Positions 1 to 64,000 of a stretch of DNA of 64,000 nucleotides are shown here, piece after piece. The notes beneath the pieces were generated by a model that saw only the letters and a program-made list of their open reading frames with translations, searched no databases and had not been told where the DNA came from. Made by a program: the position numbers and the translations under genes. Within the stretch, counting starts at the first letter, position 1. Every line of letters begins with the position of its first letter. Source of the stretch: Rhizophagus irregularis (Eukaryota > Glomeromycota > Glomeromycetes > Glomerales > Glomeraceae); assembly GCF_026210795.1 (NCBI RefSeq), contig NC_089439.1, forward strand, positions 930,001 through 994,000, in the 5' to 3' direction.

Positions 1-660
1 ATGCGTACTACTGAGTAATAATGTTTCATCCATTTGTTATAGATCACAAGTGCCGTTCCCGATCCCTTAGTTTTTTGATCACGTTCACTAAAGATTATCA
101 AATAGACCTTTGACTTAATGTCCTGGTTTATAAAATATTCCTGACGATAGTCTGTATTGGTTTCTGATATAGCCATAATGTCAATATTATTTTCTTTACC
201 AAATTCCAATAAATTATGAAGTTTCTGTATAGACGGGACACTAGCAATCCCATCTATATTATGTGCTGCAATGTGTATTTCTAAAAACATTGAATTTTTC
301 GTCTCTTGGTCATTCAATTTCCCCTTAACAAATCTTAGCCTTTGTCTTGCTAAGAATGCGTTAATACTTTTTTCGTTTGTCAAGGACTCGACTACTTCTT
401 CTATGTTGTCTTGATCCTTTCAGAAATCCCCATTTTCAAATGTTAGTTCATTAGTTTCTGGGTGTATATCATTGTCTGCTTCACCACCTACTAAATATTC
501 TTTTTATTTTTGTTGTTGTGACCATTCGTCACTTGTGTGTTGTATTGAGGACGCGTTATTGTCCTGATTATTCTGGTGGAGATTGCCCAGAGCTTGGCAT
601 TTTTCCCTCCCTTCTATTCTTACTACGCGTGTAACTTCATTTATCATCTTGTGTAATCTT
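1..660 (-). pseudogene. LINE ORF2 5' part, APE-type endonuclease (truncated by window edge)
   Basis: Read on the minus strand, the frame gives the start of an exonuclease-endonuclease-phosphatase domain: an IAAHNIDGIAS-like first strand, then DIMAISETNTD (the catalytic Glu motif of LINE endonucleases), then GTALVIYNKW before running off at base 1. A Met sits at 288-290, but the frame stays open upstream to a TGA at 420-422. A further in-phase TAA occurs near 500, and similar-looking coding text continues to about 660. Both stops could come from single C-to-T changes. LINE A, 16 kb to the right, has the same domain start. Seen: domain motifs. Inferred: the rest of the LINE lies left of the window. 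Confidence 0.75.
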
Positions 661-3435
661 CATTATTTTTTTGTTTAGACCGGCTAAAAAAAAAAACCCC
701 CAATAATCGGCTATTTGCGAATTAACCTATACTATTTCAATTAATAATTTTATTAATTATTATATTTTACTAAATTTAATATGATTTTTTTTTTAATATT
801 TTAATTAATATTACATATTGTTAGAAGTTATTTTAATATTACATAGTATATATGATCAATATATATTACATTAAAAATTTATATAAATCAAATAATTTTT
901 AAAAACATATTTTTATTAATTCTTATATTTTATTAATTTTAATATAATTTTTTTAATATTTTAATTAATGTTAGAAGTTATTTTAACATTACATTATATA
1001 TATTATATTAAAAATTTATAAAAAAATACAAATAATTTTTTTAAAATCAATAAATGATTTATATAAAAATATGTTAATATAAAAACATATACAAATAATT
1101 ATAAATTATTGTATTTATTAATTATTACATTTTATGAAAATAACTACATTTAATCAGAAGGGAATTTTCTCTTCCTAATATTTATTAGAGTAGGGATTAG
1201 GTTAGATAAAAATGCTTGTCGAAAATAAAAAGGTCATTGCCAAAATAGTAGAAATAATTTTAATATTTTGATATAATGAAATAACAAAATTATTCTAGTT
1301 ATTAAAATTGATCAAAATGTAAAAATAATTTTAACAATTTTGATATAACAAAATTCACTAATTTTGACAAGCAACTTTAGGGTTAGATTAAAATTAGATT
1401 AGAAGTTAAGTTTATTTATTACAATATATCACACCCTATAGTAGAACCCAAACAATATATATATAGGTCAGATAAAAAATTCAAAATTTACTAAGGTCAA
1501 TAAGCAAATATTTTTTATGTCTGCTAAGCAAACTTTTATCTAACCCATAAATTTTTTATATTGCTTAGTAACTTATTTTATGACACACATATATATATAT
1601 ATAATTTTTTTTATAAAATATGTATATAAAAAAAAACTAAAAAAAACAAAAATTTTTGAAATAATGCATGGATAAAGCTATTATTATTTTTTTGTAATAT
1701 TACAACTAATAAATGTTTCTTATAAATATTTTCGTATATCTGTTCTGTGACTTCAGAGCGTAATTTAGGCACTTCAGTCAAAGGAAACATCCGAAACCTT
1801 CTTAAGTAAAGTTGTTCTGCAGGTTTGAATCTACCTATATATAAATTTTTATTATGATTAAATAGATATTTATAGATTTATTCATGTTTTTGTAATGCTA
1901 CCAATACGCGGAATTTTTATTTTTAGTAAAATTTATTAAAAAAAATATTTATAAAAAATTTTTTAATAAGTAAAAATGAAATAACTTTTATTGATTATTA
2001 CAAAAATTATAGTGTAAAATTATAAAAAAACAGAAAAATGCTTATTTTTCCCTTTCTTTTAAATCTATATTTTTTCTGTGTTATACAGACGTGTATATGT
2101 TTTTATATTTTTAATGTTATGCAGACACGTATTTGTTTTGTCAAAACACATTACACGATCACGTCTAAAAATGGTTCCTGTATGACATATACAATTAACT
2201 TATTCTTTGTGTTAAAAATAGTAAATTTCTTTTACACAAACATGTTTATAAATTAATAAAGCACGTTACTATTTTTTTTTAAAAAAAACATGTTTATAAA
2301 TTTGTTTACATATTTTATCAGATTTTTTTAATGTAAAAAAATGTAAATGTATATTTATATATATTAAAAAAAATTTATCCTGCTATATCTAACTATTAAT
2401 AATTTAATACTTTGCTATGCATAATTATATCTGACTATTTTAAAATTATGTTATCAAATAAGCAATAATAAATCTCTTTTAGGAAAAAATTTTTATATTT
2501 TAGCTAAATAAACTTAAACCTACATTTATATATGTCCTTATTTTTGCTAATTAATTTAGGAATAAAAAATTTTTTTATTATTAAAAATCTTATTTGTCAC
2601 TTCTAATTCATTACAGAAGGAATTTCCCCTTTGGTTAAAATTAGAAATTTTATATTTTATTATTTTAATAAATAAATAATTAATATTATATTATAGAAGT
2701 TATTTTGATATTATATATATATATTATATTAAAAATTTATAAGGAAATATTATAATTATTAAAAATAAATGATTTTAAAATTAATTGTTAATAAATTATT
2801 ATATTTATTAATTATTAAATTTAATTGTAACTTAGTTGTATGTGTATTGTATTAGCTTAACTCTTTAAAATCTTAATAAGGAATTATTTGTGCTGCATGT
2901 GCTGCAGTAAAAAAAAAAAAAAATTTAATTGTAATAACCTATTATATATCTTTATTTATAATAATCTAATTTGGTATATTTTTATTGGTCAGCTTACATT
3001 ATGTAATATTACACAAATCTAAAAATGGAAAATTTTATTACATAAGATTATACAAATTTCTAAAAAGGAAATTTCTTTGCTTGTTTTTATTAAATAAGTC
3101 AAAAATAGTATTTAAAATTATCTGTCATTTTCAAAGTAGGTAAAATTACATTCATAACATTATTTTTTAAAATCATACATTGTATTATAAACTTTTTTTT
3201 TTGCCAATTTTTTTAAGAGTATTACAAATAATAGGATATTATACAGTATGTATATTATAAATAGTAAAATATAATTATTAATAAAAAAATGATTTATTAA
3301 TTTTAAATTTATTTGTATGTTTTATTTTTTATTAATTTTTAGTACAATATATATGTAATATTAAAAATTATCAGTATATTTTTTTATATAATATATGTAA
3401 TATTAAAGTAATTTCTAATACTATAGTCAGTATAT

Positions 3436-3451
<16 letters not shown>
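661..3451. other. AT-rich DNA without recognisable genes
   Basis: This 2.8-kb stretch is nearly all A and T. Diverged copies of a block containing TTAGAAGTTATTTTAATATT and ATATTAAAAATTTAT recur near 780-905, 930-1020 and 2690-2760, so it is probably decayed repeat sequence. A 72-codon frame at 2038-2256 is hydrophobic low-complexity text with no domain. No gene is called here. Confidence 0.6.
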
Positions 3452-3466
<15 letters not shown>

Positions 3467-3818
3467 TAATGATCTATATATGCTTTATTGATATTAAGTT
3501 TATATACCATACAAACAAATTATCATGAGCTATATCCACCCAGTAGGATGCGATCATCAAAATGCTATCAAAATAAGTAAAATAAAATAAAATAAAATAA
3601 AGAATAAAAATAGAAGTAAAAGTAAAACAACAATAAATATAAAGTAAATTATATACAAATATAGAAAACTAAATTTAAAAGTACAAAATAAAATAAAATA
3701 AAATAAAATAGGAATAAAAGATTAAATATTAAAAATTAAATAATACAATTTAGAATATGCTTTAAAATTGATTAAATAATCCCAAAATAAATTCACAATA
3801 AATTCCCAATAGGCTTAG

Positions 3819-4044
3819 TCATATTGTTTCTAAGTCTATCACAACATTGTTAATAATTTTTTTTGTTTTCTTATAAGCCCAACTGTACCACCAATTGTTA
3901 CTAATTAACAAGCACATTTGATTATGTGTTTTTTTTCCCACTCTATGGAACTTTGATAAAATGGGATTTTCATTTAATGAAGTTTCTGACTGCATTGACT
4001 TCTGTTCAATTGGAATATCATCCAGTACTACAATCTGATCTTCC
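3819..4044 (-). pseudogene. LINE A ORF2 extreme C-terminus
   Basis: Beyond the MITE, with one copy of its TGT duplication removed, the minus-strand frame stays open for 75 codons (NNWWYSWAYKKTKKIINNVV) and ends at a TGA at 3819-3821. Between that stop and the T run at 3451 lies about 350 bp of A/T-rich 3' untranslated sequence with ATAAA-type pentamer repeats (3580-3610, 3690-3715). No known domain. Confidence 0.7.
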
Positions 4045-4047
4045 TGT

Positions 4048-4465
4048 CACAGGTCGAAAAGTGAAAAATCAGGCATCAATCGGTCACCAATCAGGCAGTT
4101 TGCTAACTTTTGATCCAGTGATCAGAAAAAGATGAAATATAGCTCATTGGAATCGTCTCAACATGACGAATCTAATGGTAGTAAAATCTCATTTCTAGGA
4201 TTAATACTTGATGAAAAATTAAGTAAAATATAAAAATAAAAATGTATCATTTATATTTTATTTAAATTTTTATTAACTATTAATCCTAGAGATGCGATTT
4301 TACTACTATTAGATTCGTCTTGTTGAGATGATTCCAATGAGCTATATTTCATCTTTTTCTGATCACTGGATCAAAAGTTAGCAAACTGCCTGATTGGTGA
4401 CGGTATTTGGCGAAAATGCCAATTAGGCACCGATTGGTGCCTGATTTTTCACTTTTCGACCTGTG
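4048..4465. mobile_element. CACTA-type MITE (CACAGGTCGA ends), copy 1
   Basis: A 418-bp foldback element with perfect outer ends CACAGGTCGAAAAGTGAAAA and its complement. It is flanked by the 3-bp duplication TGT (4045-4047 and 4466-4468). Much of it is self-complementary: the arm at 4100-4210 pairs with 4270-4390. It has no coding capacity. CAC ends and 3-bp duplications are the signature of the CACTA (CMC/EnSpm) superfamily. A second copy lies at 51985-52510. The same terminal decamer is used by elements C and E, so an E-type transposase probably moved it. It interrupts LINE A. Confidence 0.9.
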
Positions 4466-4468
4466 TGT

Positions 4469-5306
4469 GAATCTATTAAATTGTTCTCTTTTAGGTATTG
4501 TTTATCCTGTCTTAGATGTTTAGAATTTTGATGTGAGGATTTGTAATAGCGATCCATATTTTCAGATCTATTCAGTTTATCTTTTCTTCCAATAATATTT
4601 CTTGCCTTTTCCCATGCCACAGTAGCATTACATCTTGGTAGCCAAATTAATTCTTTAAAATGAATAATAAATGAGTCTAAGAGGGAGGCCAGAAGTAAAA
4701 TGTTTTTTGATTCTGATAATCCAAATGTCTGTTTTGAAATTTTGGAAAAATTAGTGTTAATCTTATTAGCTTCTAAAGCCAGTAAGCAGAAGTTAGTGAA
4801 CTTATTGTTATCATGTTGTGATCCTAGTATTTGATTTAATTTTTCACTTATAATCTTGGATGTGTTCTCTGGCGAATCATTTAATTTTTGAATTATAGGA
4901 ACTAAATCATCTTGCATTTTGTTTTTAATTATAGGCCATAGTTTCTTATTAGCATCACATTCAATAAAATGATATCTGCTTTCTTCTTTGTTAGCATTAC
5001 ATCTTGGACAAATAAAATCCTTGTATATATCTGGCTTTCTTTGGAGTAGGATAGTACCTATAGGAAGAAGTTTAGCAAATAATTTAGTAATAAATATTAG
5101 ATGCCAATGCTTTTTAACTGAAATACAGTTGAATCCTTTGTATCTATGAATTAAATTCCAAGTTATGTTCCAGTCAATTGGTGTTTCATATTCCTTTGTT
5201 TTAATATAAGTATTGACCATTCTGCTGCCACTCTAGTATTCATTAGGGTCTTAATAAACTTTCTTAAATTATATTCAATTGGTATTTGTTTGAAAATTGG
5301 GAAAAA
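4469..5306 (-). pseudogene. LINE A ORF2 C-terminal region with zinc-finger-like Cys/His motif
   Basis: An open frame continues the RNase H part after element B (NRTV joins RFFPIFKQIPIEYNL). It includes KHWHLIFITKLFAKLLPIG and then the Cys/His motif CPRCNANKEESRYHFIEC around 4965-5015, like the zf-RVT box at the end of many LINE ORF2 proteins. The remaining 150 residues are charged and of unknown fold. At 4466 the frame runs into the MITE 4048-4465. The small overlap of two frames near 5163-5220 suggests one small shift. Confidence 0.85.
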
Positions 5307-5925
5307 TCTTACTAGTCGAACGATGTCAAATCGGGGACCAATCAGGTGACCGAATTCCACCTGATTGGTCCCTATTTTTTTAAAAATTTTCATCAATCGG
5401 TAAACCCGATTGCTGCCAAAAGATGGCGCAAAAGGAGGATACTCAGGTACTAATCGGGATATTCAATAGAGTATAATCGGGTATTAATAATTACCAATAG
5501 GATATTTACTGGATATTTACTATTTGACATATCAGTATACCGATTGATAACTTTTTGATAAATTTATAACAATAAGAAATCTGCCAATTGCATACATTTT
5601 TATTTAAATTTATTTGATATTTTACAATAATTACATTTAATAATTTAAATTTATTAATTATTAAAAATACAAAATCAGAAATACTACTAATACTGAAATT
5701 TTATCTGGAATCCGGTATCCAGGTTGGAGCAAATTTTCTACAAAAGAAATAAAAAAACATTAAAGAAAGTTTTTTAAAAAAAGTTTCAAAAGTTAAAACT
5801 TACTTATGAAATTCCAGTATATACATCTATCAGAGCCAATTCCCTATAATAGAATAATAAAAAAATGTTTATTACCATTTTTTTTAATAGTTTCAAAAAA
5901 AATTTCCAAAACTTATTACTTATGG

Positions 5926-6504
5926 TAGAGGTGCGCTCCGGATGAATCTGGTCAATCCGTCATCCGGATGATCACGTGACGGATCAATCCGGATTAAAAA
6001 AATCGGATCATCGGATTATCCGCGGATTGACCGGATTGATTATAATTCCGGCCGGAATTAAGTAATCGGCATGGAATTATCCTTTTTAGGGTATGAGTAA
6101 CGTTACACAAATCCAAAAAAGGCAATTTTGTTTCCCAGCAAAAAATGAAATTTTGAGTTTCACAAGAATCCTAAAAAGGAAATTTTTCGCCGATCATTTA
6201 ATTTCAGCCGGAATTTATGATTAGGTATTTAATTGTTGTCACGTGACGCACGGTATGTCGATCGTTTCCATTTTTGGCGATACCCGTTCCAAAAAAAAAA
6301 CCAGTTTTTCTAAATTTAGTTTCCGGTCGTGTAACATAAAATTTCCTAAAAAGGAAATTTTTTTGTCGATCCCGTATAGGATTGATCGGATATCCGGTCA
6401 TCCATCCGGTCTATTTGACGGATTCATCTGATCAATCCGAATCCGCCTATTAGACGGATTGATCCTAGGATGACCGGATTGACCAGATTCGGAGCCTACC
6501 TCTA
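5926..6504. mobile_element. hAT-like MITE, copy 1
   Basis: A 579-bp element with terminal inverted repeats TAGAGGTGCGCTCCG / CGGAGCCTACCTCTA and a perfect 8-bp duplication ACTTATGG (5918-5925, 6505-6512). The 8-bp duplication and TAGAGGTG-like ends fit the hAT superfamily. The arms repeat ATCCGGTCAATCCG-type words. In the middle (about 6048-6230) is a foldback core starting GGCCGGAATTAAGTAATCG, also found inside the hAT-like MITE at 26137-26703. No coding capacity; frames at 6204-6431 are palindrome artefacts. Confidence 0.88.
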
Positions 6505-6514
6505 ACTTATGGGA

Positions 6515-7400
6515 TTCTATGGGATTCGTTATACCGATTCCCTATAATAGAACATTTAAAAAAAAATGTTAAAAACGTTTTTTTAATAGTTTCGAAAAAA
6601 TATTTTTCGAAACTTACCTATAGGATTCGTTATACCGATTCCTTATAAAAGAATTAAAAAAAAACGTTAACGTTTTTTTTAATAGTTTTGAAAAAATATT
6701 TTTCGAAACTTACCTATGGGATTCGTTATACCGATTCCCTATAATAGAATTAAAAAAAACGTTAGTTAACGTTTTTTTAAAAGTTTTGAAAAATATTTTC
6801 AAAACTAATCTATGGAATTCGTTATAACCGATTCCCTATAATTGTATATTAAAAAAAAAGAGTTTCGAAAAATTTTTTCGAAACTCACCTATGGGATTCA
6901 TTGTAACCGATTCCCTATAATAGTGTATTAGAAAAAAAATGTTAAAAACGTTTTTTAATAGTTTCGAAAAATTATTTTTCGAAACTTACCTATGGGATTC
7001 GTTATAACCGATTCCCTATAATTGTATATTAAAAAAAAAGAGTTTTGAAAAATTTTTTCGAAACTCACCTATGGGATTCGTTATAACTGATTCCCTATAA
7101 TTGTATGTTAAAAAAAAAGAGTTTCAAAAAAATTTTTCAAAACTCACCTATGGGATTCGTTATAACCGATTCCCTATAATTAAATATTAAAAAAAAAGTG
7201 AGTTTTGAAAAATTATTTTTCAAAACTCACCTATGGATTCGTTATAACCGATTCCCTATAATTGTATATTAAAAAAAAAGAGTTTTGAAAAAATTTTTCG
7301 AAACTTACCTATGGGATTCGTTATAACCGATTCCCTACAATAAAATGTTAAAAAAAAATGTTAAAAATCGTTTATTAATATCTTCAAATAAATGGTTTTT
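6515..7400. repeat. Tandem array in element B (~75-90 bp unit)
   Basis: About ten imperfect copies of a unit containing CTATGGGATTCGTTATAACC, GATTCCCTATAATTGTATA, a run of A, and TTTTGAAAAATTTTTCGAAACT, whose halves are mutually complementary. Two earlier, more diverged copies lie at 5780-5925. No protein frame is maintained across units. Arrays of this sort inside CACTA elements may be transposase-binding subterminal or internal satellite repeats; that role is inference. Confidence 0.85.
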
Positions 7401-7859
7401 TTAGTTTAATAAAGTTTCGAAAGTAAAATGTTTGAAACTTTTGTGGGATTTTGGTATCCAAATCGGAACCAATTTCCTAAAAAAAAAAATTTTTTTAAAA
7501 GTTTCAAAAGTAAATGTTTGAAAAAAAATGATAAAGATAGTATGAAATAGTTTAAACTTTTTTTTAAGTTTCAAAAGTAAATGTTCGAAAAAAATGTTAG
7601 TGTAAATTTCAATAGTATAAAATAGTTTAATTTTAGTTAAAGAAAAATAGTTTATCAATAGTCTAATTCACAGGTCGAACAGATGTCATTGTCGCAAAAT
7701 TTGCCTGGAATTTTTCTGGCAAATTGAGAATTATCCCGGTAAATTGGGGTAAATTGTGTTACAATTTTGGGATAATGGAGGTCTTACAATTTGGCAAATT
7801 TTGTCAAAATGGCGGAATTCCTACAGAATTCCTAATTCAAATGTTGAGAAATTTTTCAG

Positions 7860-8560
7860 TAAATTATCATTAATTGTGGGAAATTTTAGGTAAATTTTTA
7901 GTAATTTTATGTAAATTGTAGTGAATTTAGTCAAATTTTTAGTAATTTTATGTAAACGTAATGTGAATTTAGTCAAATTTTTAGTAATTTTATGTAAACG
8001 TAATGCAAATTGTGGGAAATTTTAGGTAAATTTTTAGTAATTTTATGTAAACGTAATGTAAATTGTGTAAATTTTAGGCAAATTTTAGTAATTTTATGTA
8101 AACGTAATGCAAATTGTAGTGAATTTAGTCAAATTTTTAGTAATTTTATGTAAACATAATGCAAATTGTGGTGAATTTAGTCAAATTTTTAGTAATTTTA
8201 TGCAAACGTAATGCAAATTGTGGTAAATTATAGTGTATTTTTAGTAATGTTATATAAATTGTTGAAAATTTAGGTGAATTTTTCAGCAATGTTGTGAAAA
8301 CGTAATACAAATTGTGGAAAATTGTGGTGAATTTTGCATTTTTTTGGTAAATGCTAGCTAATTTAGTGAAATTTAGGATAATTTTGGACAATTGAGTGAA
8401 AATGTTTTACTGATTTTGGACAATTGAGTGTAAACAGTATAAACACAACATTTTCAGAGACAATTTAGTGAAATTTTGCAATAATTTTGGACAATTGAGT
8501 GAAATTTAGTAATAATTTTAAACAATTTAGTGTAAACGTTATAACAATTTAAAACATTGA
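7860..8560. repeat. Left subterminal repeats of element C (~52 bp unit)
   Basis: Repeats of a unit with AATTTAGTCAAATTTTTAGTAA and TTTATGTAAACGTAATGCAA, the reverse complement of the 52-bp unit at the right end of element E. Later copies diverge into AATTTTGGACAATTGAGTGAA. The frame at 8146-8391 is a by-product of the repeat. Confidence 0.85.
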
Positions 8561-8689
8561 TTTAATAATTTTACATAATTTATTACAATATTATTTATTA
8601 ACAAATGCACAATTATTATTTAACGATGAGAATCTATATTAATCTATATTCATCAGATATCCAATGATCCATGGGTAATCCGCACCTCT

Positions 8690-10037
8690 AATTCATTCAT
8701 GTATCTAATGTCTGATGCTAAAGTAGAAGCTGGTGAAAACCTACAAAAAAGAAAGTAAAGAAACGTTAGTTAACGTTTCTTAAAAAAAAAATTAATAAAA
8801 ATTAAGTTTCACAACCAATGTTGTGAAACTCACCAGTTCGTTTTGATTTCCATTATCCAAACGTCCGGAACCTACAAAAAGTAAAAAAGAAACATTAATA
8901 TAAACGTTTCTTTTAAAAAAAAAAAACAAAAATTAAGTTTCGCAATGTAACATTGCAAAACTTACTGGTCGTTTCCATCATTCTAACGTCCAGAACCTAC
9001 AAAAAGTAAAAAAGAAATGTTAGTTAACATTTCTTTTAATAAAAAAAAAACAAAAATTAAGTTTCGCAATGTAACATTGCGAAACTTACCGGTCGTTTCA
9101 TTCATTCTAACGTCTGGAACCTACAAAAAGTAAAAAAGAAACGTTAGTTAACGTTTCTTTTAATAAAAAAAAAATAAAAAATTAAGTTTCGCAACACAAT
9201 GTTGCAAAACTTACCGGTTCGTTTCGATTTCCATTATCCAAACGTCCGGAACCTACAAAAATTAAAAGAAAGAAACGTTTAGTATCGTTTCTTTAAAAAA
9301 AATTAATAAAAATTGTTTCGCAACACAATGTTGCGAAACTTACCGGTTCGTTTCGAAGTTCATTATCCAAACGTCCGGAATCTACAAAAATTAAAAGAAA
9401 GAAACGTTTAGTATCATTTATTTAAAAAAAAATAATTAAAAAAATAAGTTTCGCAATACAATATTGCGAAACTCACCGATTAGTTTCGATTTCTATTATC
9501 CAAACGTCCGGAACCTACAAAAAGTAAAAGAAATGTACGTTAGTATCGTTTCTTTAAAAAAAAAACATAATTAAAATTAAGTTTCGCAACAATTGTTGCA
9601 AAACTTACCAGTTCGTTTCGAGTTTCAAACGTCCGGAACCTACAAAAAAAAAAGAAAGAAACGTTAGTTAACGTTTCTTTTAATAAAAAAAATTAATAAA
9701 TTAAGTTTCGCAACGATTCGTTGCGAAACTCACCGGTTCGTTTCATCCAAATGTCTGGAACCTACAAAAGAAGGAAAGAAACGTTAGTTAACGTTTCTTT
9801 TAATAAAAAAAAAAATTTAACAAAAAAAAGAAAATATTACCTTTCTTCCAAAGTCTGGGTCGTAATTTCGTCCGGCGTTCCTACAAAAAGAAGAAAGGAA
9901 ACGTTAGAAATGTTTCCTAAAAGAAATTAAAAAAAAAGTAAGTTTCGAACACGAAACTTACCATTTCACTTTCCGAAGTTGAAGACCTACACAAAAGAAA
10001 AATAGGAAACGTTAGAAACGTTTCCTTACAAAAAAAG

Positions 10038-10088
<51 letters not shown>

Positions 10089-10425
10089 AAAAAAAATTTT
10101 TTTAAAAAAGTTTCGAAGCGAACGCTTCGAAACTTACCATTTTCGTTTCCTCGTTTCCTAAGCCGAAAGACCTAAAAAAAAAATAAAGGATCGTTAAAAA
10201 CGATCCTTATAAAAGCAAAAAAAAAAATTTATTTTAAAGTTTTGAAGCGAAACGCTTTGAAACTTACCATAATTTCAGTTCGTTTCCCAAAGTCAAAACA
10301 TCGAAAATCCTACAAAAAAGAAAGAAAGGAAACGTTAGAAACGTTTCCTTACAACAAAGAATTAAAAAAAAAATTTAAATTTAAAAAAAGTTTCGAAGCG
10401 TTTCGCTTCGAAACTTACCATTGTT
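8690..10425. repeat. Palindromic tandem array in element C (~120 bp unit)
   Basis: About 13 imperfect units. Each has a TCCGGAACCTACAAAAAGTA segment, a palindrome GAAACGTTAGTTAACGTTTC, a run of A, and a second palindrome around GTTTCGCAAC..GTTGCGAAAC followed by TTACCGGTTCG. Both palindromes are kept by compensating changes from unit to unit (for example GAAGCGAAACGCTTCG-type versions near 10110 and 10390), so hairpin formation may have been maintained. A run of about 50 A lies at 10030-10086. Confidence 0.85.
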
Positions 10426-10435
10426 TTTCTGAAAG

Positions 10436-10630
10436 ACGGTTCCGGGAAGGGGAAAGGGAATGGGGAAGGAGTGGGAGGAAAAAGGGAAGGGGAAGGGCGG
10501 AGGAAGAGGAAGGGGAGAAGAGGAGAGAAAGAGGAAAGGGGAAGGTGAGAGAAAGAGGGAAGGGGAAGGGGAAGGTGAAAGAAAGAGGGAAGGGGAAGGT
10601 GAGAGAAAGAAGAGGTAAAGGCCGTGAGAA
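10436..10630. repeat. Purine (G/A) tract
   Basis: About 190 bp almost entirely G and A on the plus strand (GGGAAGGGGAAGGTGAGAGA repeats). It creates a spurious 133-codon Arg/Glu/Gly frame at 10242-10643. It is followed by the hairpin AAAATTAAGCTTTTGC..GCTTAATTTT at 10630-10670. Such tracts can form triplexes; no function is claimed. Confidence 0.85.
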
Positions 10631-10699
10631 AAAAAAAAATTAAGCTTTTGCTAAAAAAGCTTAATTTTTTTTTTCGTTATACCACAGCTGAAGCTGCGG

Positions 10700-10765
10700 T
10701 AATTATTAAGTAATATCACGTGACGCACGTGATATATAATTTTATATAAATAGGGGGCTTTTCCC
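10700..10765 (+). promoter_or_regulatory. Promoter-like block: CACGTG palindrome and TATA box in element C
   Basis: ATATCACGTGACGCACGTGATAT (10711-10735) is a near-perfect inverted repeat holding two CACGTG E-box-like words. It is followed 10-20 bp later by TTATATAAATAGGGG, a good TATA-box match. No reading frame follows, so it may be the remnant of an internal gene's promoter or drive a non-coding RNA. Assignment rests on motif resemblance only. Confidence 0.35.
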
Positions 10766-10883
10766 CGAATTTTATTTTTTTTTTTATTTAATTTTTTTTA
10801 ATTTAATGATAGATGTATATATATACTTATATATATACATATATATATATCTATCTAATAACTTTACGAAAAGCCCTTCTCTG

Positions 10884-10948
10884 TAAACAGGTAGAGGCCA
10901 TAAAGTACCTATAGGGGGAGAGCCATTGCTGCTCCCTCCGCCTGTTTA
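10884..10948 (+). other. GC-richer hairpin block in element C
   Basis: TAAACAGGTAGAGG pairs with CCTCCGCCTGTTTA (12 of 14 positions), and inside it GGGGGAGAGC can pair with GCTCCCTCC, giving a nested stem-loop. The block stands out in base composition from its AT-rich surroundings and lies about 130 bp downstream of the TATA-like box. No RNA family was recognised. Confidence 0.4.
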
Positions 10949-11079
10949 TAGTGACAAAAAGAGGGAGTCTTCAGTAGTAAGGTTTAGTATTAAATTAAAC
11001 AACACGCACATCGAGTATATTGAATATACTGATGTGGTTAGTGTATTTAGTGTTAAATAATGCATATTTTAACGTGATT

Positions 11080-12177
11080 ATAAATATTGTAAATTAAATA
11101 ATGTTCATATTTTTTACAAATAAATAAAAATTATCCAAACAATTTTAATGTAATTAAGTGTAATGCTACGTTATCCAGTGTAATTGTAGTATTTTTTTGT
11201 GTTTTTTAGTGCAATTCCACGTTTTTTAGTGCAATTCCACATTTTCTAGCATAATGTTACATTTTCCAGTATAACGCAAAATTTTCTAAAAAATATAATA
11301 ATTGTGGTACTTTTTAGTGTAATGCTACATTGTCTAGTGTAATTGTGGTATTTTTTAGTGCAATGCCGCATAATTTAGTATAGTGCTACATTTTTTAGTA
11401 TAATTTAATGTAATGTGGAATTTTCCAAAAAATGTGATAATTGTGATGCTTTTTAGTGTAATTTGGTGAAATGCTACATTTTCCAGTGTAATGCCATATT
11501 ATTGAGCATTTTCAAAAAAAAAATTGTAATATTTTAACATTCTGACGAAAATGAAATATTTGACCAAAAAAACATAAAATTTGCTGAAAATATGCAACAT
11601 TTGACAAAAAATATAGAATTTTCATAAAAAAATGCACCATTTGCTAGGAAATCGGAATATTTGACAAAATTTGATTTTAATTGACAATGTTATAACAATT
11701 TTATGAAATGTTGTTACAATGATATCACATTGGAGATAAAATGTGGCATTTTCATAAAAATGCACCATTTGCAAGAAAATTGGAACATTTGACAAAAAAA
11801 AAGCAAAATTTAATTTTAATTGACAATGTTATAACAATTTTATGAAATGTTATTACATTTGAGGCAAAATGTGGAATTTTCATAAAAATGCACCATTTGC
11901 AAGAAAATTGGAACATTTGACAAAAAAAAAGCAAAATTTGATTTAATTGACAATGTTATAACAATGTTACGAAATGTTACATTTGAGATATAATGTAGCA
12001 TTTTCCCAAATTTTCATAAAATTTTAAGATTTGCTAAATCGGACAATGTTGTAACAATGCTATTCCAAAAAATTGCTCAGCGTAATGTAGCATTTTCCAC
12101 AATTTCCCACCATTTTCCAGGAAAATGGGGAATTTGCATTTTTTGAATTTTGGACAATGGTGCCCCTTCGACCTGTG
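11080..12177. repeat. Right subterminal repeats of element C
   Basis: The first part (11150-11500) repeats short words such as TTTTTAGTGTAATGCTACATT. The second (11640-12050) is three copies of a ~125-bp unit with CATAAAAATGCACCATTTGC and AATTGACAATGTTATAACAA. The latter, and the terminal ~170 bp, match the left end of element E at 42207-42650 in reverse complement. Protein-like frames here are repeat artefacts. Confidence 0.82.
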
Positions 12178-12359
12178 ATTGAAACAATAGAAATCAATCG
12201 GTAAATTTAAACTGAACGATAGTTATCAATTGGGTATTAACCTGATTGATACCCGATTGAAGTGTACACCAATTTCTAACTATTGAATAAATCAGGTGAC
12301 CGATCAAAAAAAAAGTTACCAATCGGGTAGGTACTCGATTGATCAGCATTTTACCTGTG
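12178..12359. other. Right arm of element B
   Basis: About 180 bp between the end of C (with its ATT duplication) and the right terminus of B. It is rich in ATCGGGTA and TCAATCGGTAA words, also seen at B's left end (5330-5520), which confirms that both flanks of C belong to one element. Confidence 0.7.
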
Positions 12360-12362
12360 TCT

Positions 12363-14060
12363 AACTGTTCTATTACTATAATTAAATCTGTTGTTGAAAT
12401 AATGGTTGCTATTGCCTGTGCTCTTGGCTAATTCATCTGCCATTTCATTCATAGCATCTCCACTATGTCCCTTAACTTTCTTTAATATCAGTTCCATCTT
12501 TTTTTCTTGTAAAAGAATGTTAATTTTAAGTAGGATTAAGGAATTTGTCTGCTTCAATAATTTCCTGCCTGATTTATTATGATGATTATTGATCATGCAA
12601 ATGGCATTTTGACTATCTGTGTAGATCTTGATTATTGCATTCATTGGGGCTGTGAGTAGTGCCATAAAAATTGCCACCAATTCCGATCTTGTGGATGAAA
12701 GCCATAATGATAAATTTGCTTGGGCTGATAGGTGTGGTTCATTATTGACACAAAATGCCGCACCCATATTTGTATACACTAAGTTGGGATTTTGTTTACC
12801 CATTGTTGTGGGAGTGCTTGGTGTGAGTGATCCATCTGTGTAGTATTCTACCAATGATCTCTTTACCAGTATATTTCTAATATCCATTAATCGCAATTTC
12901 AGTTTGTCATCTTCTATCCACCTATGAATCCATATATCTTGAACTGATAGTAGGATGATTATGGGATCTAGTGCTGATGATGGTAGGTTATTGTTGGGTA
13001 TTGATGCGTCCAATTGGTTTGAATTTATCCATTCATAAGGGAAATTCCATCCCTGTTTATTTATTAGAGACTTTATCTAATATCGCCACCTTGCAACATT
13101 CAGCCGTAATAGATCTTCCCATGTTCTGCCATTTAATGATTCCATTATCATTGTATCCTGGGCGATAGTTCACTAAAATCCCTTTTTTATGGCGGCGTAT
13201 TTTATTAACTTTACCTATTGTCCATACATCTGATTCCGCTGATGATTCCCATATAAAAATAGCTTGTTTTTAGCATGCATCTGGTATGATATCTTGTAAA
13301 AAGGGCTAATGGTTAACTTTGGTAATCTCCAGTTCGTTTGATACTGTTAGATTATCTATTCTGGATGTGCATAAATGAGCCACATCACGGTACCATCTAG
13401 CTGTTTTTTCTTGTACCGGAAGTAATGCTAATCTACGGTATTATTTCCATGTCATAAGATATGTTCCCCTAATAAATAATTGATCAATGTAAAATATTGG
13501 GTAATGTGCGCTTTGGTTGATTCTATATATGTATTTTGTAAGCTGAAACTGTTTAAAAAATTCCAGTATTGGCTCTTTCCCTCCTGTAATGCTCCAATTT
13601 GATTTGTCAATCGGATCTACTGCCATTGACATATCAAGCATTTTTGTTATTACCAAAGCGTTAAATGAAACGTTTTTCTGAGTTTGTGGTTTTATCCAGT
13701 GCATTACATTAAGATCACAGTCAAAAATCGGATCAGTAATGAGTGATTTAAGCTGCGCGTCCCTAAGTCTGATTTGTGTTGATGTCACCACGTGTGAATC
13801 ACTATTTAATCTAATTGTTAGATCCGTTATATTGTTAATGCAATAGTGTTTCCATGGATGGTCCATACTGAATCCCCTTCATGAAATAATAACGATGATG
13901 ATGTGTTTTTAGGTAATTTCAACCAGTTTTTTACTAACTTCATTATCGGGGCGAATACTTGGTTCCAATCATGTTCTGTCAATATCATGATTTGAGCTAT
14001 ATATATTAATCTGGGTATTAACACTCTATTAATTAAATATATACATTGGCTCGCTGTATA
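12363..14060 (-). pseudogene. LINE A ORF2 thumb and RNase H domain
   Basis: After the MITE, the protein resumes with ASQCIYLINRVLIPRLIYIA (RT thumb) and runs in broken frames to 13014. The block 13013-12363 is a clear RNase H: VEYYTDGSLTP (first Asp, about 12835), SSTRSELVAIFMALL (Glu), IKIYTDSQNAI (second Asp) and KKVKGHSGDAMNEMADELAK (His and last Asp). All four catalytic positions are visible. The reading ends at 12363 where element B inserted; it resumes at 5306 with RFFPIFKQIP. Fungal LINEs with RNase H between RT and a Cys/His tail are known, so the order is expected. Confidence 0.92.
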
Positions 14061-14229
14061 CATGCTGCCCAAATTATTTTGGGATGCCATAATTATAATT
14101 TGGGATGCCATAATTCATTCGATTTATATATAATTTACTATGTAAAGTGCCAAAATAATTTGGGATGCCATAATTGAATTTGGGATTTTACTTATAATTA
14201 CGGCAGTCCAAAATAATTTGGGTGGCATG
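14061..14229. mobile_element. TA-flanked MITE (Tc1/mariner-like) in LINE A
   Basis: A 169-bp element with ~35-bp inverted ends: CATGCTGCCCAAATTATTTT on the left and the complement of CATGCCACCCAAATTATTTT on the right. It is flanked by TA on both sides (14059-14060, 14230-14231). A second inner copy of AATTTGGGATGCCATAATT occurs on each arm. The TA target suggests Tc1/mariner mobilisation. It separates the RT from the thumb of LINE A. Confidence 0.8.
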
Positions 14230-14254
14230 TATAGCCCGCTGGAACAAATTTCCT

Positions 14255-15425
14255 TCAGACTGTATTACAAAATTCATTGACTATCGTAGACAGACGTTGC
14301 ATCCATCGTCGTCTGCTTGGTTTGTTAGAGAACCAAACACCGAGATATCTTATTTCATCATTCGTGGCTTGAACTATTGAACGGTCTCTACCCAGTTCTA
14401 TGTTTTGTTCTTGCTTTTCACTGTCGGATTGATAATTATTAGCTCTGACTTTTTGGCGTTGATATTAATGTCATTAATCAAGTAAAACTTATTCGCTATA
14501 TCCACTATCTCTTGCATCCTATACTTTGACGATTCTAGAAATATCGTATCATCCATGTATGCACATATGGGGACCTGGAGTTTGTACTGTGTCCACATGT
14601 TAAGATTATTTATATCGTTCGGCCAAATAAGTTTCATTTCATATCTGCTGTTTTTGGTTTGTTGTATTGCTACCAAAAGCGGGTCATAAAAAATTCGCCA
14701 AAGTAACGGTGAAAGCGTATCACCCTGGTCTATCCCGTCATTTCCAATGAATCTGTCACTTAAACCATAAGCTGTAGCTATTCTAAGGGATCTATGATCG
14801 AAAAGGGCTATAATCCATTCAGCCATTGTTGCTGGGATGTCAATACGAAGCAAAGCTCGCTTCAGAACATCTAATTCCACAGAATCGAATGCTTTTTTCA
14901 TATCCTGTGTAAGGATCCATAATTCCTTTTTGTTCTCCCTGGCGTCCTCAATAAAATTGTTAACTAAGTGTATCGGTTCATTTGTGCATTCTCCAGGTAA
15001 ACTGCAACAGTTGTATCCCTGTAGTACGCTGTGTTGTTTCAAGATGGAACTCAACCTGTTCGTGATCATCTTTGTTATAGTTTTCTGAAAACAATCTAAT
15101 AAAGCAATAGGTCGAGTGTTCATTATGTTGTATTCAAAATTGGTGGGTTTGGGTATGCGGAGAATAACCGATGTTTTCCATGCCATAGGTATTAGTCCAG
15201 TTTGTAGTGTATGGTTTCCGAATCTGATCAATAAAAGAATTAATTCCTTGGGTAGTTGTTTAATGATTTTGTAATTTATACCGGACAACCCTGCAGCTGA
15301 TTTTTTGTTCAGTTCTATAACTGTGTTGTTCCATTCTTCTATTGTGATCTTTTCTGCTATAGATTCCATTACTTCTTTGAATTTACCCGTGGGTTCATAA
15401 ATATGTTGCCATTGCTGAGACATTG
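14255..15425 (-). pseudogene. LINE A ORF2 reverse transcriptase
   Basis: A 341-codon open frame (15423-14398) carries the LINE reverse transcriptase motifs in order: NKKSAAGLSGINYKI, MNTRPIALLDCFQK, LTQDMKKAFDSV (first catalytic Asp), GIDQGDTLSPLLWRIFYD and CAYMDDTIFL (the YxDD box, about 14548). The frame shifts near 14400 and goes on to RYLGVWFSNK, a motif typical just after the LINE RT palm. An in-frame TGA near 14265 follows CNTV and is probably a former Trp codon. The TA-flanked MITE at 14061-14229 lies immediately downstream. Function known for the family: target-primed reverse transcription of the element RNA. Confidence 0.92.
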
Positions 15426-17117
15426 TGTTCAGTCATGTGTTTCGTTTCCTAAACATGCTTTTGAAGCTATCATCCACTACTTTCTTAACTTCTACCGGGT
15501 CTGTTGCCAGTCTATTAGTCGAGCTTCCTGGTTCCTCGTCTACTAAAGTCTTGTCTATTACTATTTTATTGTGAGTGTTTATATCTAATATGCTAGACAA
15601 CCATGTTGTTTGGTCATCTCATATAATTTCTACTCGCCTGTCTAACCTGTCTTTAATGTGTGGCTTTAAACTTCTTGTAATCTATTCTTAGTCGGTAATT
15701 CACTTTTGATTTAAGAGTGTCAAACCAATTCTTCAAAAAAATATCCTGTGTGGATATGTTACACTTATTACTGTCATCGGTTGATGTAACATAATCCTGA
15801 TTGTATTTGGCAATTTTTCTTGTCCATCTGGATTTAGCGTCCTCTGATGCGATCATTTGTTGATTGCCGTGGTAATAATTATGCAATAGTTTGAGCAATT
15901 TATTTGTGTGGCGTTCCAGTCTCAGCTTTTTTTATTATAATGCTTAAAAGAATTATGAAGTCTGAAGACTTTTCTAGGAAGTTCTTTATCCGCTGCATAT
16001 GTGATAATCCTGTTAAGTTTATCCCAATATTTATCTATGTCTTCCTGGGAATAATCCGCGAAATTTTCTCTATCCTCGGGGACATCTTGATCAAGAGAGT
16101 TTAGTTGATTGCTAATATTAAGTCGAAACTTTTTCCATGTTTCTGTATCAGTGTTATCACAGTCATACATTACTTTAGTGTGGGCGTTACCCGTGGGTAG
16201 TTTATTATATATTGTATTTTTCCTATTATTTCGTATAAGGTCAGAAGTGTCCATGGTTATTGTAATTATGTCATAATCCTTTGTGTGATAAACGTTGAGG
16301 GGTAATTGAAAAATTCAATATATTATTACTATAGATTTCAGATACCCAGATTTGGTCTATTCTCATGCTGACATTTTCTTTATGATAAGTGTACCCTAAT
16401 GCTTCTTTATTAAGTTTCCTATATGAATCTATAAGTCCTAATACTTCAAGATCATTAAAAAATTTGGGTCTAGAGATGTGTAGCGGGAGAGTACGATCGA
16501 TATAACCATTTGAAATCATATTAAAGTTACCTAATAATATATGTACTATGTTTTTTGATTTTTTTCGAATAGCTTTATCACACATTTCTTTCTTAAGTTT
16601 CTCCAGAGTGTCATGAAGAATGGTCATGTTTTGTGATGCTGCGTAAATAATCTATATACAAAATATAACATTTCTAAATAAAAAGTATACTGAGAGTAAA
16701 TATGATGAATGAATTTTGTGTCCTTGGTAGTATTTGTTCCATTTCTGTGAACATATTAGCGCTACTCCTGATTCTTTTTATTTGTTGTGCTGTTTATTTA
16801 ACCAATATATATGGAATTGATCCTTAAAACTGTTGGGCATTTTGAAAAAACTGTTCTTTTGGTCTAAGTTAGTTTCGTTTAAGGCCAATATATCCACCTG
16901 ACTTTCTAACATCCAATTCAGTAATCCATAAAGTTTTGCATTGTCCCTTGCCAATCCATTGATATTGTGAGTTCCAATATGGAGCGTAAGGTACAACGCG
17001 TCTAAATCTATTTTTTTTGTTCCTCATACCGAAGCTTTGACTAAGTAAAAAACTATCAATGTTAACTAAATTAGTATTGTTATTGTTCTTGTTACTCTGT
17101 TCTCTAATGTTCGACAT
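15426..17117 (-). pseudogene. LINE A ORF2 endonuclease and linker region
   Basis: The APE-type endonuclease begins with a YLTLHIGTHNINGLA motif around 16990 and continues with DILALNETNLD (catalytic Glu). A second block, 16627-16271, carries LLGNFNMIS (the GDFN motif with Asp replaced by Asn) and MRIDQIWVS, ending in SHKG, the conserved His of the family. The frame breaks into pieces: stops near 16778 and 16650, a probable 1-bp insertion after SHKG near 16272, and another shift near 15920. Upstream, 17117-16997 gives an Asn-rich lead in another frame. The linker 16254-15430 has no recognised domain but is in the expected place before the RT. Confidence 0.8.
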
Positions 17118-17392
17118 TATTGTAGTATTGTTTATGTTTTTATATATTAAAGTAGTCTATAGTGGTTTAACTATTTGTTCCAGCCAAGTAGTTCTCTATT
17201 CTATTTTAAATTTAACGCGTCTCTATCTTTTTCTTTTGCAATTCTTCTATTCCTTGCCCGCAAGGAGTTCCAAAAAGATCGTATTCTTTTTTTATTTAAA
17301 TACTTAATAAATAATAAAATATTGCAATTTATTTTTTTATTATTAATAAATGCAAATTTTTAATAATATATTATAATATAGTATTGACATAA

Positions 17393-20300
17393 GGCCGGAC
17401 CAATTGGATAATGTGTTTAACGTAACATCTTGGTCAAAATTTAGAGGGGGGGGAGAGGTAAATAATCAACACCAAATTTTGAACACCATATAAAAAATTT
17501 TGATGGTTATATAAGTATAAAAAAAAATAATTTAAATTTATAAAAATGTAAATATTTGTATTATTTATATTTGTAATTGAATAAATACTTAAAAGGAAAT
17601 TGGTAAATTTATTTGCATTGCAGATTCGTAAAATTATATTATTCAGTTTGATTTATGGTTTACATTAATACTACAATAAAATATTTATTGGTCATGCTTA
17701 CGTTTTTTAGTTTGTATTGGCATTCGACAAAAAAAATCCAGCCCTTTATCTTGGCAACCTGCACATAAAGAGAGTATTGATTTATATTTTTCCATTAGTG
17801 AATCCGGCTTGTCCTGTAAATCATCTGTTGATCCACAATGGTAGCACCGATCAGAATGGACTTTTCGACAAGAATAGTAAGTAAATTCCATTGGTGTTTT
17901 ACAACAAATTTTCTCCTGAACAAACACTTTATCAAACAAGTTGTGATCCTGTGGAAAAACATGTATAAGGCCAGTTCTCTATAGCATGTTGAATCTCAAG
18001 ACCATCTTGTTCAGTAAGCTGCCTCCCACTAAATAAGCAACGTACCTTTGAACATTCATTACAAGTTATGAATTCACGAACCTTGATATTAATATACAAT
18101 CCTGATGGTCCTCTTTCCGTACCAGTAGCAGCAATTTTTTTAGATGGTTGATGCTCATCAGTCGTAGGTTTATTATACACCATAGAAAAATTGGCATAAT
18201 GATCAGAATCATGAGCTATATATTATTAGTTTAATATTCTGATTTGGTAATATTGAAATCAAATTGAATCGTACCTGCTGGCGTTGGGTCTGGAAGAAAA
18301 TCAAGAGATTCAAAAACTTCTTGTAGTGTTCGTGGCATAGTACAAATTTCACATTCAATGTTGCCACATTTTTTTATCTACCAAAACAATGTATTTTATG
18401 CTACTCAAGTTAATGAATTTTAATGAATTGATGTTAATTAAAACTAAAATCAAATTATTGTAAGTTTTGAATTCATAAACCTATAAATACATACTTGGAA
18501 TGAATAAGTCCGAATTTGGCAATGTGTTTGAATAAAGTTTTGTAAATCAGAATGTTGCCGAAGTATTGATTGTGTAGTCTCATCACAACGCAAAGTTGAA
18601 TCAATTGAAATAATTGACTACAATAAAAGATTATAATAAGCTATTTGAGTTTAACAAAAAAATTATTTAATTCTGAAATTACCTCAAAAAATCGTGCAAT
18701 TTCTTCATCATCCGCAGGACTTTTACATATAAAATTTTCGTTATCTAATACCAATCTTTCTGTTCGCCTATTTAGAAGCTGCTGAATAGATTTAATTGAA
18801 TTTCTAAGTTCACTTTCTAATTGTGAATTGTTTTTAGCAACTAAACGAATTTCTTCTAGTGTATTTTTTCTAGAAAACAAATCTTCCATTTCGCTACTCA
18901 TCTGATCTCTAAGGAGAGCCACGCCTTGTAAACCAAGATTTAAAATTGACATTATTCTTTCAGCTGGATTTGTCCAACTTTGTGCTGGGGCTGTTCTCAT
19001 TGCTATTAACATATCAAAATTACCACGAATAAACAAACACAGAAGAGACACTTGAACAGATCCATAGGTTGTTCGATGGTCAGGCCCTCCATCAGTATAA
19101 AGACACATGATAGGTGGAATTTCAGTAGAATTAAGATAGTGATCAGAAAGTGTAGAAAAGAATTCTGTGGAATGGCGAATTCCAGAACTAGGTTCAAAAA
19201 CTGTGTTTTTGTATGAAGTATAGACTTTTCCATAGTAAAATGATTCTGAAATGGAGGCAGGTATCTTACATAAAAGTATTACTGAAGGTGTCAAGGATAA
19301 TTTTGTAAAGTCATGATCACTTGCTGCCAAAATTGTGTTATCAGGTATCAATGATTTCCTATTACGAACTCCAGTTGAGGTAGCAACTTCTTCACCAATT
19401 GCTACTTTGTGCTTGTCATCAGCACAAATAAACACTGTGAACTTTCGATACTTAATAGCAAATTCACGTAAATAACGAAAATATCCAGCACAATAATGAC
19501 TGTCTGGATGATCTTTTCTTAACAGACGTGCTTGAACTTTATATCTGATATTAAATCTTCCAGTATAATTAATTGCTGAATGTGCTAGAGTATTTTTTGA
19601 AGTGAATTGAACACGAATCCATTCATCACTAGGAATGTTGATTTCTGAAGGAAGAGGATTTCCAAGCCTGGTTTGCAATCGGGATATTATTGATTCTCGC
19701 AAATCTCTAATTGACAGAACTATTGGCATATAAAGAGTAGAACCATGACGCCTATCATCTACAGCAGGTGTATTCTACATAAATTAAACATTAATAGAAA
19801 TATGCCATTAGTGTATGTGTAATAAAGTTGTAATTTAATCTGAATTACCTCATTAAAGTAAGAATCAACTTCTTCCCAAAAAATATCAAATGATGTTCCT
19901 TTGAATCCATTATTAATTCTTAAGTCCACTGTAATATTAGGATCCTGTAGTGTTAACATCCATCGGAGTCTTTCATCTAATTCTTTTGTGATATTATTTG
20001 GTGCTATTGTTGCATCTCCAGTTAAATCATGATATAGATTACGCAATAAAACTGGAGTAACTTTAGCAACTAACGAATACTAAAAATAAAATGTTTACAT
20101 TAAAAAATGATGAAAATGATGGACATATTGATTGAGTTGTTGGTTAAACTTACCCTTTCAAGCATATTTTTTCGCATTTGACGTGTAAAATAATGAGGTA
20201 TAAGGTCTTGTATAGATAATAATGTTTGTGCATTTTGTGTTTCTGTACGATCATTAACTTCAATTGGTATTTTCCATATAAAAGTTGTAGTTCCAAGATA

Positions 20301-21555
20301 ATTACCAGCATGATATTGATAAAAACCTATTGGAAATATCAATTCTAAATTCTTTATAAACCGATGCCTTTTCATTCCTGGTTCTGGAAGATATCTTTCA
20401 ATATTAATATATTTATAATCCTCCAAATTTGAAATCGCAAAATTTAAGTCATCATAGATAGAATCTGATTGGTTACAAGCTTCAATAATTTTAACCATAA
20501 TATTTTCTATCCCATTCCGTGCTGGTTCTAATGATTTATGTAATTTATTCATTGAATTATTGACTTGTTCAAGATAAACCATATATTTTTTAACCATTTC
20601 TATTAGCTTATACAAATCTTCTATTAATAAAGCCCAAAGAGTATCTTGTGTCCAAGGTTGTGCAAGGCTAAGTTCAAAAGACTTTATTAGCTTATCCAAT
20701 TTTTCATGTGAAACTTCTTCATGTTTATGATGTGTAACAGAATAATATTGATTATAACTTTGATTTTGTTCATACGTTAACAATTCTGTAAATAAATTTG
20801 GCAAATGGCACGCACGTTTGGCAAATTTCTTAAGATGTGGATCAATATACCACAAAATTTTTGCTAGTCTTTCAATACATTTTACACCTACTGATAAATG
20901 TAATCCACCAGTCCAACCAACTTTTTTATTTTCAAAAAGAATGATTATTTCATTATATAGAAGATCATTTCGTGTAACTTGGGGTTGCTTTTGATTTGGT
21001 AATTTTAGTTGTAATGCATTTTGCATTATAAGGTCTAACGCATTTCTTCTAGGTGCAACTGAATGATCTGCTAATGAACAAATTTTAAACCTTAATTCCG
21101 TAAATTTAAATCCTTGAATCATTTCTGTTATAAGATCATCTGAGTTTTCAATATAAACCCATGAAGATTTTTCATCCACCCGGCAATATATTTCAAAATT
21201 TTTTTGTCTATATGCATCTAGTGTAATTTTATGAAAAAGGCTCTCAAAATAATAATCATCAACTTTTATAAGATTTGGTTTAACAATATCTTCAACACCT
21301 TCTTTGACTGTGACAATTAAACGCATGTTTTAAAATATAAGAAAAAGTTTACTCAACATCACTGTGCAGTACGCACGATTTTTAATTTTAATATGTGTAA
21401 ATGTTAAAATTCCGAATGTTTAAATTCTAAAAATGGAAAATTAATAGTACAAATATACCTAAAAATAGAATTTTATATACTGTTGATTTTCTTCTCAAAT
21501 TCGGCTATTAGATAGGGGGGGGTTATGTTAAACATATGATCAAATTGGATCGGCC
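17393..21555. mobile_element. Transposon of unplaced superfamily with TWA-type target duplication
   Basis: Left end GGCCGGACCAATTGGATAAT continues GTGTTTAACGTAAC; the right end is the complement of GGCCGATCCAATTTGATCAT followed by ATGTTTAACATAAC, about 28 of 34 positions matching. Direct TAA is at 17390-17392 and 21556-21558. Inside is one minus-strand gene of six exons with a D..D..E core. TAA/TTA duplications are known for PIF/Harbinger, but the protein lacks any motif I recognise from that transposase, and no second (Myb-like) gene is present. A runs-of-G segment follows each terminal repeat (about 17443 and 21515). It is nearly whole, with one apparent frameshift in a T run. Confidence 0.85.
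17685..21326 (-). CDS. Six-exon DDE-like transposase candidate
   Basis: Exons on the minus strand: 21326-20154, 20079-19849, 19774-18683, 18617-18495, 18377-18275 and 18215-17685, all with GT..AG borders and agreeing phases; about 1,080 residues. The N-terminus (about 80 residues, MRLIVTVKEGVEDIVKPNL) resembles a PB1-type fold. Exon 3 carries TVFICADDKHKVAIGE, CLYTDGGPDHRTTYGSVQ and NPAERIMSILN; Asp105, Asp213 and Glu257 of that exon are spaced 107 and 43 residues apart, as in RNase H-fold DDE enzymes. Exon 5 has CGNIECEIC, and the last exon has CNECSKVRC, CYHCGS and LCAGC, likely zinc ligands. One base too many in a T run near 17955 shifts the frame in the last exon. I recall similar unnamed proteins in cnidarians and sponges, but could not check. 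DNA cleavage and strand transfer are inferred. Confidence 0.8.
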
Positions 21556-21558
21556 TAA

Positions 21559-21635
21559 CCGGTATATAATATATTAATTAAAATATAAAAAAAATTATAT
21601 TATATAATAATTAACAAAATATACAAATTATGAGG
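21559..21635. other. AT-rich spacer
   Basis: Short A/T-rich link between the transposon end and the minisatellite. Nothing is recognised in it. Confidence 0.5.
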
Positions 21636-22535
21636 ACAAGAATGTCCTCAAAGTTACAAGAACAAAAATATGAGAACAAAAATGTTCTCAAAATTATGAG
21701 GATAACAATGTCCTCAAAATTATAAGGACAAAAATGTCCTTAAACTACAAGAACAAAATGTCATCAAGTTACAAGGATAGAAATGTCCTCAAATCATGAA
21801 GACAAAAATTTATAAGGACAAAAATGTCCTTAAAATTACAAGGACAAAAAATTAACAATATTTACAGTTACAAAAACAAAAATGTCCTCATAATTGTGAG
21901 GACAAAAATGTCCTCAAAGTTGCAAGGTTAATAATATCTTCAAATTTATAAGGACAAAAATGTTAAGAAACAAGATTTTGAGGACAAAAATATCTTCAAA
22001 TTTACAATAAAATGTTCTCAAAGTCACAAGGACAAAAATATGAGGACAAAAATGTTCTCAAAATAATGAGGACAAAATGTCCTCAAATTTATGAGGATGA
22101 AAATATCAAGATTTTGAGGACAAAAATGTCCTCAAAATGAGGACAAAATATCCTTAAATTTACAAGAACAACAATGTCCTCAAAATTATGAGGACAAAAT
22201 GTTATCAAGTTCCAATAACAGGAATGTTCTCAAATTACAAAAACAATAATATCCTCAAATTATGAGGACAAAAATGTCCTTAAATTACATGGACAAAAAA
22301 TTAATAATGTCTCATAGTTGTGACTTGTGAGGACAAAAATCATGTCCTCATAGTTGCGAGGACAAAAATCATGTCCTCATAGTTGCGAGGACAAAAATCA
22401 TGTCCTCATAGTTGCGAGGACAAAAATCATGTCCTCATAATTGCGAGAACAAAAATCATGTCCTCATAGTTGTGAGGACAAAATAATTTCCTCAAAGTTG
22501 CGAGAACAAAAATGTCCTCAAAATATTGAAGGCAA
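21636..22535. repeat. Palindromic minisatellite, GAGGACAAAAATGTCCTC units
   Basis: About 30 imperfect units of 25-30 bp. Each carries GAGGACAAAAATGTCCTC, itself a near-perfect inverted repeat, joined by AAATTATGA-like spacers. Between 22325 and 22470 four or five copies of a 29-bp version (TTGCGAGGACAAAAATCATG + TCCTCATAG) are almost identical, indicating recent expansion. No open frame is conserved. Confidence 0.92.
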
Positions 22536-22539
22536 AAAT

Positions 22540-23096
22540 GTCCGCGTTGATAAAGTCACATGATCACTGCTTAATATTGGCCAATAAAAACCGTGATTTC
22601 CATAGAGGATATAACCTATGCATTTGAAACACGATGGATAAGATTATATCCTTTGCCAATCAGGCTAATTGGGTGACAAAATGCTATGATTTACCTATTC
22701 TGGATTAATTCATAAGTCGAAGAATAAAAACGGAAAACTTCGCTGTTGGTATTCCCATATTGTGAAATTTTTTTGTTATGTGTTTAAGTTTTTGTTACTT
22801 TTAACTATGTCCTGTATTTTTATTGCTACTAGAAATACTTGGCTGCTATATATTCTTTAGCATTAGACCAACCTGCAGAGAAGAAATAACTGTGATATAA
22901 GACGATTGAGACCTTGGGTCACAATCTTGTTGTTTCCAATACTAGTGGACAACATATAATTATCAGAAATTTTTTGTTCATCAAAGTCATTTACTATATT
23001 GGGTTATCTGTTATACTTTACTCTCTATGGAAATACAAGATGTGGTTGGTATTTCCAATGAGTGTAAAAATGTGGAGTAAAAAATGAGCGAATAAG
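22540..23096. other. Unassigned stretch before a host-like gene
   Basis: About 550 bp of more balanced base composition than the flanking repeats, with no frame longer than 60 codons. It may hold the 5' end and an intron of the gene that follows. No motif is recognised. Confidence 0.3.
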
Positions 23097-25742
23097 TTGA
23101 AACTGACTTCTCTTACCATAAAAATGTTATCTGAAATTAAAGAACCTGGACCAGGCTTCGATTATTTCCTAAATACTTTGTGCAATGACTGGGACGTGGT
23201 TCAGTACCACACGTTTTGGAAAAAAAGCAACTTCGGTTTAGATAAAGCGAGCATAACGAGAAGATTTAACACACAGTTGCAGAAGATAAAAGAATAAGGC
23301 ACAGAAGAAGAGAAGAATAATGCAATACGTCTCGAAAAACAATTTCAGGTTAGCGTTCTCCGTAATTTATGTGACAGCTTATTTGCTAGCAGTAGCTACT
23401 TATAGAACTTTGCCTTCGCATAGTTATGGACTTCATCTCCACTACTACAGCTACTTATGGAACTTCACCTTCGCATGGTTATGGATTTCATCTCCGCTGT
23501 TGGATACAGCTACCTATGGAACTTCGTTTTCGCATAGTTATGGACTTCGTCTCCGCTGTAGTCCAGCTAGTCCGCTACTAGTCCTCTTATTTTTTTAGTT
23601 TTAATAGCCTTGATACATTAATTTGTATATTTTTCGTATAAAGTCGATTCCAAAAAGATGGGACGCATTGATGATTTTTGGTTGAAGTCCTTACCTAGAA
23701 TGAAACAACATAATGCGGTGGAGAATAACGAGATAAACGCTGAAAATGTATTTTTATTTTGTGATTTATCTTGTGATTTATTCCGTAGTAGTTTACAAAT
23801 CGGTGGAACTGTGAATATTATTCAAGTACATAAACGCTCCTATAGGAATGGTAAACAACCCATTGATGAAATGATAGCAATCAGAAGAGGGAAAAAACAA
23901 AAGCCTGTAAGAAATTTTTAACCAATATTTTGAGATTAAAGGTCCTTCTTAAATTTGTTATAAACAAAATAAACTTGAACGTAGGCCGAAACCACTATCG
24001 AAGATGGCAAAAGTCAGACTCCAGAATGACAAAGGAATGTAGAAGATGAAACACATGGTTCTTCTGAGGAAAAGGAAGATGATGATTCTTTCTTTTTGGT
24101 AAATTCTAATATGAATTTTGACGATTTTGTTTTACTTTCTGTATTATGTTTTTAATTTGTATTCCTCTCAAAGCCAAATTGCCACAACGATTCTGATGTA
24201 GGCCATGGGAATGACAATAATCCCTTTATAGCACAAACAGGGGGGTTCAACGAAATATAAGGTTAGTGAAAGTTGGTGTACAGCCATTCAAAATAAACAA
24301 TAGTTAATTTAGTCCATATTATCTAGGGTCGTTTTATCGTGAAGTTATGCGATTGATAATGTTGTCATAAATAATGTCTCCAAGAATGATGTAAGTATTG
24401 TAATATGGATTTGTGGCGTCTTTGTCCTGGTATAGTCAAATCCTGTTTTTTTTATATAGTGGATAATACCGGATGGTTATAACATCTCTACTGATTTTTG
24501 TAAATTACAAGTGGAATCAATCGAAAAGTTGAAAACCAATCTGATTTTATCATATGTGAAAGAAATCGATATGATATTGTAAGTTTTTTATGCTGTCAGA
24601 AACTGGGCTAGTGAAACCATCCGTAGGGTGCACCCAAAAATACAGAAATTCGCCATAATTGTTACTCTGTAATTACTTACAAGTGCCTGTCGTCGATTAT
24701 GTATTGCAATGAACTTAAACCAGAATATGTTAAATGTTCTGAAAAGATATGGAAAGAGGCTCGTCCGAGATTATTGATTCCGAAAGAGTTGCCAACAGTC
24801 GCTGACTTAGTAATAATTGAATACAACAGGGTAAATACCTTTCTTGCATTCATTATAAGCTCAGTAACCACATTAATTGTTTATTTATTTTTTAGCTTTT
24901 GAACGACAAAGAACAACTTAATACAAAGTGGTGCAATAATTGGGCAAAAGGGAATATGTTATTAACAAGCGAAGACAAAGACATTTTTGATTGTGTGCAG
25001 ATAGTTGCAAGGAATTTGTACGTTCTTAGTTAATAAACCTATTTCACCAATGTATCACTGATACTCATTTTTTCCCTGCAGCATTACCTATTTATCTTCG
25101 GTAAGTTACAATGAGAATAAAAAATGGATGAAGATACGTTTGTCTATCGGTACTGTCATCAAATACTTGAGGAAATTTTTAATAAAGCCGAATTTTCATT
25201 AGTTTGGTAAGATTCTTATTACTGTAAATTTTAACTACGGCATATTAATACATGCTCACATCTTATTATTGGAACAGGGCAAATGGCGAATCCGAAAGTT
25301 CTAAAGAGAGACGTTTATTAGATGGTCATAATCATAGTAGAAAGCCAGACTTTCAGATTCTCGTAAATATTGAAGAGGCTGACAGAAAACTCATATTTGG
25401 CGAGATAAAGCCACCTCATTGCACTATCGCCATAAATCAACGCATTATAAAGTTAGCAGAATTTATGAAAAGGTCTTTAGATTATCTTATTAACGTTTAC
25501 GGTTATGTGGCTGGTCTGGAAACATATGGCATATTAATTTATGGTAAGTATAGTTGTATGATTTGCTAATGTTGATTATTGACTAATCAGATGTAAAACC
25601 AATAGGGAGTGAAATTAAAATATTTAGCACCGATTTGACGTATGATGGCCTATACCATTGCAATCTAATATCAAAAGTATTGCTCCCGACTGAAAATGCG
25701 AATTTTTTGAACATAATCACCGTAGTATCGACCTTATATTCA
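23097..25742 (+). pseudogene. Decayed multi-exon gene with a PD-(D/E)XK-like motif
   Basis: A series of exon-like frames with GT..AG borders: 23097-23297 (FDYFLNTLCNDWDVVQYHTF), 23658-23921, 24000-24099 (acidic), 24460-24580 (PDGYNISTDFCKLQVE), 24690-24830 (KPEYVKCSEKIWKEARPRL), 24897-25015, 25270-25542 and 25591-25742. The 25270 exon has RKPDFQILVNIEEADRKLIF followed by GEIKPP: a PD, fifteen residues, then E-x-K, the pattern of PD-(D/E)XK nuclease folds. The last exon (YDGLYHCNLISKVLLPTENA) has its next acceptor at the edge of the MITE at 25822. Several links between exons are uncertain and the 5' half is broken, so this is probably a remnant. The family is unrecognised; nuclease-like activity is inferred from the motif only. 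Confidence 0.5.
23380..23572. repeat. Three-copy tandem repeat (~58 bp)
   Basis: Three units with CTATGGAACTTCGCCTTCGC-like text followed by ATAGTTATGGACTTCATCTC. They lie between exon-like blocks of the gene above, probably in an intron. The 92-codon frame at 23320-23598 consists mostly of this repeat. Confidence 0.8.
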
Positions 25743-25821
25743 TTGTTGGTAAGAACTTTACTTCATAAATCTTTAAACTGTAACTCTGCAGTTTATTCTC
25801 ATCTTTTATTCTCATCTTTTA

Positions 25822-26090
25822 GGCTGTTGCAACTTAATTGTTTGTTTAACGTCCAGGCCTTTTGAAAAAATTAAGGGGGGAGGGGGGCTTAAGTTAAACA
25901 AACTAAATAAATAAACATAGGAAAATTTGAAAATTTCAGAAGGGATTATTTATCATTATATGTTTATTAGCTTTTAAATTTTTTCAAAAATAGAGGGGGT
26001 ATTTAATAATATGTGTTTATTAGATCTCAAATTTTTAAAAAAATAGAGGGGGGTGGTGGACGTTAAACAAATAATCAAGTTGGAACGGCC
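25822..26090. mobile_element. MITE related to the 17.4-21.6 kb transposon
   Basis: A 269-bp element. Left end GGCTGTTGCAACTTAATTGT followed by TTGTTTAACGTCC; right end complement GGCCGTTCCAACTTGATTAT followed by TTGTTTAACGTCC. TTA is at 25819-25821 and 26091-26093. These ends share the pattern GGCCG..CCAA.TTGAT..T.TGTTTAACG with the transposon at 17393-21555, and both carry G runs next to the ends. The TTA/TAA duplications match the same TWA preference. No coding capacity. Confidence 0.85.
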
Positions 26091-26103
26091 TTATTTATTT
26101 ACG

Positions 26104-26782
26104 TTAGGAACAGGTAAAATCCACGATCAATACCATTAAAGCTCTGCACGAGCCGGCTCGAGCCAAGCTGAGCCAAAATTCGAGCCGGCTCGGCTCGATT
26201 AGAATTTTCGAGCTTGGCTCGTGTCAAGCCAACCTTGAGCCGAACCGAGCCGAGTTTTAAGGTGGCTTGGCTCGAGCCGAGCCGAGCTTTTATCAAATTC
26301 TGCATATTTCTCGTGATTTTTTTAATTTTGGCCGGAATTAAGTAATCGACATGGAAATTTCCTTTTTGAACACCTGAGTAACGTTACACAACCCAAAAAA
26401 GGCAATTTTATTTCTTATCAAAAATGGGGAAATGCGTTGCACAGGATTCCAAAAAAGGAAATTTCCATGTCGATCACTTAATTCCGGCCAAAATTAAAAA
26501 TCACGTGACGCCGGCAATAATAAAGAAGAAAAGTTCTGGAGCTCGCGAGCCAGCTCATAACTTCGCGAGCCAGCTCGAATGAGCTGTATCAAAGCTCGGC
26601 TCGAATGAGCCGAGCCAAATTTATTACGAGCCGCGGCTCAGCTCGGCTCGATATACCTAGCTCGCGAGCCAGCTCGAGCTGGACTGGCTCGTGCGGAGCA
26701 CTAAATACCATAATCTCATCCCATTTACCAACTGGATCTTCATTAAACCGCCATTCATATTGTTGAAAGTCAAATTCATCCC
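26104..26782 (-). pseudogene. Terminal exon of an unknown gene, split by a hAT-like MITE
   Basis: Minus-strand text from 26782 (preceded by a splice-acceptor-like TTTTTTAG) reads DEFDFQQYEWRFNEDPVGKW, DEIMV, then after removal of the MITE at 26137-26703 and one duplication copy, LIVDFTCS and a stop at 26104-26106. The seamless reading across the insertion supports a real exon. No family is recognised and upstream exons were not identified. Confidence 0.45.
26137..26703. mobile_element. hAT-like MITE, copy 2
   Basis: A 567-bp element with ends TAAAGCTCTGCACGAGCC / GGCTCGTGCGGAGCACTA and a perfect 8-bp duplication AATACCAT (26129-26136, 26704-26711). The arms are made of GAGCCGGCTCGAGCC-like words. 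The centre (about 26332-26500) is the same foldback core as in the copy at 5926-6504, beginning GGCCGGAATTAAGTAATCG. The 68-codon minus frame here is an artefact of the GAGCC words. Confidence 0.88.
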
Positions 26783-26789
26783 CTAAAAA

Positions 26790-27714
26790 AATACATGTAC
26801 CGATAGCATAGTTTAGTTAGGTGGTATTGTCAACGACAATGGGATAATTATGTTTATTAATTGATATATGTACTGTATACTGAATGTATTTCCATTATCA
26901 AACAAGAATTTTACAATGCTAAATAAAGCAATATTCACAAGATATTATTAGATCAATATATCGTATTTTAATTGTTTACTTTCATATATGAACACTTCAC
27001 TACCGCAAAGTAATTTGTTGTTAGACTGCTCGTTTTAGATAAAGTGAAGAGTCCGACCAAAACAATTATTACTATAGACAAAAAGACTGTTTTTATTTTA
27101 CAAAGAAGGGTAACTTTTTATGCTGGGACGTTTATGTTTTTCAGTTGGAGACTGCTCGAAGAGCAAAATAAGAAGTAAAAAAATTTTGATTTCGTAGTTC
27201 ATAGTTTCGAATACATGGATTTAACTATCATGAACTTTTTTATTTACCACAGTTACGGATTACATGATACTGTGAACTCGGTTCAATTTTTATTTTAAGA
27301 TAACCAGACGGTACAAAGTAGAAATTTGTTCAATAATAGGTCGATAAAAGTGTATCATATGAATAGAGACAAAACCTGGGATGATTATGAACTAGAAATA
27401 GACTGTCCCCTCGCTGACTCCTTCATAGATGATAAAAAGACACGAAATGAAATCACTGGATTTCAAAGTGTGAACGAGGTGTTAGATATCAGCCAATGAG
27501 TTTTTACACTGATCGCATTTGTGTATCTTTTTTCATTAATGTTCTGCATATTCCCATACCAACACAAAACCTTAGGCGCATGGTCCCATTAATATTGCCA
27601 TATTCTTATTCTCAAAAAGATTTCTGGTGTAGAAGTGGATAGAAACCTAATCTATTTTATATTCCGCATGATGATTAAAATCGTTTCTCGTGTTCACAAC
27701 TCTTGAAACATAAT
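26790..27714. other. Region without recognised genes
   Basis: AT-rich, with one short plus-strand frame at 27361-27498 (MNRDKTWDDYELEIDCPLAD, 46 codons), which has non-repetitive amino-acid use and could be an exon. Nothing else is recognised. Confidence 0.35.
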
Positions 27715-27717
27715 CTA

Positions 27718-28600
27718 CACTGGTCGAAATCATAAAAATCAGACATATGAAAAATCAGTAAAAAATCAGACCAAAATCGACTGACATTACAAATCGGCAC
27801 ATCTGATTGATGCCAATCGGACAATTCAATAAAAATTTGTCAAAAAATCATCATATTTGATTGACGGCTGATTGATGCTAGTTGAAATAAAAAAAAATCA
27901 GACAAATGGCAAATCAACCTAAAATTTGCCCAATATTCAAATATGCACTTCCGATTTATAGAATATTGACAATTCAATAAAAATTCAATAAAAATTCAAT
28001 AAAAATTTGGCAAAAAATCATTATATTTGATTGACGGCTGATTGATGCTAGTTGAAATCAAAAAAAATCTGACAAAATGACAAATCAACCTAAAATTTGC
28101 CCAATATTCAAATATGTACTTCCGATTTATGGAAAATTGACAATTCAATAAAAATTCAATAAAAATTCAATAAAAATTTGGCAAAAAATCATCATATTTG
28201 ATTGACGGCTAATTGATGCTAGTTGAAATCAAAAAAAAAATCGGACAAAATGACAAATCAACCTAAAATTTACCCAATATTCAAATATATACTTCTGATT
28301 TATGGAAAATTGACAATTCAATAAAAATTCAATAAAAATTCAATAAAAATTTGGCAAAAAATCATTATATTTGGTTGACGGCTAATTGATACTGATTGAA
28401 ATCAAAAAAAAAATCAGACAAAATGACAAATCAACCTAAAATTTACCAAATATTCAAATATGTACTTCTGATTTATGGAAAATTGACAATTCAATAAAAA
28501 TTCAATAAAAATTCAATAAAAATTCGGCAAAAAATCATTATATTTGATTGACGGCTGATTGATACAAAAAAAGTCATCAAAATTAACTTTTGAAAAACAT
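27718..28600. repeat. Left subterminal array of element D (~175 bp unit)
   Basis: About four and a half copies of a unit with TTGACAATTCAATAAAAATT, itself a short internal repeat, then TTTGGCAAAAAATCAT and TTGACGGCTGATTGATGC. The terminal 100 bp repeats AAAAATCAGAC words. Long subterminal arrays are usual in CACTA elements as transposase-binding regions; binding is not shown here. Confidence 0.88.
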
Positions 28601-28726
28601 GATTTATCATTAAAATTCAGAAATTCGGAAAAAATCAACATCAAATTTATAGTCAATTACTCAATTTATTATAAATTTATATCTAAAACTTATAAGTTTA
28701 TAATTGGTATTTTTTACTAATTGAAT

Positions 28727-31700
28727 TTACGGCCAATTTGAGATTTTGTAACTTACTGGTACAAATCTACCTAAAATATGATGCACAGGTATTATACAAT
28801 CACAACTTATTGGATAAAATTCGGTATTCCACAACTCAACATTACAAATTTCATCACTGCTGAAATAGTATTGAATATTGGTTGAATTTGCGTGTTTATA
28901 CCAATGAACGTATGCTAGAAAATGTTTGACAGGACCATCTGGAAAGTCTACTATGTGAGTAAAATAATACTGAATTTGACCTGGGTAGGTGTCAACATCT
29001 TTATCATCCGTAATAAATTTTGCTAAGATGTACGAACTTTTTACATGTCTTAACGATAATGACGATCCAAAGACTTCTGAACCAATCTGACACCTTCCGA
29101 ATTGGTTAATTTTGGCCCTAATTATTATATCGTTATCTAAACCTTCTACAAGAGGCCTCCAAAATCCAAATGATTCATAAGTCGCATTGTAATATTTGAC
29201 AATTAAATTTAACATTTCACTTGAAAGTAGTATATTATGAGAAACCGGCTTGAGAAATTCACCTGGGAAGCCTTCTTTACCAGAAATCTGTGAATCTTTA
29301 ATATTTTGTGAATTCAGCCAAAATCGATGCATCTCATCTGACAAAAATTCATCAGTAACTGAAAGAGACCCGATAGTACGCCAACTGTTTAGCAATTCGA
29401 GACCTTTTACTTTGATACCTGAACTTATGATATTTTCGATGTGTTTATCAAACATTAATCGACGCATAAGTTCAAACTCAATTTTCCTGTTGCTGTTTAG
29501 TAACGAACCTAAAAGTGCGAAATCAATAAATTATAAGCTAATATTGAAATCATTAAAATCGTTAAAAAATCGTTAACGGATATTTACCAAATATACCGTT
29601 CATACGTTCGAAAGAGAAACACTAGAACGCATATAATGGTCTATAATCAGATGAGCAATCACGCAAATGCAGAGAAAGATGAAGATTCGGTGTGATCTTA
29701 TCTCTGCCGTGGTGATTCTCAATTAATTTGACTATTTCGATAAGACTTCTATGGGCTTCATCCACCAAATTAGATTCTAGAATCTGATTTACCAAAATCG
29801 AATAAATCCTGACAAAATGATTCAGAATTCTTCTATCTACGTCTGAAAGGTGTTCCCAAAGTGATACAGTTGAATAAATTGTAAAGAATATTCGCCACTG
29901 ATCGGCCATAAAATTGGTGAATCCCTCTCCACTATGAATTTTTCCTGGAATTTGACCTAAATCGGATGGTATCTGAAACTCGTCCATCTTTTTCTGAATT
30001 TTGTTCAAAGAATTTGATGTCAAAATACTCCCATCGATCCAAATTCGTTTTACTATCCACTTCGCAATGCCCAGAAATAAGCAATGCATTGGATCGACTG
30101 TAATAAATCTAATAGGGTCGAAATATGATAGACGTAACTATTCAGACTATTTAACGCCAGTTTCTTTGACGAAGCGCTTTCTAGCAGCGTCTGAGTTGCA
30201 TCTTCGCCAACCTAATGCATTTTGCCGGTACTCATTCGAATCTTGAGCAGAATACTCTATATCATCCATTCCGGCAAAATTATGCTGCCCATTTTCATAA
30301 TTTGCTTTTTTCTCATACCTGTAATATGAAACTAAGGCAGAAACATGACCATAAATTTTTCTTGCGGCGGGAATGTCACATGATACTAAGATTAAAGCGC
30401 CACGAACTCTCTTTTCATTTTCGCATTCATAAGTACAATTTAGTGTTAACCCAGCCCAGAGTGTTTCCAATTCATTAACTATTGGTGCTAAATAGTGGTT
30501 CACTTTATGTAGGCTGACCTCCTTTGGTCCAAGTAAAATGCTGAGAGTCAATAAATTTTCACGTCTGAATCAGATATCGCGTGGCAAATTGCATATAGCG
30601 GCGTATATGACACTGATATTATAAATAGTACTATCACTGGTAAAAAAATGGTCTATCCTACACATATCCTACACATATCTTACATATATCGGGTACTCAA
30701 AATGTAGAAAATCATACACAAATAATACACATATCATACATATATCGGGTACTTATATATATATAGTATACCTATCAGGTACCTGATATATGTATGATAT
30801 ATATATTAGTACCCGATATGTGTATGATATGTGTATTATTTATGTATGATTTTCTACATTTTGAGTACCCAATATGTGTAAGATATGTGTAGGATAAATC
30901 ATTTTTTTACCAGTGTATCATATAGCTGAAACTAATCAAAATTCAGCATCAAGCTAAGTTGAGAATCGGCCACTTCGCTTCTGAAAAAATTTGGCGAATC
31001 TTCATTGTCCGATTCTTTAAAATTCTTCCACACTTGCCCATCATATATATCGGTCAAAATTCGACCGATTAGCCCAATATTGGAGAGAATTTTCAAACCC
31101 AGGCCGACAAAACATAGTGGCAAGTTGTTGATTAATTCCAGCAAACGGATACATTAAATTAGGTCTTATTATTGTTCGATTTGTCGATACGCTAATTTTT
31201 TCAGACAATGCCGTATTGCAAAGATGTGATCTATAAACTGAAGTATTGGGAAATTCTATGTGTTAACATTTCATTATAGCAGTATTGTCCTCTTGTTTGA
31301 AAATCTACCACTTTCTTTTTTTTATACAATTTGTGACATTTCGGACAAGGTACAAAACTATGAAATTGGTCGTTTAATCCAAGCTTCTTTCTTGTTAAGT
31401 AAAGCGAATCTGGAAAATCATTAAAATCGTCACTACTGAACTCGCACAGGGCCAATTTTATAAATTTTATTAGAGTCTCAGTAGTTGTCTCTGCGATATT
31501 GAATCTTGTTCGAAAGTTCATTATCCAAAGTAACATTCATAAAAATCGATCATAATTCGATTCTGAATATAGTGGGTTTTGAAATGGTTCATAACTAGGT
31601 GGTGAATAGTCTTCAAAAATTTCAGAAATTCCAGAAATTGGATCATTATCTGATTTACTGCCTATAGACAATGTATCACTGTAGATATCTTTCTCTGTAG

Positions 31701-32196
31701 TATATTCGGATAATGATGGATCTTCTGAAATTTCCGGACGATTTGTATACTTTCTTGCACGTTGTCGAGGTAAGAAGTTAAATTTGACATCTTGATATTC
31801 ATCATCAACATCATCTTGATTACTGTTATCTGATTCTTCAGATTCTTGTCTAATAGATTCATCAATCATTCATCCAGCTGAAGCGGGTGTTGATGTTTCA
31901 CCTATTTCAAGTTGACGAACTTGAGACAAAATTGTACCTTGCGAATCTTGGTATTCTTGATGTCTGGAATCGTGAATTTCTTTTGTGTGAGAATCCACCA
32001 AGTCGCCATCACAATCAGGACAATTACAAACTACTAGTTTTCTTTTATTACTTGTTGATCTAGCAGAAGATACTATTTCTTCGTTTATTATACTAGAAAT
32101 TGATCTATTTCTACGAGTAGAAGATGGCTGATTTGAAGGTGATTCTTCATCATCAAGATTGTCAAGTATACTAGAGACTGACCTTTTTCTGCTCAT
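28727..32196 (-). pseudogene. Element D transposase, CACTA tnp2 type (broken)
   Basis: Homologous along its length to the element E transposase. From 32196: an N-terminus with VCNCPDCDGDLVDSHTKEIH (Cys/His motif), a Ser/Asp-rich region, RTRFNIAETTTETLIKFIKL, CPKCHKLY, IGRILTDIYDGQVWKNF; then, after the MITE at 30635-30915, ILLGPKEVSLHKVNHYLAPI, CDIPAARKIYGH, MHCLFLGIAKWIVKRIW and NLHLSLHLRDCSSDY. The last intron (GT after FERMNGIFG near 29590, acceptor near 29512) is shared with E. The final exon 29510-28727 ends with IIPVHHILGRFVPV. Two in-frame TGA codons near 31870 and 31537, frameshifts near 31230 and 30930, and one near 30130 interrupt it. Domain assignment: Transposase_21/tnp2. Confidence 0.85.
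30635..30915. mobile_element. CACTGG MITE, copy 1 (in element D transposase)
   Basis: A 281-bp palindromic element with ends CACTGGTAAAAAAATGGTCT and complement, duplication TAT (30632-30634, 30916-30918). The arms carry CCTACACATATCTTACATAT and TCAAAATGTAGAAAATCATA. Near-identical copies are at 39738-40016 and 52727-53005. The CACTGGT start is shared with element D, so a D-type transposase is the likely mover. Confidence 0.93.
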
Positions 32197-32264
32197 TTGT
32201 TTAGTGTTTAAATAAGTTTAATAAGTTTGGCAAAATCCAAATTTGTAAAAAGGCCGATTTTTAT

Positions 32265-35004
32265 CCCTTAAACTGTTTTGCGGGCAAATTTGCCCGCAAT
32301 TTCTAAATTAGGATGATAAACATTAAATTAATTCTTTAATTTTGGCCAGATCATCATATAATTTTGCAGATATATTGATCTACATTCTGGCCATAGAAAT
32401 TATAGTATTTATTTTGCCGATCATTAAAAATTAAGGCACAAATACGCAAATAAACATGCAAGTTGGCACTTCAGAATTTTGGTTTTTTTCGTTAATTATT
32501 TATTTGTGGTTTTTTGTTTATTTAATTATAACTTTTTTTATTTTCTATGATGGAAGCCTTACAAGAGTATGAAAATGATGATTATATTGCTGAATTTTCA
32601 TGAAATATTTCATTAATAAATGATGCTGATAATGATAATATAGATAGTAGTGGTGATATTAATGAAATAGAAGAAATTCAAGAAAATATTAGAGGTAAAG
32701 GTAGAGGTAGGGGTAGGGGTAGGGGTAGAGGTAGAGGTAGAGGTAGAGACAGTGGTAGTAGTGGTAGAGGTAGTAGTCATGACCATGGTGATAATGAACA
32801 GACTGTACAACTTTCACCTCCACCTTTCTTTAATAAATTTCAACATTCTAAACCTTTATATGAATTTACAGTAGCTTTACCAAGAGAACTCCTTTTACTA
32901 TCACCCTATTTAATATTTTGTCTTTTTTTTTCTCTTGAACAAATAAAAATTATTGTTAAAAATACAAATATATATGCTTATGCAAAAAATGCAGGAGAAG
33001 GACGTAAATGGACAGATTTAACAATAAAAGAATTTAAAATTTGGTTAGGAATATTAATTTATTCTGGTATTTTTAAATAACCTTGTATTAAAGACTTTTG
33101 GAATAGAGATAGCAGATATCCTGAACATAAAATTACAATATTTATGACATTAGTTCATTTTGAACAGGTACTTTTAACTTATCTATTATTTTATTTTATT
33201 ACTTAATTTATTTATGTTAATTTGAAATTATTATTTATTTAGATTAAACGCTTCATACATATTTCTGATTGTACAGTTGCACCTACTTTTTGGTATTCCA
33301 AATTGAATCCTTTAATGACACATATTCAGGCAGTTTCTAAATCAGTATGTATTCCATCATCAAACATTTCAATTGACGAAATGATAGCAAGATTTTCTGG
33401 TAGAAGTGTCCATACAGTTAGAATTAAAAACAAACCTACACCAGAAGGTTACAAAATTCTTTCTCTTTGTGATGCTGGATATACATATGCTTTTTTTTTT
33501 ACATCTAGAATTCAAAATCAACCTGAAGTTCAACAAATGCCAGGTTTAAGTAAAGTAGGAAATGAAGTATTTCATCTTGTTTCTTAACTACCAAAAAACA
33601 AATCATTTAACATTTATATGGACAATTATTTTTCTAGCATTAAACTTTTTAAATATTTACGTGAAAAAAAAATTGGAGCTTGTGGAACTGTTCGTAAAAA
33701 TAGTGCTAATTTTCCTCAAATTCTTAAAGTAGATAAGAAATTAGAATGGGATACATTATCTGATGTAGTTGTTGACGATGTATTAGCTGTTTTATGGATG
33801 GATAATGGCCCAGTGACTATGCTTTCAACTATTCATCAAATTAATGGAGATGAAAATCGAATTGAAAGAATAAGACATCGGCCATGAGAAACAAGTACTA
33901 ATGCAACTAAAGTTCGAGCAATATTTGGAAGTGTAAGTAAAAAATCTTTACCAATCCCCATAATAATAGATGATTACAACCATTTTATGGGAGGTATCGA
34001 TATTGCAGATCAACTACGAGGTTATTACAATACTCAATTATCTGTAAGAAGAACCTGGATACCATTATTTTTTGGTTATTAGATACTGCAATTGTTAACT
34101 CATATTTAATATTAAAAAAAAGTGGTGAAAATATTGAACATAAGGAATTTAGATTACAATTAGTTTGGGATTTAATTAAAGAAGGATTGGAGGAGAAAGA
34201 AAAGCAACATATACGAAGCTATATTGATGAGTTAACAAATAAATTTGAACATATTCAAATTGAGCCATCTAAAAGGTACCAATATGTTATATCAAATTTT
34301 GAACTTCCTTTGGAAAGGTTATCACCAGGTGGTCATTTTCCAGAGTGGAGAGAAGCAAGAAGTAGTTGTATATGGTGTAAATATTTGACAAAAAAAGTTC
34401 AGAAAAAAGCAGAAAGAGATCCTCCTCAATCTCAAATATATTGTATAAAATGCAGTGTAGCTTTATGCTGTAATAAGAATAGAAGTTGTTTTAAAGATTA
34501 TCATACTCAAAAAGATGATAATAATTAAAATAAATATAAAGCTTTCATAATTTAAATCATTTTATTTTATAAAAATTTATTTTGCACTTTTATCATAAAT
34601 TTTACGAAAATTGTTCTTTTTTTTTAAGTACTATGTAAAGTCAAAATCTTGTACCTAAAGTTAAAAAACTCGATTAATAAAAGTTGTTCATCATAATAAA
34701 TTCTAAATATTTTATTAAGGTTTTGGATAGCTACGATCAAATTCCAATGAGATCGCCAAATTTAAAGAGAATTTTTTTAATTTCGCGGTTGTTTTTAAAA
34801 GTGCAATTATTTGATCAATGAGTAATCTTTAATTTTTAATATATGATCGGTAAATTAATGATTGTAATCACGTGATCTATATGTTGATCTAATCAGGAAA
34901 AAAAAATTTGTCAAAATAGCTTAATTATTTCTAAAAATAGATGAGAGCTGAATTTGTAGTAAAATTGCGGGCAAATTTGCCCGCAATTGCTTACAGTTTA
35001 AGGG
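32265..35004. mobile_element. piggyBac-like element nested in element D
   Basis: Inverted ends CCCTTAAACTGT..GCGGGCAAATTTGCCCGCAATT at 32265-32303 and their complement at 34963-35004. Each end contains a second, local palindrome GCGGGCAAATTTGCCCGC. CCC..GGG ends are typical of piggyBac. The flanking tetramers are TTAT (left) and ATAA (right) rather than TTAA; TTAA occurs three bases inside each end, so either the borders or the target have drifted. One plus-strand transposase gene lies inside, with several breaks. Confidence 0.85.
32547..34528 (+). pseudogene. piggyBac-family transposase (broken)
   Basis: Starts MMEALQEYENDD and passes an RGRGRG-rich spacer to the DDE_Tnp_1_7 domain: WTDLTIKEFKIWLGILIYSG, an intron at about 33168-33240, then SNISIDEMIARFSGRS (first Asp), NIYMDNYFSSIKLF (second Asp) and DDYNHFMGGIDIADQLRGYY (the third-Asp region). 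The tail CIWCKYLTKK..CIKCSVALCC..CF..YH is the Cys-rich zinc finger normal for this family. In-frame stops near 32601, 33078, 33585 and 33885 and a probable 1-bp loss in a T run near 34070 interrupt it; each nonsense codon is one C-to-T or G-to-A step from a sense codon. Known role: TTAA-directed cut-and-paste transposition. Confidence 0.9.
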
Positions 35005-35469
35005 ATAAAATTTGGAATAACACAAAATTTGTATAATTTGTATGTATAATTAATATAATCCTGGCTTCTATGATTATTTCAATAATTTTTTAGGATTTAA
35101 TATTTTTTTTCGCAAATTTGGCAATTTTATATAATAAATTTGTGAATTTTCTAATTAATATACTTTTAAAAATTGCAATATGATTTAAGCTTATTTTACA
35201 ATAAAAAGCTTATTTTTAATAAAAAGCTTATTTTATTTTAAAATAACTTTTATTTACAAGATAATCACTTTATCATCCCTTTATCATTTTCGGATGCAAA
35301 CAAACCTTATCAAAAGAAACTGTAAATTTTAGCGAAAGTTGAAAAGTAACAATTTTGTATTAATCGAAGTGGTATTGCTATAATAACAATATTGCTACAG
35401 AATCTAAATATACAAGGAATATTTTCGATTTTACTGCAAATTTCGACAAAGTATAACTTGCCGCATTAA

Positions 35470-36712
35470 AGTATATCAAATTTTAACGCAGTAGGACGCT
35501 AACGATTTTCTTATTTTAATTAATTGATTTGACTTTTTAATTATGATTTATAGTTGATTTTTCAATCGAGAAATCAACGCAGTAGGACGCTAAAGATTTT
35601 TGTAATTTTAATTTATTTGTCTTTTTTAATTATGATTTATAGTTGATTTTTCAATCGAGAAATCAACACAATAGGACGCTAACAATTTTCTTAATTTTAA
35701 TTAATTGATTTGATTTTTAAATTATGATTTATAGTTGATTTTCCAATCGAGAAGTCAACGCAGTAGGACGCCTACGATTTTCTTATTATTAATTGATTTG
35801 TCTTTTTTAATTATGATTTATAGTTGATTTTTCAATCAAGAAGTCAACGCAGTAGGACGCCTACGATTTTCTTATTATTAATTGATTTGTCTTTTTTAAT
35901 TATGATTTATAGTTGATTTGTCAATTGAGAAATCAACGCAGTAGGATACTAACGATTTTCTTAATTTTAATTAATTGATTTGATTTTTTAATTATGATTT
36001 ATAGTTGATTTTCCAATCGAGAAGTCAACGCAGTAGGACGTCTATGATTTTCTTATTATTAATTGATTTGTCTTTTTTAATTATGATTTATAGTTGATTT
36101 TTCAATTGAAAATTCAACACAGTAGGACGCTAACGATTTTCTTAATTTTAATTAATTGATTTGATTTTTTAATTATGATTTATAATTGATTTTTCAATCA
36201 AGAAATCAACGCAGTAGGATACTAATGATTTTCTTAATTTTAATTAATTGATTTGATTTTTTAATTATGATTTATAGTTGATTTTCCAATCGAGAAGTCA
36301 ACGCAGTAGGACGCTAATGATTTTCTTATTATTAATTGATTTGTCTTTTTTAATTATGATTTATAGTTGATTTTCCAATCAAGAAGTCAACACAGTAGAA
36401 CGCCTACGATTTTCTTATTATTAATTGATTTTTCTTTTTTAATTATGATTTATAGTTGATTTGTCAATTGAGAAATCAACGCAGTAGAACGCTAACGATT
36501 TTCTTAATTTTAATTAATTGATTTGATTTTTTAATTATGATTTATAGTTGATTTTCCAATCGAGAAGTCAACGCAGTAGGACGTCTATGATTTTCTTATT
36601 ATTAATTGATTTGTCTTTTTTAATTATGATTTATAGTTGATTTGTCAATTGAGAAATCAACGCAGTAGGACGCTAACGATTTTCTTAATTTTAATTAATT
36701 GATTTGATTTTT
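35470..36712. repeat. Minisatellite of element D (~84-91 bp unit, about 14 copies)
   Basis: Units run AATCAACGCAGTAGGACGCT, AACGATTTTCTTAATTTTAA, TTAATTGATTTGATTTTTTA, ATTATGATTTATAGTTGATT, TTCCAATCGAG. The ends GTTGATT..AATCAAC are mutually complementary. Two length versions alternate. The array ends about 75 bp before the start codon of the plus-strand accessory gene, so it occupies that gene's upstream region. Confidence 0.93.
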
Positions 36713-36788
36713 TAAATTTATAAATAGGATGATATGACGATATTGAACCCGCTTTGATTTTTTAAACGAATATTAAGTGAATATCAAA

Positions 36789-39038
36789 ATGTCAAATAAT
36801 AGCAATAATAAAAAAAACAATAAAAAAAATAACAAACAAAAGCAACAGAGGTTTCAAGAAAAAACACCTGACGAAGGATCTAATCGTCAACGAGGAAGAA
36901 CGGAAGAAGAAAGTAATCCAAATGAGACGAGTGACAAAACCAATAAGTCGGCTAGCAAATCGTCACCCATCAAGTCAAACAAACAAAAGCAGCAAAGGTT
37001 TGAAGAAGAAATACCTGACGAAGGATCTAATCGTCAACGGGGAAGAACAGAAGAAGAAAGTGATCCGAATGAGACGAGTGACAAAACCAATAAGTTGATT
37101 AGCAAATCATTACTCACCAAGTCAAACAAACAAAAGCAGCAAAGGTTTCAAAAAGAAACACTGAGCGAAGGATCTAAGCATCAACAGGGAAGAATGGAAG
37201 AAGAAAGTGTTCCAAATGAGACGAGTGGCAAGACCAATAAGTCGACTAGCAAATCAGCACCTATCAAGTCGATCCTTAAATCTGCAAAGTCGACTAAGCC
37301 GACTTAAGAAGAGTCTGACGATGAGGTTATAGAAATTGAACCGCCAAATATTCCTAAAGGTAATTGAATTTTGGAAAATTGTTGATTGACATGTACGATA
37401 ATTAATAATTTTATAGATCAACAAGAGATGTTATCAGAAATGAAAAAATGATATGGGAATATTCGAATTTCACAAAAATTCGTATTAGTGGTTAAAGATG
37501 ATCAAAGTAATGAAAAGGTGATTGATGACGACGATACTGATTTAGAAGCAGGTACGATTTTGACTTCATTTGTATAAATTCAGAATTATTCATAAAAAAA
37601 TATTACTATTAATAAAATTTTTTATTTAGAAAATCTAAAATTAAAGAAACAAATTGATGAAGTACAAGTAGAGAATGCAAGGCTTCAACGCGAAAATAAC
37701 TGATTATTCGATGAAAATAGTTTTTTGACTCGAGTAAACGAGGCCTTTGCAGACGAGAATGATGATCTACATGAAAGCTTAAACAGGTATTCGAGAATCC
37801 GCCTGCCTAAAGCCATTCATAGGCAGACGGATCTCGAACAGCTGGCAAAACGTCAAAAAAGAATTAAAACAAAAAAGTCCGAGCGATATGAGGAAGAATC
37901 AGAGGAAGAAGGGTCTGGTTCTAACAATAATGATGAGTACGACGAAAAAAAAGCTAGGTTATATTAATTTTATTTGTCTGATTCAGTTATTTAAAATTGC
38001 AATATTGAGTAATTAAGTACCAGTTATCATTATTTGATCGTTATATTTAGGCTGAAATGAAGTCTATTTTGAAACCATCGATGAAACTTGAGGACTAGAT
38101 TACAATGAAACATTCAATAGCGCAAAAAATCTCAAGATTCGTCGTAAGCTAGTCCCTGAATTGCGTTCAGCCCTTGCTCTATGTTTTTCCGCTTTGAATA
38201 AGCAACTTACAAAATAGTTAGGTTGTCTCCACAAGTCTCATCATTCTCATCAAAGATTAATGGATAGGGAAAAGCCGATGAAAATAAACACCGGGTGCAC
38301 TCAAACAATCGAGCACATGACGTTAGTAATGATTTATAATTATTATGCTGAATTTTATTCCGATTATGTATTGAATTTTATTCAAATTATAACGTATTTT
38401 AGAAGAAAATCCATCGAATGAAGGCGGCAAAGAGATTATATAGTTTTGACGATGAACGGATAACAAAATATGATAAGCATAGATTACTAAAGATGTTATC
38501 CGCCAATTGTTTATTTCATTCTCCAGAAATAAGCGAGACAGACGAAGAAGACCCAACAAAATTCATAATCGCTATTTACGACTATTCGTGAAGATCTGAT
38601 GAGGTTAGAACTTCTGAATCTTGATTTTTCAGACGAATCGCTGGATTTAATTTTTATATTTTATTGTTTCTTCAGCTTAAAAATTTGCTACGAAATGTAC
38701 TCGATGTACACTCATTAAATAAGGTGAAATTAATACACGAACGTAAATATAACGACGAGGTACAAAAATACAACCGACGACATCCGTCGAATACTTATAA
38801 ATGGTCTTATATCGTACAACAACAAGATTTAATATTCGATACTGATATCGATCAGGGTTTCAACACTGAATATGATAAAGAAGTAGAAGAAGTTAGTAGA
38901 GGAACAACACCAGCAACTGGCAACACCACCGAAAATGATGAAGACCATAACAAGGAAGAAGAAGAAAAACCATCAAAATCAACAGTCGGTGACAATCATA
39001 ATAATTCAGATTCTGATTTACATGTGGATGACGCGTAA
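36789..39038 (+). pseudogene. Element D accessory gene (TnpA-like second gene, broken)
   Basis: Exon 1 (from the ATG at 36789) encodes three tandem ~58-residue repeats with SNKQKQQRFQEKTPDEGSNR and RQRGRTEEES. Further exons follow at about 37420-37551, 37630-37792 and on to 37967 (coiled coil: LKLKKQIDEVQVENARLQRE), 38052-38270, 38405-38600 and 38675-39038. The 38.5-kb exon has FHSPEISETDEEDP and ends RSDE at the same splice position as [18 protein letters not shown] in element E, which identifies the two genes as homologues. Stops interrupt it near 37306, 37703, 38115, 38217 and 38590; the last stands where E has Trp. Basic/acidic low complexity and a coiled coil would fit a DNA-binding helper protein, but that is inference. 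Confidence 0.65.
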
Positions 39039-39059
39039 TGAACAAATCTGAATTAATTT

Positions 39060-39735
39060 GGTAGAAAACTTTCTTTTTTTCGTCAAAAATCTATATTAAT
39101 ATTCCAAATTATTAGTATTAGAATTTTCCATAATTCAAAATAAATTTGTCTTAATTCAGAAAAAAATTAATTACAATTTGAAATAAATTTACTGCAAATT
39201 TACCGCAATTCAGAATAAATTCAGAATAAAATTTACTGCAATTCAGATTAAAATTTACCGCAATTCAGAATAGAAAATTTACCGCAATTCAGATTAGAAA
39301 ATTTACCGCAATTCAGATTAAAATTTACCGCAATTCAGATTAAATTTACTGCAATTCAGAATAGAAAATTTACCGCAATTCAGATTAGAAAATTTACTGC
39401 AATTCAGATTAAAATTTACCGCAATTCAGAATAGAAAATTTACCGCAATTCAGATTAAAATTTACTGTAATTCAGATTAAAATTTACTGCAATTCAGATT
39501 AAAATTTATTGCAACTTATCAAAATTTATTATAATTCAGAATAAATTCACTGCAATTCGGTAAATTAATGAATATATTTTTTTAAACAATTCGGATTAAA
39601 AATACTAAGCAATTCGATATTCTGATCAGCATCGATCGGCCTGCCAATCAGAACTTTGCCTAAATTAATAAATCAGCCATCTTTATCACCAAATTTAGCC
39701 TAAAATCGGACATCCAATTTCTAGCTGATTTGGAC
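39060..39735. repeat. Right subterminal array of element D (~23 bp unit)
   Basis: About 20 copies of AATTTACCGCAATTCAGATT with small variants (CTGCAATTCAGA, GAATAGAAA). The array ends near 39570; from there to the MITE is non-repetitive terminal sequence with ATCGG words. It differs in unit from the left array, as in element E. Confidence 0.9.
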
Positions 39736-39737
39736 TA

Positions 39738-40016
39738 CACTGGTAAAAAAATGGTCTATCCTACACATATCCTACACATATCTTACATATATCGGGTACT
39801 CAAAATGTAGAAAATCATACACAAATAATATACATATCATACACATATCGGGTATTTATATATATAGTATACCTATCAGATACCTGATATATGTATGATA
39901 TATATATTAGTACCCGATATGTGTATGATATGTGTATTATTTGTGTATGATTTTCTACATTTTGAGTACCCAATATGTGTAAGATATGTGTAGGATAAAT
40001 CATTTTTTTACCAGTG
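39738..40016. mobile_element. CACTGG MITE, copy 2 (in right end of element D)
   Basis: A 279-bp near-identical copy of the element at 30635, duplication CTA (39735-39737, 40017-40019). It sits 12 bp from the right terminus of D and hides that end; taking it out gives TTTGGACTATTTCCACCAGTG. Confidence 0.93.
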
Positions 40017-40034
40017 CTATTTCCACCAGTGTTA

Positions 40035-40411
40035 CGTTGTCCCAAACTATACAATGGAAGCAATTTGCAAAATCCTCTTATTGGAATTGCGCTATTATGT
40101 AAAGATTTAGCCACTTCTTTAGGTTCAGACGTTCAGTAAAGCAGATGTGAACACTTGGTATATCGTTAACAAATAAGTCCACATGGTCCGTATTATCATA
40201 TTTATGATCAGAGATTAGGTATATAATGCAGGATCATATGATGAATTCTTAATATCAGTAATTCTATCTTACGAATCTATTCCAACCAGAAATTATTTAA
40301 CAAAAAAACGTACATCCTATGACTGTGGATTATCTCTATCTCCATCGCATTCTACTTGTGAACCATTTTTGAAAGGAAGATTTACAATAATTATATAACT
40401 AAACATTTAAG
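40035..40411. other. Upstream region of the F-box/LRR gene
   Basis: About 380 bp of ordinary AT-rich sequence between element D and the start codon. It contains ATTTACAATAATTATATAACT about 30 bp before the ATG, which may serve as a TATA element. No repeat is seen. Confidence 0.4.
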
Positions 40412-41715
40412 ATGGTATCCACTCCGGGTCTATTAACAACCAATGAGATGGTATATTGTATATTTAGCTTTATCAATCCATGTAATCTTTTTCCAATATT
40501 ACTAGTCAATAGGTCTTGGTATGAGATTGCGCTGCCCATGTTGTGGAAGGAGATAGGCTATCAATATGGTTATCTCCCTGACTGTGATAGACTAAGAAAA
40601 GTATTATATTCCAGACCATATCCTCCACCAGGATTACAACACGTACGTAAGCTAGCAATAATGTGCTTTGACAATTGTATGAATAAAAAAGATGTCTCAT
40701 ACATAGTACAGAACTGTAAAGAGCTGCATATGATAATTATTCAATGCGAACTGGTAACTGATAAAGATATGATAGACATCCTTCGATATGCGAGGAATTT
40801 AAAGCATTTAGGACTTTTGAGATGTCAACTTTCATCTATAAGCTGATTCTGGCTATCAATGACGTGTAGAAATTTACAAAGCCTGAATGTATCCCTCTCT
40901 GATATTGGCTTTGTGGATATTTTCTGGATATCTGTAGAAAGTCCAAGTCTCGCACAACTTGTTCTTAAATATTGTGACAACATTACCGATGCTGCCATTG
41001 TAAACATTGCAAACAAGTGCCCTTATCTGCAGCATGTTTCTCTGAAAGGATGCAGAGAAATCACAAATGTGTCAGTAAAAGAATTGGCACGAAAATGTCA
41101 GAACTTATATTATCTCAATCTCAGTGGCTGTGTCTCTATGCGCTTTGCGAATGGGACTATGGAAATGCTTTCATCAAGATGCGAGAATCTTGAATATTTT
41201 AACTTCAAAGCGGATGATGCATGTTTTGAAAATAATCGTAATCGATGGTTAACAAGTCATGATATACAATTGTTTGCTTCAAGATGTAAAAACTACGGTT
41301 CTTGATTTTAGAAGGTTGCTCTTTTATTGATGATTCTGCTGTTTATGAAGTGGCAAAAAATTGTGCCAAAATGGAAAAAATTAATCTCAGATACTGTGTG
41401 GGCATCTCTTCTCAGGCCATGATTGAAATAGCCAAAAGCTGTCGAAATCTGCGGTATATAAATGTTTCAGGCTGTGGAAATATACAGGATGACACTGTAA
41501 ACTCTCTGTTAGAATCTTGCGGTAGATTACAATACGTTAACCTTTCAGGTTGCGTAATCACGGATAATATCGTTCATAAGGCGAAAGAACGAACAAGAAA
41601 AACCCTAATCTATGTTACTGGCTGCTCTAGCATTTCACCTGAAACGCTTCAAATATTAGAGGATAGAAGGAATCTTTACTTAAGAAATTACCACTGGATC
41701 AGAAACATCGGATAA
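40412..41715 (+). pseudogene. F-box/leucine-rich-repeat protein (AMN1/FBXL-like), interrupted
   Basis: The N-terminus LLTTNEMVYCIFSFINPCNL..LVNRSWYEIALPMLWKEI is an F-box, the SKP1-binding motif of SCF ubiquitin ligases. About ten Cys-type leucine-rich repeats follow, for example CPYLQHVSLKGCREITNVSV, CQNLYYLNLSGCVSMRF and CRNLRYINVSGCGNIQDD, to a stop at 41713-41715. Two breaks divide it: a TGA near 40844 (ISSIS then FWLSMTCRNL), and loss of one base near 41293, where CKNYGS should read CKNLRFLILEGC. Around 430 residues, a usual length for this family. Either a young pseudogene or, if the breaks are sequencing errors, a working substrate receptor. It has no introns. Confidence 0.88.
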
Positions 41716-42206
41716 AATCGTCTTACAGTGTTAAAGTGAGTAGAATAAAATTTAATTGCATTATTTCCATCTTTCATAAGTCAATAGTAAAATCGAAAAT
41801 AAGACAGTAAGAGTATTGCGCTCCACACATTGTATTCGTTATTCGTTATGCAGGAGATGATTAATCATAGTTGATCCATTTCTGTAATCATTTCGACTAA
41901 TTTTTCAGCTTCATGAAGACTACTTTGTAGGTATTGTACTACGCCATGAATACTTTGCCAATTCATGGAAATTCTGCTACAATCAAGTCCTGTTAAATGG
42001 ATCACACGTGAATAAAATCTTGTTGGTGAAACTAGTTCCACTAAAAGCAAGCTTAGTACATACATGCGATTAATTTTTTTGTGTTAGATGATCGATACCA
42101 ATCCTATCATATCTGATTCTTTGACCACAAATAACTAAAGCTATCACGTATGACACAACAGAATATGTCTATAATCAATTCAGAACTTTCCGTATAAGTA
42201 GCATAA

Positions 42207-42890
42207 CACAGGTCGAAGGGGCACCATTGTCCAAAATTCAAAAAATGCAAATTCCCCATTTTTCTGGAAAATGGTGGGAAATTGTGGAAAATGCTACATT
42301 ACGCTGAGCAATTTTTTGGAATAGCATTGTTACAACATTGTCCGATTTAGCAAATCTTATGAAATTTTGGGAAAATGCTACATTACACCTCAAATGTAAC
42401 ATTTCGTAACATTGTTATAACATTGTCAATAAAATCAAATTTTGCTTTTTTTTTGTCAAATATTCCGATTTTCTGCCAAATGGTGCATTTTTATGAAAAT
42501 TCCGCATTTTGCCACCAATGTAATATCATTGTAACAACATTTCATAACATTGTTATAACATTGTCAATTAAAATCTAATTTTGCATTTTTTTTGTCAAAT
42601 ATTCCGATTTTCTGCCAAATGGTGCATTTTTATGAAAATTCCGCATTTTTTAGCAAATTTCATGCAAATTTCATGTTTTTTTGGTCAAATGTTACATTTT
42701 TCGTTAGAATGTTATTTTTTTTCGACACTTTTTTTGCAAAATGTACATTTGTTGACATTTTCTAGAAAGATGTAACATTTTATCGAAAAATTAGATCATT
42801 TACTAAAAAAATGCGACATTATTTACTGAATATTGAATAATTTGATATAATAATCGGATAATTTCGCAAAAAAAAAAAATTATTTATTAT
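42207..42890. repeat. Left subterminal region of element E
   Basis: Contains two to three copies of a ~125-bp unit (CCAAATGGTGCATTTTTATG, AACATTGTTATAACATTGTC) shared with the right end of element C, then diverged TTTTGTCAAATGTTACATTT words. Frames at 42375-42775 are repeat artefacts. Confidence 0.85.
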
Positions 42891-42897
42891 GGTAAAT

Positions 42898-45800
42898 TTA
42901 AATGTGAAATCTTCTATTTAACGGTAAAATGGCCAAGTATTCAGTACGTTTGTATTTAAATTTTGCTGGAACAAATCTACCTAATATGTGATGAACCGGA
43001 ATTATACTATCAACCGAAGAATTAAAAAACTCCTTTTTCCAAAGTTCCGGATCATTCGTAAAATCATCAGAATCTTCGCTGGAAAAAAAAAATCTGATGT
43101 TTGCGGTCGCAGCGGGTTTATACCAATTCACAAAAGCCAAATAATGTTCCGTCGGACCATTCGGAAGATGAACTGTATGTTTGAAATAGAATTGTACCTA
43201 GCCGGGATATGTGTCTATATCATTTCCACGTTGTTCTATAAAACGTGCTAAAATATAAGAGCTTCTAATATACCTTTTGGATAATATTGACCCAAAATAT
43301 TCTGCACCGATGCGCAATCTGCCACATTGTGTGATATTTCCAGTTACAGCAATGTAATTTTTGGTTGATGAAGAAGGATCTAACCGTGGTCGGCTAAAAT
43401 TATATTCTTCATAAGCGCGATTGTAGTAATCAACTAGTAAATCCAAAATATCATCCGGTAATATGACATTCAATTTTATCGAACTTAAAAGTTCTCCAGG
43501 ATATTCCTCCGTTCCTGTTGCCCCGCCAGAAACCAGCTTTTCGGATATGTCTAAAAATGCCTGTAATTCCTCACTTTCGAGAGATTCATTTTCGTTATCG
43601 TCAGTTGTATCATCATTTAAATCAAGTATTTGAAAAATGGCCTGATGATTTAGAGCCAATGTATTGAATCTTCGTTCAATTTGAGAACTCTGCATCATAA
43701 ATCGCATAATTTCTGGTTCAATTTTTCGTCTACTATTAGGTAAACTCCCTGTATAATTGTAAAATCGTAAGTAATAATTCTGAATAATTTGAATAATATT
43801 ATTGTAAATACCAACCAAGAATTCCATTCATCCTTTCAAAGGAGAAACACCAAAATGAGTAAAGAGGACCGTAATCTTTACAATATTTGTTCAAGTGTAA
43901 TGAAAGATGTAAATTTGGTGTTATTGAAACTTCTCCGTAATTCGTTTCGATAAGTTTCAAAATTTCAATTAAATGTTCATGTGCGTCATCTAAATTTTTG
44001 ATTGTAACAATCCTTCGGACTAATATAGAACAAGCTTGGCTGAAATGTACTAAGATTTTCCGATCTTCTTGGTCCAAAAAATCCCAAAGAACGACTCTGG
44101 CATAAATCAGGAAAAAATTTTTCCATTTGTTAGCCGTTAAATTGGAAAATCCTTCCCCAATATCTATTTTATGAGGAATTCGACCGATTTCTGATGGTGG
44201 ATGAATATTGTTCATGTTTTTTTGAATTTTCGTCAGATCATCCATATTTATTTTACCATGTCCTAACCAAAGCCGTTTTACGATAAATGATGCAATTCCT
44301 ATAAATAAATTATGCATCGGGTCCACAGGTAAAAATCGTATCGGATCGAAATAAGACAAACGGAGCATTTCTGACCATCTTGCGTGATATTGCTTCGCAT
44401 GTCTTTTTCTAGCTTCGTTGCTTTTACATTTTCTCCATTCCAAAGCCATTTCTCGATGACTATTCGCGCTTTTAGCAACAAACCATTCGTCAATATCATC
44501 CATGCCACTAAAATTTCTATTTCTTGCAACCTTTAAGCATCTGTGACAGCTTACATTGGCTGAATAATGGCCACATAATTTTCTAGCAGCTGGTATATCA
44601 CAGCAACAAGCAATTACTGCGCATTTTATCAATCTTCCGGATAAATGTTCAGAAGTTCTGTCTAATCCCACTCCTTCCCAAAAAGTTTGAAATTGATCAA
44701 CAATTGGTGCCAAGTAATGATTTATCTGATGTAGGCTTGGTTCATTAGGGCCTGGCATTAATCCTAAAATGAGCATATTTTCGGGTTTAAAGCGCAATTC
44801 TCTTGGGAGATTGCAAATAGCTCCATATATAGCACCAGAACTATGAATTGTCCTTTCAAATGGCTGAAACCAATCGACGTTAATCATAATACCCAAATGA
44901 TTATCCGCATGTTCTTTATTAAAAAATCTTTGTTCGTCAGATTCATCATCTACTATTATTCCACTATTTGAGAAATTCTTCCAAATTTCACCATCATATA
45001 CATCACATAAGACTCGGTCGTTGACGCTTCTATCAGCCCATAATTTAAGATTTTTTTCAAAGTTTGGCCTTTGATACATTTGTAAAAGTTGCTCTTTTAT
45101 ACTGGGCATCGGATAAATTAATAATGGCGCATTAACGACTTTACCATCGTCTAGTTCTTTTTGTTCTGATAATGGAGCATTGCATTGTCGAAGTGAACGA
45201 TGATTTGGAAATTGTACATGACCACATTTTTTTATTGCTTTGTGTTGTTGGATTGTGTGTTGTTTAACATCATCTATATTATGTAATTTGTGACATGAAG
45301 GACATACGGAAAATTTGACAAATTGATGCTTCAATCCTAATTTCTTTCTTGCAGTATACAACGAAGTAGGAAAATCTTTAAAACGATCGTAATTACAATT
45401 TGTTAAAATATGTTTGATGAATTTAATTAATGTATCGATTGCGGTATCTGCTAGTCGAAACCTAGTTTGATACCTCAAAACAAACACAATTATCCAATCT
45501 TCAATATTTTGCAGATTTTCATTAATATTGTTTGGAAAATCATAATTCGGTGGAGAGTAATCTTCAAAAATGTTAGTTTCTTCGCCATTATCATCCCCAT
45601 CATCCCCATTATCGCTATCATCCCCATCATCGTTATCATCCCCATCATCCCCATCATCGTTATCCCCATCATCGTTATCATCTCCATCATCCCCATCATC
45701 GTTATCATCCCCATCATCCCCATCATCGTTATCATCGCTATCATCCCCATCATCGCTATCGCCATAATTATCAGTTTCTTCGTTACTGTCATTGTTATCA

Positions 45801-46225
45801 TCACTGTCATTTATATTTTGCATTTGAGTGTCACGCTCCAAATAAGTATTATACCTGCTTCGTTTTCTCCTTTTCGAAGAAAATGTTGACAAATTTTCTG
45901 ATGATGATGTGCTTTCTTGAGGGTCGATAGAGATTTCTTCATTAACGAATGACGATCCAATACTCATTGGGTCATTTGAAGTAGTTGCATCATCAAGACT
46001 TAGACTCATTGAATGTTTTTGTTTGGTTCTTGGATCAACATACTTTCCGTTGCATTTATTACAATAACATTTTTCTTTAGTTCTTGTTTTAACGCGTCTT
46101 TCATTAACATTCATCATTTTTTCAAATTTTGATTTAATTTTACAAAATGTGAATTTAACCAAAATACCAGCATTTCGCTGTAATAAATAATCAGACGATA
46201 CATTTTTATTTTTTTCAAACATCAA
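42898..46225 (-). CDS. Element E transposase, CACTA tnp2 type
   Basis: Two exons, 46225-43816 and 43748-42898, about 1,090 residues. Order: CYCNKCNGKYVDPRTKQKH (Cys/His motif), an Asp/Gly run (45590-45790), LRYQTRFRLADTAIDTLIKF, CPSCHKLH, then the Transposase_21 core INVDWFQPFERTIHSSGAIY, NLPRELRFKPENMLILGLMP, INHYLAPIVDQF, CCDIPAARKLCGHYSANVSC, FLPVDPMHNLFIGIASFIVK and FWCFSFERMNGILG. The C-terminal exon ends IIPVHHILGRFVPAKF. The first Met at 46225 or the later MMNVNERRVK (about 46117) could be the start. A single TAG at 43198-43200 stands where element D has Gln (PGQIQYYF), a CAG-to-TAG change; otherwise the frame is whole. Known role: recognises subterminal repeats and cuts the CAC ends. 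Confidence 0.93.
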
Positions 46226-46893
46226 TACATCAATTGTATATACATTTTTATTTTTTTTCGAGCTTCAATACATCAATTGTATATTTTTTTCGAACATCAA
46301 TACATCAATTGTAGATCAATACATAATCGAAAGTGAATATGTTACATTTTAACAGATCTACAATAAAATTTAACTTTCAGTATACTCCTTGTTTAACTTT
46401 TTATAGCCAAATTATTCTTAATTATATACTTAAATATATCAGCGATAACAATAAATTTAACTTTCAGTATACTCCTCGTAACCTTGTTTGACTAAATTTA
46501 TATATTAAATTCCAAATTATTCTTAATTATACCAAAATTAGCGATGACCAAAATAGAACAATTCAAATCATTTAACTATTTAACTATTTTCCAAAATCAG
46601 CGATGACCAAAATAGAACAATTCAAAAATTATTTAATTATTTCAAACAATTACGCGAAGAAAACATTTAATTGGAATAAATATATAAAGAGTGATTTTTT
46701 TTTTTACAATACAAACGTCGATTTTGCAATTTTTGTTCCTTTACATTAAAATCGTCTTTACAATTTTCAAATTATTTTATTTTTGTTCCTTTCTAATTAT
46801 TTTTTTACTCAACTCTTTTTTTACTTTACGTTTCTTCAATTTTACGTTCGTTCCTTCCACATTTCTAGCTTTTACTTCATTTCTTTTCTGATA
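46226..46893. promoter_or_regulatory. Divergent promoter region of element E
   Basis: About 670 bp between two divergently read genes. It has three copies of an AATACATCAATTGTATATTT motif close to the transposase start (46225-46310), paired copies of AACTTTCAGTATACTCCT (46371, 46462), and paired AGCGATGACCAAAATAGAAC (46537, 46600). AAATATATAAAGAG at 46676 is a TATA-like box about 215 bp before the accessory gene. The paired words may be protein-binding sites; that is inference. Confidence 0.5.
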
Positions 46894-49044
46894 ATGACCA
46901 AAAAAAGAAGTTTGTTAACGCGTCGTACTCGTACACTACATTCTCCTTTATCCATCGACGCTTCTCATGATGGACAGGGCATTCGGACAGTTCGCTCTTT
47001 ATCACACTTAAATTCAGCCGAATCCATCGACCAAATACACAATCGTAATCGATTAAATAGGTCATCAAGTCTGGATACTGAAGGTATAATTTACGTTTTG
47101 GCGGATAATTTGGCAGATCATTCGAAATTTTGATTAAATAGCAAACTTAATTTAAAAATTACTATTTTTTTTGTACATTAAGAACGTATTTCACGACTTG
47201 AACGGGGAATGTCGTCAATTCAAGAACAAATGTCCACTGGGTTCGGGCAAATAACGAGAATGCTGGAGCATTCTCTGAACTCACAAGAACGTTCACGACA
47301 AAATCGACAAATAGAATATATTCAGGTTGATGATGACGATGACGAAGATGAACTTGATAAACAAGACAATGAGGAATATATCCCTGAAAAAGATCTACAT
47401 TCGTTGCAAGAGACAGCACAAAAACAATATAATAAGAAGCATCGAAAAGAAATAAAAGTTTGTTTTGGTATATTTTTATTATTTATGTGACGTTTAAACT
47501 CATTAATTTTATCAATTTTCATTTTATAGAACGAAATTAAAATTCTAATTCGTAGCGCAAAAATCGATGAAATTCCCATCGATTATACGAAGAAGTTCGG
47601 CGAGATTGCACCACAATTGGAAAAGGATCTGATCCCCCGTATCCAATCACTTCTTGAACAACGTGGTATTCATGCAACATTAAGTATAGTTCGGGATGTG
47701 TTCTCGGATTTGCATAAAAATGGCTGACGTAAATGGAAAGAAAGCCAGCTTAACGAGGCAGAAATAAAACAAAAAAAAATAATGAGCCATATAATCAACC
47801 GTTTATCAGAAGTAAGTTAATCAAGTTCCAAATTTTTAGGTAATATTGAAAATTAATAATAGTTATTTTAATTTCAGAAACGGGAACGAAGGATGAAGGG
47901 CGCATTAGCCATGAAGAATCACCCTGATTATCGAAAATCTTTTAAAAAACGCGGGATCAAGGATATTAATGAAATATTAAACAAGAACGAATACCACTCT
48001 CCTGAAGAGAGTGATCCGGAGAATGATCCAAACGCATCCACAGACCGCAAAAACCTTTTTGTTTACAAATTATCATGGAGATCTGATGAAGTAAGTCAGA
48101 CAATTCATTTTGTTTATGCGCAGTGACACTAAAATGTCTTTATCAATACGTGATTGGTGCTTCTGGTTTCGCCAAATCTCGACATATCAATTTCCTTGCA
48201 TGCTTTCAAATTTTGGAAAAATGCCAAACCTCAAAAATAACAGAAGTTTATCTATTTCTAATACACGTTTATTTTTAGTTAACGAACCTTCTACATTCAA
48301 TTGACGAGTACGTGGAAAAATATTTTCCAGAAAATAAGAGAGTACGTCCTCGTATCCTTAAAGATGAATTTTGGAAAAATAAGAAAGCACCACCAAATTT
48401 AATTTGGTGGACACTTAAAGACGGAAAGCGAGAATCTCTCTCAGTCCATAAATCTATTGACGAAGAATCAGATGATGAGTCGGAATCAGAGAGCGAAGAG
48501 GAGGAACAAAGTCAACAAAGTCAACAAAGTCAACAAAGTTATGGTAATTGAGTATTACCGTTCTCTTTTTTTTTTATGGAACGGAATTTTTAGAAAATTT
48601 TTAAAATTTTTCTTTTAAGGTCTCAACGTCGATAAATTAGATATAAATGCTGAATCTGATGAAGAAGAAGAGGGTGAGGATGAGGTAAACGAGCCGGAGC
48701 AAGAGGAAACGTCATTATCACAGACATCGGGACGACGATCAAACAAACGATCTAAACAATCCTCCAAAACCCCACCATTAACACCGCAAAAACCCCCATC
48801 ATCGCTACTAAAAAGGAAAACACCTCAACAAACACGATCATCAAAAAGAATTTCAAAAAATAAAAAATCCATAAACAAAAACAACGAAGCACTTGATGAA
48901 TTGCAGGAAGTTATTGACAACATGCGTGATCAATCGAAAAAAACAAATAAAAAATCATCATCCAAACCATCGTCCCAAGAACAGGAACATATTCATGATA
49001 ATGTTTCTAAGAGAACCTCAAAAGAAAAAGAAAAAGAACAGTAA
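46894..49044 (+). CDS. Element E accessory gene (second CACTA gene, TnpA-like position)
   Basis: Six exons with GT..AG borders: 46894-47083, 47183-47457, 47530-47811, 47878-48090, 48279-48543 and 48620-49044; about 550 residues. It starts [14 protein letters not shown] (basic). Then come [20 protein letters not shown] (coiled coil), [13 protein letters not shown] (acidic), a compact middle part [81 protein letters not shown], an SEEEEQSQQ run, and a Lys/Ser/Thr-rich tail. One TGA near 47724 lies in DLHKNG-RKWKES, most simply a former Trp codon. The gene is homologous to that of element D. The position matches the DNA-binding second product of plant CACTA elements; sequence similarity to those is not evident to me. 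Confidence 0.78.
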
Positions 49045-49089
49045 GGGTGTAGGAAGAATATGTAGGGATATTAATGGATTATATAATAA

Positions 49090-50368
49090 ATATCAAAATA
49101 TATGTAATATTTTTGACAATTTTTATTTCAAATTTGGTAAATTTGGCGTCATTACTACAAATTTAACAAAATTCAGCACAATTTGCATTTCGTTTACATA
49201 AAATTACTACAAATTTAACAAAATTCACCACAATTTGCATTACGTTTACATAACATTACTAAAAATTTAACTAAATTCACCACAATTTGCATTACGTTTG
49301 CATAAAATTACTAGAAATTTAACTAAATTCACCACAATTTGCATTACGTTTACATAACATTACTAAAAATTTAACTAAATTCACCACAATTTGCACTTCG
49401 TTTACATAAAATTACTACAAATTTAACAAAATTCACCACAATTTGCACTTCGTTTACATAAAATTACTACAAATTTAACAAAATTCACCACAATTTGCAT
49501 TACGTTTACATAACATTACTAAAAATTTGACTAAATTCACCACAATTTGCACTTCGTTTACATAACATTACTAAAAATTTAACAAAATTCACCACAATTT
49601 GCACTTCGTTTACATAAAATTACTACAAATTTAACAAAATTCACCACAATTTGCACTTCGTTTACATAAAATTACTACAAATTTAACAAAATTCACCACA
49701 ATTTGCATTACGTTTACATAACATTACTAAAAATTTGACTAAATTCACCACAATTTGCACTTCGTTTACATAACATTACTAAAAATTTAGCAAAATTCAC
49801 CACAATTTGCATTACGTTTACATAACATTACTAAAAATTTAACTAAATTCACCACAATTTGCATTACGTTTGCATAAAATTACTAAAAATTTGCCTAAAA
49901 TTCACCACAATTTACATTACGTTTGCATAAAATTACTAAAAATTTGCCTAAAATTCACCACAATTTGCACTTCGTTTGCATAGCATTAACTAAATTCACC
50001 ACAATTTGCATTACGTTTGCATAAAATTACTAAAAATTTGCCTAAAATTCACCACAATTTACATTACGTTTGCATAAAATTACTAAAAATTTAACTAAAT
50101 TCACCACAATTTGCACTTCGTTTGCATATCATTACTAAAGATTTGCCTAAAATTTCCCACAATTTGATGATAATTTACTGAAAAATTTCTCAACATTTAA
50201 ATTAGGAATTCTGTAGGAATTCCGCCATTTTGACAAAATTTGCCAAATTGTAAGACCTCCATTATCCCAAAATTGTAACACAATTTACCCCAATTTACCG
50301 GGATAATTCTCAATTTGCCAGAAAAATTCCAGGCAAATTTTGCGACAATGACATCTGTTCGACCTGTG
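49090..50368. repeat. Right subterminal array of element E (~52 bp unit, about 20 copies)
   Basis: Units read AAATTACTACAAATTTAACA, AAATTCACCACAATTTGCAC, TTCGTTTACATA with small variants (GCATTACGTTTGCATA). The array spans about 49140-50150, followed by a 210-bp unique end. Higher-order patterns are visible, since blocks of three units recur nearly unchanged at 49330-49500 and 49560-49700. The same unit, inverted, forms the left end of element C. Confidence 0.93.
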
Positions 50369-51769
50369 TGGGCAGAATTCAACTTTTCTTTCATAATAGT
50401 TTTATCATCATGGTCACTTTCATCAACATCCTTATCTGAGAAAATTTCAACACAGTTAAGTTTACGTTTTTTTACTAATGATGTTGATGTAGATGCTAGT
50501 TCTTGAGATTCTTCTGACACTTCTGAAACTAATGCTTGTGATTCCACCGGCGTTTTCATTTTTGAAGTTTGTGTTTCTACTACTACAAACACTTCTGCAC
50601 TGGGTACTTTTTCTGCTAATTTCAATGTGGGTGATCTTACTGGTGCCTTTGTTGACGGTGCTTCTACTGATACTTTTTCCGGTACTGCTACCGGCGGAGC
50701 TTGTATAGATGAATTCAATTTGGTACTTTCATTATCGGCACTTTTATTAGCTATCAGTAATGCTTGTGGAGGTGAATTCAATTCATTATTTTCATTAGCT
50801 ACCGGAGGCACGTTCAATTCATCACTTTTATTAGTTACAGGTGACGCTTGTGAAGGGAATTCGATTTGGCACTTTCATTAGCTACTGGTAGCGATTGCGA
50901 AAGTGAATTCAATTTGGCACTTTCATTAGTTACTTGTGGCGCTTGTAGAGGTAAATTCAATTCAGTACTTTTATGGTAGCTTGATTCTCTTATTATAGAG
51001 TCTGAATTTGAAATATCAGCAGTCTGAGAATCATTATTACCTATAAAATTAAGATGTAAATTATTATAAAGTTTTGTAATCAAGAATAATTCTATGATTG
51101 ACAAATATGACTTACAGAAATTATTAATTTTTGTCATCTAGTTATCAATATAATCAAAATAATCTTTCATCGCATTCCAGCTGCGATAAGCTGGCAATGT
51201 CATGCTGGCCCACGTTATATCTGAAATAGTAATATTATTTTTTATGTGATTTTGGTTACCAAATTTTTCAATACATCGCAGATTTAAATTTGCCCAAATA
51301 TTTTCTGCTGTATCAAAGTTGTGAGATTATTTATTGCCAAATCACAGTTTATAACGCGGGCAAGTTCCGAGTTATTAGACTTGTGATATAATGATGAGCG
51401 AGGAGTTGATGTTGAAGATTCAAAGGGGAAATGTTCGGGTGTTGAATAATTTAACAGTTGTTTTAAGGATTTATCAACATTAGAATCAGTATCAGCTGTA
51501 CCAGCTGTGTCACTTGAACGCGTATTTTTCGCCATTACTGGAGTAGAGTACTTTTGCAATTTGTTCTATTATTAGAAATTAACAAAGAAAAGGTAAGATA
51601 TAAATTTTATAAATTAAAAATTAATATCATTTTTATACTTTACCTCTAAGCTAACATTATGATTCAAAACTAATTCGTATTTACTTTTATATAATTCATA
51701 TAGAGACTTGTAATGCTAAAGTTCAGCCAGATTATCCTGAAAAAACAAAAATAAAAATAAAAATGAAAA

Positions 51770-51984
51770 AAAAAGGTGGACAAAATTGTCCGGAAACGGA
51801 AAAAAAAAGTGAAAAAAAAGTGGACAAAGTTGTCCAGACGAAAAAAAAAAGTGAAAAAAAAGTGGACAAAGTTGTCCAGATGAAAAAATAAAGTGAAGTA
51901 AAAATGGACAAAATTGTTCAGAGACGAAAAAAAAAGGACAGCCGAAAAAAAAAAGTGGACAAAGTTATCCAGAGACAAAAAAAA
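51770..51984. repeat. GGACAA minisatellite in a host-gene intron
   Basis: Five or so units of ~42 bp with AAAAAAGTGGACAAAGTTGT followed by CCAGA. The core TGGACAAAGTTGTCCA is a perfect palindrome. The array continues after the MITE at 52511-52570, so the MITE inserted into it. The Phe-rich minus-strand frame 51670-51987 is an artefact. Confidence 0.88.
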
Positions 51985-52510
51985 CACAGGTCGAAAAGTG
52001 AAAAATCAGGCATCAATCAGGCACCAATCGGTCACCAATCAGATACCTGATTGGTGACCGATTGGTGCCTGATTGGCATTTTCGCCAAATACCGTCACCA
52101 ATTAGGCAGTTTGCTAACTTTTGATCCAGTGATCAGAAAAGAATGAAATATAACTCATTGGAATCGTCTCAACAAGACGAATCTAATGGTAGTAAAATCG
52201 CATCTCTAGGATTAATAGTTAATAAAAAATTAAATAAAATATAAATGATACATTTTTATTTTTATATTTTACTTAATTTCTCATCAAGTATTAATCCTAG
52301 AAATGTGATTTTACTACCATTGGATTCGTCTTGCTGAGACTATTCCAATGAGCTATATTTCATCCTTTTCTGATTACTGGATCAAAAGTTAGCAAACTGC
52401 CTGATTGGTGACGGTATTTGGCGAAAATGCCAATCAGGCACCAATCGGTCACCAATCAGCTACCTAATTGGTGACCGATTGGTGCCTGATTTTTCACTTT
52501 TTGACCTGTG
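51985..52510. mobile_element. CACTA-type MITE (CACAGGTCGA ends), copy 2
   Basis: A 526-bp copy of the element at 4048-4465 with perfect ends and duplication AAA (51982-51984, 52511-52513). It is longer because each arm keeps an extra segment of CACCAATCGGTCACCAATCA palindromes and GGCATTTTCGCCAAATACCG, partly missing from copy 1. It lies in an intron of the split host-like gene. Confidence 0.92.
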
Positions 52511-52726
52511 AAAGTGGACAAAGTTGTCCAAAACTGAAAAATGGACAGAAACAAAATAAAGGGGAAGGGGACAAAATTATCATATACCTTATCAATAAAT
52601 GTAAAATTTGACAACGATTCCTCCAGATCAAAATATATATGAGTAATATGACCTTCATTTTTTTTATATGACATTCTTACTCTATCTTGCTCAAAAGTAC
52701 ACAAATCAATTTTTTTATCCGTCTTT

Positions 52727-53005
52727 CACTGGTAAAAAAATGATTTATCCTACACATATCTTACACATATTGGGTACTTAAAATGTAGAAAATCATACAC
52801 AAATAATACACATATCATACACATATCAGGTACTAATATATATATCATACATATATCAGGTACCTAATAGGTATACTATATATATAAGTACCCGATATGT
52901 GTATGATATGTGTATTATTTGTGTATGATTTTCTACATTTTGAGTACCCGATATATGTAAAATATGTGTAGAATATGTGTAGGATAGACCATTTTTTTAC
53001 CAGTG
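52727..53005. mobile_element. CACTGG MITE, copy 3 (in a coding exon)
   Basis: A 279-bp copy, inverted relative to the two copies in element D, duplication TTT (52724-52726, 53006-53008). It splits exon 1 of the host-like gene between SLVWT and KTDKKIDL; the frame is continuous once the MITE and one TTT are removed. Confidence 0.93.
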
Positions 53006-53118
53006 TTTGTCCAAACAAGAGAAAGTGCTATTGAAATTAAGCTTTCATCGTCATCGGGTAAATAAACTTTTTTCCCACGAATTTTTGAATTGAGAACTGA
53101 ACAGAGTGTTTTTGACAT

Positions 53119-54613
53119 TTCTAATATATTTATTCAATATTTTAAAAGCTGATACTTTATTTTTTATTTTTAAAATGAAGAGAGAAGAAAGCAATTGGGG
53201 TACTAAAAACTGTAAAAAAAACTGATATTTATTTAATTGATCAAATAATAACATTTGATAACACGATTGTTTTGATATGTAATTGTATATTGTGATACAT
53301 TTGATAGAATGAGTTTTGATACAATGATATATATAATTGTTAAAATAATGTATTGATTATGGCTGAATAATCTGATATATTATTATTATTTTAATTGGAT
53401 TTTGAAAATAATATTCCCGTATTCTGGCGAGAAAATTTTTTTTTCGCTTCGGTGGGAATATTTTACAAAAAAAATGATCATGTGAAGATGATCTACAGTC
53501 AATCATAATTTTTGAGATTATTTGCGGATTTGCGGATTATTTGCGATTGCAGATTTGTGAACAATTATTCTTCAAAATCTGCAATGTTCCGCAATATCGC
53601 AAATCGCAATTAATCCGCAATTAGGGTATTGTGGACACATCTTTACTTATAGTTTATAATTTTGTACTGGTTATTTTAGTGGAACAGGCTAAAGCTTTTC
53701 AACGTACCAACTAATTTATACACTACAAAATAATACGATCATCGTTACCAATAAATTATACTGGATTGCATAATTTTATATATATTACAACAAGTTAACA
53801 TTAAACATGGCAGGGAGCTATAGTCATAGTGTAATTAGAACTGTAATAATTCTGACTTTTTTTTAATTAAGTTGATTTATACTACCATACAGTATCATAA
53901 TTATGATAAATAGTTTTTAAGATTTAAAGAGAATTTCTAAATTTTAACTGGTGGAAAAATTACTGGAAGATCATGTGATTGTGTATTAAATATTCATGTG
54001 ATTTATTATGATGTTTGGCTCGCTTCACTTACCGGGTTTTTCTAGCCAAACTATAACTTTTACTTTATTTGCAAAATTTTTATTATATTTAACATATCTT
54101 ATAAAAAAAAATTGAGAAATTACTCTTAACTAGCTATTAACATAATTTTTTTCTCATTTGGTAAAGGATAATCATTTTCAGTTTATTTTGCTTGTTAATC
54201 ATTTTTGGCTTAGTTATTTCACTTGTTAATGAGTATATATTTTCACAATTGAGTCCACAGAGGATGCAGAGTATAATTTACTGGTTAATACTATATAATT
54301 ATGCTAATTTTATGCAGTACTACAAAACTCTATAGTATAGTAACAAAATATAGTATTTTAATTAACTTATGATTGGCACAGAGTTTACTTCATCATAATT
54401 GAATTTAAATCATCCAAAATTTGACCACTAACATTACAGTACTAATGTGCTGATGTGTGTTACTCTAAATAAATATAAAAAGCTACCATCAATAAAATTT
54501 TTCTCTTTAAATCAATTTCATTTTAAATTTTCCATTTTGATTTGTTAATATATTGGCTTATTTACTGTTTATAAACTGATAATATTATCTTTATTTCTAT
54601 CCTTATTCCAAAA
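53119..54613. other. Intergenic region with one imperfect inverted repeat
   Basis: About 1.5 kb of AT-rich DNA. At 53518-53632 an imperfect inverted repeat pairs TGCGGATTATTTGCGATTGC with GCAATATCGCAAATCGCAAT and TAATCCGCA; this may be a small foldback element, but no target duplication was found. The rest contains no gene I can support. Confidence 0.45.
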
Positions 54614-55003
54614 TGCAATTTGACGATGTCTATGATTTGATTAAAGATAATGGAGATAATATAATTGACTTGACTCATGATAATAATTTAGAAGTTATTG
54701 AAACCCAAATAAAGGTACAAATATAGTGATTTTAAGATATTTAAAGATTATTTATTTATTTATTTATTTATTAGGATAAAACTATTGATTTTAATCAAAA
54801 TGATGAAATTTATTTATTAACTGAATGCTTAAGAGTAAATGAGATTCGACATACAATCTTTCCAATGGAATATCCACCTACATCTTTGGAAGATATCGCA
54901 ATTTGTTATAACATAGAGAATTGGGGTTCTTATGAACCAGCATTTAAAAATATAAGTACCAAAAGATTTAATTTGTACGCTCTAATTCAAACCTATATGT
55001 AAA
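54614..55003 (+). CDS. Small two-exon hypothetical protein
   Basis: Exon 1, 54614-54715 (MQFDDVYDLIKDNGDNIIDL), a short intron ending TTTATTTATTATTAG near 54774, then exon 2 (YLLTECLRVNEIRHTIFPME, YPPTSLEDIAICYNIENWGS) to a TAA at about 55001. About 109 residues, with acidic beginning and no low-complexity tail. LINE C inserted about 55 bp beyond its stop. No family is recognised. It may be a complete small gene or the first exons of a longer one. Confidence 0.6.
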
Positions 55004-55139
55004 ATATTCTGTGTATTTCAGTTATTATTCTGATTTTGAAATAAATTAGAAATTTTTTTCAAAAATATGCAGAAAAAACTCTCTCCTGCATAAATTGATT
55101 TCCATAATAATCCGCAGTAAAATAAAATTTATTAGAAAC

Positions 55140-57254
55140 ATGGGTATAACACCGTCAAGAGAAGACTTCGTAACCCTGGAAGGATACGCAAAAAAAAGCA
55201 AAGAAGAGCGTAGAGCAATAATACAAAACGCAGGAATGGAAATAACTGACAACGACAAAGAAATAGCACAATTTTTGGGCCCAGAAGACGAAATATTAGG
55301 CTGCTTTATTAGAGGAATAATCACAATATGCCTTAGACATTTCAACAACCAAAGAACAAAAGAATTCAACGAATACATAGAAGATTACAAGACAGCAATA
55401 AACGATATGATACAACAAAAAACTTTAGAAATGAACGAATGGGCCTGACTTAAAGAAGAACAGTGGAACATCAAAGAAGAATACTATTTCAAAAATACAT
55501 CGATAAAAGCGTACCAAATACAAACCGAACTGGGAACTGTAGATAAGGAAGACAGGACAAGAATCGAAAAACAGGAAAAAGAGAAAATTATGAATGAATG
55601 TAGAAAGAAAACTATGAATAACCTCGACGAGGACAGCGACGAAGACAACGATAAATTTCAACATACGTGGGAACTAGAAAGCAACACACCCAGTGAAGAA
55701 TCATGGGATGAAGGGAAAATGAACCAAATATACCACGTTTACAACAAAGCATCACACCAGACAAACGAAAACACCAATAATACTTCGAGAATGCAGGTTG
55801 AGAACAAAAATAGAAATTTTACAAAATCAAGAGACCAATCATTAACAATGGCTATCACCGCCGATCACAACATGGGAGATAATCCCAATAAAAGCAAAGC
55901 GTCCGTGCACCAACCAAAATCAGAAAAAGATCTGAAATATTTCGCGGGACTTTTCACAGTCCAAATAAGGGACGGACAAACTGACCAATCGATAATAGAA
56001 TACCTCAATACCAATAAAATTCTAGAATATCACGTGAACACACTTGGAAGAACTACTCATCATGGAAACAAATACACATACTTAGGCTTTTTTACAGAAG
56101 CAGCGAAAAACGATTTTATAAACGATGGAAGAATAATGGGAACGATAGGAAAATTCAGAGATTTAGAATGGCTAAACAAATTGAACAAAACAATCACCAT
56201 ATCAGCAACCGGAATAGACGGAAAAACAACAGACATCAACGAAGTTATTCAAGCAATAGAAAACAAATTAGGTAAACTCAAAAACGTAACACAACAAACA
56301 GGAAATGAAAAATGGATAAGCATGAAACTAGAAATGGACATTAAATGTACAGAGGACGAACTATTTAATACCTGGGGAGTCCTAGTCAAAAATAAAATGA
56401 TAAAAATCGAACCAATGAATTACAAATATCACATAATCAAACAACGAGAAAGAATCGTGGCGGATATACTCAATATACCCAACGAAATTGACGAAACAAC
56501 ATTTTCAAAAATACTTAAGACTACCAGTTTAAGATATTGGTTCAAGACCAACAACAGGACGAAAGGAACGTACAACATGAAGATATATTTCAACAACGAA
56601 GAAGACAGAAAACAAACAATTAGCAGAAAAATCAAAATTGACGGTAAGAATTTTACTTGGTTTTTTCAGACTGCGCCGAGAAGACAGAATAATTTTCGTA
56701 ATGAAAGAAGAAATGATAACGAACTTGGCAAACGATTTCAACAAGAAATGCACGATGGAAGAAAGGCCAAAAGATCCAGATGCGATATATGTAAAAAGAA
56801 CAACCACATCACAGACGAATGTTATTTCAACAATAGAAATAGAACACATGAAAACAGAAGAAACAGGAACGATAATTGGAATGAAGCGTATAGACATAGA
56901 AAAGGCAGATACGACAACGAAGGAAAATTCAGATACAACATGCAACAACAACCTTTTAACGAACACAACGACAACAGATACAATGCCTACATCAAAAGAG
57001 GAAAACATACACACCCAAGAAGTAGATTTAACGACAACTATAACAGAGAAAATGGTAGAGATGAGACTAGAGGAAACCGACAAAGTTTTTATCACCAACA
57101 ACAAAGATACAATGGAAACAACGACTACAATAACAACGATCACAACACCGATAGATACAACGAGAATGGAAATAATAACTACAATGGATACATCAGAGAT
57201 TGGAATGAAGGAAATAGATCCAATGATAGGCGTCGAATGGCTAGACGCTATTGA
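55140..57254 (+). pseudogene. LINE C ORF1, RNA-binding protein (one nonsense codon)
   Basis: About 704 codons in one frame from MGITPSREDFVTLEGYAKKS. A TGA at 55446-55448 (NEWA-LKEEQW) interrupts residue 103 and is probably a former Trp codon. The middle (about 55930-56660) has two RRM-like stretches (LFTVQIRDGQTDQSIIEYLN, NMKIYFNNEEDRKQTISRKI). A CCHC knuckle, CDICKKNNHITDEC, lies at about 56781-56823. The last 130 codons are Asn/Arg/Tyr/Gly-rich (NGNNDYNNNDHNTDRYNENG). ORF1 of LINEs coats the RNA and acts as a chaperone. Confidence 0.85.
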
Positions 57255-57419
57255 TTGGCCATTATACCAAAACACAATAACAGAAGAAGAGAATAAAGAA
57301 GAAGGAGGCGTAGGCGAAGAAAACTCAGAAAAGAACGAAGAGGAAAATATAATAACAAACAAAACAAAAAAAGAAAAAATTTACAAAAAACAAAAACAAC
57401 AAGAAAACAATAAGAAAAA

Positions 57420-60400
57420 AGAAAATAAAAACAACAAACTAAAAATAGGTTGCATAAATGTAAGGGGGATGAACGATACAAAAAAACAAGGTGATATACG
57501 AAAATTTTTATCAAAAGAAAAATGGGATATAGTAATAATTAATGAAACTAAACTTAAAGAAGCAAAAGGTAAATATATATACAAAGGATAGGATAAATAC
57601 GAATGTATTAACAGTAGCTACAACAATGAAAACAATAAGAACGGAATAATAATAATGATAAGAAGAGACATCAATGATAGAAGATACAAGATAGAAACAA
57701 TTGACGGTCACGTGATCAAATTCGACTTATTATTCAAAGGAAAACAGAAAAACATAAGAATCATAGGAATATACAATCCAAACAACGACAAACCAACTAC
57801 AAATAATATAGAAAAACATTTGGCAAAATGGATGAACGAAGCAATAAATTTAGAATATGAAACGATAATTTTGGGAGATTTCAATGAATCAGCAAAAAAC
57901 AAGAAAAAATTAAAACCGTTAACGAACATAATCAAGAACCATGGCTTACAAGACATTCATGAAAGTTTAACAGCAGCGGAAGATAAACTAGACACATGGA
58001 AGAGTGGAGATAATTCATCCAGGATAGACTTTATTTTCGCAAGCGAAGGCCTTCAAGAAAGTATTATAAGTCATGAGATACTAGAAATAGAAGATTTCGA
58101 TACAGATCACAAAGCACTAACAGTCAAAATAGAACTTAAAGAAAAATTAGGAATAAACAAATCCGGATTTATGAAAAAAATAAAAAAGGAAATAAGACAT
58201 ATAAAGTTAGAACAAGAAGATTGGAAAACAATAGCAGAAGAAGTACTAGAAACAAGATTAGAAACGCTAGATCAGAATACGACACAACATTTAAATAGAG
58301 AAACGATTTGGAAAACGATAGTAGAAATATACGATGAAGAAAAGAATAGACAACTAATCAAAATCAAAAAAAGAAAAGAAGATTCGATAAAAAAAAGAGA
58401 CGAAAGTTTAACGAAAACAAACGAAGAAAGATTAGAGGAATTAATCACAGAATATGAAAATTTAGAAAAAATTGACACGATAGAACACGGAATCAGCAAG
58501 TTAATAGATAAAGTTATAAAAAAATTATGGCAAGATAGAAAAGCCTTTCAATACAAACATAATTTCAAAGAATTTGAAGAAAAATTAATAATAGAGCAAT
58601 GGGGAACAACGGACACAGGTAAACACAATGCGGTTAAATTAGGAAAATTAATCAGCATACACAACAGACTTGAAAAAAATATTGAATACGGAATCACAAT
58701 CGACAAACTAAGAAAACATAGAAACCGCAAAGAGTTAAATGAAAGAAGAACAAAAAGAGCAGAAATTATGAGAAGCCTTTACGAGGAAGTTAATAATTTG
58801 AATATAGAAATAAACATAAAAAAACGTGAAACGTATCTAGAGGAAGATATAGGAAAAATGTTAAATAGAATCTTAGAAAAAAAGAGAGAGAAAATCAATA
58901 TGACAGGATTAGTAATAAAAGAGAATGGGAAAATCACGATAGAAAAAGACAAAGAAAAGATTAAGGAAAAAGTGTTAAAACACAATAAGGATTAGACAAA
59001 GAAACGAGAAATAGACCTAGATGAACTAGAATATGATTTGGAATGGAGAGAAATCTATACACCGAATGAAGATATAAAGGAAGATATTTATAAAAATCTG
59101 ATGATACCGATAAAGATGGAAGAATTAGAAAGAGTACTACAAAACCTCAAAACAAATAAAGCACCAGGATCAAGTGGTATAACTTACGATTTTTGGAAGA
59201 AAAGCGGAAACCTAACGAGGAATCTATTACTAAATATCTTTAATGATAGCATGGCTAAAGAGAACGTAACGGATGAGTGGAAGAAAGGATTCATATACCC
59301 AATTAATAAAACTTCACGTTCTAATTGGAATCAAGATTTAAATTTGACGAGACCCATAATACTTTTAGAAACGGCAAGAAAAATTTGGTTTAAAATATTG
59401 GTAAATAGACTAGGCGAAATTTTAACAAAAGAACAGATTTTGACAAATACGAATTTCGCAGCATTAAAAAACGAAAGCACTTTAGAACCAATAAAAATTA
59501 TCCAAGCAATAATAGAAGACGCTAATAGTTATAAAAAAGAAGCATGGATACTAATGATAGATATCTCTAAAGCTTACGATTCAGTAAGCACGACAATGCT
59601 AAAAAGAAGCCTAGAAAGAATTAAACTGCCATCCAATTTTATTAACATAGTCATGGACGTCAATTTAAATAGATATAATAGGGTTTTAGTAAATAACGAA
59701 CTTACAGATGAATATCATGTAGAAGACGGTATCGACCAAGGCGAAGTATGGTCGCCGTTACTGTGAAGAATTTTTTACGACCCGCTTCTAAGTAGATTAA
59801 ACGAAATGAAAGAGGAGACAGGTTATAACTTATACGAGGAAAAAATAATTGACAAAAACAAAATAAAAGATAAAGAAATAATTGAAATATCGATTAATGT
59901 TACAGCATTCATGGACGATACAACGCTTATTAGCAAAAATAAGAAACAATTAGAAAAAATGATCGAGATATGTCATCAATTCTTCAATATAAATGACATA
60001 AAAGCAAATGTATCGAAATACGAACTTATAAAAATAAATAACGACAAAGAAGACCTTTCAATTGAAGGAGAACTAATCACAAAAACAAACAGCGAAGAAG
60101 GTAATCGTTACCTAGAAATATTTTTTAGATACGACAATAAAAGAGAAATATATAAAAAGAAAATAACATCAATAATAAATAACACCTGCAATATATTTAA
60201 TTGGAAAAGATTAAACGAAAAACAAATCATCGCGGTATGGAATATAGTTATTGTACCAAGAATAGAGTATCAGCTGGCAGCCATAGTCCTAAAGAAATGG
60301 GAATGTGAGAAATTGATGACAAGAATAAATATGATAATTAAAAAAAGAGCTGGCCTAGCAAGATCAACTCCGAATTTTATAATTTATGATAAAGACATCC

Positions 60401-62949
60401 TAGGTATAAAACATATTTACGACCTACAGATGGAAATGATATGTAAGAATTTGCTTTATCAGGCGAATGGAAATTATAAATTACAAATCTTATTTAAAAT
60501 CAAAATGATCCAAGAACAGAAAAACATATGGACTTCGAGATGTCCTGGAGAATTAGAAATAATAAATTACAGGAAAAATAATTGGATCATATCAGCTCTA
60601 AAGGCGTTAAATAACGAAAAAATTAAATTATGTAATCATGAAATAAAAGATTTTAGAGAAAGCCATAGAATCAAAGGAGGAAAGACTGATCTAATTGAAT
60701 TAATGGAGCGTAAGGATTTTATAACAAGTATTCAATCAAGAAAAACAAAAAATATAATGTTTTTAGAGGACATCCTAGAAGTGGACGGTATCACTTTACT
60801 AAAATGGAAGCATTTATGTAAAGAAAGAGGAAAGAACACGAAAGGTAAAATGCCAAAATGGTTTAAAAAATTAGAATTAAAACTAATAGCAGATGAAAGT
60901 AGACAAGTAAGGAAAATAAGAAACGAATTTATAGGTCAAGCACAAAAAGAAAATATTCATATAAACTATTTCGATGAAGATGAAAAATCGGATAAAAATA
61001 GTATCGTAACTTGGAACGACTATGAGGAATACCCGATATTTAGTATTAACAAAAAAAAATCGCAGAGTAAAAAATATAAAAAAATAGGAATACATTTAGA
61101 ACTAGTCGGAGATAGTTATGATCTAAACAATTCGCCTCAACTGAAGAAATGTCAAGGATGTTATAGAAACATTAGTAAAAAAAAGGGTAGTAAAGAATGT
61201 TTAATATACATAGAAAATGAAATTTGTAGAAATTTAGATAGAAGAAAAGAAGAAGATTATATTAAACCGTACGAAACTCTAAATAACATCATAAAAAAGA
61301 ATGAATGGTTACGAACATATACAAAAGAAGATAAAAAAGATGAGTCGTTTAATAATAAAATAGAAATTATCGACAAAATAATTAAAACGAACGAAAAAAA
61401 TTTTTTGGATATAATCAAAAATAGTATTTTCGAAGAAGAAGATAATTTGATTTTGATAACAAAACGAAGATTTTGTTTATTAATTGATACAAATAAAAAG
61501 AAATGGGAAATTAACAATAAAGGCAAAAGAGTTTATCGATATAATGTAATATGGAAAATATTTGAACTGAATTACGAAGAAAAAGAGAGCGAGGAATTGA
61601 TATTACTAGCGAGTTATGAATGCAATGATGAAAACGAATTCAAAATTATTCTTAGATGTATAATTATAGGAATTATGATAATTAGTGAGAATAGTGAATT
61701 AATTTTAGGAATAAACGAGAAAGTCAATAGACTAATAATTGAATTTATTAACAATTTTAGCAACAGGAAAAAAATAGATAGTGATTACTATTTAGAGCTT
61801 TTATTTTTAGAAAATTTTTTAGAAACAAATAACATCGAATTAATTGAAGGTAAAGAGAATATACAGAAAATCATAAAAGAAAAAAGAAAAGAGATGCAGG
61901 AAATGTTAAAAAACAATAAGATAGTAGATACGATAAAATACAATTTTGAATTGATAGACAAAGGTTTAATTACGAATGAATATAATTTAATCTGAAATAA
62001 CAAATTAATAACAGGAGGATTCCGAGCTTGGAGAAAAGCAGTGACGCTAGCAATTTGGAAAAATGAAATCTTAAACAGCGAAAGGTTAGAAGATCTATTT
62101 ATGTACAATTATAGAAACGAATTCGACTGGATCACAAGTCTTGAATTTATTAGTAACAGAGTTAAATTTTCGCAAAGACAATGTGGTGATAAAGATACAA
62201 TTGAACGCTCATACAGAATCAAAAATTTACTTAAAGAACTGCCCACATACAACATCTTATTCAAAAGAAACACGAACAAAATTGACACAGACAAATGTAA
62301 AAGATGTGGGGAAATCTTCACAGAAGACTGGGAACACATATGGATATGTGAAGATAATGATATATCAATTGACGAAATCATATGAGAATCACCATATAAT
62401 TTCGAAAAGGTTTTAGCTAACTCTAACCAAAGCGAAGAACTAGAAATCTTAAGAAATTACAATTGCGAATTTATTAATATAATAGAAAGTCCTTCAAATA
62501 TTTTGTTGAGGAAAAACAGAAAATGGGAATTACTAAGAGGGATTTATAATAATAAATTCAATGATTTATCTAAAGAGAAAAAAGATAGAGATTTAATCAA
62601 AAAGCTTTGGATGTTCACGTACGACGAGATTAAGAAACGAATATGGATTCCACGATGTGAAGAAATTAAAAGATTAGAAAAACGAGAACAAATTAAAAAA
62701 ATAGATCTTAGAAGGAAAAGAGATGTGAAAGATAATATATTAGAAGACGATACTGACACGGATACAATACCAGAGAAAATTAAAAAACAAAAAACAAAAG
62801 AAAATTTAGTTAAAACAGAAAAAAATACAAATATAAATAAACAGATTAGCTTAGTAACGTTAGACAAAATGAAAGGATTAATCACAGAAGGTATTAATAT
62901 AACTAAATCTTGGAATACAACAATCAAATTAACGAACGCTCTAGTTTAG
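57420..62949 (+). pseudogene. LINE C ORF2, endonuclease and reverse transcriptase (five nonsense codons, no frameshift)
   Basis: A single phase throughout, about 1,840 codons. Endonuclease: KIGCINVRGMND, VIINETKL, ETIILGDFNES (about 57875), NSSRIDFIFAS (58020), DFDTDHKALTV. RT: NLKTNKAPGSSGITYDFWKK, ARKIWFKILVNRLG, MIDISKAYDSV (59560), VEDGIDQGEVWSPLL, YDPLL and TAFMDDTTLI (59905). The tail has CQGCYRNISKKKGSKEC and the Cys/His motif CKRCGEIFTEDWEHIWIC (62295-62350). The part 61440-61750 may be a worn RNase H, since its Asp residues are not all present. Stops: 57589, 58993 (TAG); 59764, 61993, 62383 (TGA). The 59764 stop replaces the Trp of SPLLWRIFYD seen in LINE A. The frame is also open upstream over ORF1's tail to 56638. 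Confidence 0.92.
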
Positions 62950-63200
62950 ATATAGTTTAGCAATATTTAGATATAGTGTGAAATTTTTATTATAAATTTT
63001 TATGATAGATTTAGTCATAGTTCGATAAATACTTAGTTATAGGGTTTGAATTTTTCAAGCTCTAGGTGTTTAATTTTAATTATGTAATTTATATATAAAT
63101 TCAAATAATTAATAAACGCGTTACTATTTAAAAAAAAAAAAAATTAGAAATTTTTTTAAAGGAATATATTTAATATTTTAAATAATAATAGATATAATAC

Positions 63201-63431
63201 ATGACCGGAAAACCAATGGGTGGAGGTGAAAAACCAATTTGGAGTCCTTATTTGAATTGTAATGTAAAAAAATACTATAAAACATGCACTGGTGTAAAGC
63301 ATTGCATGTTTTTAAAGGATTCAATAAAAAACTCAACCCATACTAAAGTAGATATGAATAAAGATCTTACTCAACATAATAATGAAATTGCAAGATTACA
63401 AAAAAGTAAAGAAGCTAAAACTTATATGTAA
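63201..63431 (+). CDS. Short Cys-containing reading frame (hypothetical)
   Basis: 76 codons, MTGKPMGGGEKPIWSPYLNC, then NVKKYYKTCTGVKHCMFLKD: three Cys spaced C-x8-C-x5-C beside aromatic residues, which suggests a small metal-binding motif. It ends LQKSKEAKTYM. It starts 44 bp after the LINE C duplication, so before that insertion it lay just downstream of the 54614-55003 gene and may be a later exon of the same locus. No domain is assigned with confidence. Confidence 0.5.
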   Translation: MTGKPMGGGEKPIWSPYLNCNVKKYYKTCTGVKHCMFLKDSIKNSTHTKVDMNKDLTQHNNEIARLQKSKEAKTYM

Positions 63432-63467
63432 GTAAGGTATTTCATTACCATCAGGAAATTTTTTGGA

Positions 63468-63605
63468 AAGCAGATCTGCGCAGATTTTCAGAAATTATAT
63501 CTGCGCAGATCTTATACCCTGGCGCAAAACATTAGAGGAAAATTCTAATAAAAAACTGCGCAGATTTTATAAATAGCAATGTTCTGCGTGGATTTTTAAA
63601 TAAAA
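63468..63605. repeat. TCTGCGCAGA palindromes
   Basis: AGATCTGCGCAGATTTT, ATATCTGCGCAGATCT and AACTGCGCAGATTTTATAAAT occur within 140 bp, with a fourth partial copy (TTCTGCGTGGATTTTTAAAT). The core TCTGCGCAGA is its own complement. The outer copies may be the ends of a small inverted-repeat element, but no target duplication was established. Confidence 0.6.
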
Positions 63606-63699
63606 AACCTTTGAAATAAATCGAAATATAAAATACAATTAATATATGATAATTTATAGTCCATTTATATTAATTAATCATAATCAATTCTTTATTTCT

Positions 63700-64000
63700 A
63701 CCAAAAAAAAGCAACATAAAATTTCACGTAAAAATACGAATTATAAAAAAAATTAAAGTATTTCAAAGAAATACAATTAAAGAATATAAAATTACGAATT
63801 ATAAAAAAAATTAAAGTATTTCAAAGAAATACAATTAAAGAATATAAAATTACGAATTATAAAAAAAATTAAAGTATTTCAAAGAAATACAATTAAAGAA
63901 TATAAAAAAAATGATATAAAAAAATTAAAGTATTTCAAAGAAATACAATTAAAGAATATAAAAAAAATGATATAAAAAAATTAAAGTATTTCAAAGAAAT
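63700..64000. repeat. AT-rich tandem array (~64 bp unit), continues past the window
   Basis: Four to five copies of AATTATAAAAAAAATTAAAG, TATTTCAAAGAAATACAATT, AAAGAATATAAAATTACG. The first copies are 64 bp and the last two are shortened to about 56 bp. TATTTCAAAGAAATA is a palindrome. No coding content. Confidence 0.9.

Follow-up and report, generated by a model that had tools for sequence, protein, structure and literature searches.

The window, a stretch of 64,000 nucleotides of the Rhizophagus irregularis genome (contig NC_089439.1, positions 930,001 to 994,000), contains between positions 17393 and 21555 a genuine cut-and-paste DNA transposon of this arbuscular mycorrhizal fungus. The element is bounded by inverted ends (TIRs), the left one reading GGCCGGACCAATTGGATAATGTGTTTAACGTAAC and the right one being its imperfect inverse, and it is flanked by TAA duplications (Table 1). 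A near-identical full-length copy, with 99% identity, matching inverted ends and a TAA duplication, lies at G000:C5:3072616-3076787.

A spliced transposase gene between inverted ends

A preliminary description of the locus had reported ~34-bp inverted ends and TAA duplications; both can be read directly in the window and recur in the C5 copy. We searched the 146.7-Mb genome with a 34-base pattern spanning both ends, allowing up to three mismatches, and obtained 10 sites, as against none for the backward pattern that served as a control. Four of these sites are the termini of the window and C5 copies, and TAA or TTA stands immediately outside all 10.

The single six-exon gene proposed in the same description is upheld. 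The model translates to 1001 aa ahead of a stop, and it is supported by intronless relatives, which align through its five exon junctions. While "nearly whole" is an apt term for this copy, the gene is not intact, since an 11-nt deletion, seen in comparison with all four fetched copies that cover the site, puts exon 6 out of frame near the C terminus.

Table 1. Features of the transposon, in window coordinates.
Feature	Position	Strand	Remarks
Whole transposon	17393..21555	- (gene strand)	4,163 bp; ends and TSD read directly
TSD TAA, left	17390..17392	.	read directly
TSD TAA, right	21556..21558	.	read directly
Left TIR, 34 bp, 3' side of gene	17393..17426	+	read directly and by genome pattern search
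Right TIR, 34 bp, 5' side of gene	21522..21555	-	read directly and by genome pattern search
Exon 1	20154..21326	-	391 aa, N-terminal part; aligned with intronless relative L049
Exon 2	19849..20079	-	77 aa; aligned with intronless relatives
Exon 3	18683..19774	-	364 aa; ISAzo13-like DDE catalytic domain
First catalytic Asp, exon-3 D119 (ADDKH)	19418..19420	-	aligned with ISAzo13 Asp
Second catalytic Asp, exon-3 D228 (TDGGPDH)	19091..19093	-	aligned with ISAzo13
Catalytic Glu, exon-3 E272 (NPAER)	18959..18961	-	43 residues past D228
Exon 4	18495..18617	-	41 aa; aligned with intronless relatives
Exon 5	18275..18377	-	aligned with intronless relatives
Exon 6 to frameshift stop	17932..18215	-	cysteine cluster aligning with CW-type-like cluster of relatives
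11-nt deletion site, about 17961	17955..17965	.	relative to L002, L003, L004, L007
Out-of-frame C-terminus continuation, last cysteine pairs	17685..17978	-	separate reading frame

Exon 3 contains the three acidic residues that had been noted at spacings of 107 and 43. The gap from D119 to D228 is 108 residues, or 107 when counted from D120 instead, and the gap from D228 to E272 is 43. We aligned 15 fungal sequences, the window included, from this family and from the second lineage described below, choosing stop-free ones in which 200 or more residues align. All three residues are kept in every one of them, with a D-E spacing of 43 throughout and a D-D spacing of 105 to 112; the D-E spacing is 42 in 10 of 10 ISAzo13 proteins.

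The proposals made for the two termini fared less well. The PB1-like N terminus is not borne out, as a Pfam search of the first 179 aa of the window protein, with E allowed up to 10, gave no family, and the sole hint of PB1, in the relative L051 (E = 0.099), lies away from its N terminus. For the zinc-binding C terminus support is weak: three of the four relatives whose C-terminal part was scanned with Pfam show a CW-type zinc finger there (E = 3.8e-3, 3.4e-4 and 5.7e-4, all under the curated cut-off), but such a finger was found neither in L051 nor in exon 6 of the window.

Copies and insertion sites in the genome

Relatives of exon 3 are encoded in at least 114 stretches of the genome. Sixteen diverged relatives were fetched with both sides, and both ends could be located in 11, each flanked by a perfect 3-bp TTA/TAA duplication. 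Together with the window and C5 copies, such a duplication thus flanks 13 of 13 two-ended copies, and the ends are indeed shared among copies. No 5' end was found in five of the 16 relatives (L013, L016, L020, L025 and L032). The 3' end was located in 17 of the 27 relatives examined, always with TAA or TTA outside (17/17), and was not found in the other 10 (L012, L014, L015, L023, L024, L029, L033, L036, L037 and L038). Chance matches to the end motif, at L014, L015, L018, L019, L021, L032, L034 and L036, were dropped by eye because the blocks that mark real ends, (C)CAA and one like GTTTAAC, are absent from them. The copies counted include near-identical groups, such as L026, L027, L028 and L030, each at separate sites. 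In the subfamily L048-L051 (40-45% identity), ends were not found within the fetched stretches.

Sites without the element were sought by joining the flanks of individual copies. With a single TTA at the joint, the flanks of L026 align gap-free to C1:4496470-4496666 (92%), which is a clean empty site, and to a second one at C19:1655806-1655995 (87%, gap-free). For the window copy, the right flank is a repeat present elsewhere and the left flank aligns poorly, and for L018 nothing matched across the joint over the full probe. Of the suggestion of recent activity, recent mobility is supported. The L026 probe also has a third match, at C8:3839861-3840060 (78%, 200 bases versus 197).

Relationship to ISAzo13 transposases

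Searched singly, the sequences of this family match little. No transposase model in Pfam or NCBIfam matched window exon 3, no Pfam transposase model matched eight further family loci, and a PF07592 search of the genome did not find the window lineage itself. The NF033519 model, compared with the nearest family members, gave E = 0.08 for L048 and no match for L051. For the window protein alone, Pfam, PDB and NCBIfam searches gave nothing beyond chance matches, no solved structure matched, and profile searches of solved structures returned one chance match each. Viral and prokaryote genome contigs yielded no confirmed relative in pattern searches, which detect near or well-patterned relatives only.

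Profile comparison, however, connects the family to ISAzo13. Aligned with hhalign, 13 family members including the window match 10 plasmid ISAzo13 proteins at E = 1.9e-7 (single comparison) with a score of 61.8, and the D, D and E positions are aligned. The 10 were taken from the 40 listed among 166 plasmid records in which something ISAzo13-like was matched. The top score in a column-shuffle control of 100 values, one counted twice, was 24.7. Against seven Tc1-like proteins of the same genome the family gave E = 0.46, this control profile being weak since it consists of near-identical sequences, whose Tc1 type is Pfam-confirmed for L042, the sole one scanned. The match is weak when the six non-cyanobacterial-type ISAzo13 rows are used alone (E = 0.0092) and reaches 1.1e-6 with the remaining four. 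In the joint alignment, window exon 3 and the ISAzo13 protein L059 share 18% identity. Likeness to ISAzo13 (PF07592, NF033519) extends to the aligned motifs D.K, HDF, DGG/DNG and S..N..E and to the D-E spacing (42 versus 43), whereas ISAzo13 is bacterial and consists of a single shorter ORF.

R. irregularis also has a second lineage (L047, L039 and L088-L093), intermediate between the window family and ISAzo13. In hhalign comparisons, L047/L039 match the window family at E = 6e-24 and ISAzo13 at 8e-10. Unlike window exon 3, this lineage matches ISAzo13 models directly, though below threshold: NF033519 (transpos_ISAzo13) at 2.8e-9 (36.5 bits) for L047 and 6.9e-8 (31.9 bits) for L039, with a curated cut-off of 200, and PF07592 at 6.6e-5 (22.5 bits) and 2e-5 (24.2 bits), respectively, with a curated cut-off of 26.9 bits. 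It shares with the window family 29-31% identity to exon 3 (tblastn) and the 43 residues from D to E, and the two copies examined, L092 and L093, have TAA duplications and TIRs starting GG. It differs in its ~3.1-kb element (L092/L093) with one long ORF and in its TIR, which starts GGGAGCTTAC. In a tree, the two fungal lineages group with moderate support (89/92), the Tc1 outgroup branch being very long. A tblastn search of plasmids with L039 returned four records at E values between 0.2 and 7. Two of the matches lie over traD, one is in a record lacking annotation and one overlaps no listed gene; all were taken as chance.

Judged from sequence, the family transposase is related to the ISAzo13 transposases of bacteria, as a eukaryotic form that has diverged very far. 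Its D, D and E positions are homologous to those of ISAzo13; the curated cut-offs of the ISAzo13 models are reached neither by the window sequence, which has no match, nor by L047 and L039. The earlier verdict that the enzyme fits no superfamily is thus not supported, being weakened by the family profile and by the intermediate lineage. A significant match to a named superfamily exists by these two routes, but the window protein itself matches nothing.

Probable placement near Zator and competing readings

Zator is a eukaryotic superfamily, reportedly going back to Bao et al. 2009. The family resembles it, as compared by description only, in its ISAzo13 kinship and 3-bp TSD, the latter present in every two-ended copy and the former resting on the profile match and the intermediate lineage, not on the single window sequence. 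By the same descriptive comparison it may depart from Zator in its six-exon gene and its CW-like cysteine cluster, and it lies beyond the reach of PF07592. Passages of two papers pair Zator with ISAzo13 and give 3-bp TSDs for both (PMC10045372; PMC5718144), and Zator, with 3-bp TSDs, is likewise described as related to ISAzo13/TP36 transposases (PMC10045372; PMC7386202). With ISAzo13 as the counterpart of Zator in bacteria, the family then stands on the ISAzo13/Zator side of the DDE transposons, as a divergent branch with several exons and GGCC ends. We consider it very probable that this is an R. irregularis cut-and-paste family of the ISAzo13/Zator line, whether as a divergent Zator or as the sister group of Zator. 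The protein would bind the GGCC...GTTTAAC ends of the element, and the D-D-43-E triad, presumably on an RNase H fold, would excise it. The element would then be inserted where a TTA/TAA target has been cut in a staggered way, and repair would leave the 3-bp duplication; the C-terminal cysteine clusters probably bind zinc and aid contact with DNA or chromatin.

Targets of TTA/TAA with 3-bp duplications are typical of PIF/Harbinger. Target and duplication length agree here, the 3-bp TWA duplication being present, but a PIF/Harbinger element is extremely unlikely: in the window protein, Pfam shows neither a Harbinger-type nuclease nor a Myb-like domain with E allowed up to 10, much as the preliminary description had found neither that transposase nor its Myb-like partner recognizable, and the same holds for ten proteins (window exon 3, eight relatives and L039). 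Moreover, ISAzo13 is the sole named DDE family met in the Pfam-scanned fungal proteins of both lineages. Membership of Tc1/mariner or pogo, within the IS630-Tc1-mariner group, gains something from the distant relationship of ISAzo13 to Tc1-like proteins (E = 6.6e-6) and from the additional match of L059 to DDE_3 at 2e-6. We nevertheless find it very unlikely, in view of the poor match of the family to Tc1-like proteins, even allowing for that weak control profile, a TSD of TTA/TAA rather than TA, and a D-E spacing of 43 rather than the 34 of Tc1/mariner.

The empty single-sequence searches and the lack of a confirmed relative in the viral and prokaryote contigs scanned by pattern would suit a nameless, separate DDE superfamily unrelated to any named one, as the preliminary description proposed; the profile link to ISAzo13, with its shuffle and Tc1 controls, and the chain through L047/L039 make this improbable. 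That the locus is instead a host gene or domesticated transposase, as its numerous spliced exons and its extended accessory regions might suggest, is scarcely credible given the precise ends and duplications of all 13 two-ended copies, the empty sites of L026 and the 99% identical copy elsewhere. Within the ISAzo13/Zator line, the family may, though less probably than not, be a eukaryotic superfamily of its own, the sister of Zator. It would be marked by GGCC ends, strict targeting of TTA/TAA and a large, spliced transposase with a CW-type-like zinc finger. It would have arisen together with Zator from an ISAzo13-like ancestor; it numbers more than 100 stretches in this mycorrhizal fungus, and it might be widespread in animals.

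A curated study of transposable elements (TEs) gives two-thirds of those in R. irregularis as unclassified; it built a Zator model, and its main results text reports no Zator (PMC11075540). Two abundant ISAzo13-like lineages that fall under model cut-offs may put a name to part of these unclassified TEs, and they provide intermediates between a bacterial insertion sequence and a large, intron-rich eukaryotic transposase.

Ends, target duplications and copies in the genome

The preliminary description had assigned the transposon inverted ends and TAA duplications, and both can be read directly in the window, as listed in the table. When the genome (146,748,485 bases in 32 contigs) was searched with a pattern spanning both ends, 10 places were found, four of them being the ends of the window copy and of its full-length relative on contig C5, with TAA or TTA outside all 10; the pattern run backward as a control gave 0 places in the same genome. 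The C5 copy, which has TAA on either side, is 99% identical to the window copy over the full length, with 23 mismatches, one 11-nt gap and one 2-nt gap. Both copies look recent. Neither gene is intact, because exon 3 of the C5 copy contains one stop and exon 6 of the window copy carries an 11-nt deletion, absent from the four fetched copies that cover this place (4/4; L002, L003, L004 and L007).

Features of the window and of the second R. irregularis lineage
Feature	Location	Strand	Description
Terminal inverted repeats	window, ends at 17393 and 21555		34 bp, start GGCCG; TAA directly outside both
Second-lineage stretch	L047:647-2617		one long ORF
Second-lineage stretch	L039:1204-3012		one long ORF
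Second-lineage stretches	L088-L093		one long ORF
Tandem repeats	window 21663-22513		repeats of ~25-29 bp, palindrome-like unit
Endonuclease/exonuclease/phosphatase fragment	window 16778-17023	-	Pfam E 9.9e-5, under cut-off

The exon 3 protein has at least 114 matching stretches in the genome (E up to 0.001), a lower bound in which some stretches are pieces of one copy. We examined the end layout in 27 relatives (L012-L038, 54-64% identity), 17 of which share, on the 3' side of the gene, an arrangement in which GGCC or GGCT is followed mostly by a CCAA block and then by a GTTTAAC-like block, with TAA or TTA outside the end in all 17. The opposite side was fetched for 16 relatives and two ends were located in 11, each of these copies being flanked by a perfect 3-bp duplication (TTA or TAA); counting the window and C5 copies, the duplication is present in 13 of 13 two-ended copies. 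In the case of a 4,172-bp copy (L026), the flanks joined by a single TTA form a gapless alignment with two unoccupied places (92% and 87%); the joined flanks of another copy (L018), used as an empty-site probe, gave no full match. For the window copy, the right flank is a repeat also present elsewhere in the genome, and the left flank aligns poorly. Such duplications and the L026 empty sites are what a cut-and-paste element leaves when it inserts at cuts staggered by 3 bp. L026 and L027 (contigs C11 and C16) are copies of a single relative and encode an identical exon 3 protein; they lie at separate sites and are flanked by separate 3-bp duplications, which is a sign of recent movement. Four further loci (L048-L051) form a subfamily with 40-45% identity to window exon 3 and long intronless ORFs, unbroken up to 694 aa in L050; element ends were looked for in these loci and not found. 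Similar proteins presumably also occur in cnidarians and sponges.

The encoded protein

The six-exon model proposed for the gene is open through 1001 codons, and its splicing is supported because the intronless relatives L049 and L050 (31-38% identity) align over all five junctions, the only interruption being a short gap (a few residues) at the second. The three acidic residues reported in exon 3 (D119, D228 and E272) proved to be conserved in 15 of 15 sequences from both fungal lineages, window included, with an invariant interval of 43 residues between D228 and E272. The PB1-like N-terminus is not supported, because a Pfam scan of residues 1-179 gave no family; in L051, PB1 is matched at E 0.099, away from its N-terminus. 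For the proposed zinc-binding C-terminus, Pfam scans hint at a CW-type zinc finger, below cut-off, in three of four relatives (L048, 3.8e-3; L049, 3.4e-4; L050, 5.7e-4), and reveal none in L051 or in window exon 6.

The family displays precise ends, a 3-bp duplication, a TTA/TAA target, empty sites (for one diverged copy) and a conserved triad. Catalysis would be performed by an RNase H fold, predicted from homology; the encoded protein would excise and integrate the element, and the putative zinc clusters may contact DNA or chromatin.

Relation to ISAzo13 and Zator

The enzyme had been said to fit no superfamily, a view that the family profile does not support. Window exon 3 as a single query matched nothing in Pfam, PDB or NCBIfam, and eight other loci of the family matched no transposase family in Pfam (L019 gave three chance families). 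The profile of the window family matches ISAzo13, a bacterial transposase family, at E 1.9e-7 (score 61.8, probability 93.7%), this and the other profile-profile E-values being single comparisons. The ISAzo13 set comprised ten proteins from plasmid records: eight annotated frames, two of them partial, plus two translations of annotated places with a listed length not divisible by three. When this set was split, the four cyanobacterial proteins (L058-L061) gave 1.1e-6 and the six others only 0.0092. The best score among 100 column shuffles was 24.7 (one value repeated) and the reversed profile scored 16.9, while seven Tc1-like proteins from the same genome gave E 0.46, their near-identical sequences making a weak control profile.

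A second, intermediate lineage in R. irregularis also bears on this relationship. A genome search with the ISAzo13 model PF07592 listed 12 places at E up to 10, one of them under 0.01: L039 (E 0.0012), which is homologous to window exon 3 (29%, E 5e-20). L039 and its relative L047 match PF07592 (2e-5 and 6.6e-5) and the ISAzo13 transposase model NF033519 (6.9e-8 and 2.8e-9), all below the curated cut-offs; in the window's own lineage, NF033519 gave E 0.08 for L048 and no match for L051. In profile comparisons, L047/L039 match the window family at E 6e-24 and ISAzo13 at 8e-10 (3.7e-9 with six members). When the sequences are aligned jointly, all three acidic residues fall in the same columns, and so do HDF, DGG/DNG and the S..N..E motif. 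The interval from the second D to the E is 42 in all ten ISAzo13 proteins and 43 in all 15 fungal sequences. In the tree, whose outgroup includes a single very long branch, the two fungal lineages group together (support 89/92) and ISAzo13 is separate (94/93).

Eukaryotic Zator is described as similar to ISAzo13, both producing 3-bp duplications (PMC10045372), and has been paired with ISAzo13-like elements (PMC5718144); other work links it to bacterial TP36 and ranks it as a superfamily of its own, close to the IS630-Tc1-mariner group (PMC7386202, PMC8533490). The most abundant family of C. elegans is said to be Zator (PMC12239620), and a curated study of R. irregularis transposable elements had a Zator model among its tools and reports no Zator in its results text (PMC11075540). 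The window family shares its descent and its manner of working with the ISAzo13/Zator line, and it likely belongs to Zator proper.

The second lineage and neighbouring repeats

The second lineage, possibly Zator proper, is abundant, with 80 matches in the genome. Two of its copies on different chromosomes (L092 and L093), on which the description of its ends rests, are 99.6% identical over 3.1 kb and have terminal inverted repeats starting GGGAGCTTAC, with TAA on both sides. Among near-identical Tc1-like elements (L040-L046), five of the seven fetched have open 339-aa frames (contigs C5, C8 and C11); the one scanned (L042) has HTH_Tnp_Tc3_2 and DDE_3 over the Pfam cut-off, which confirms its Tc1 type. 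In the window, the tandem repeats are based on the unit GAGGACAAAAATGTCCTC, and related stretches occur at many places in the genome. The endonuclease/exonuclease/phosphatase fragment lies beside the transposon and is probably a LINE remnant.
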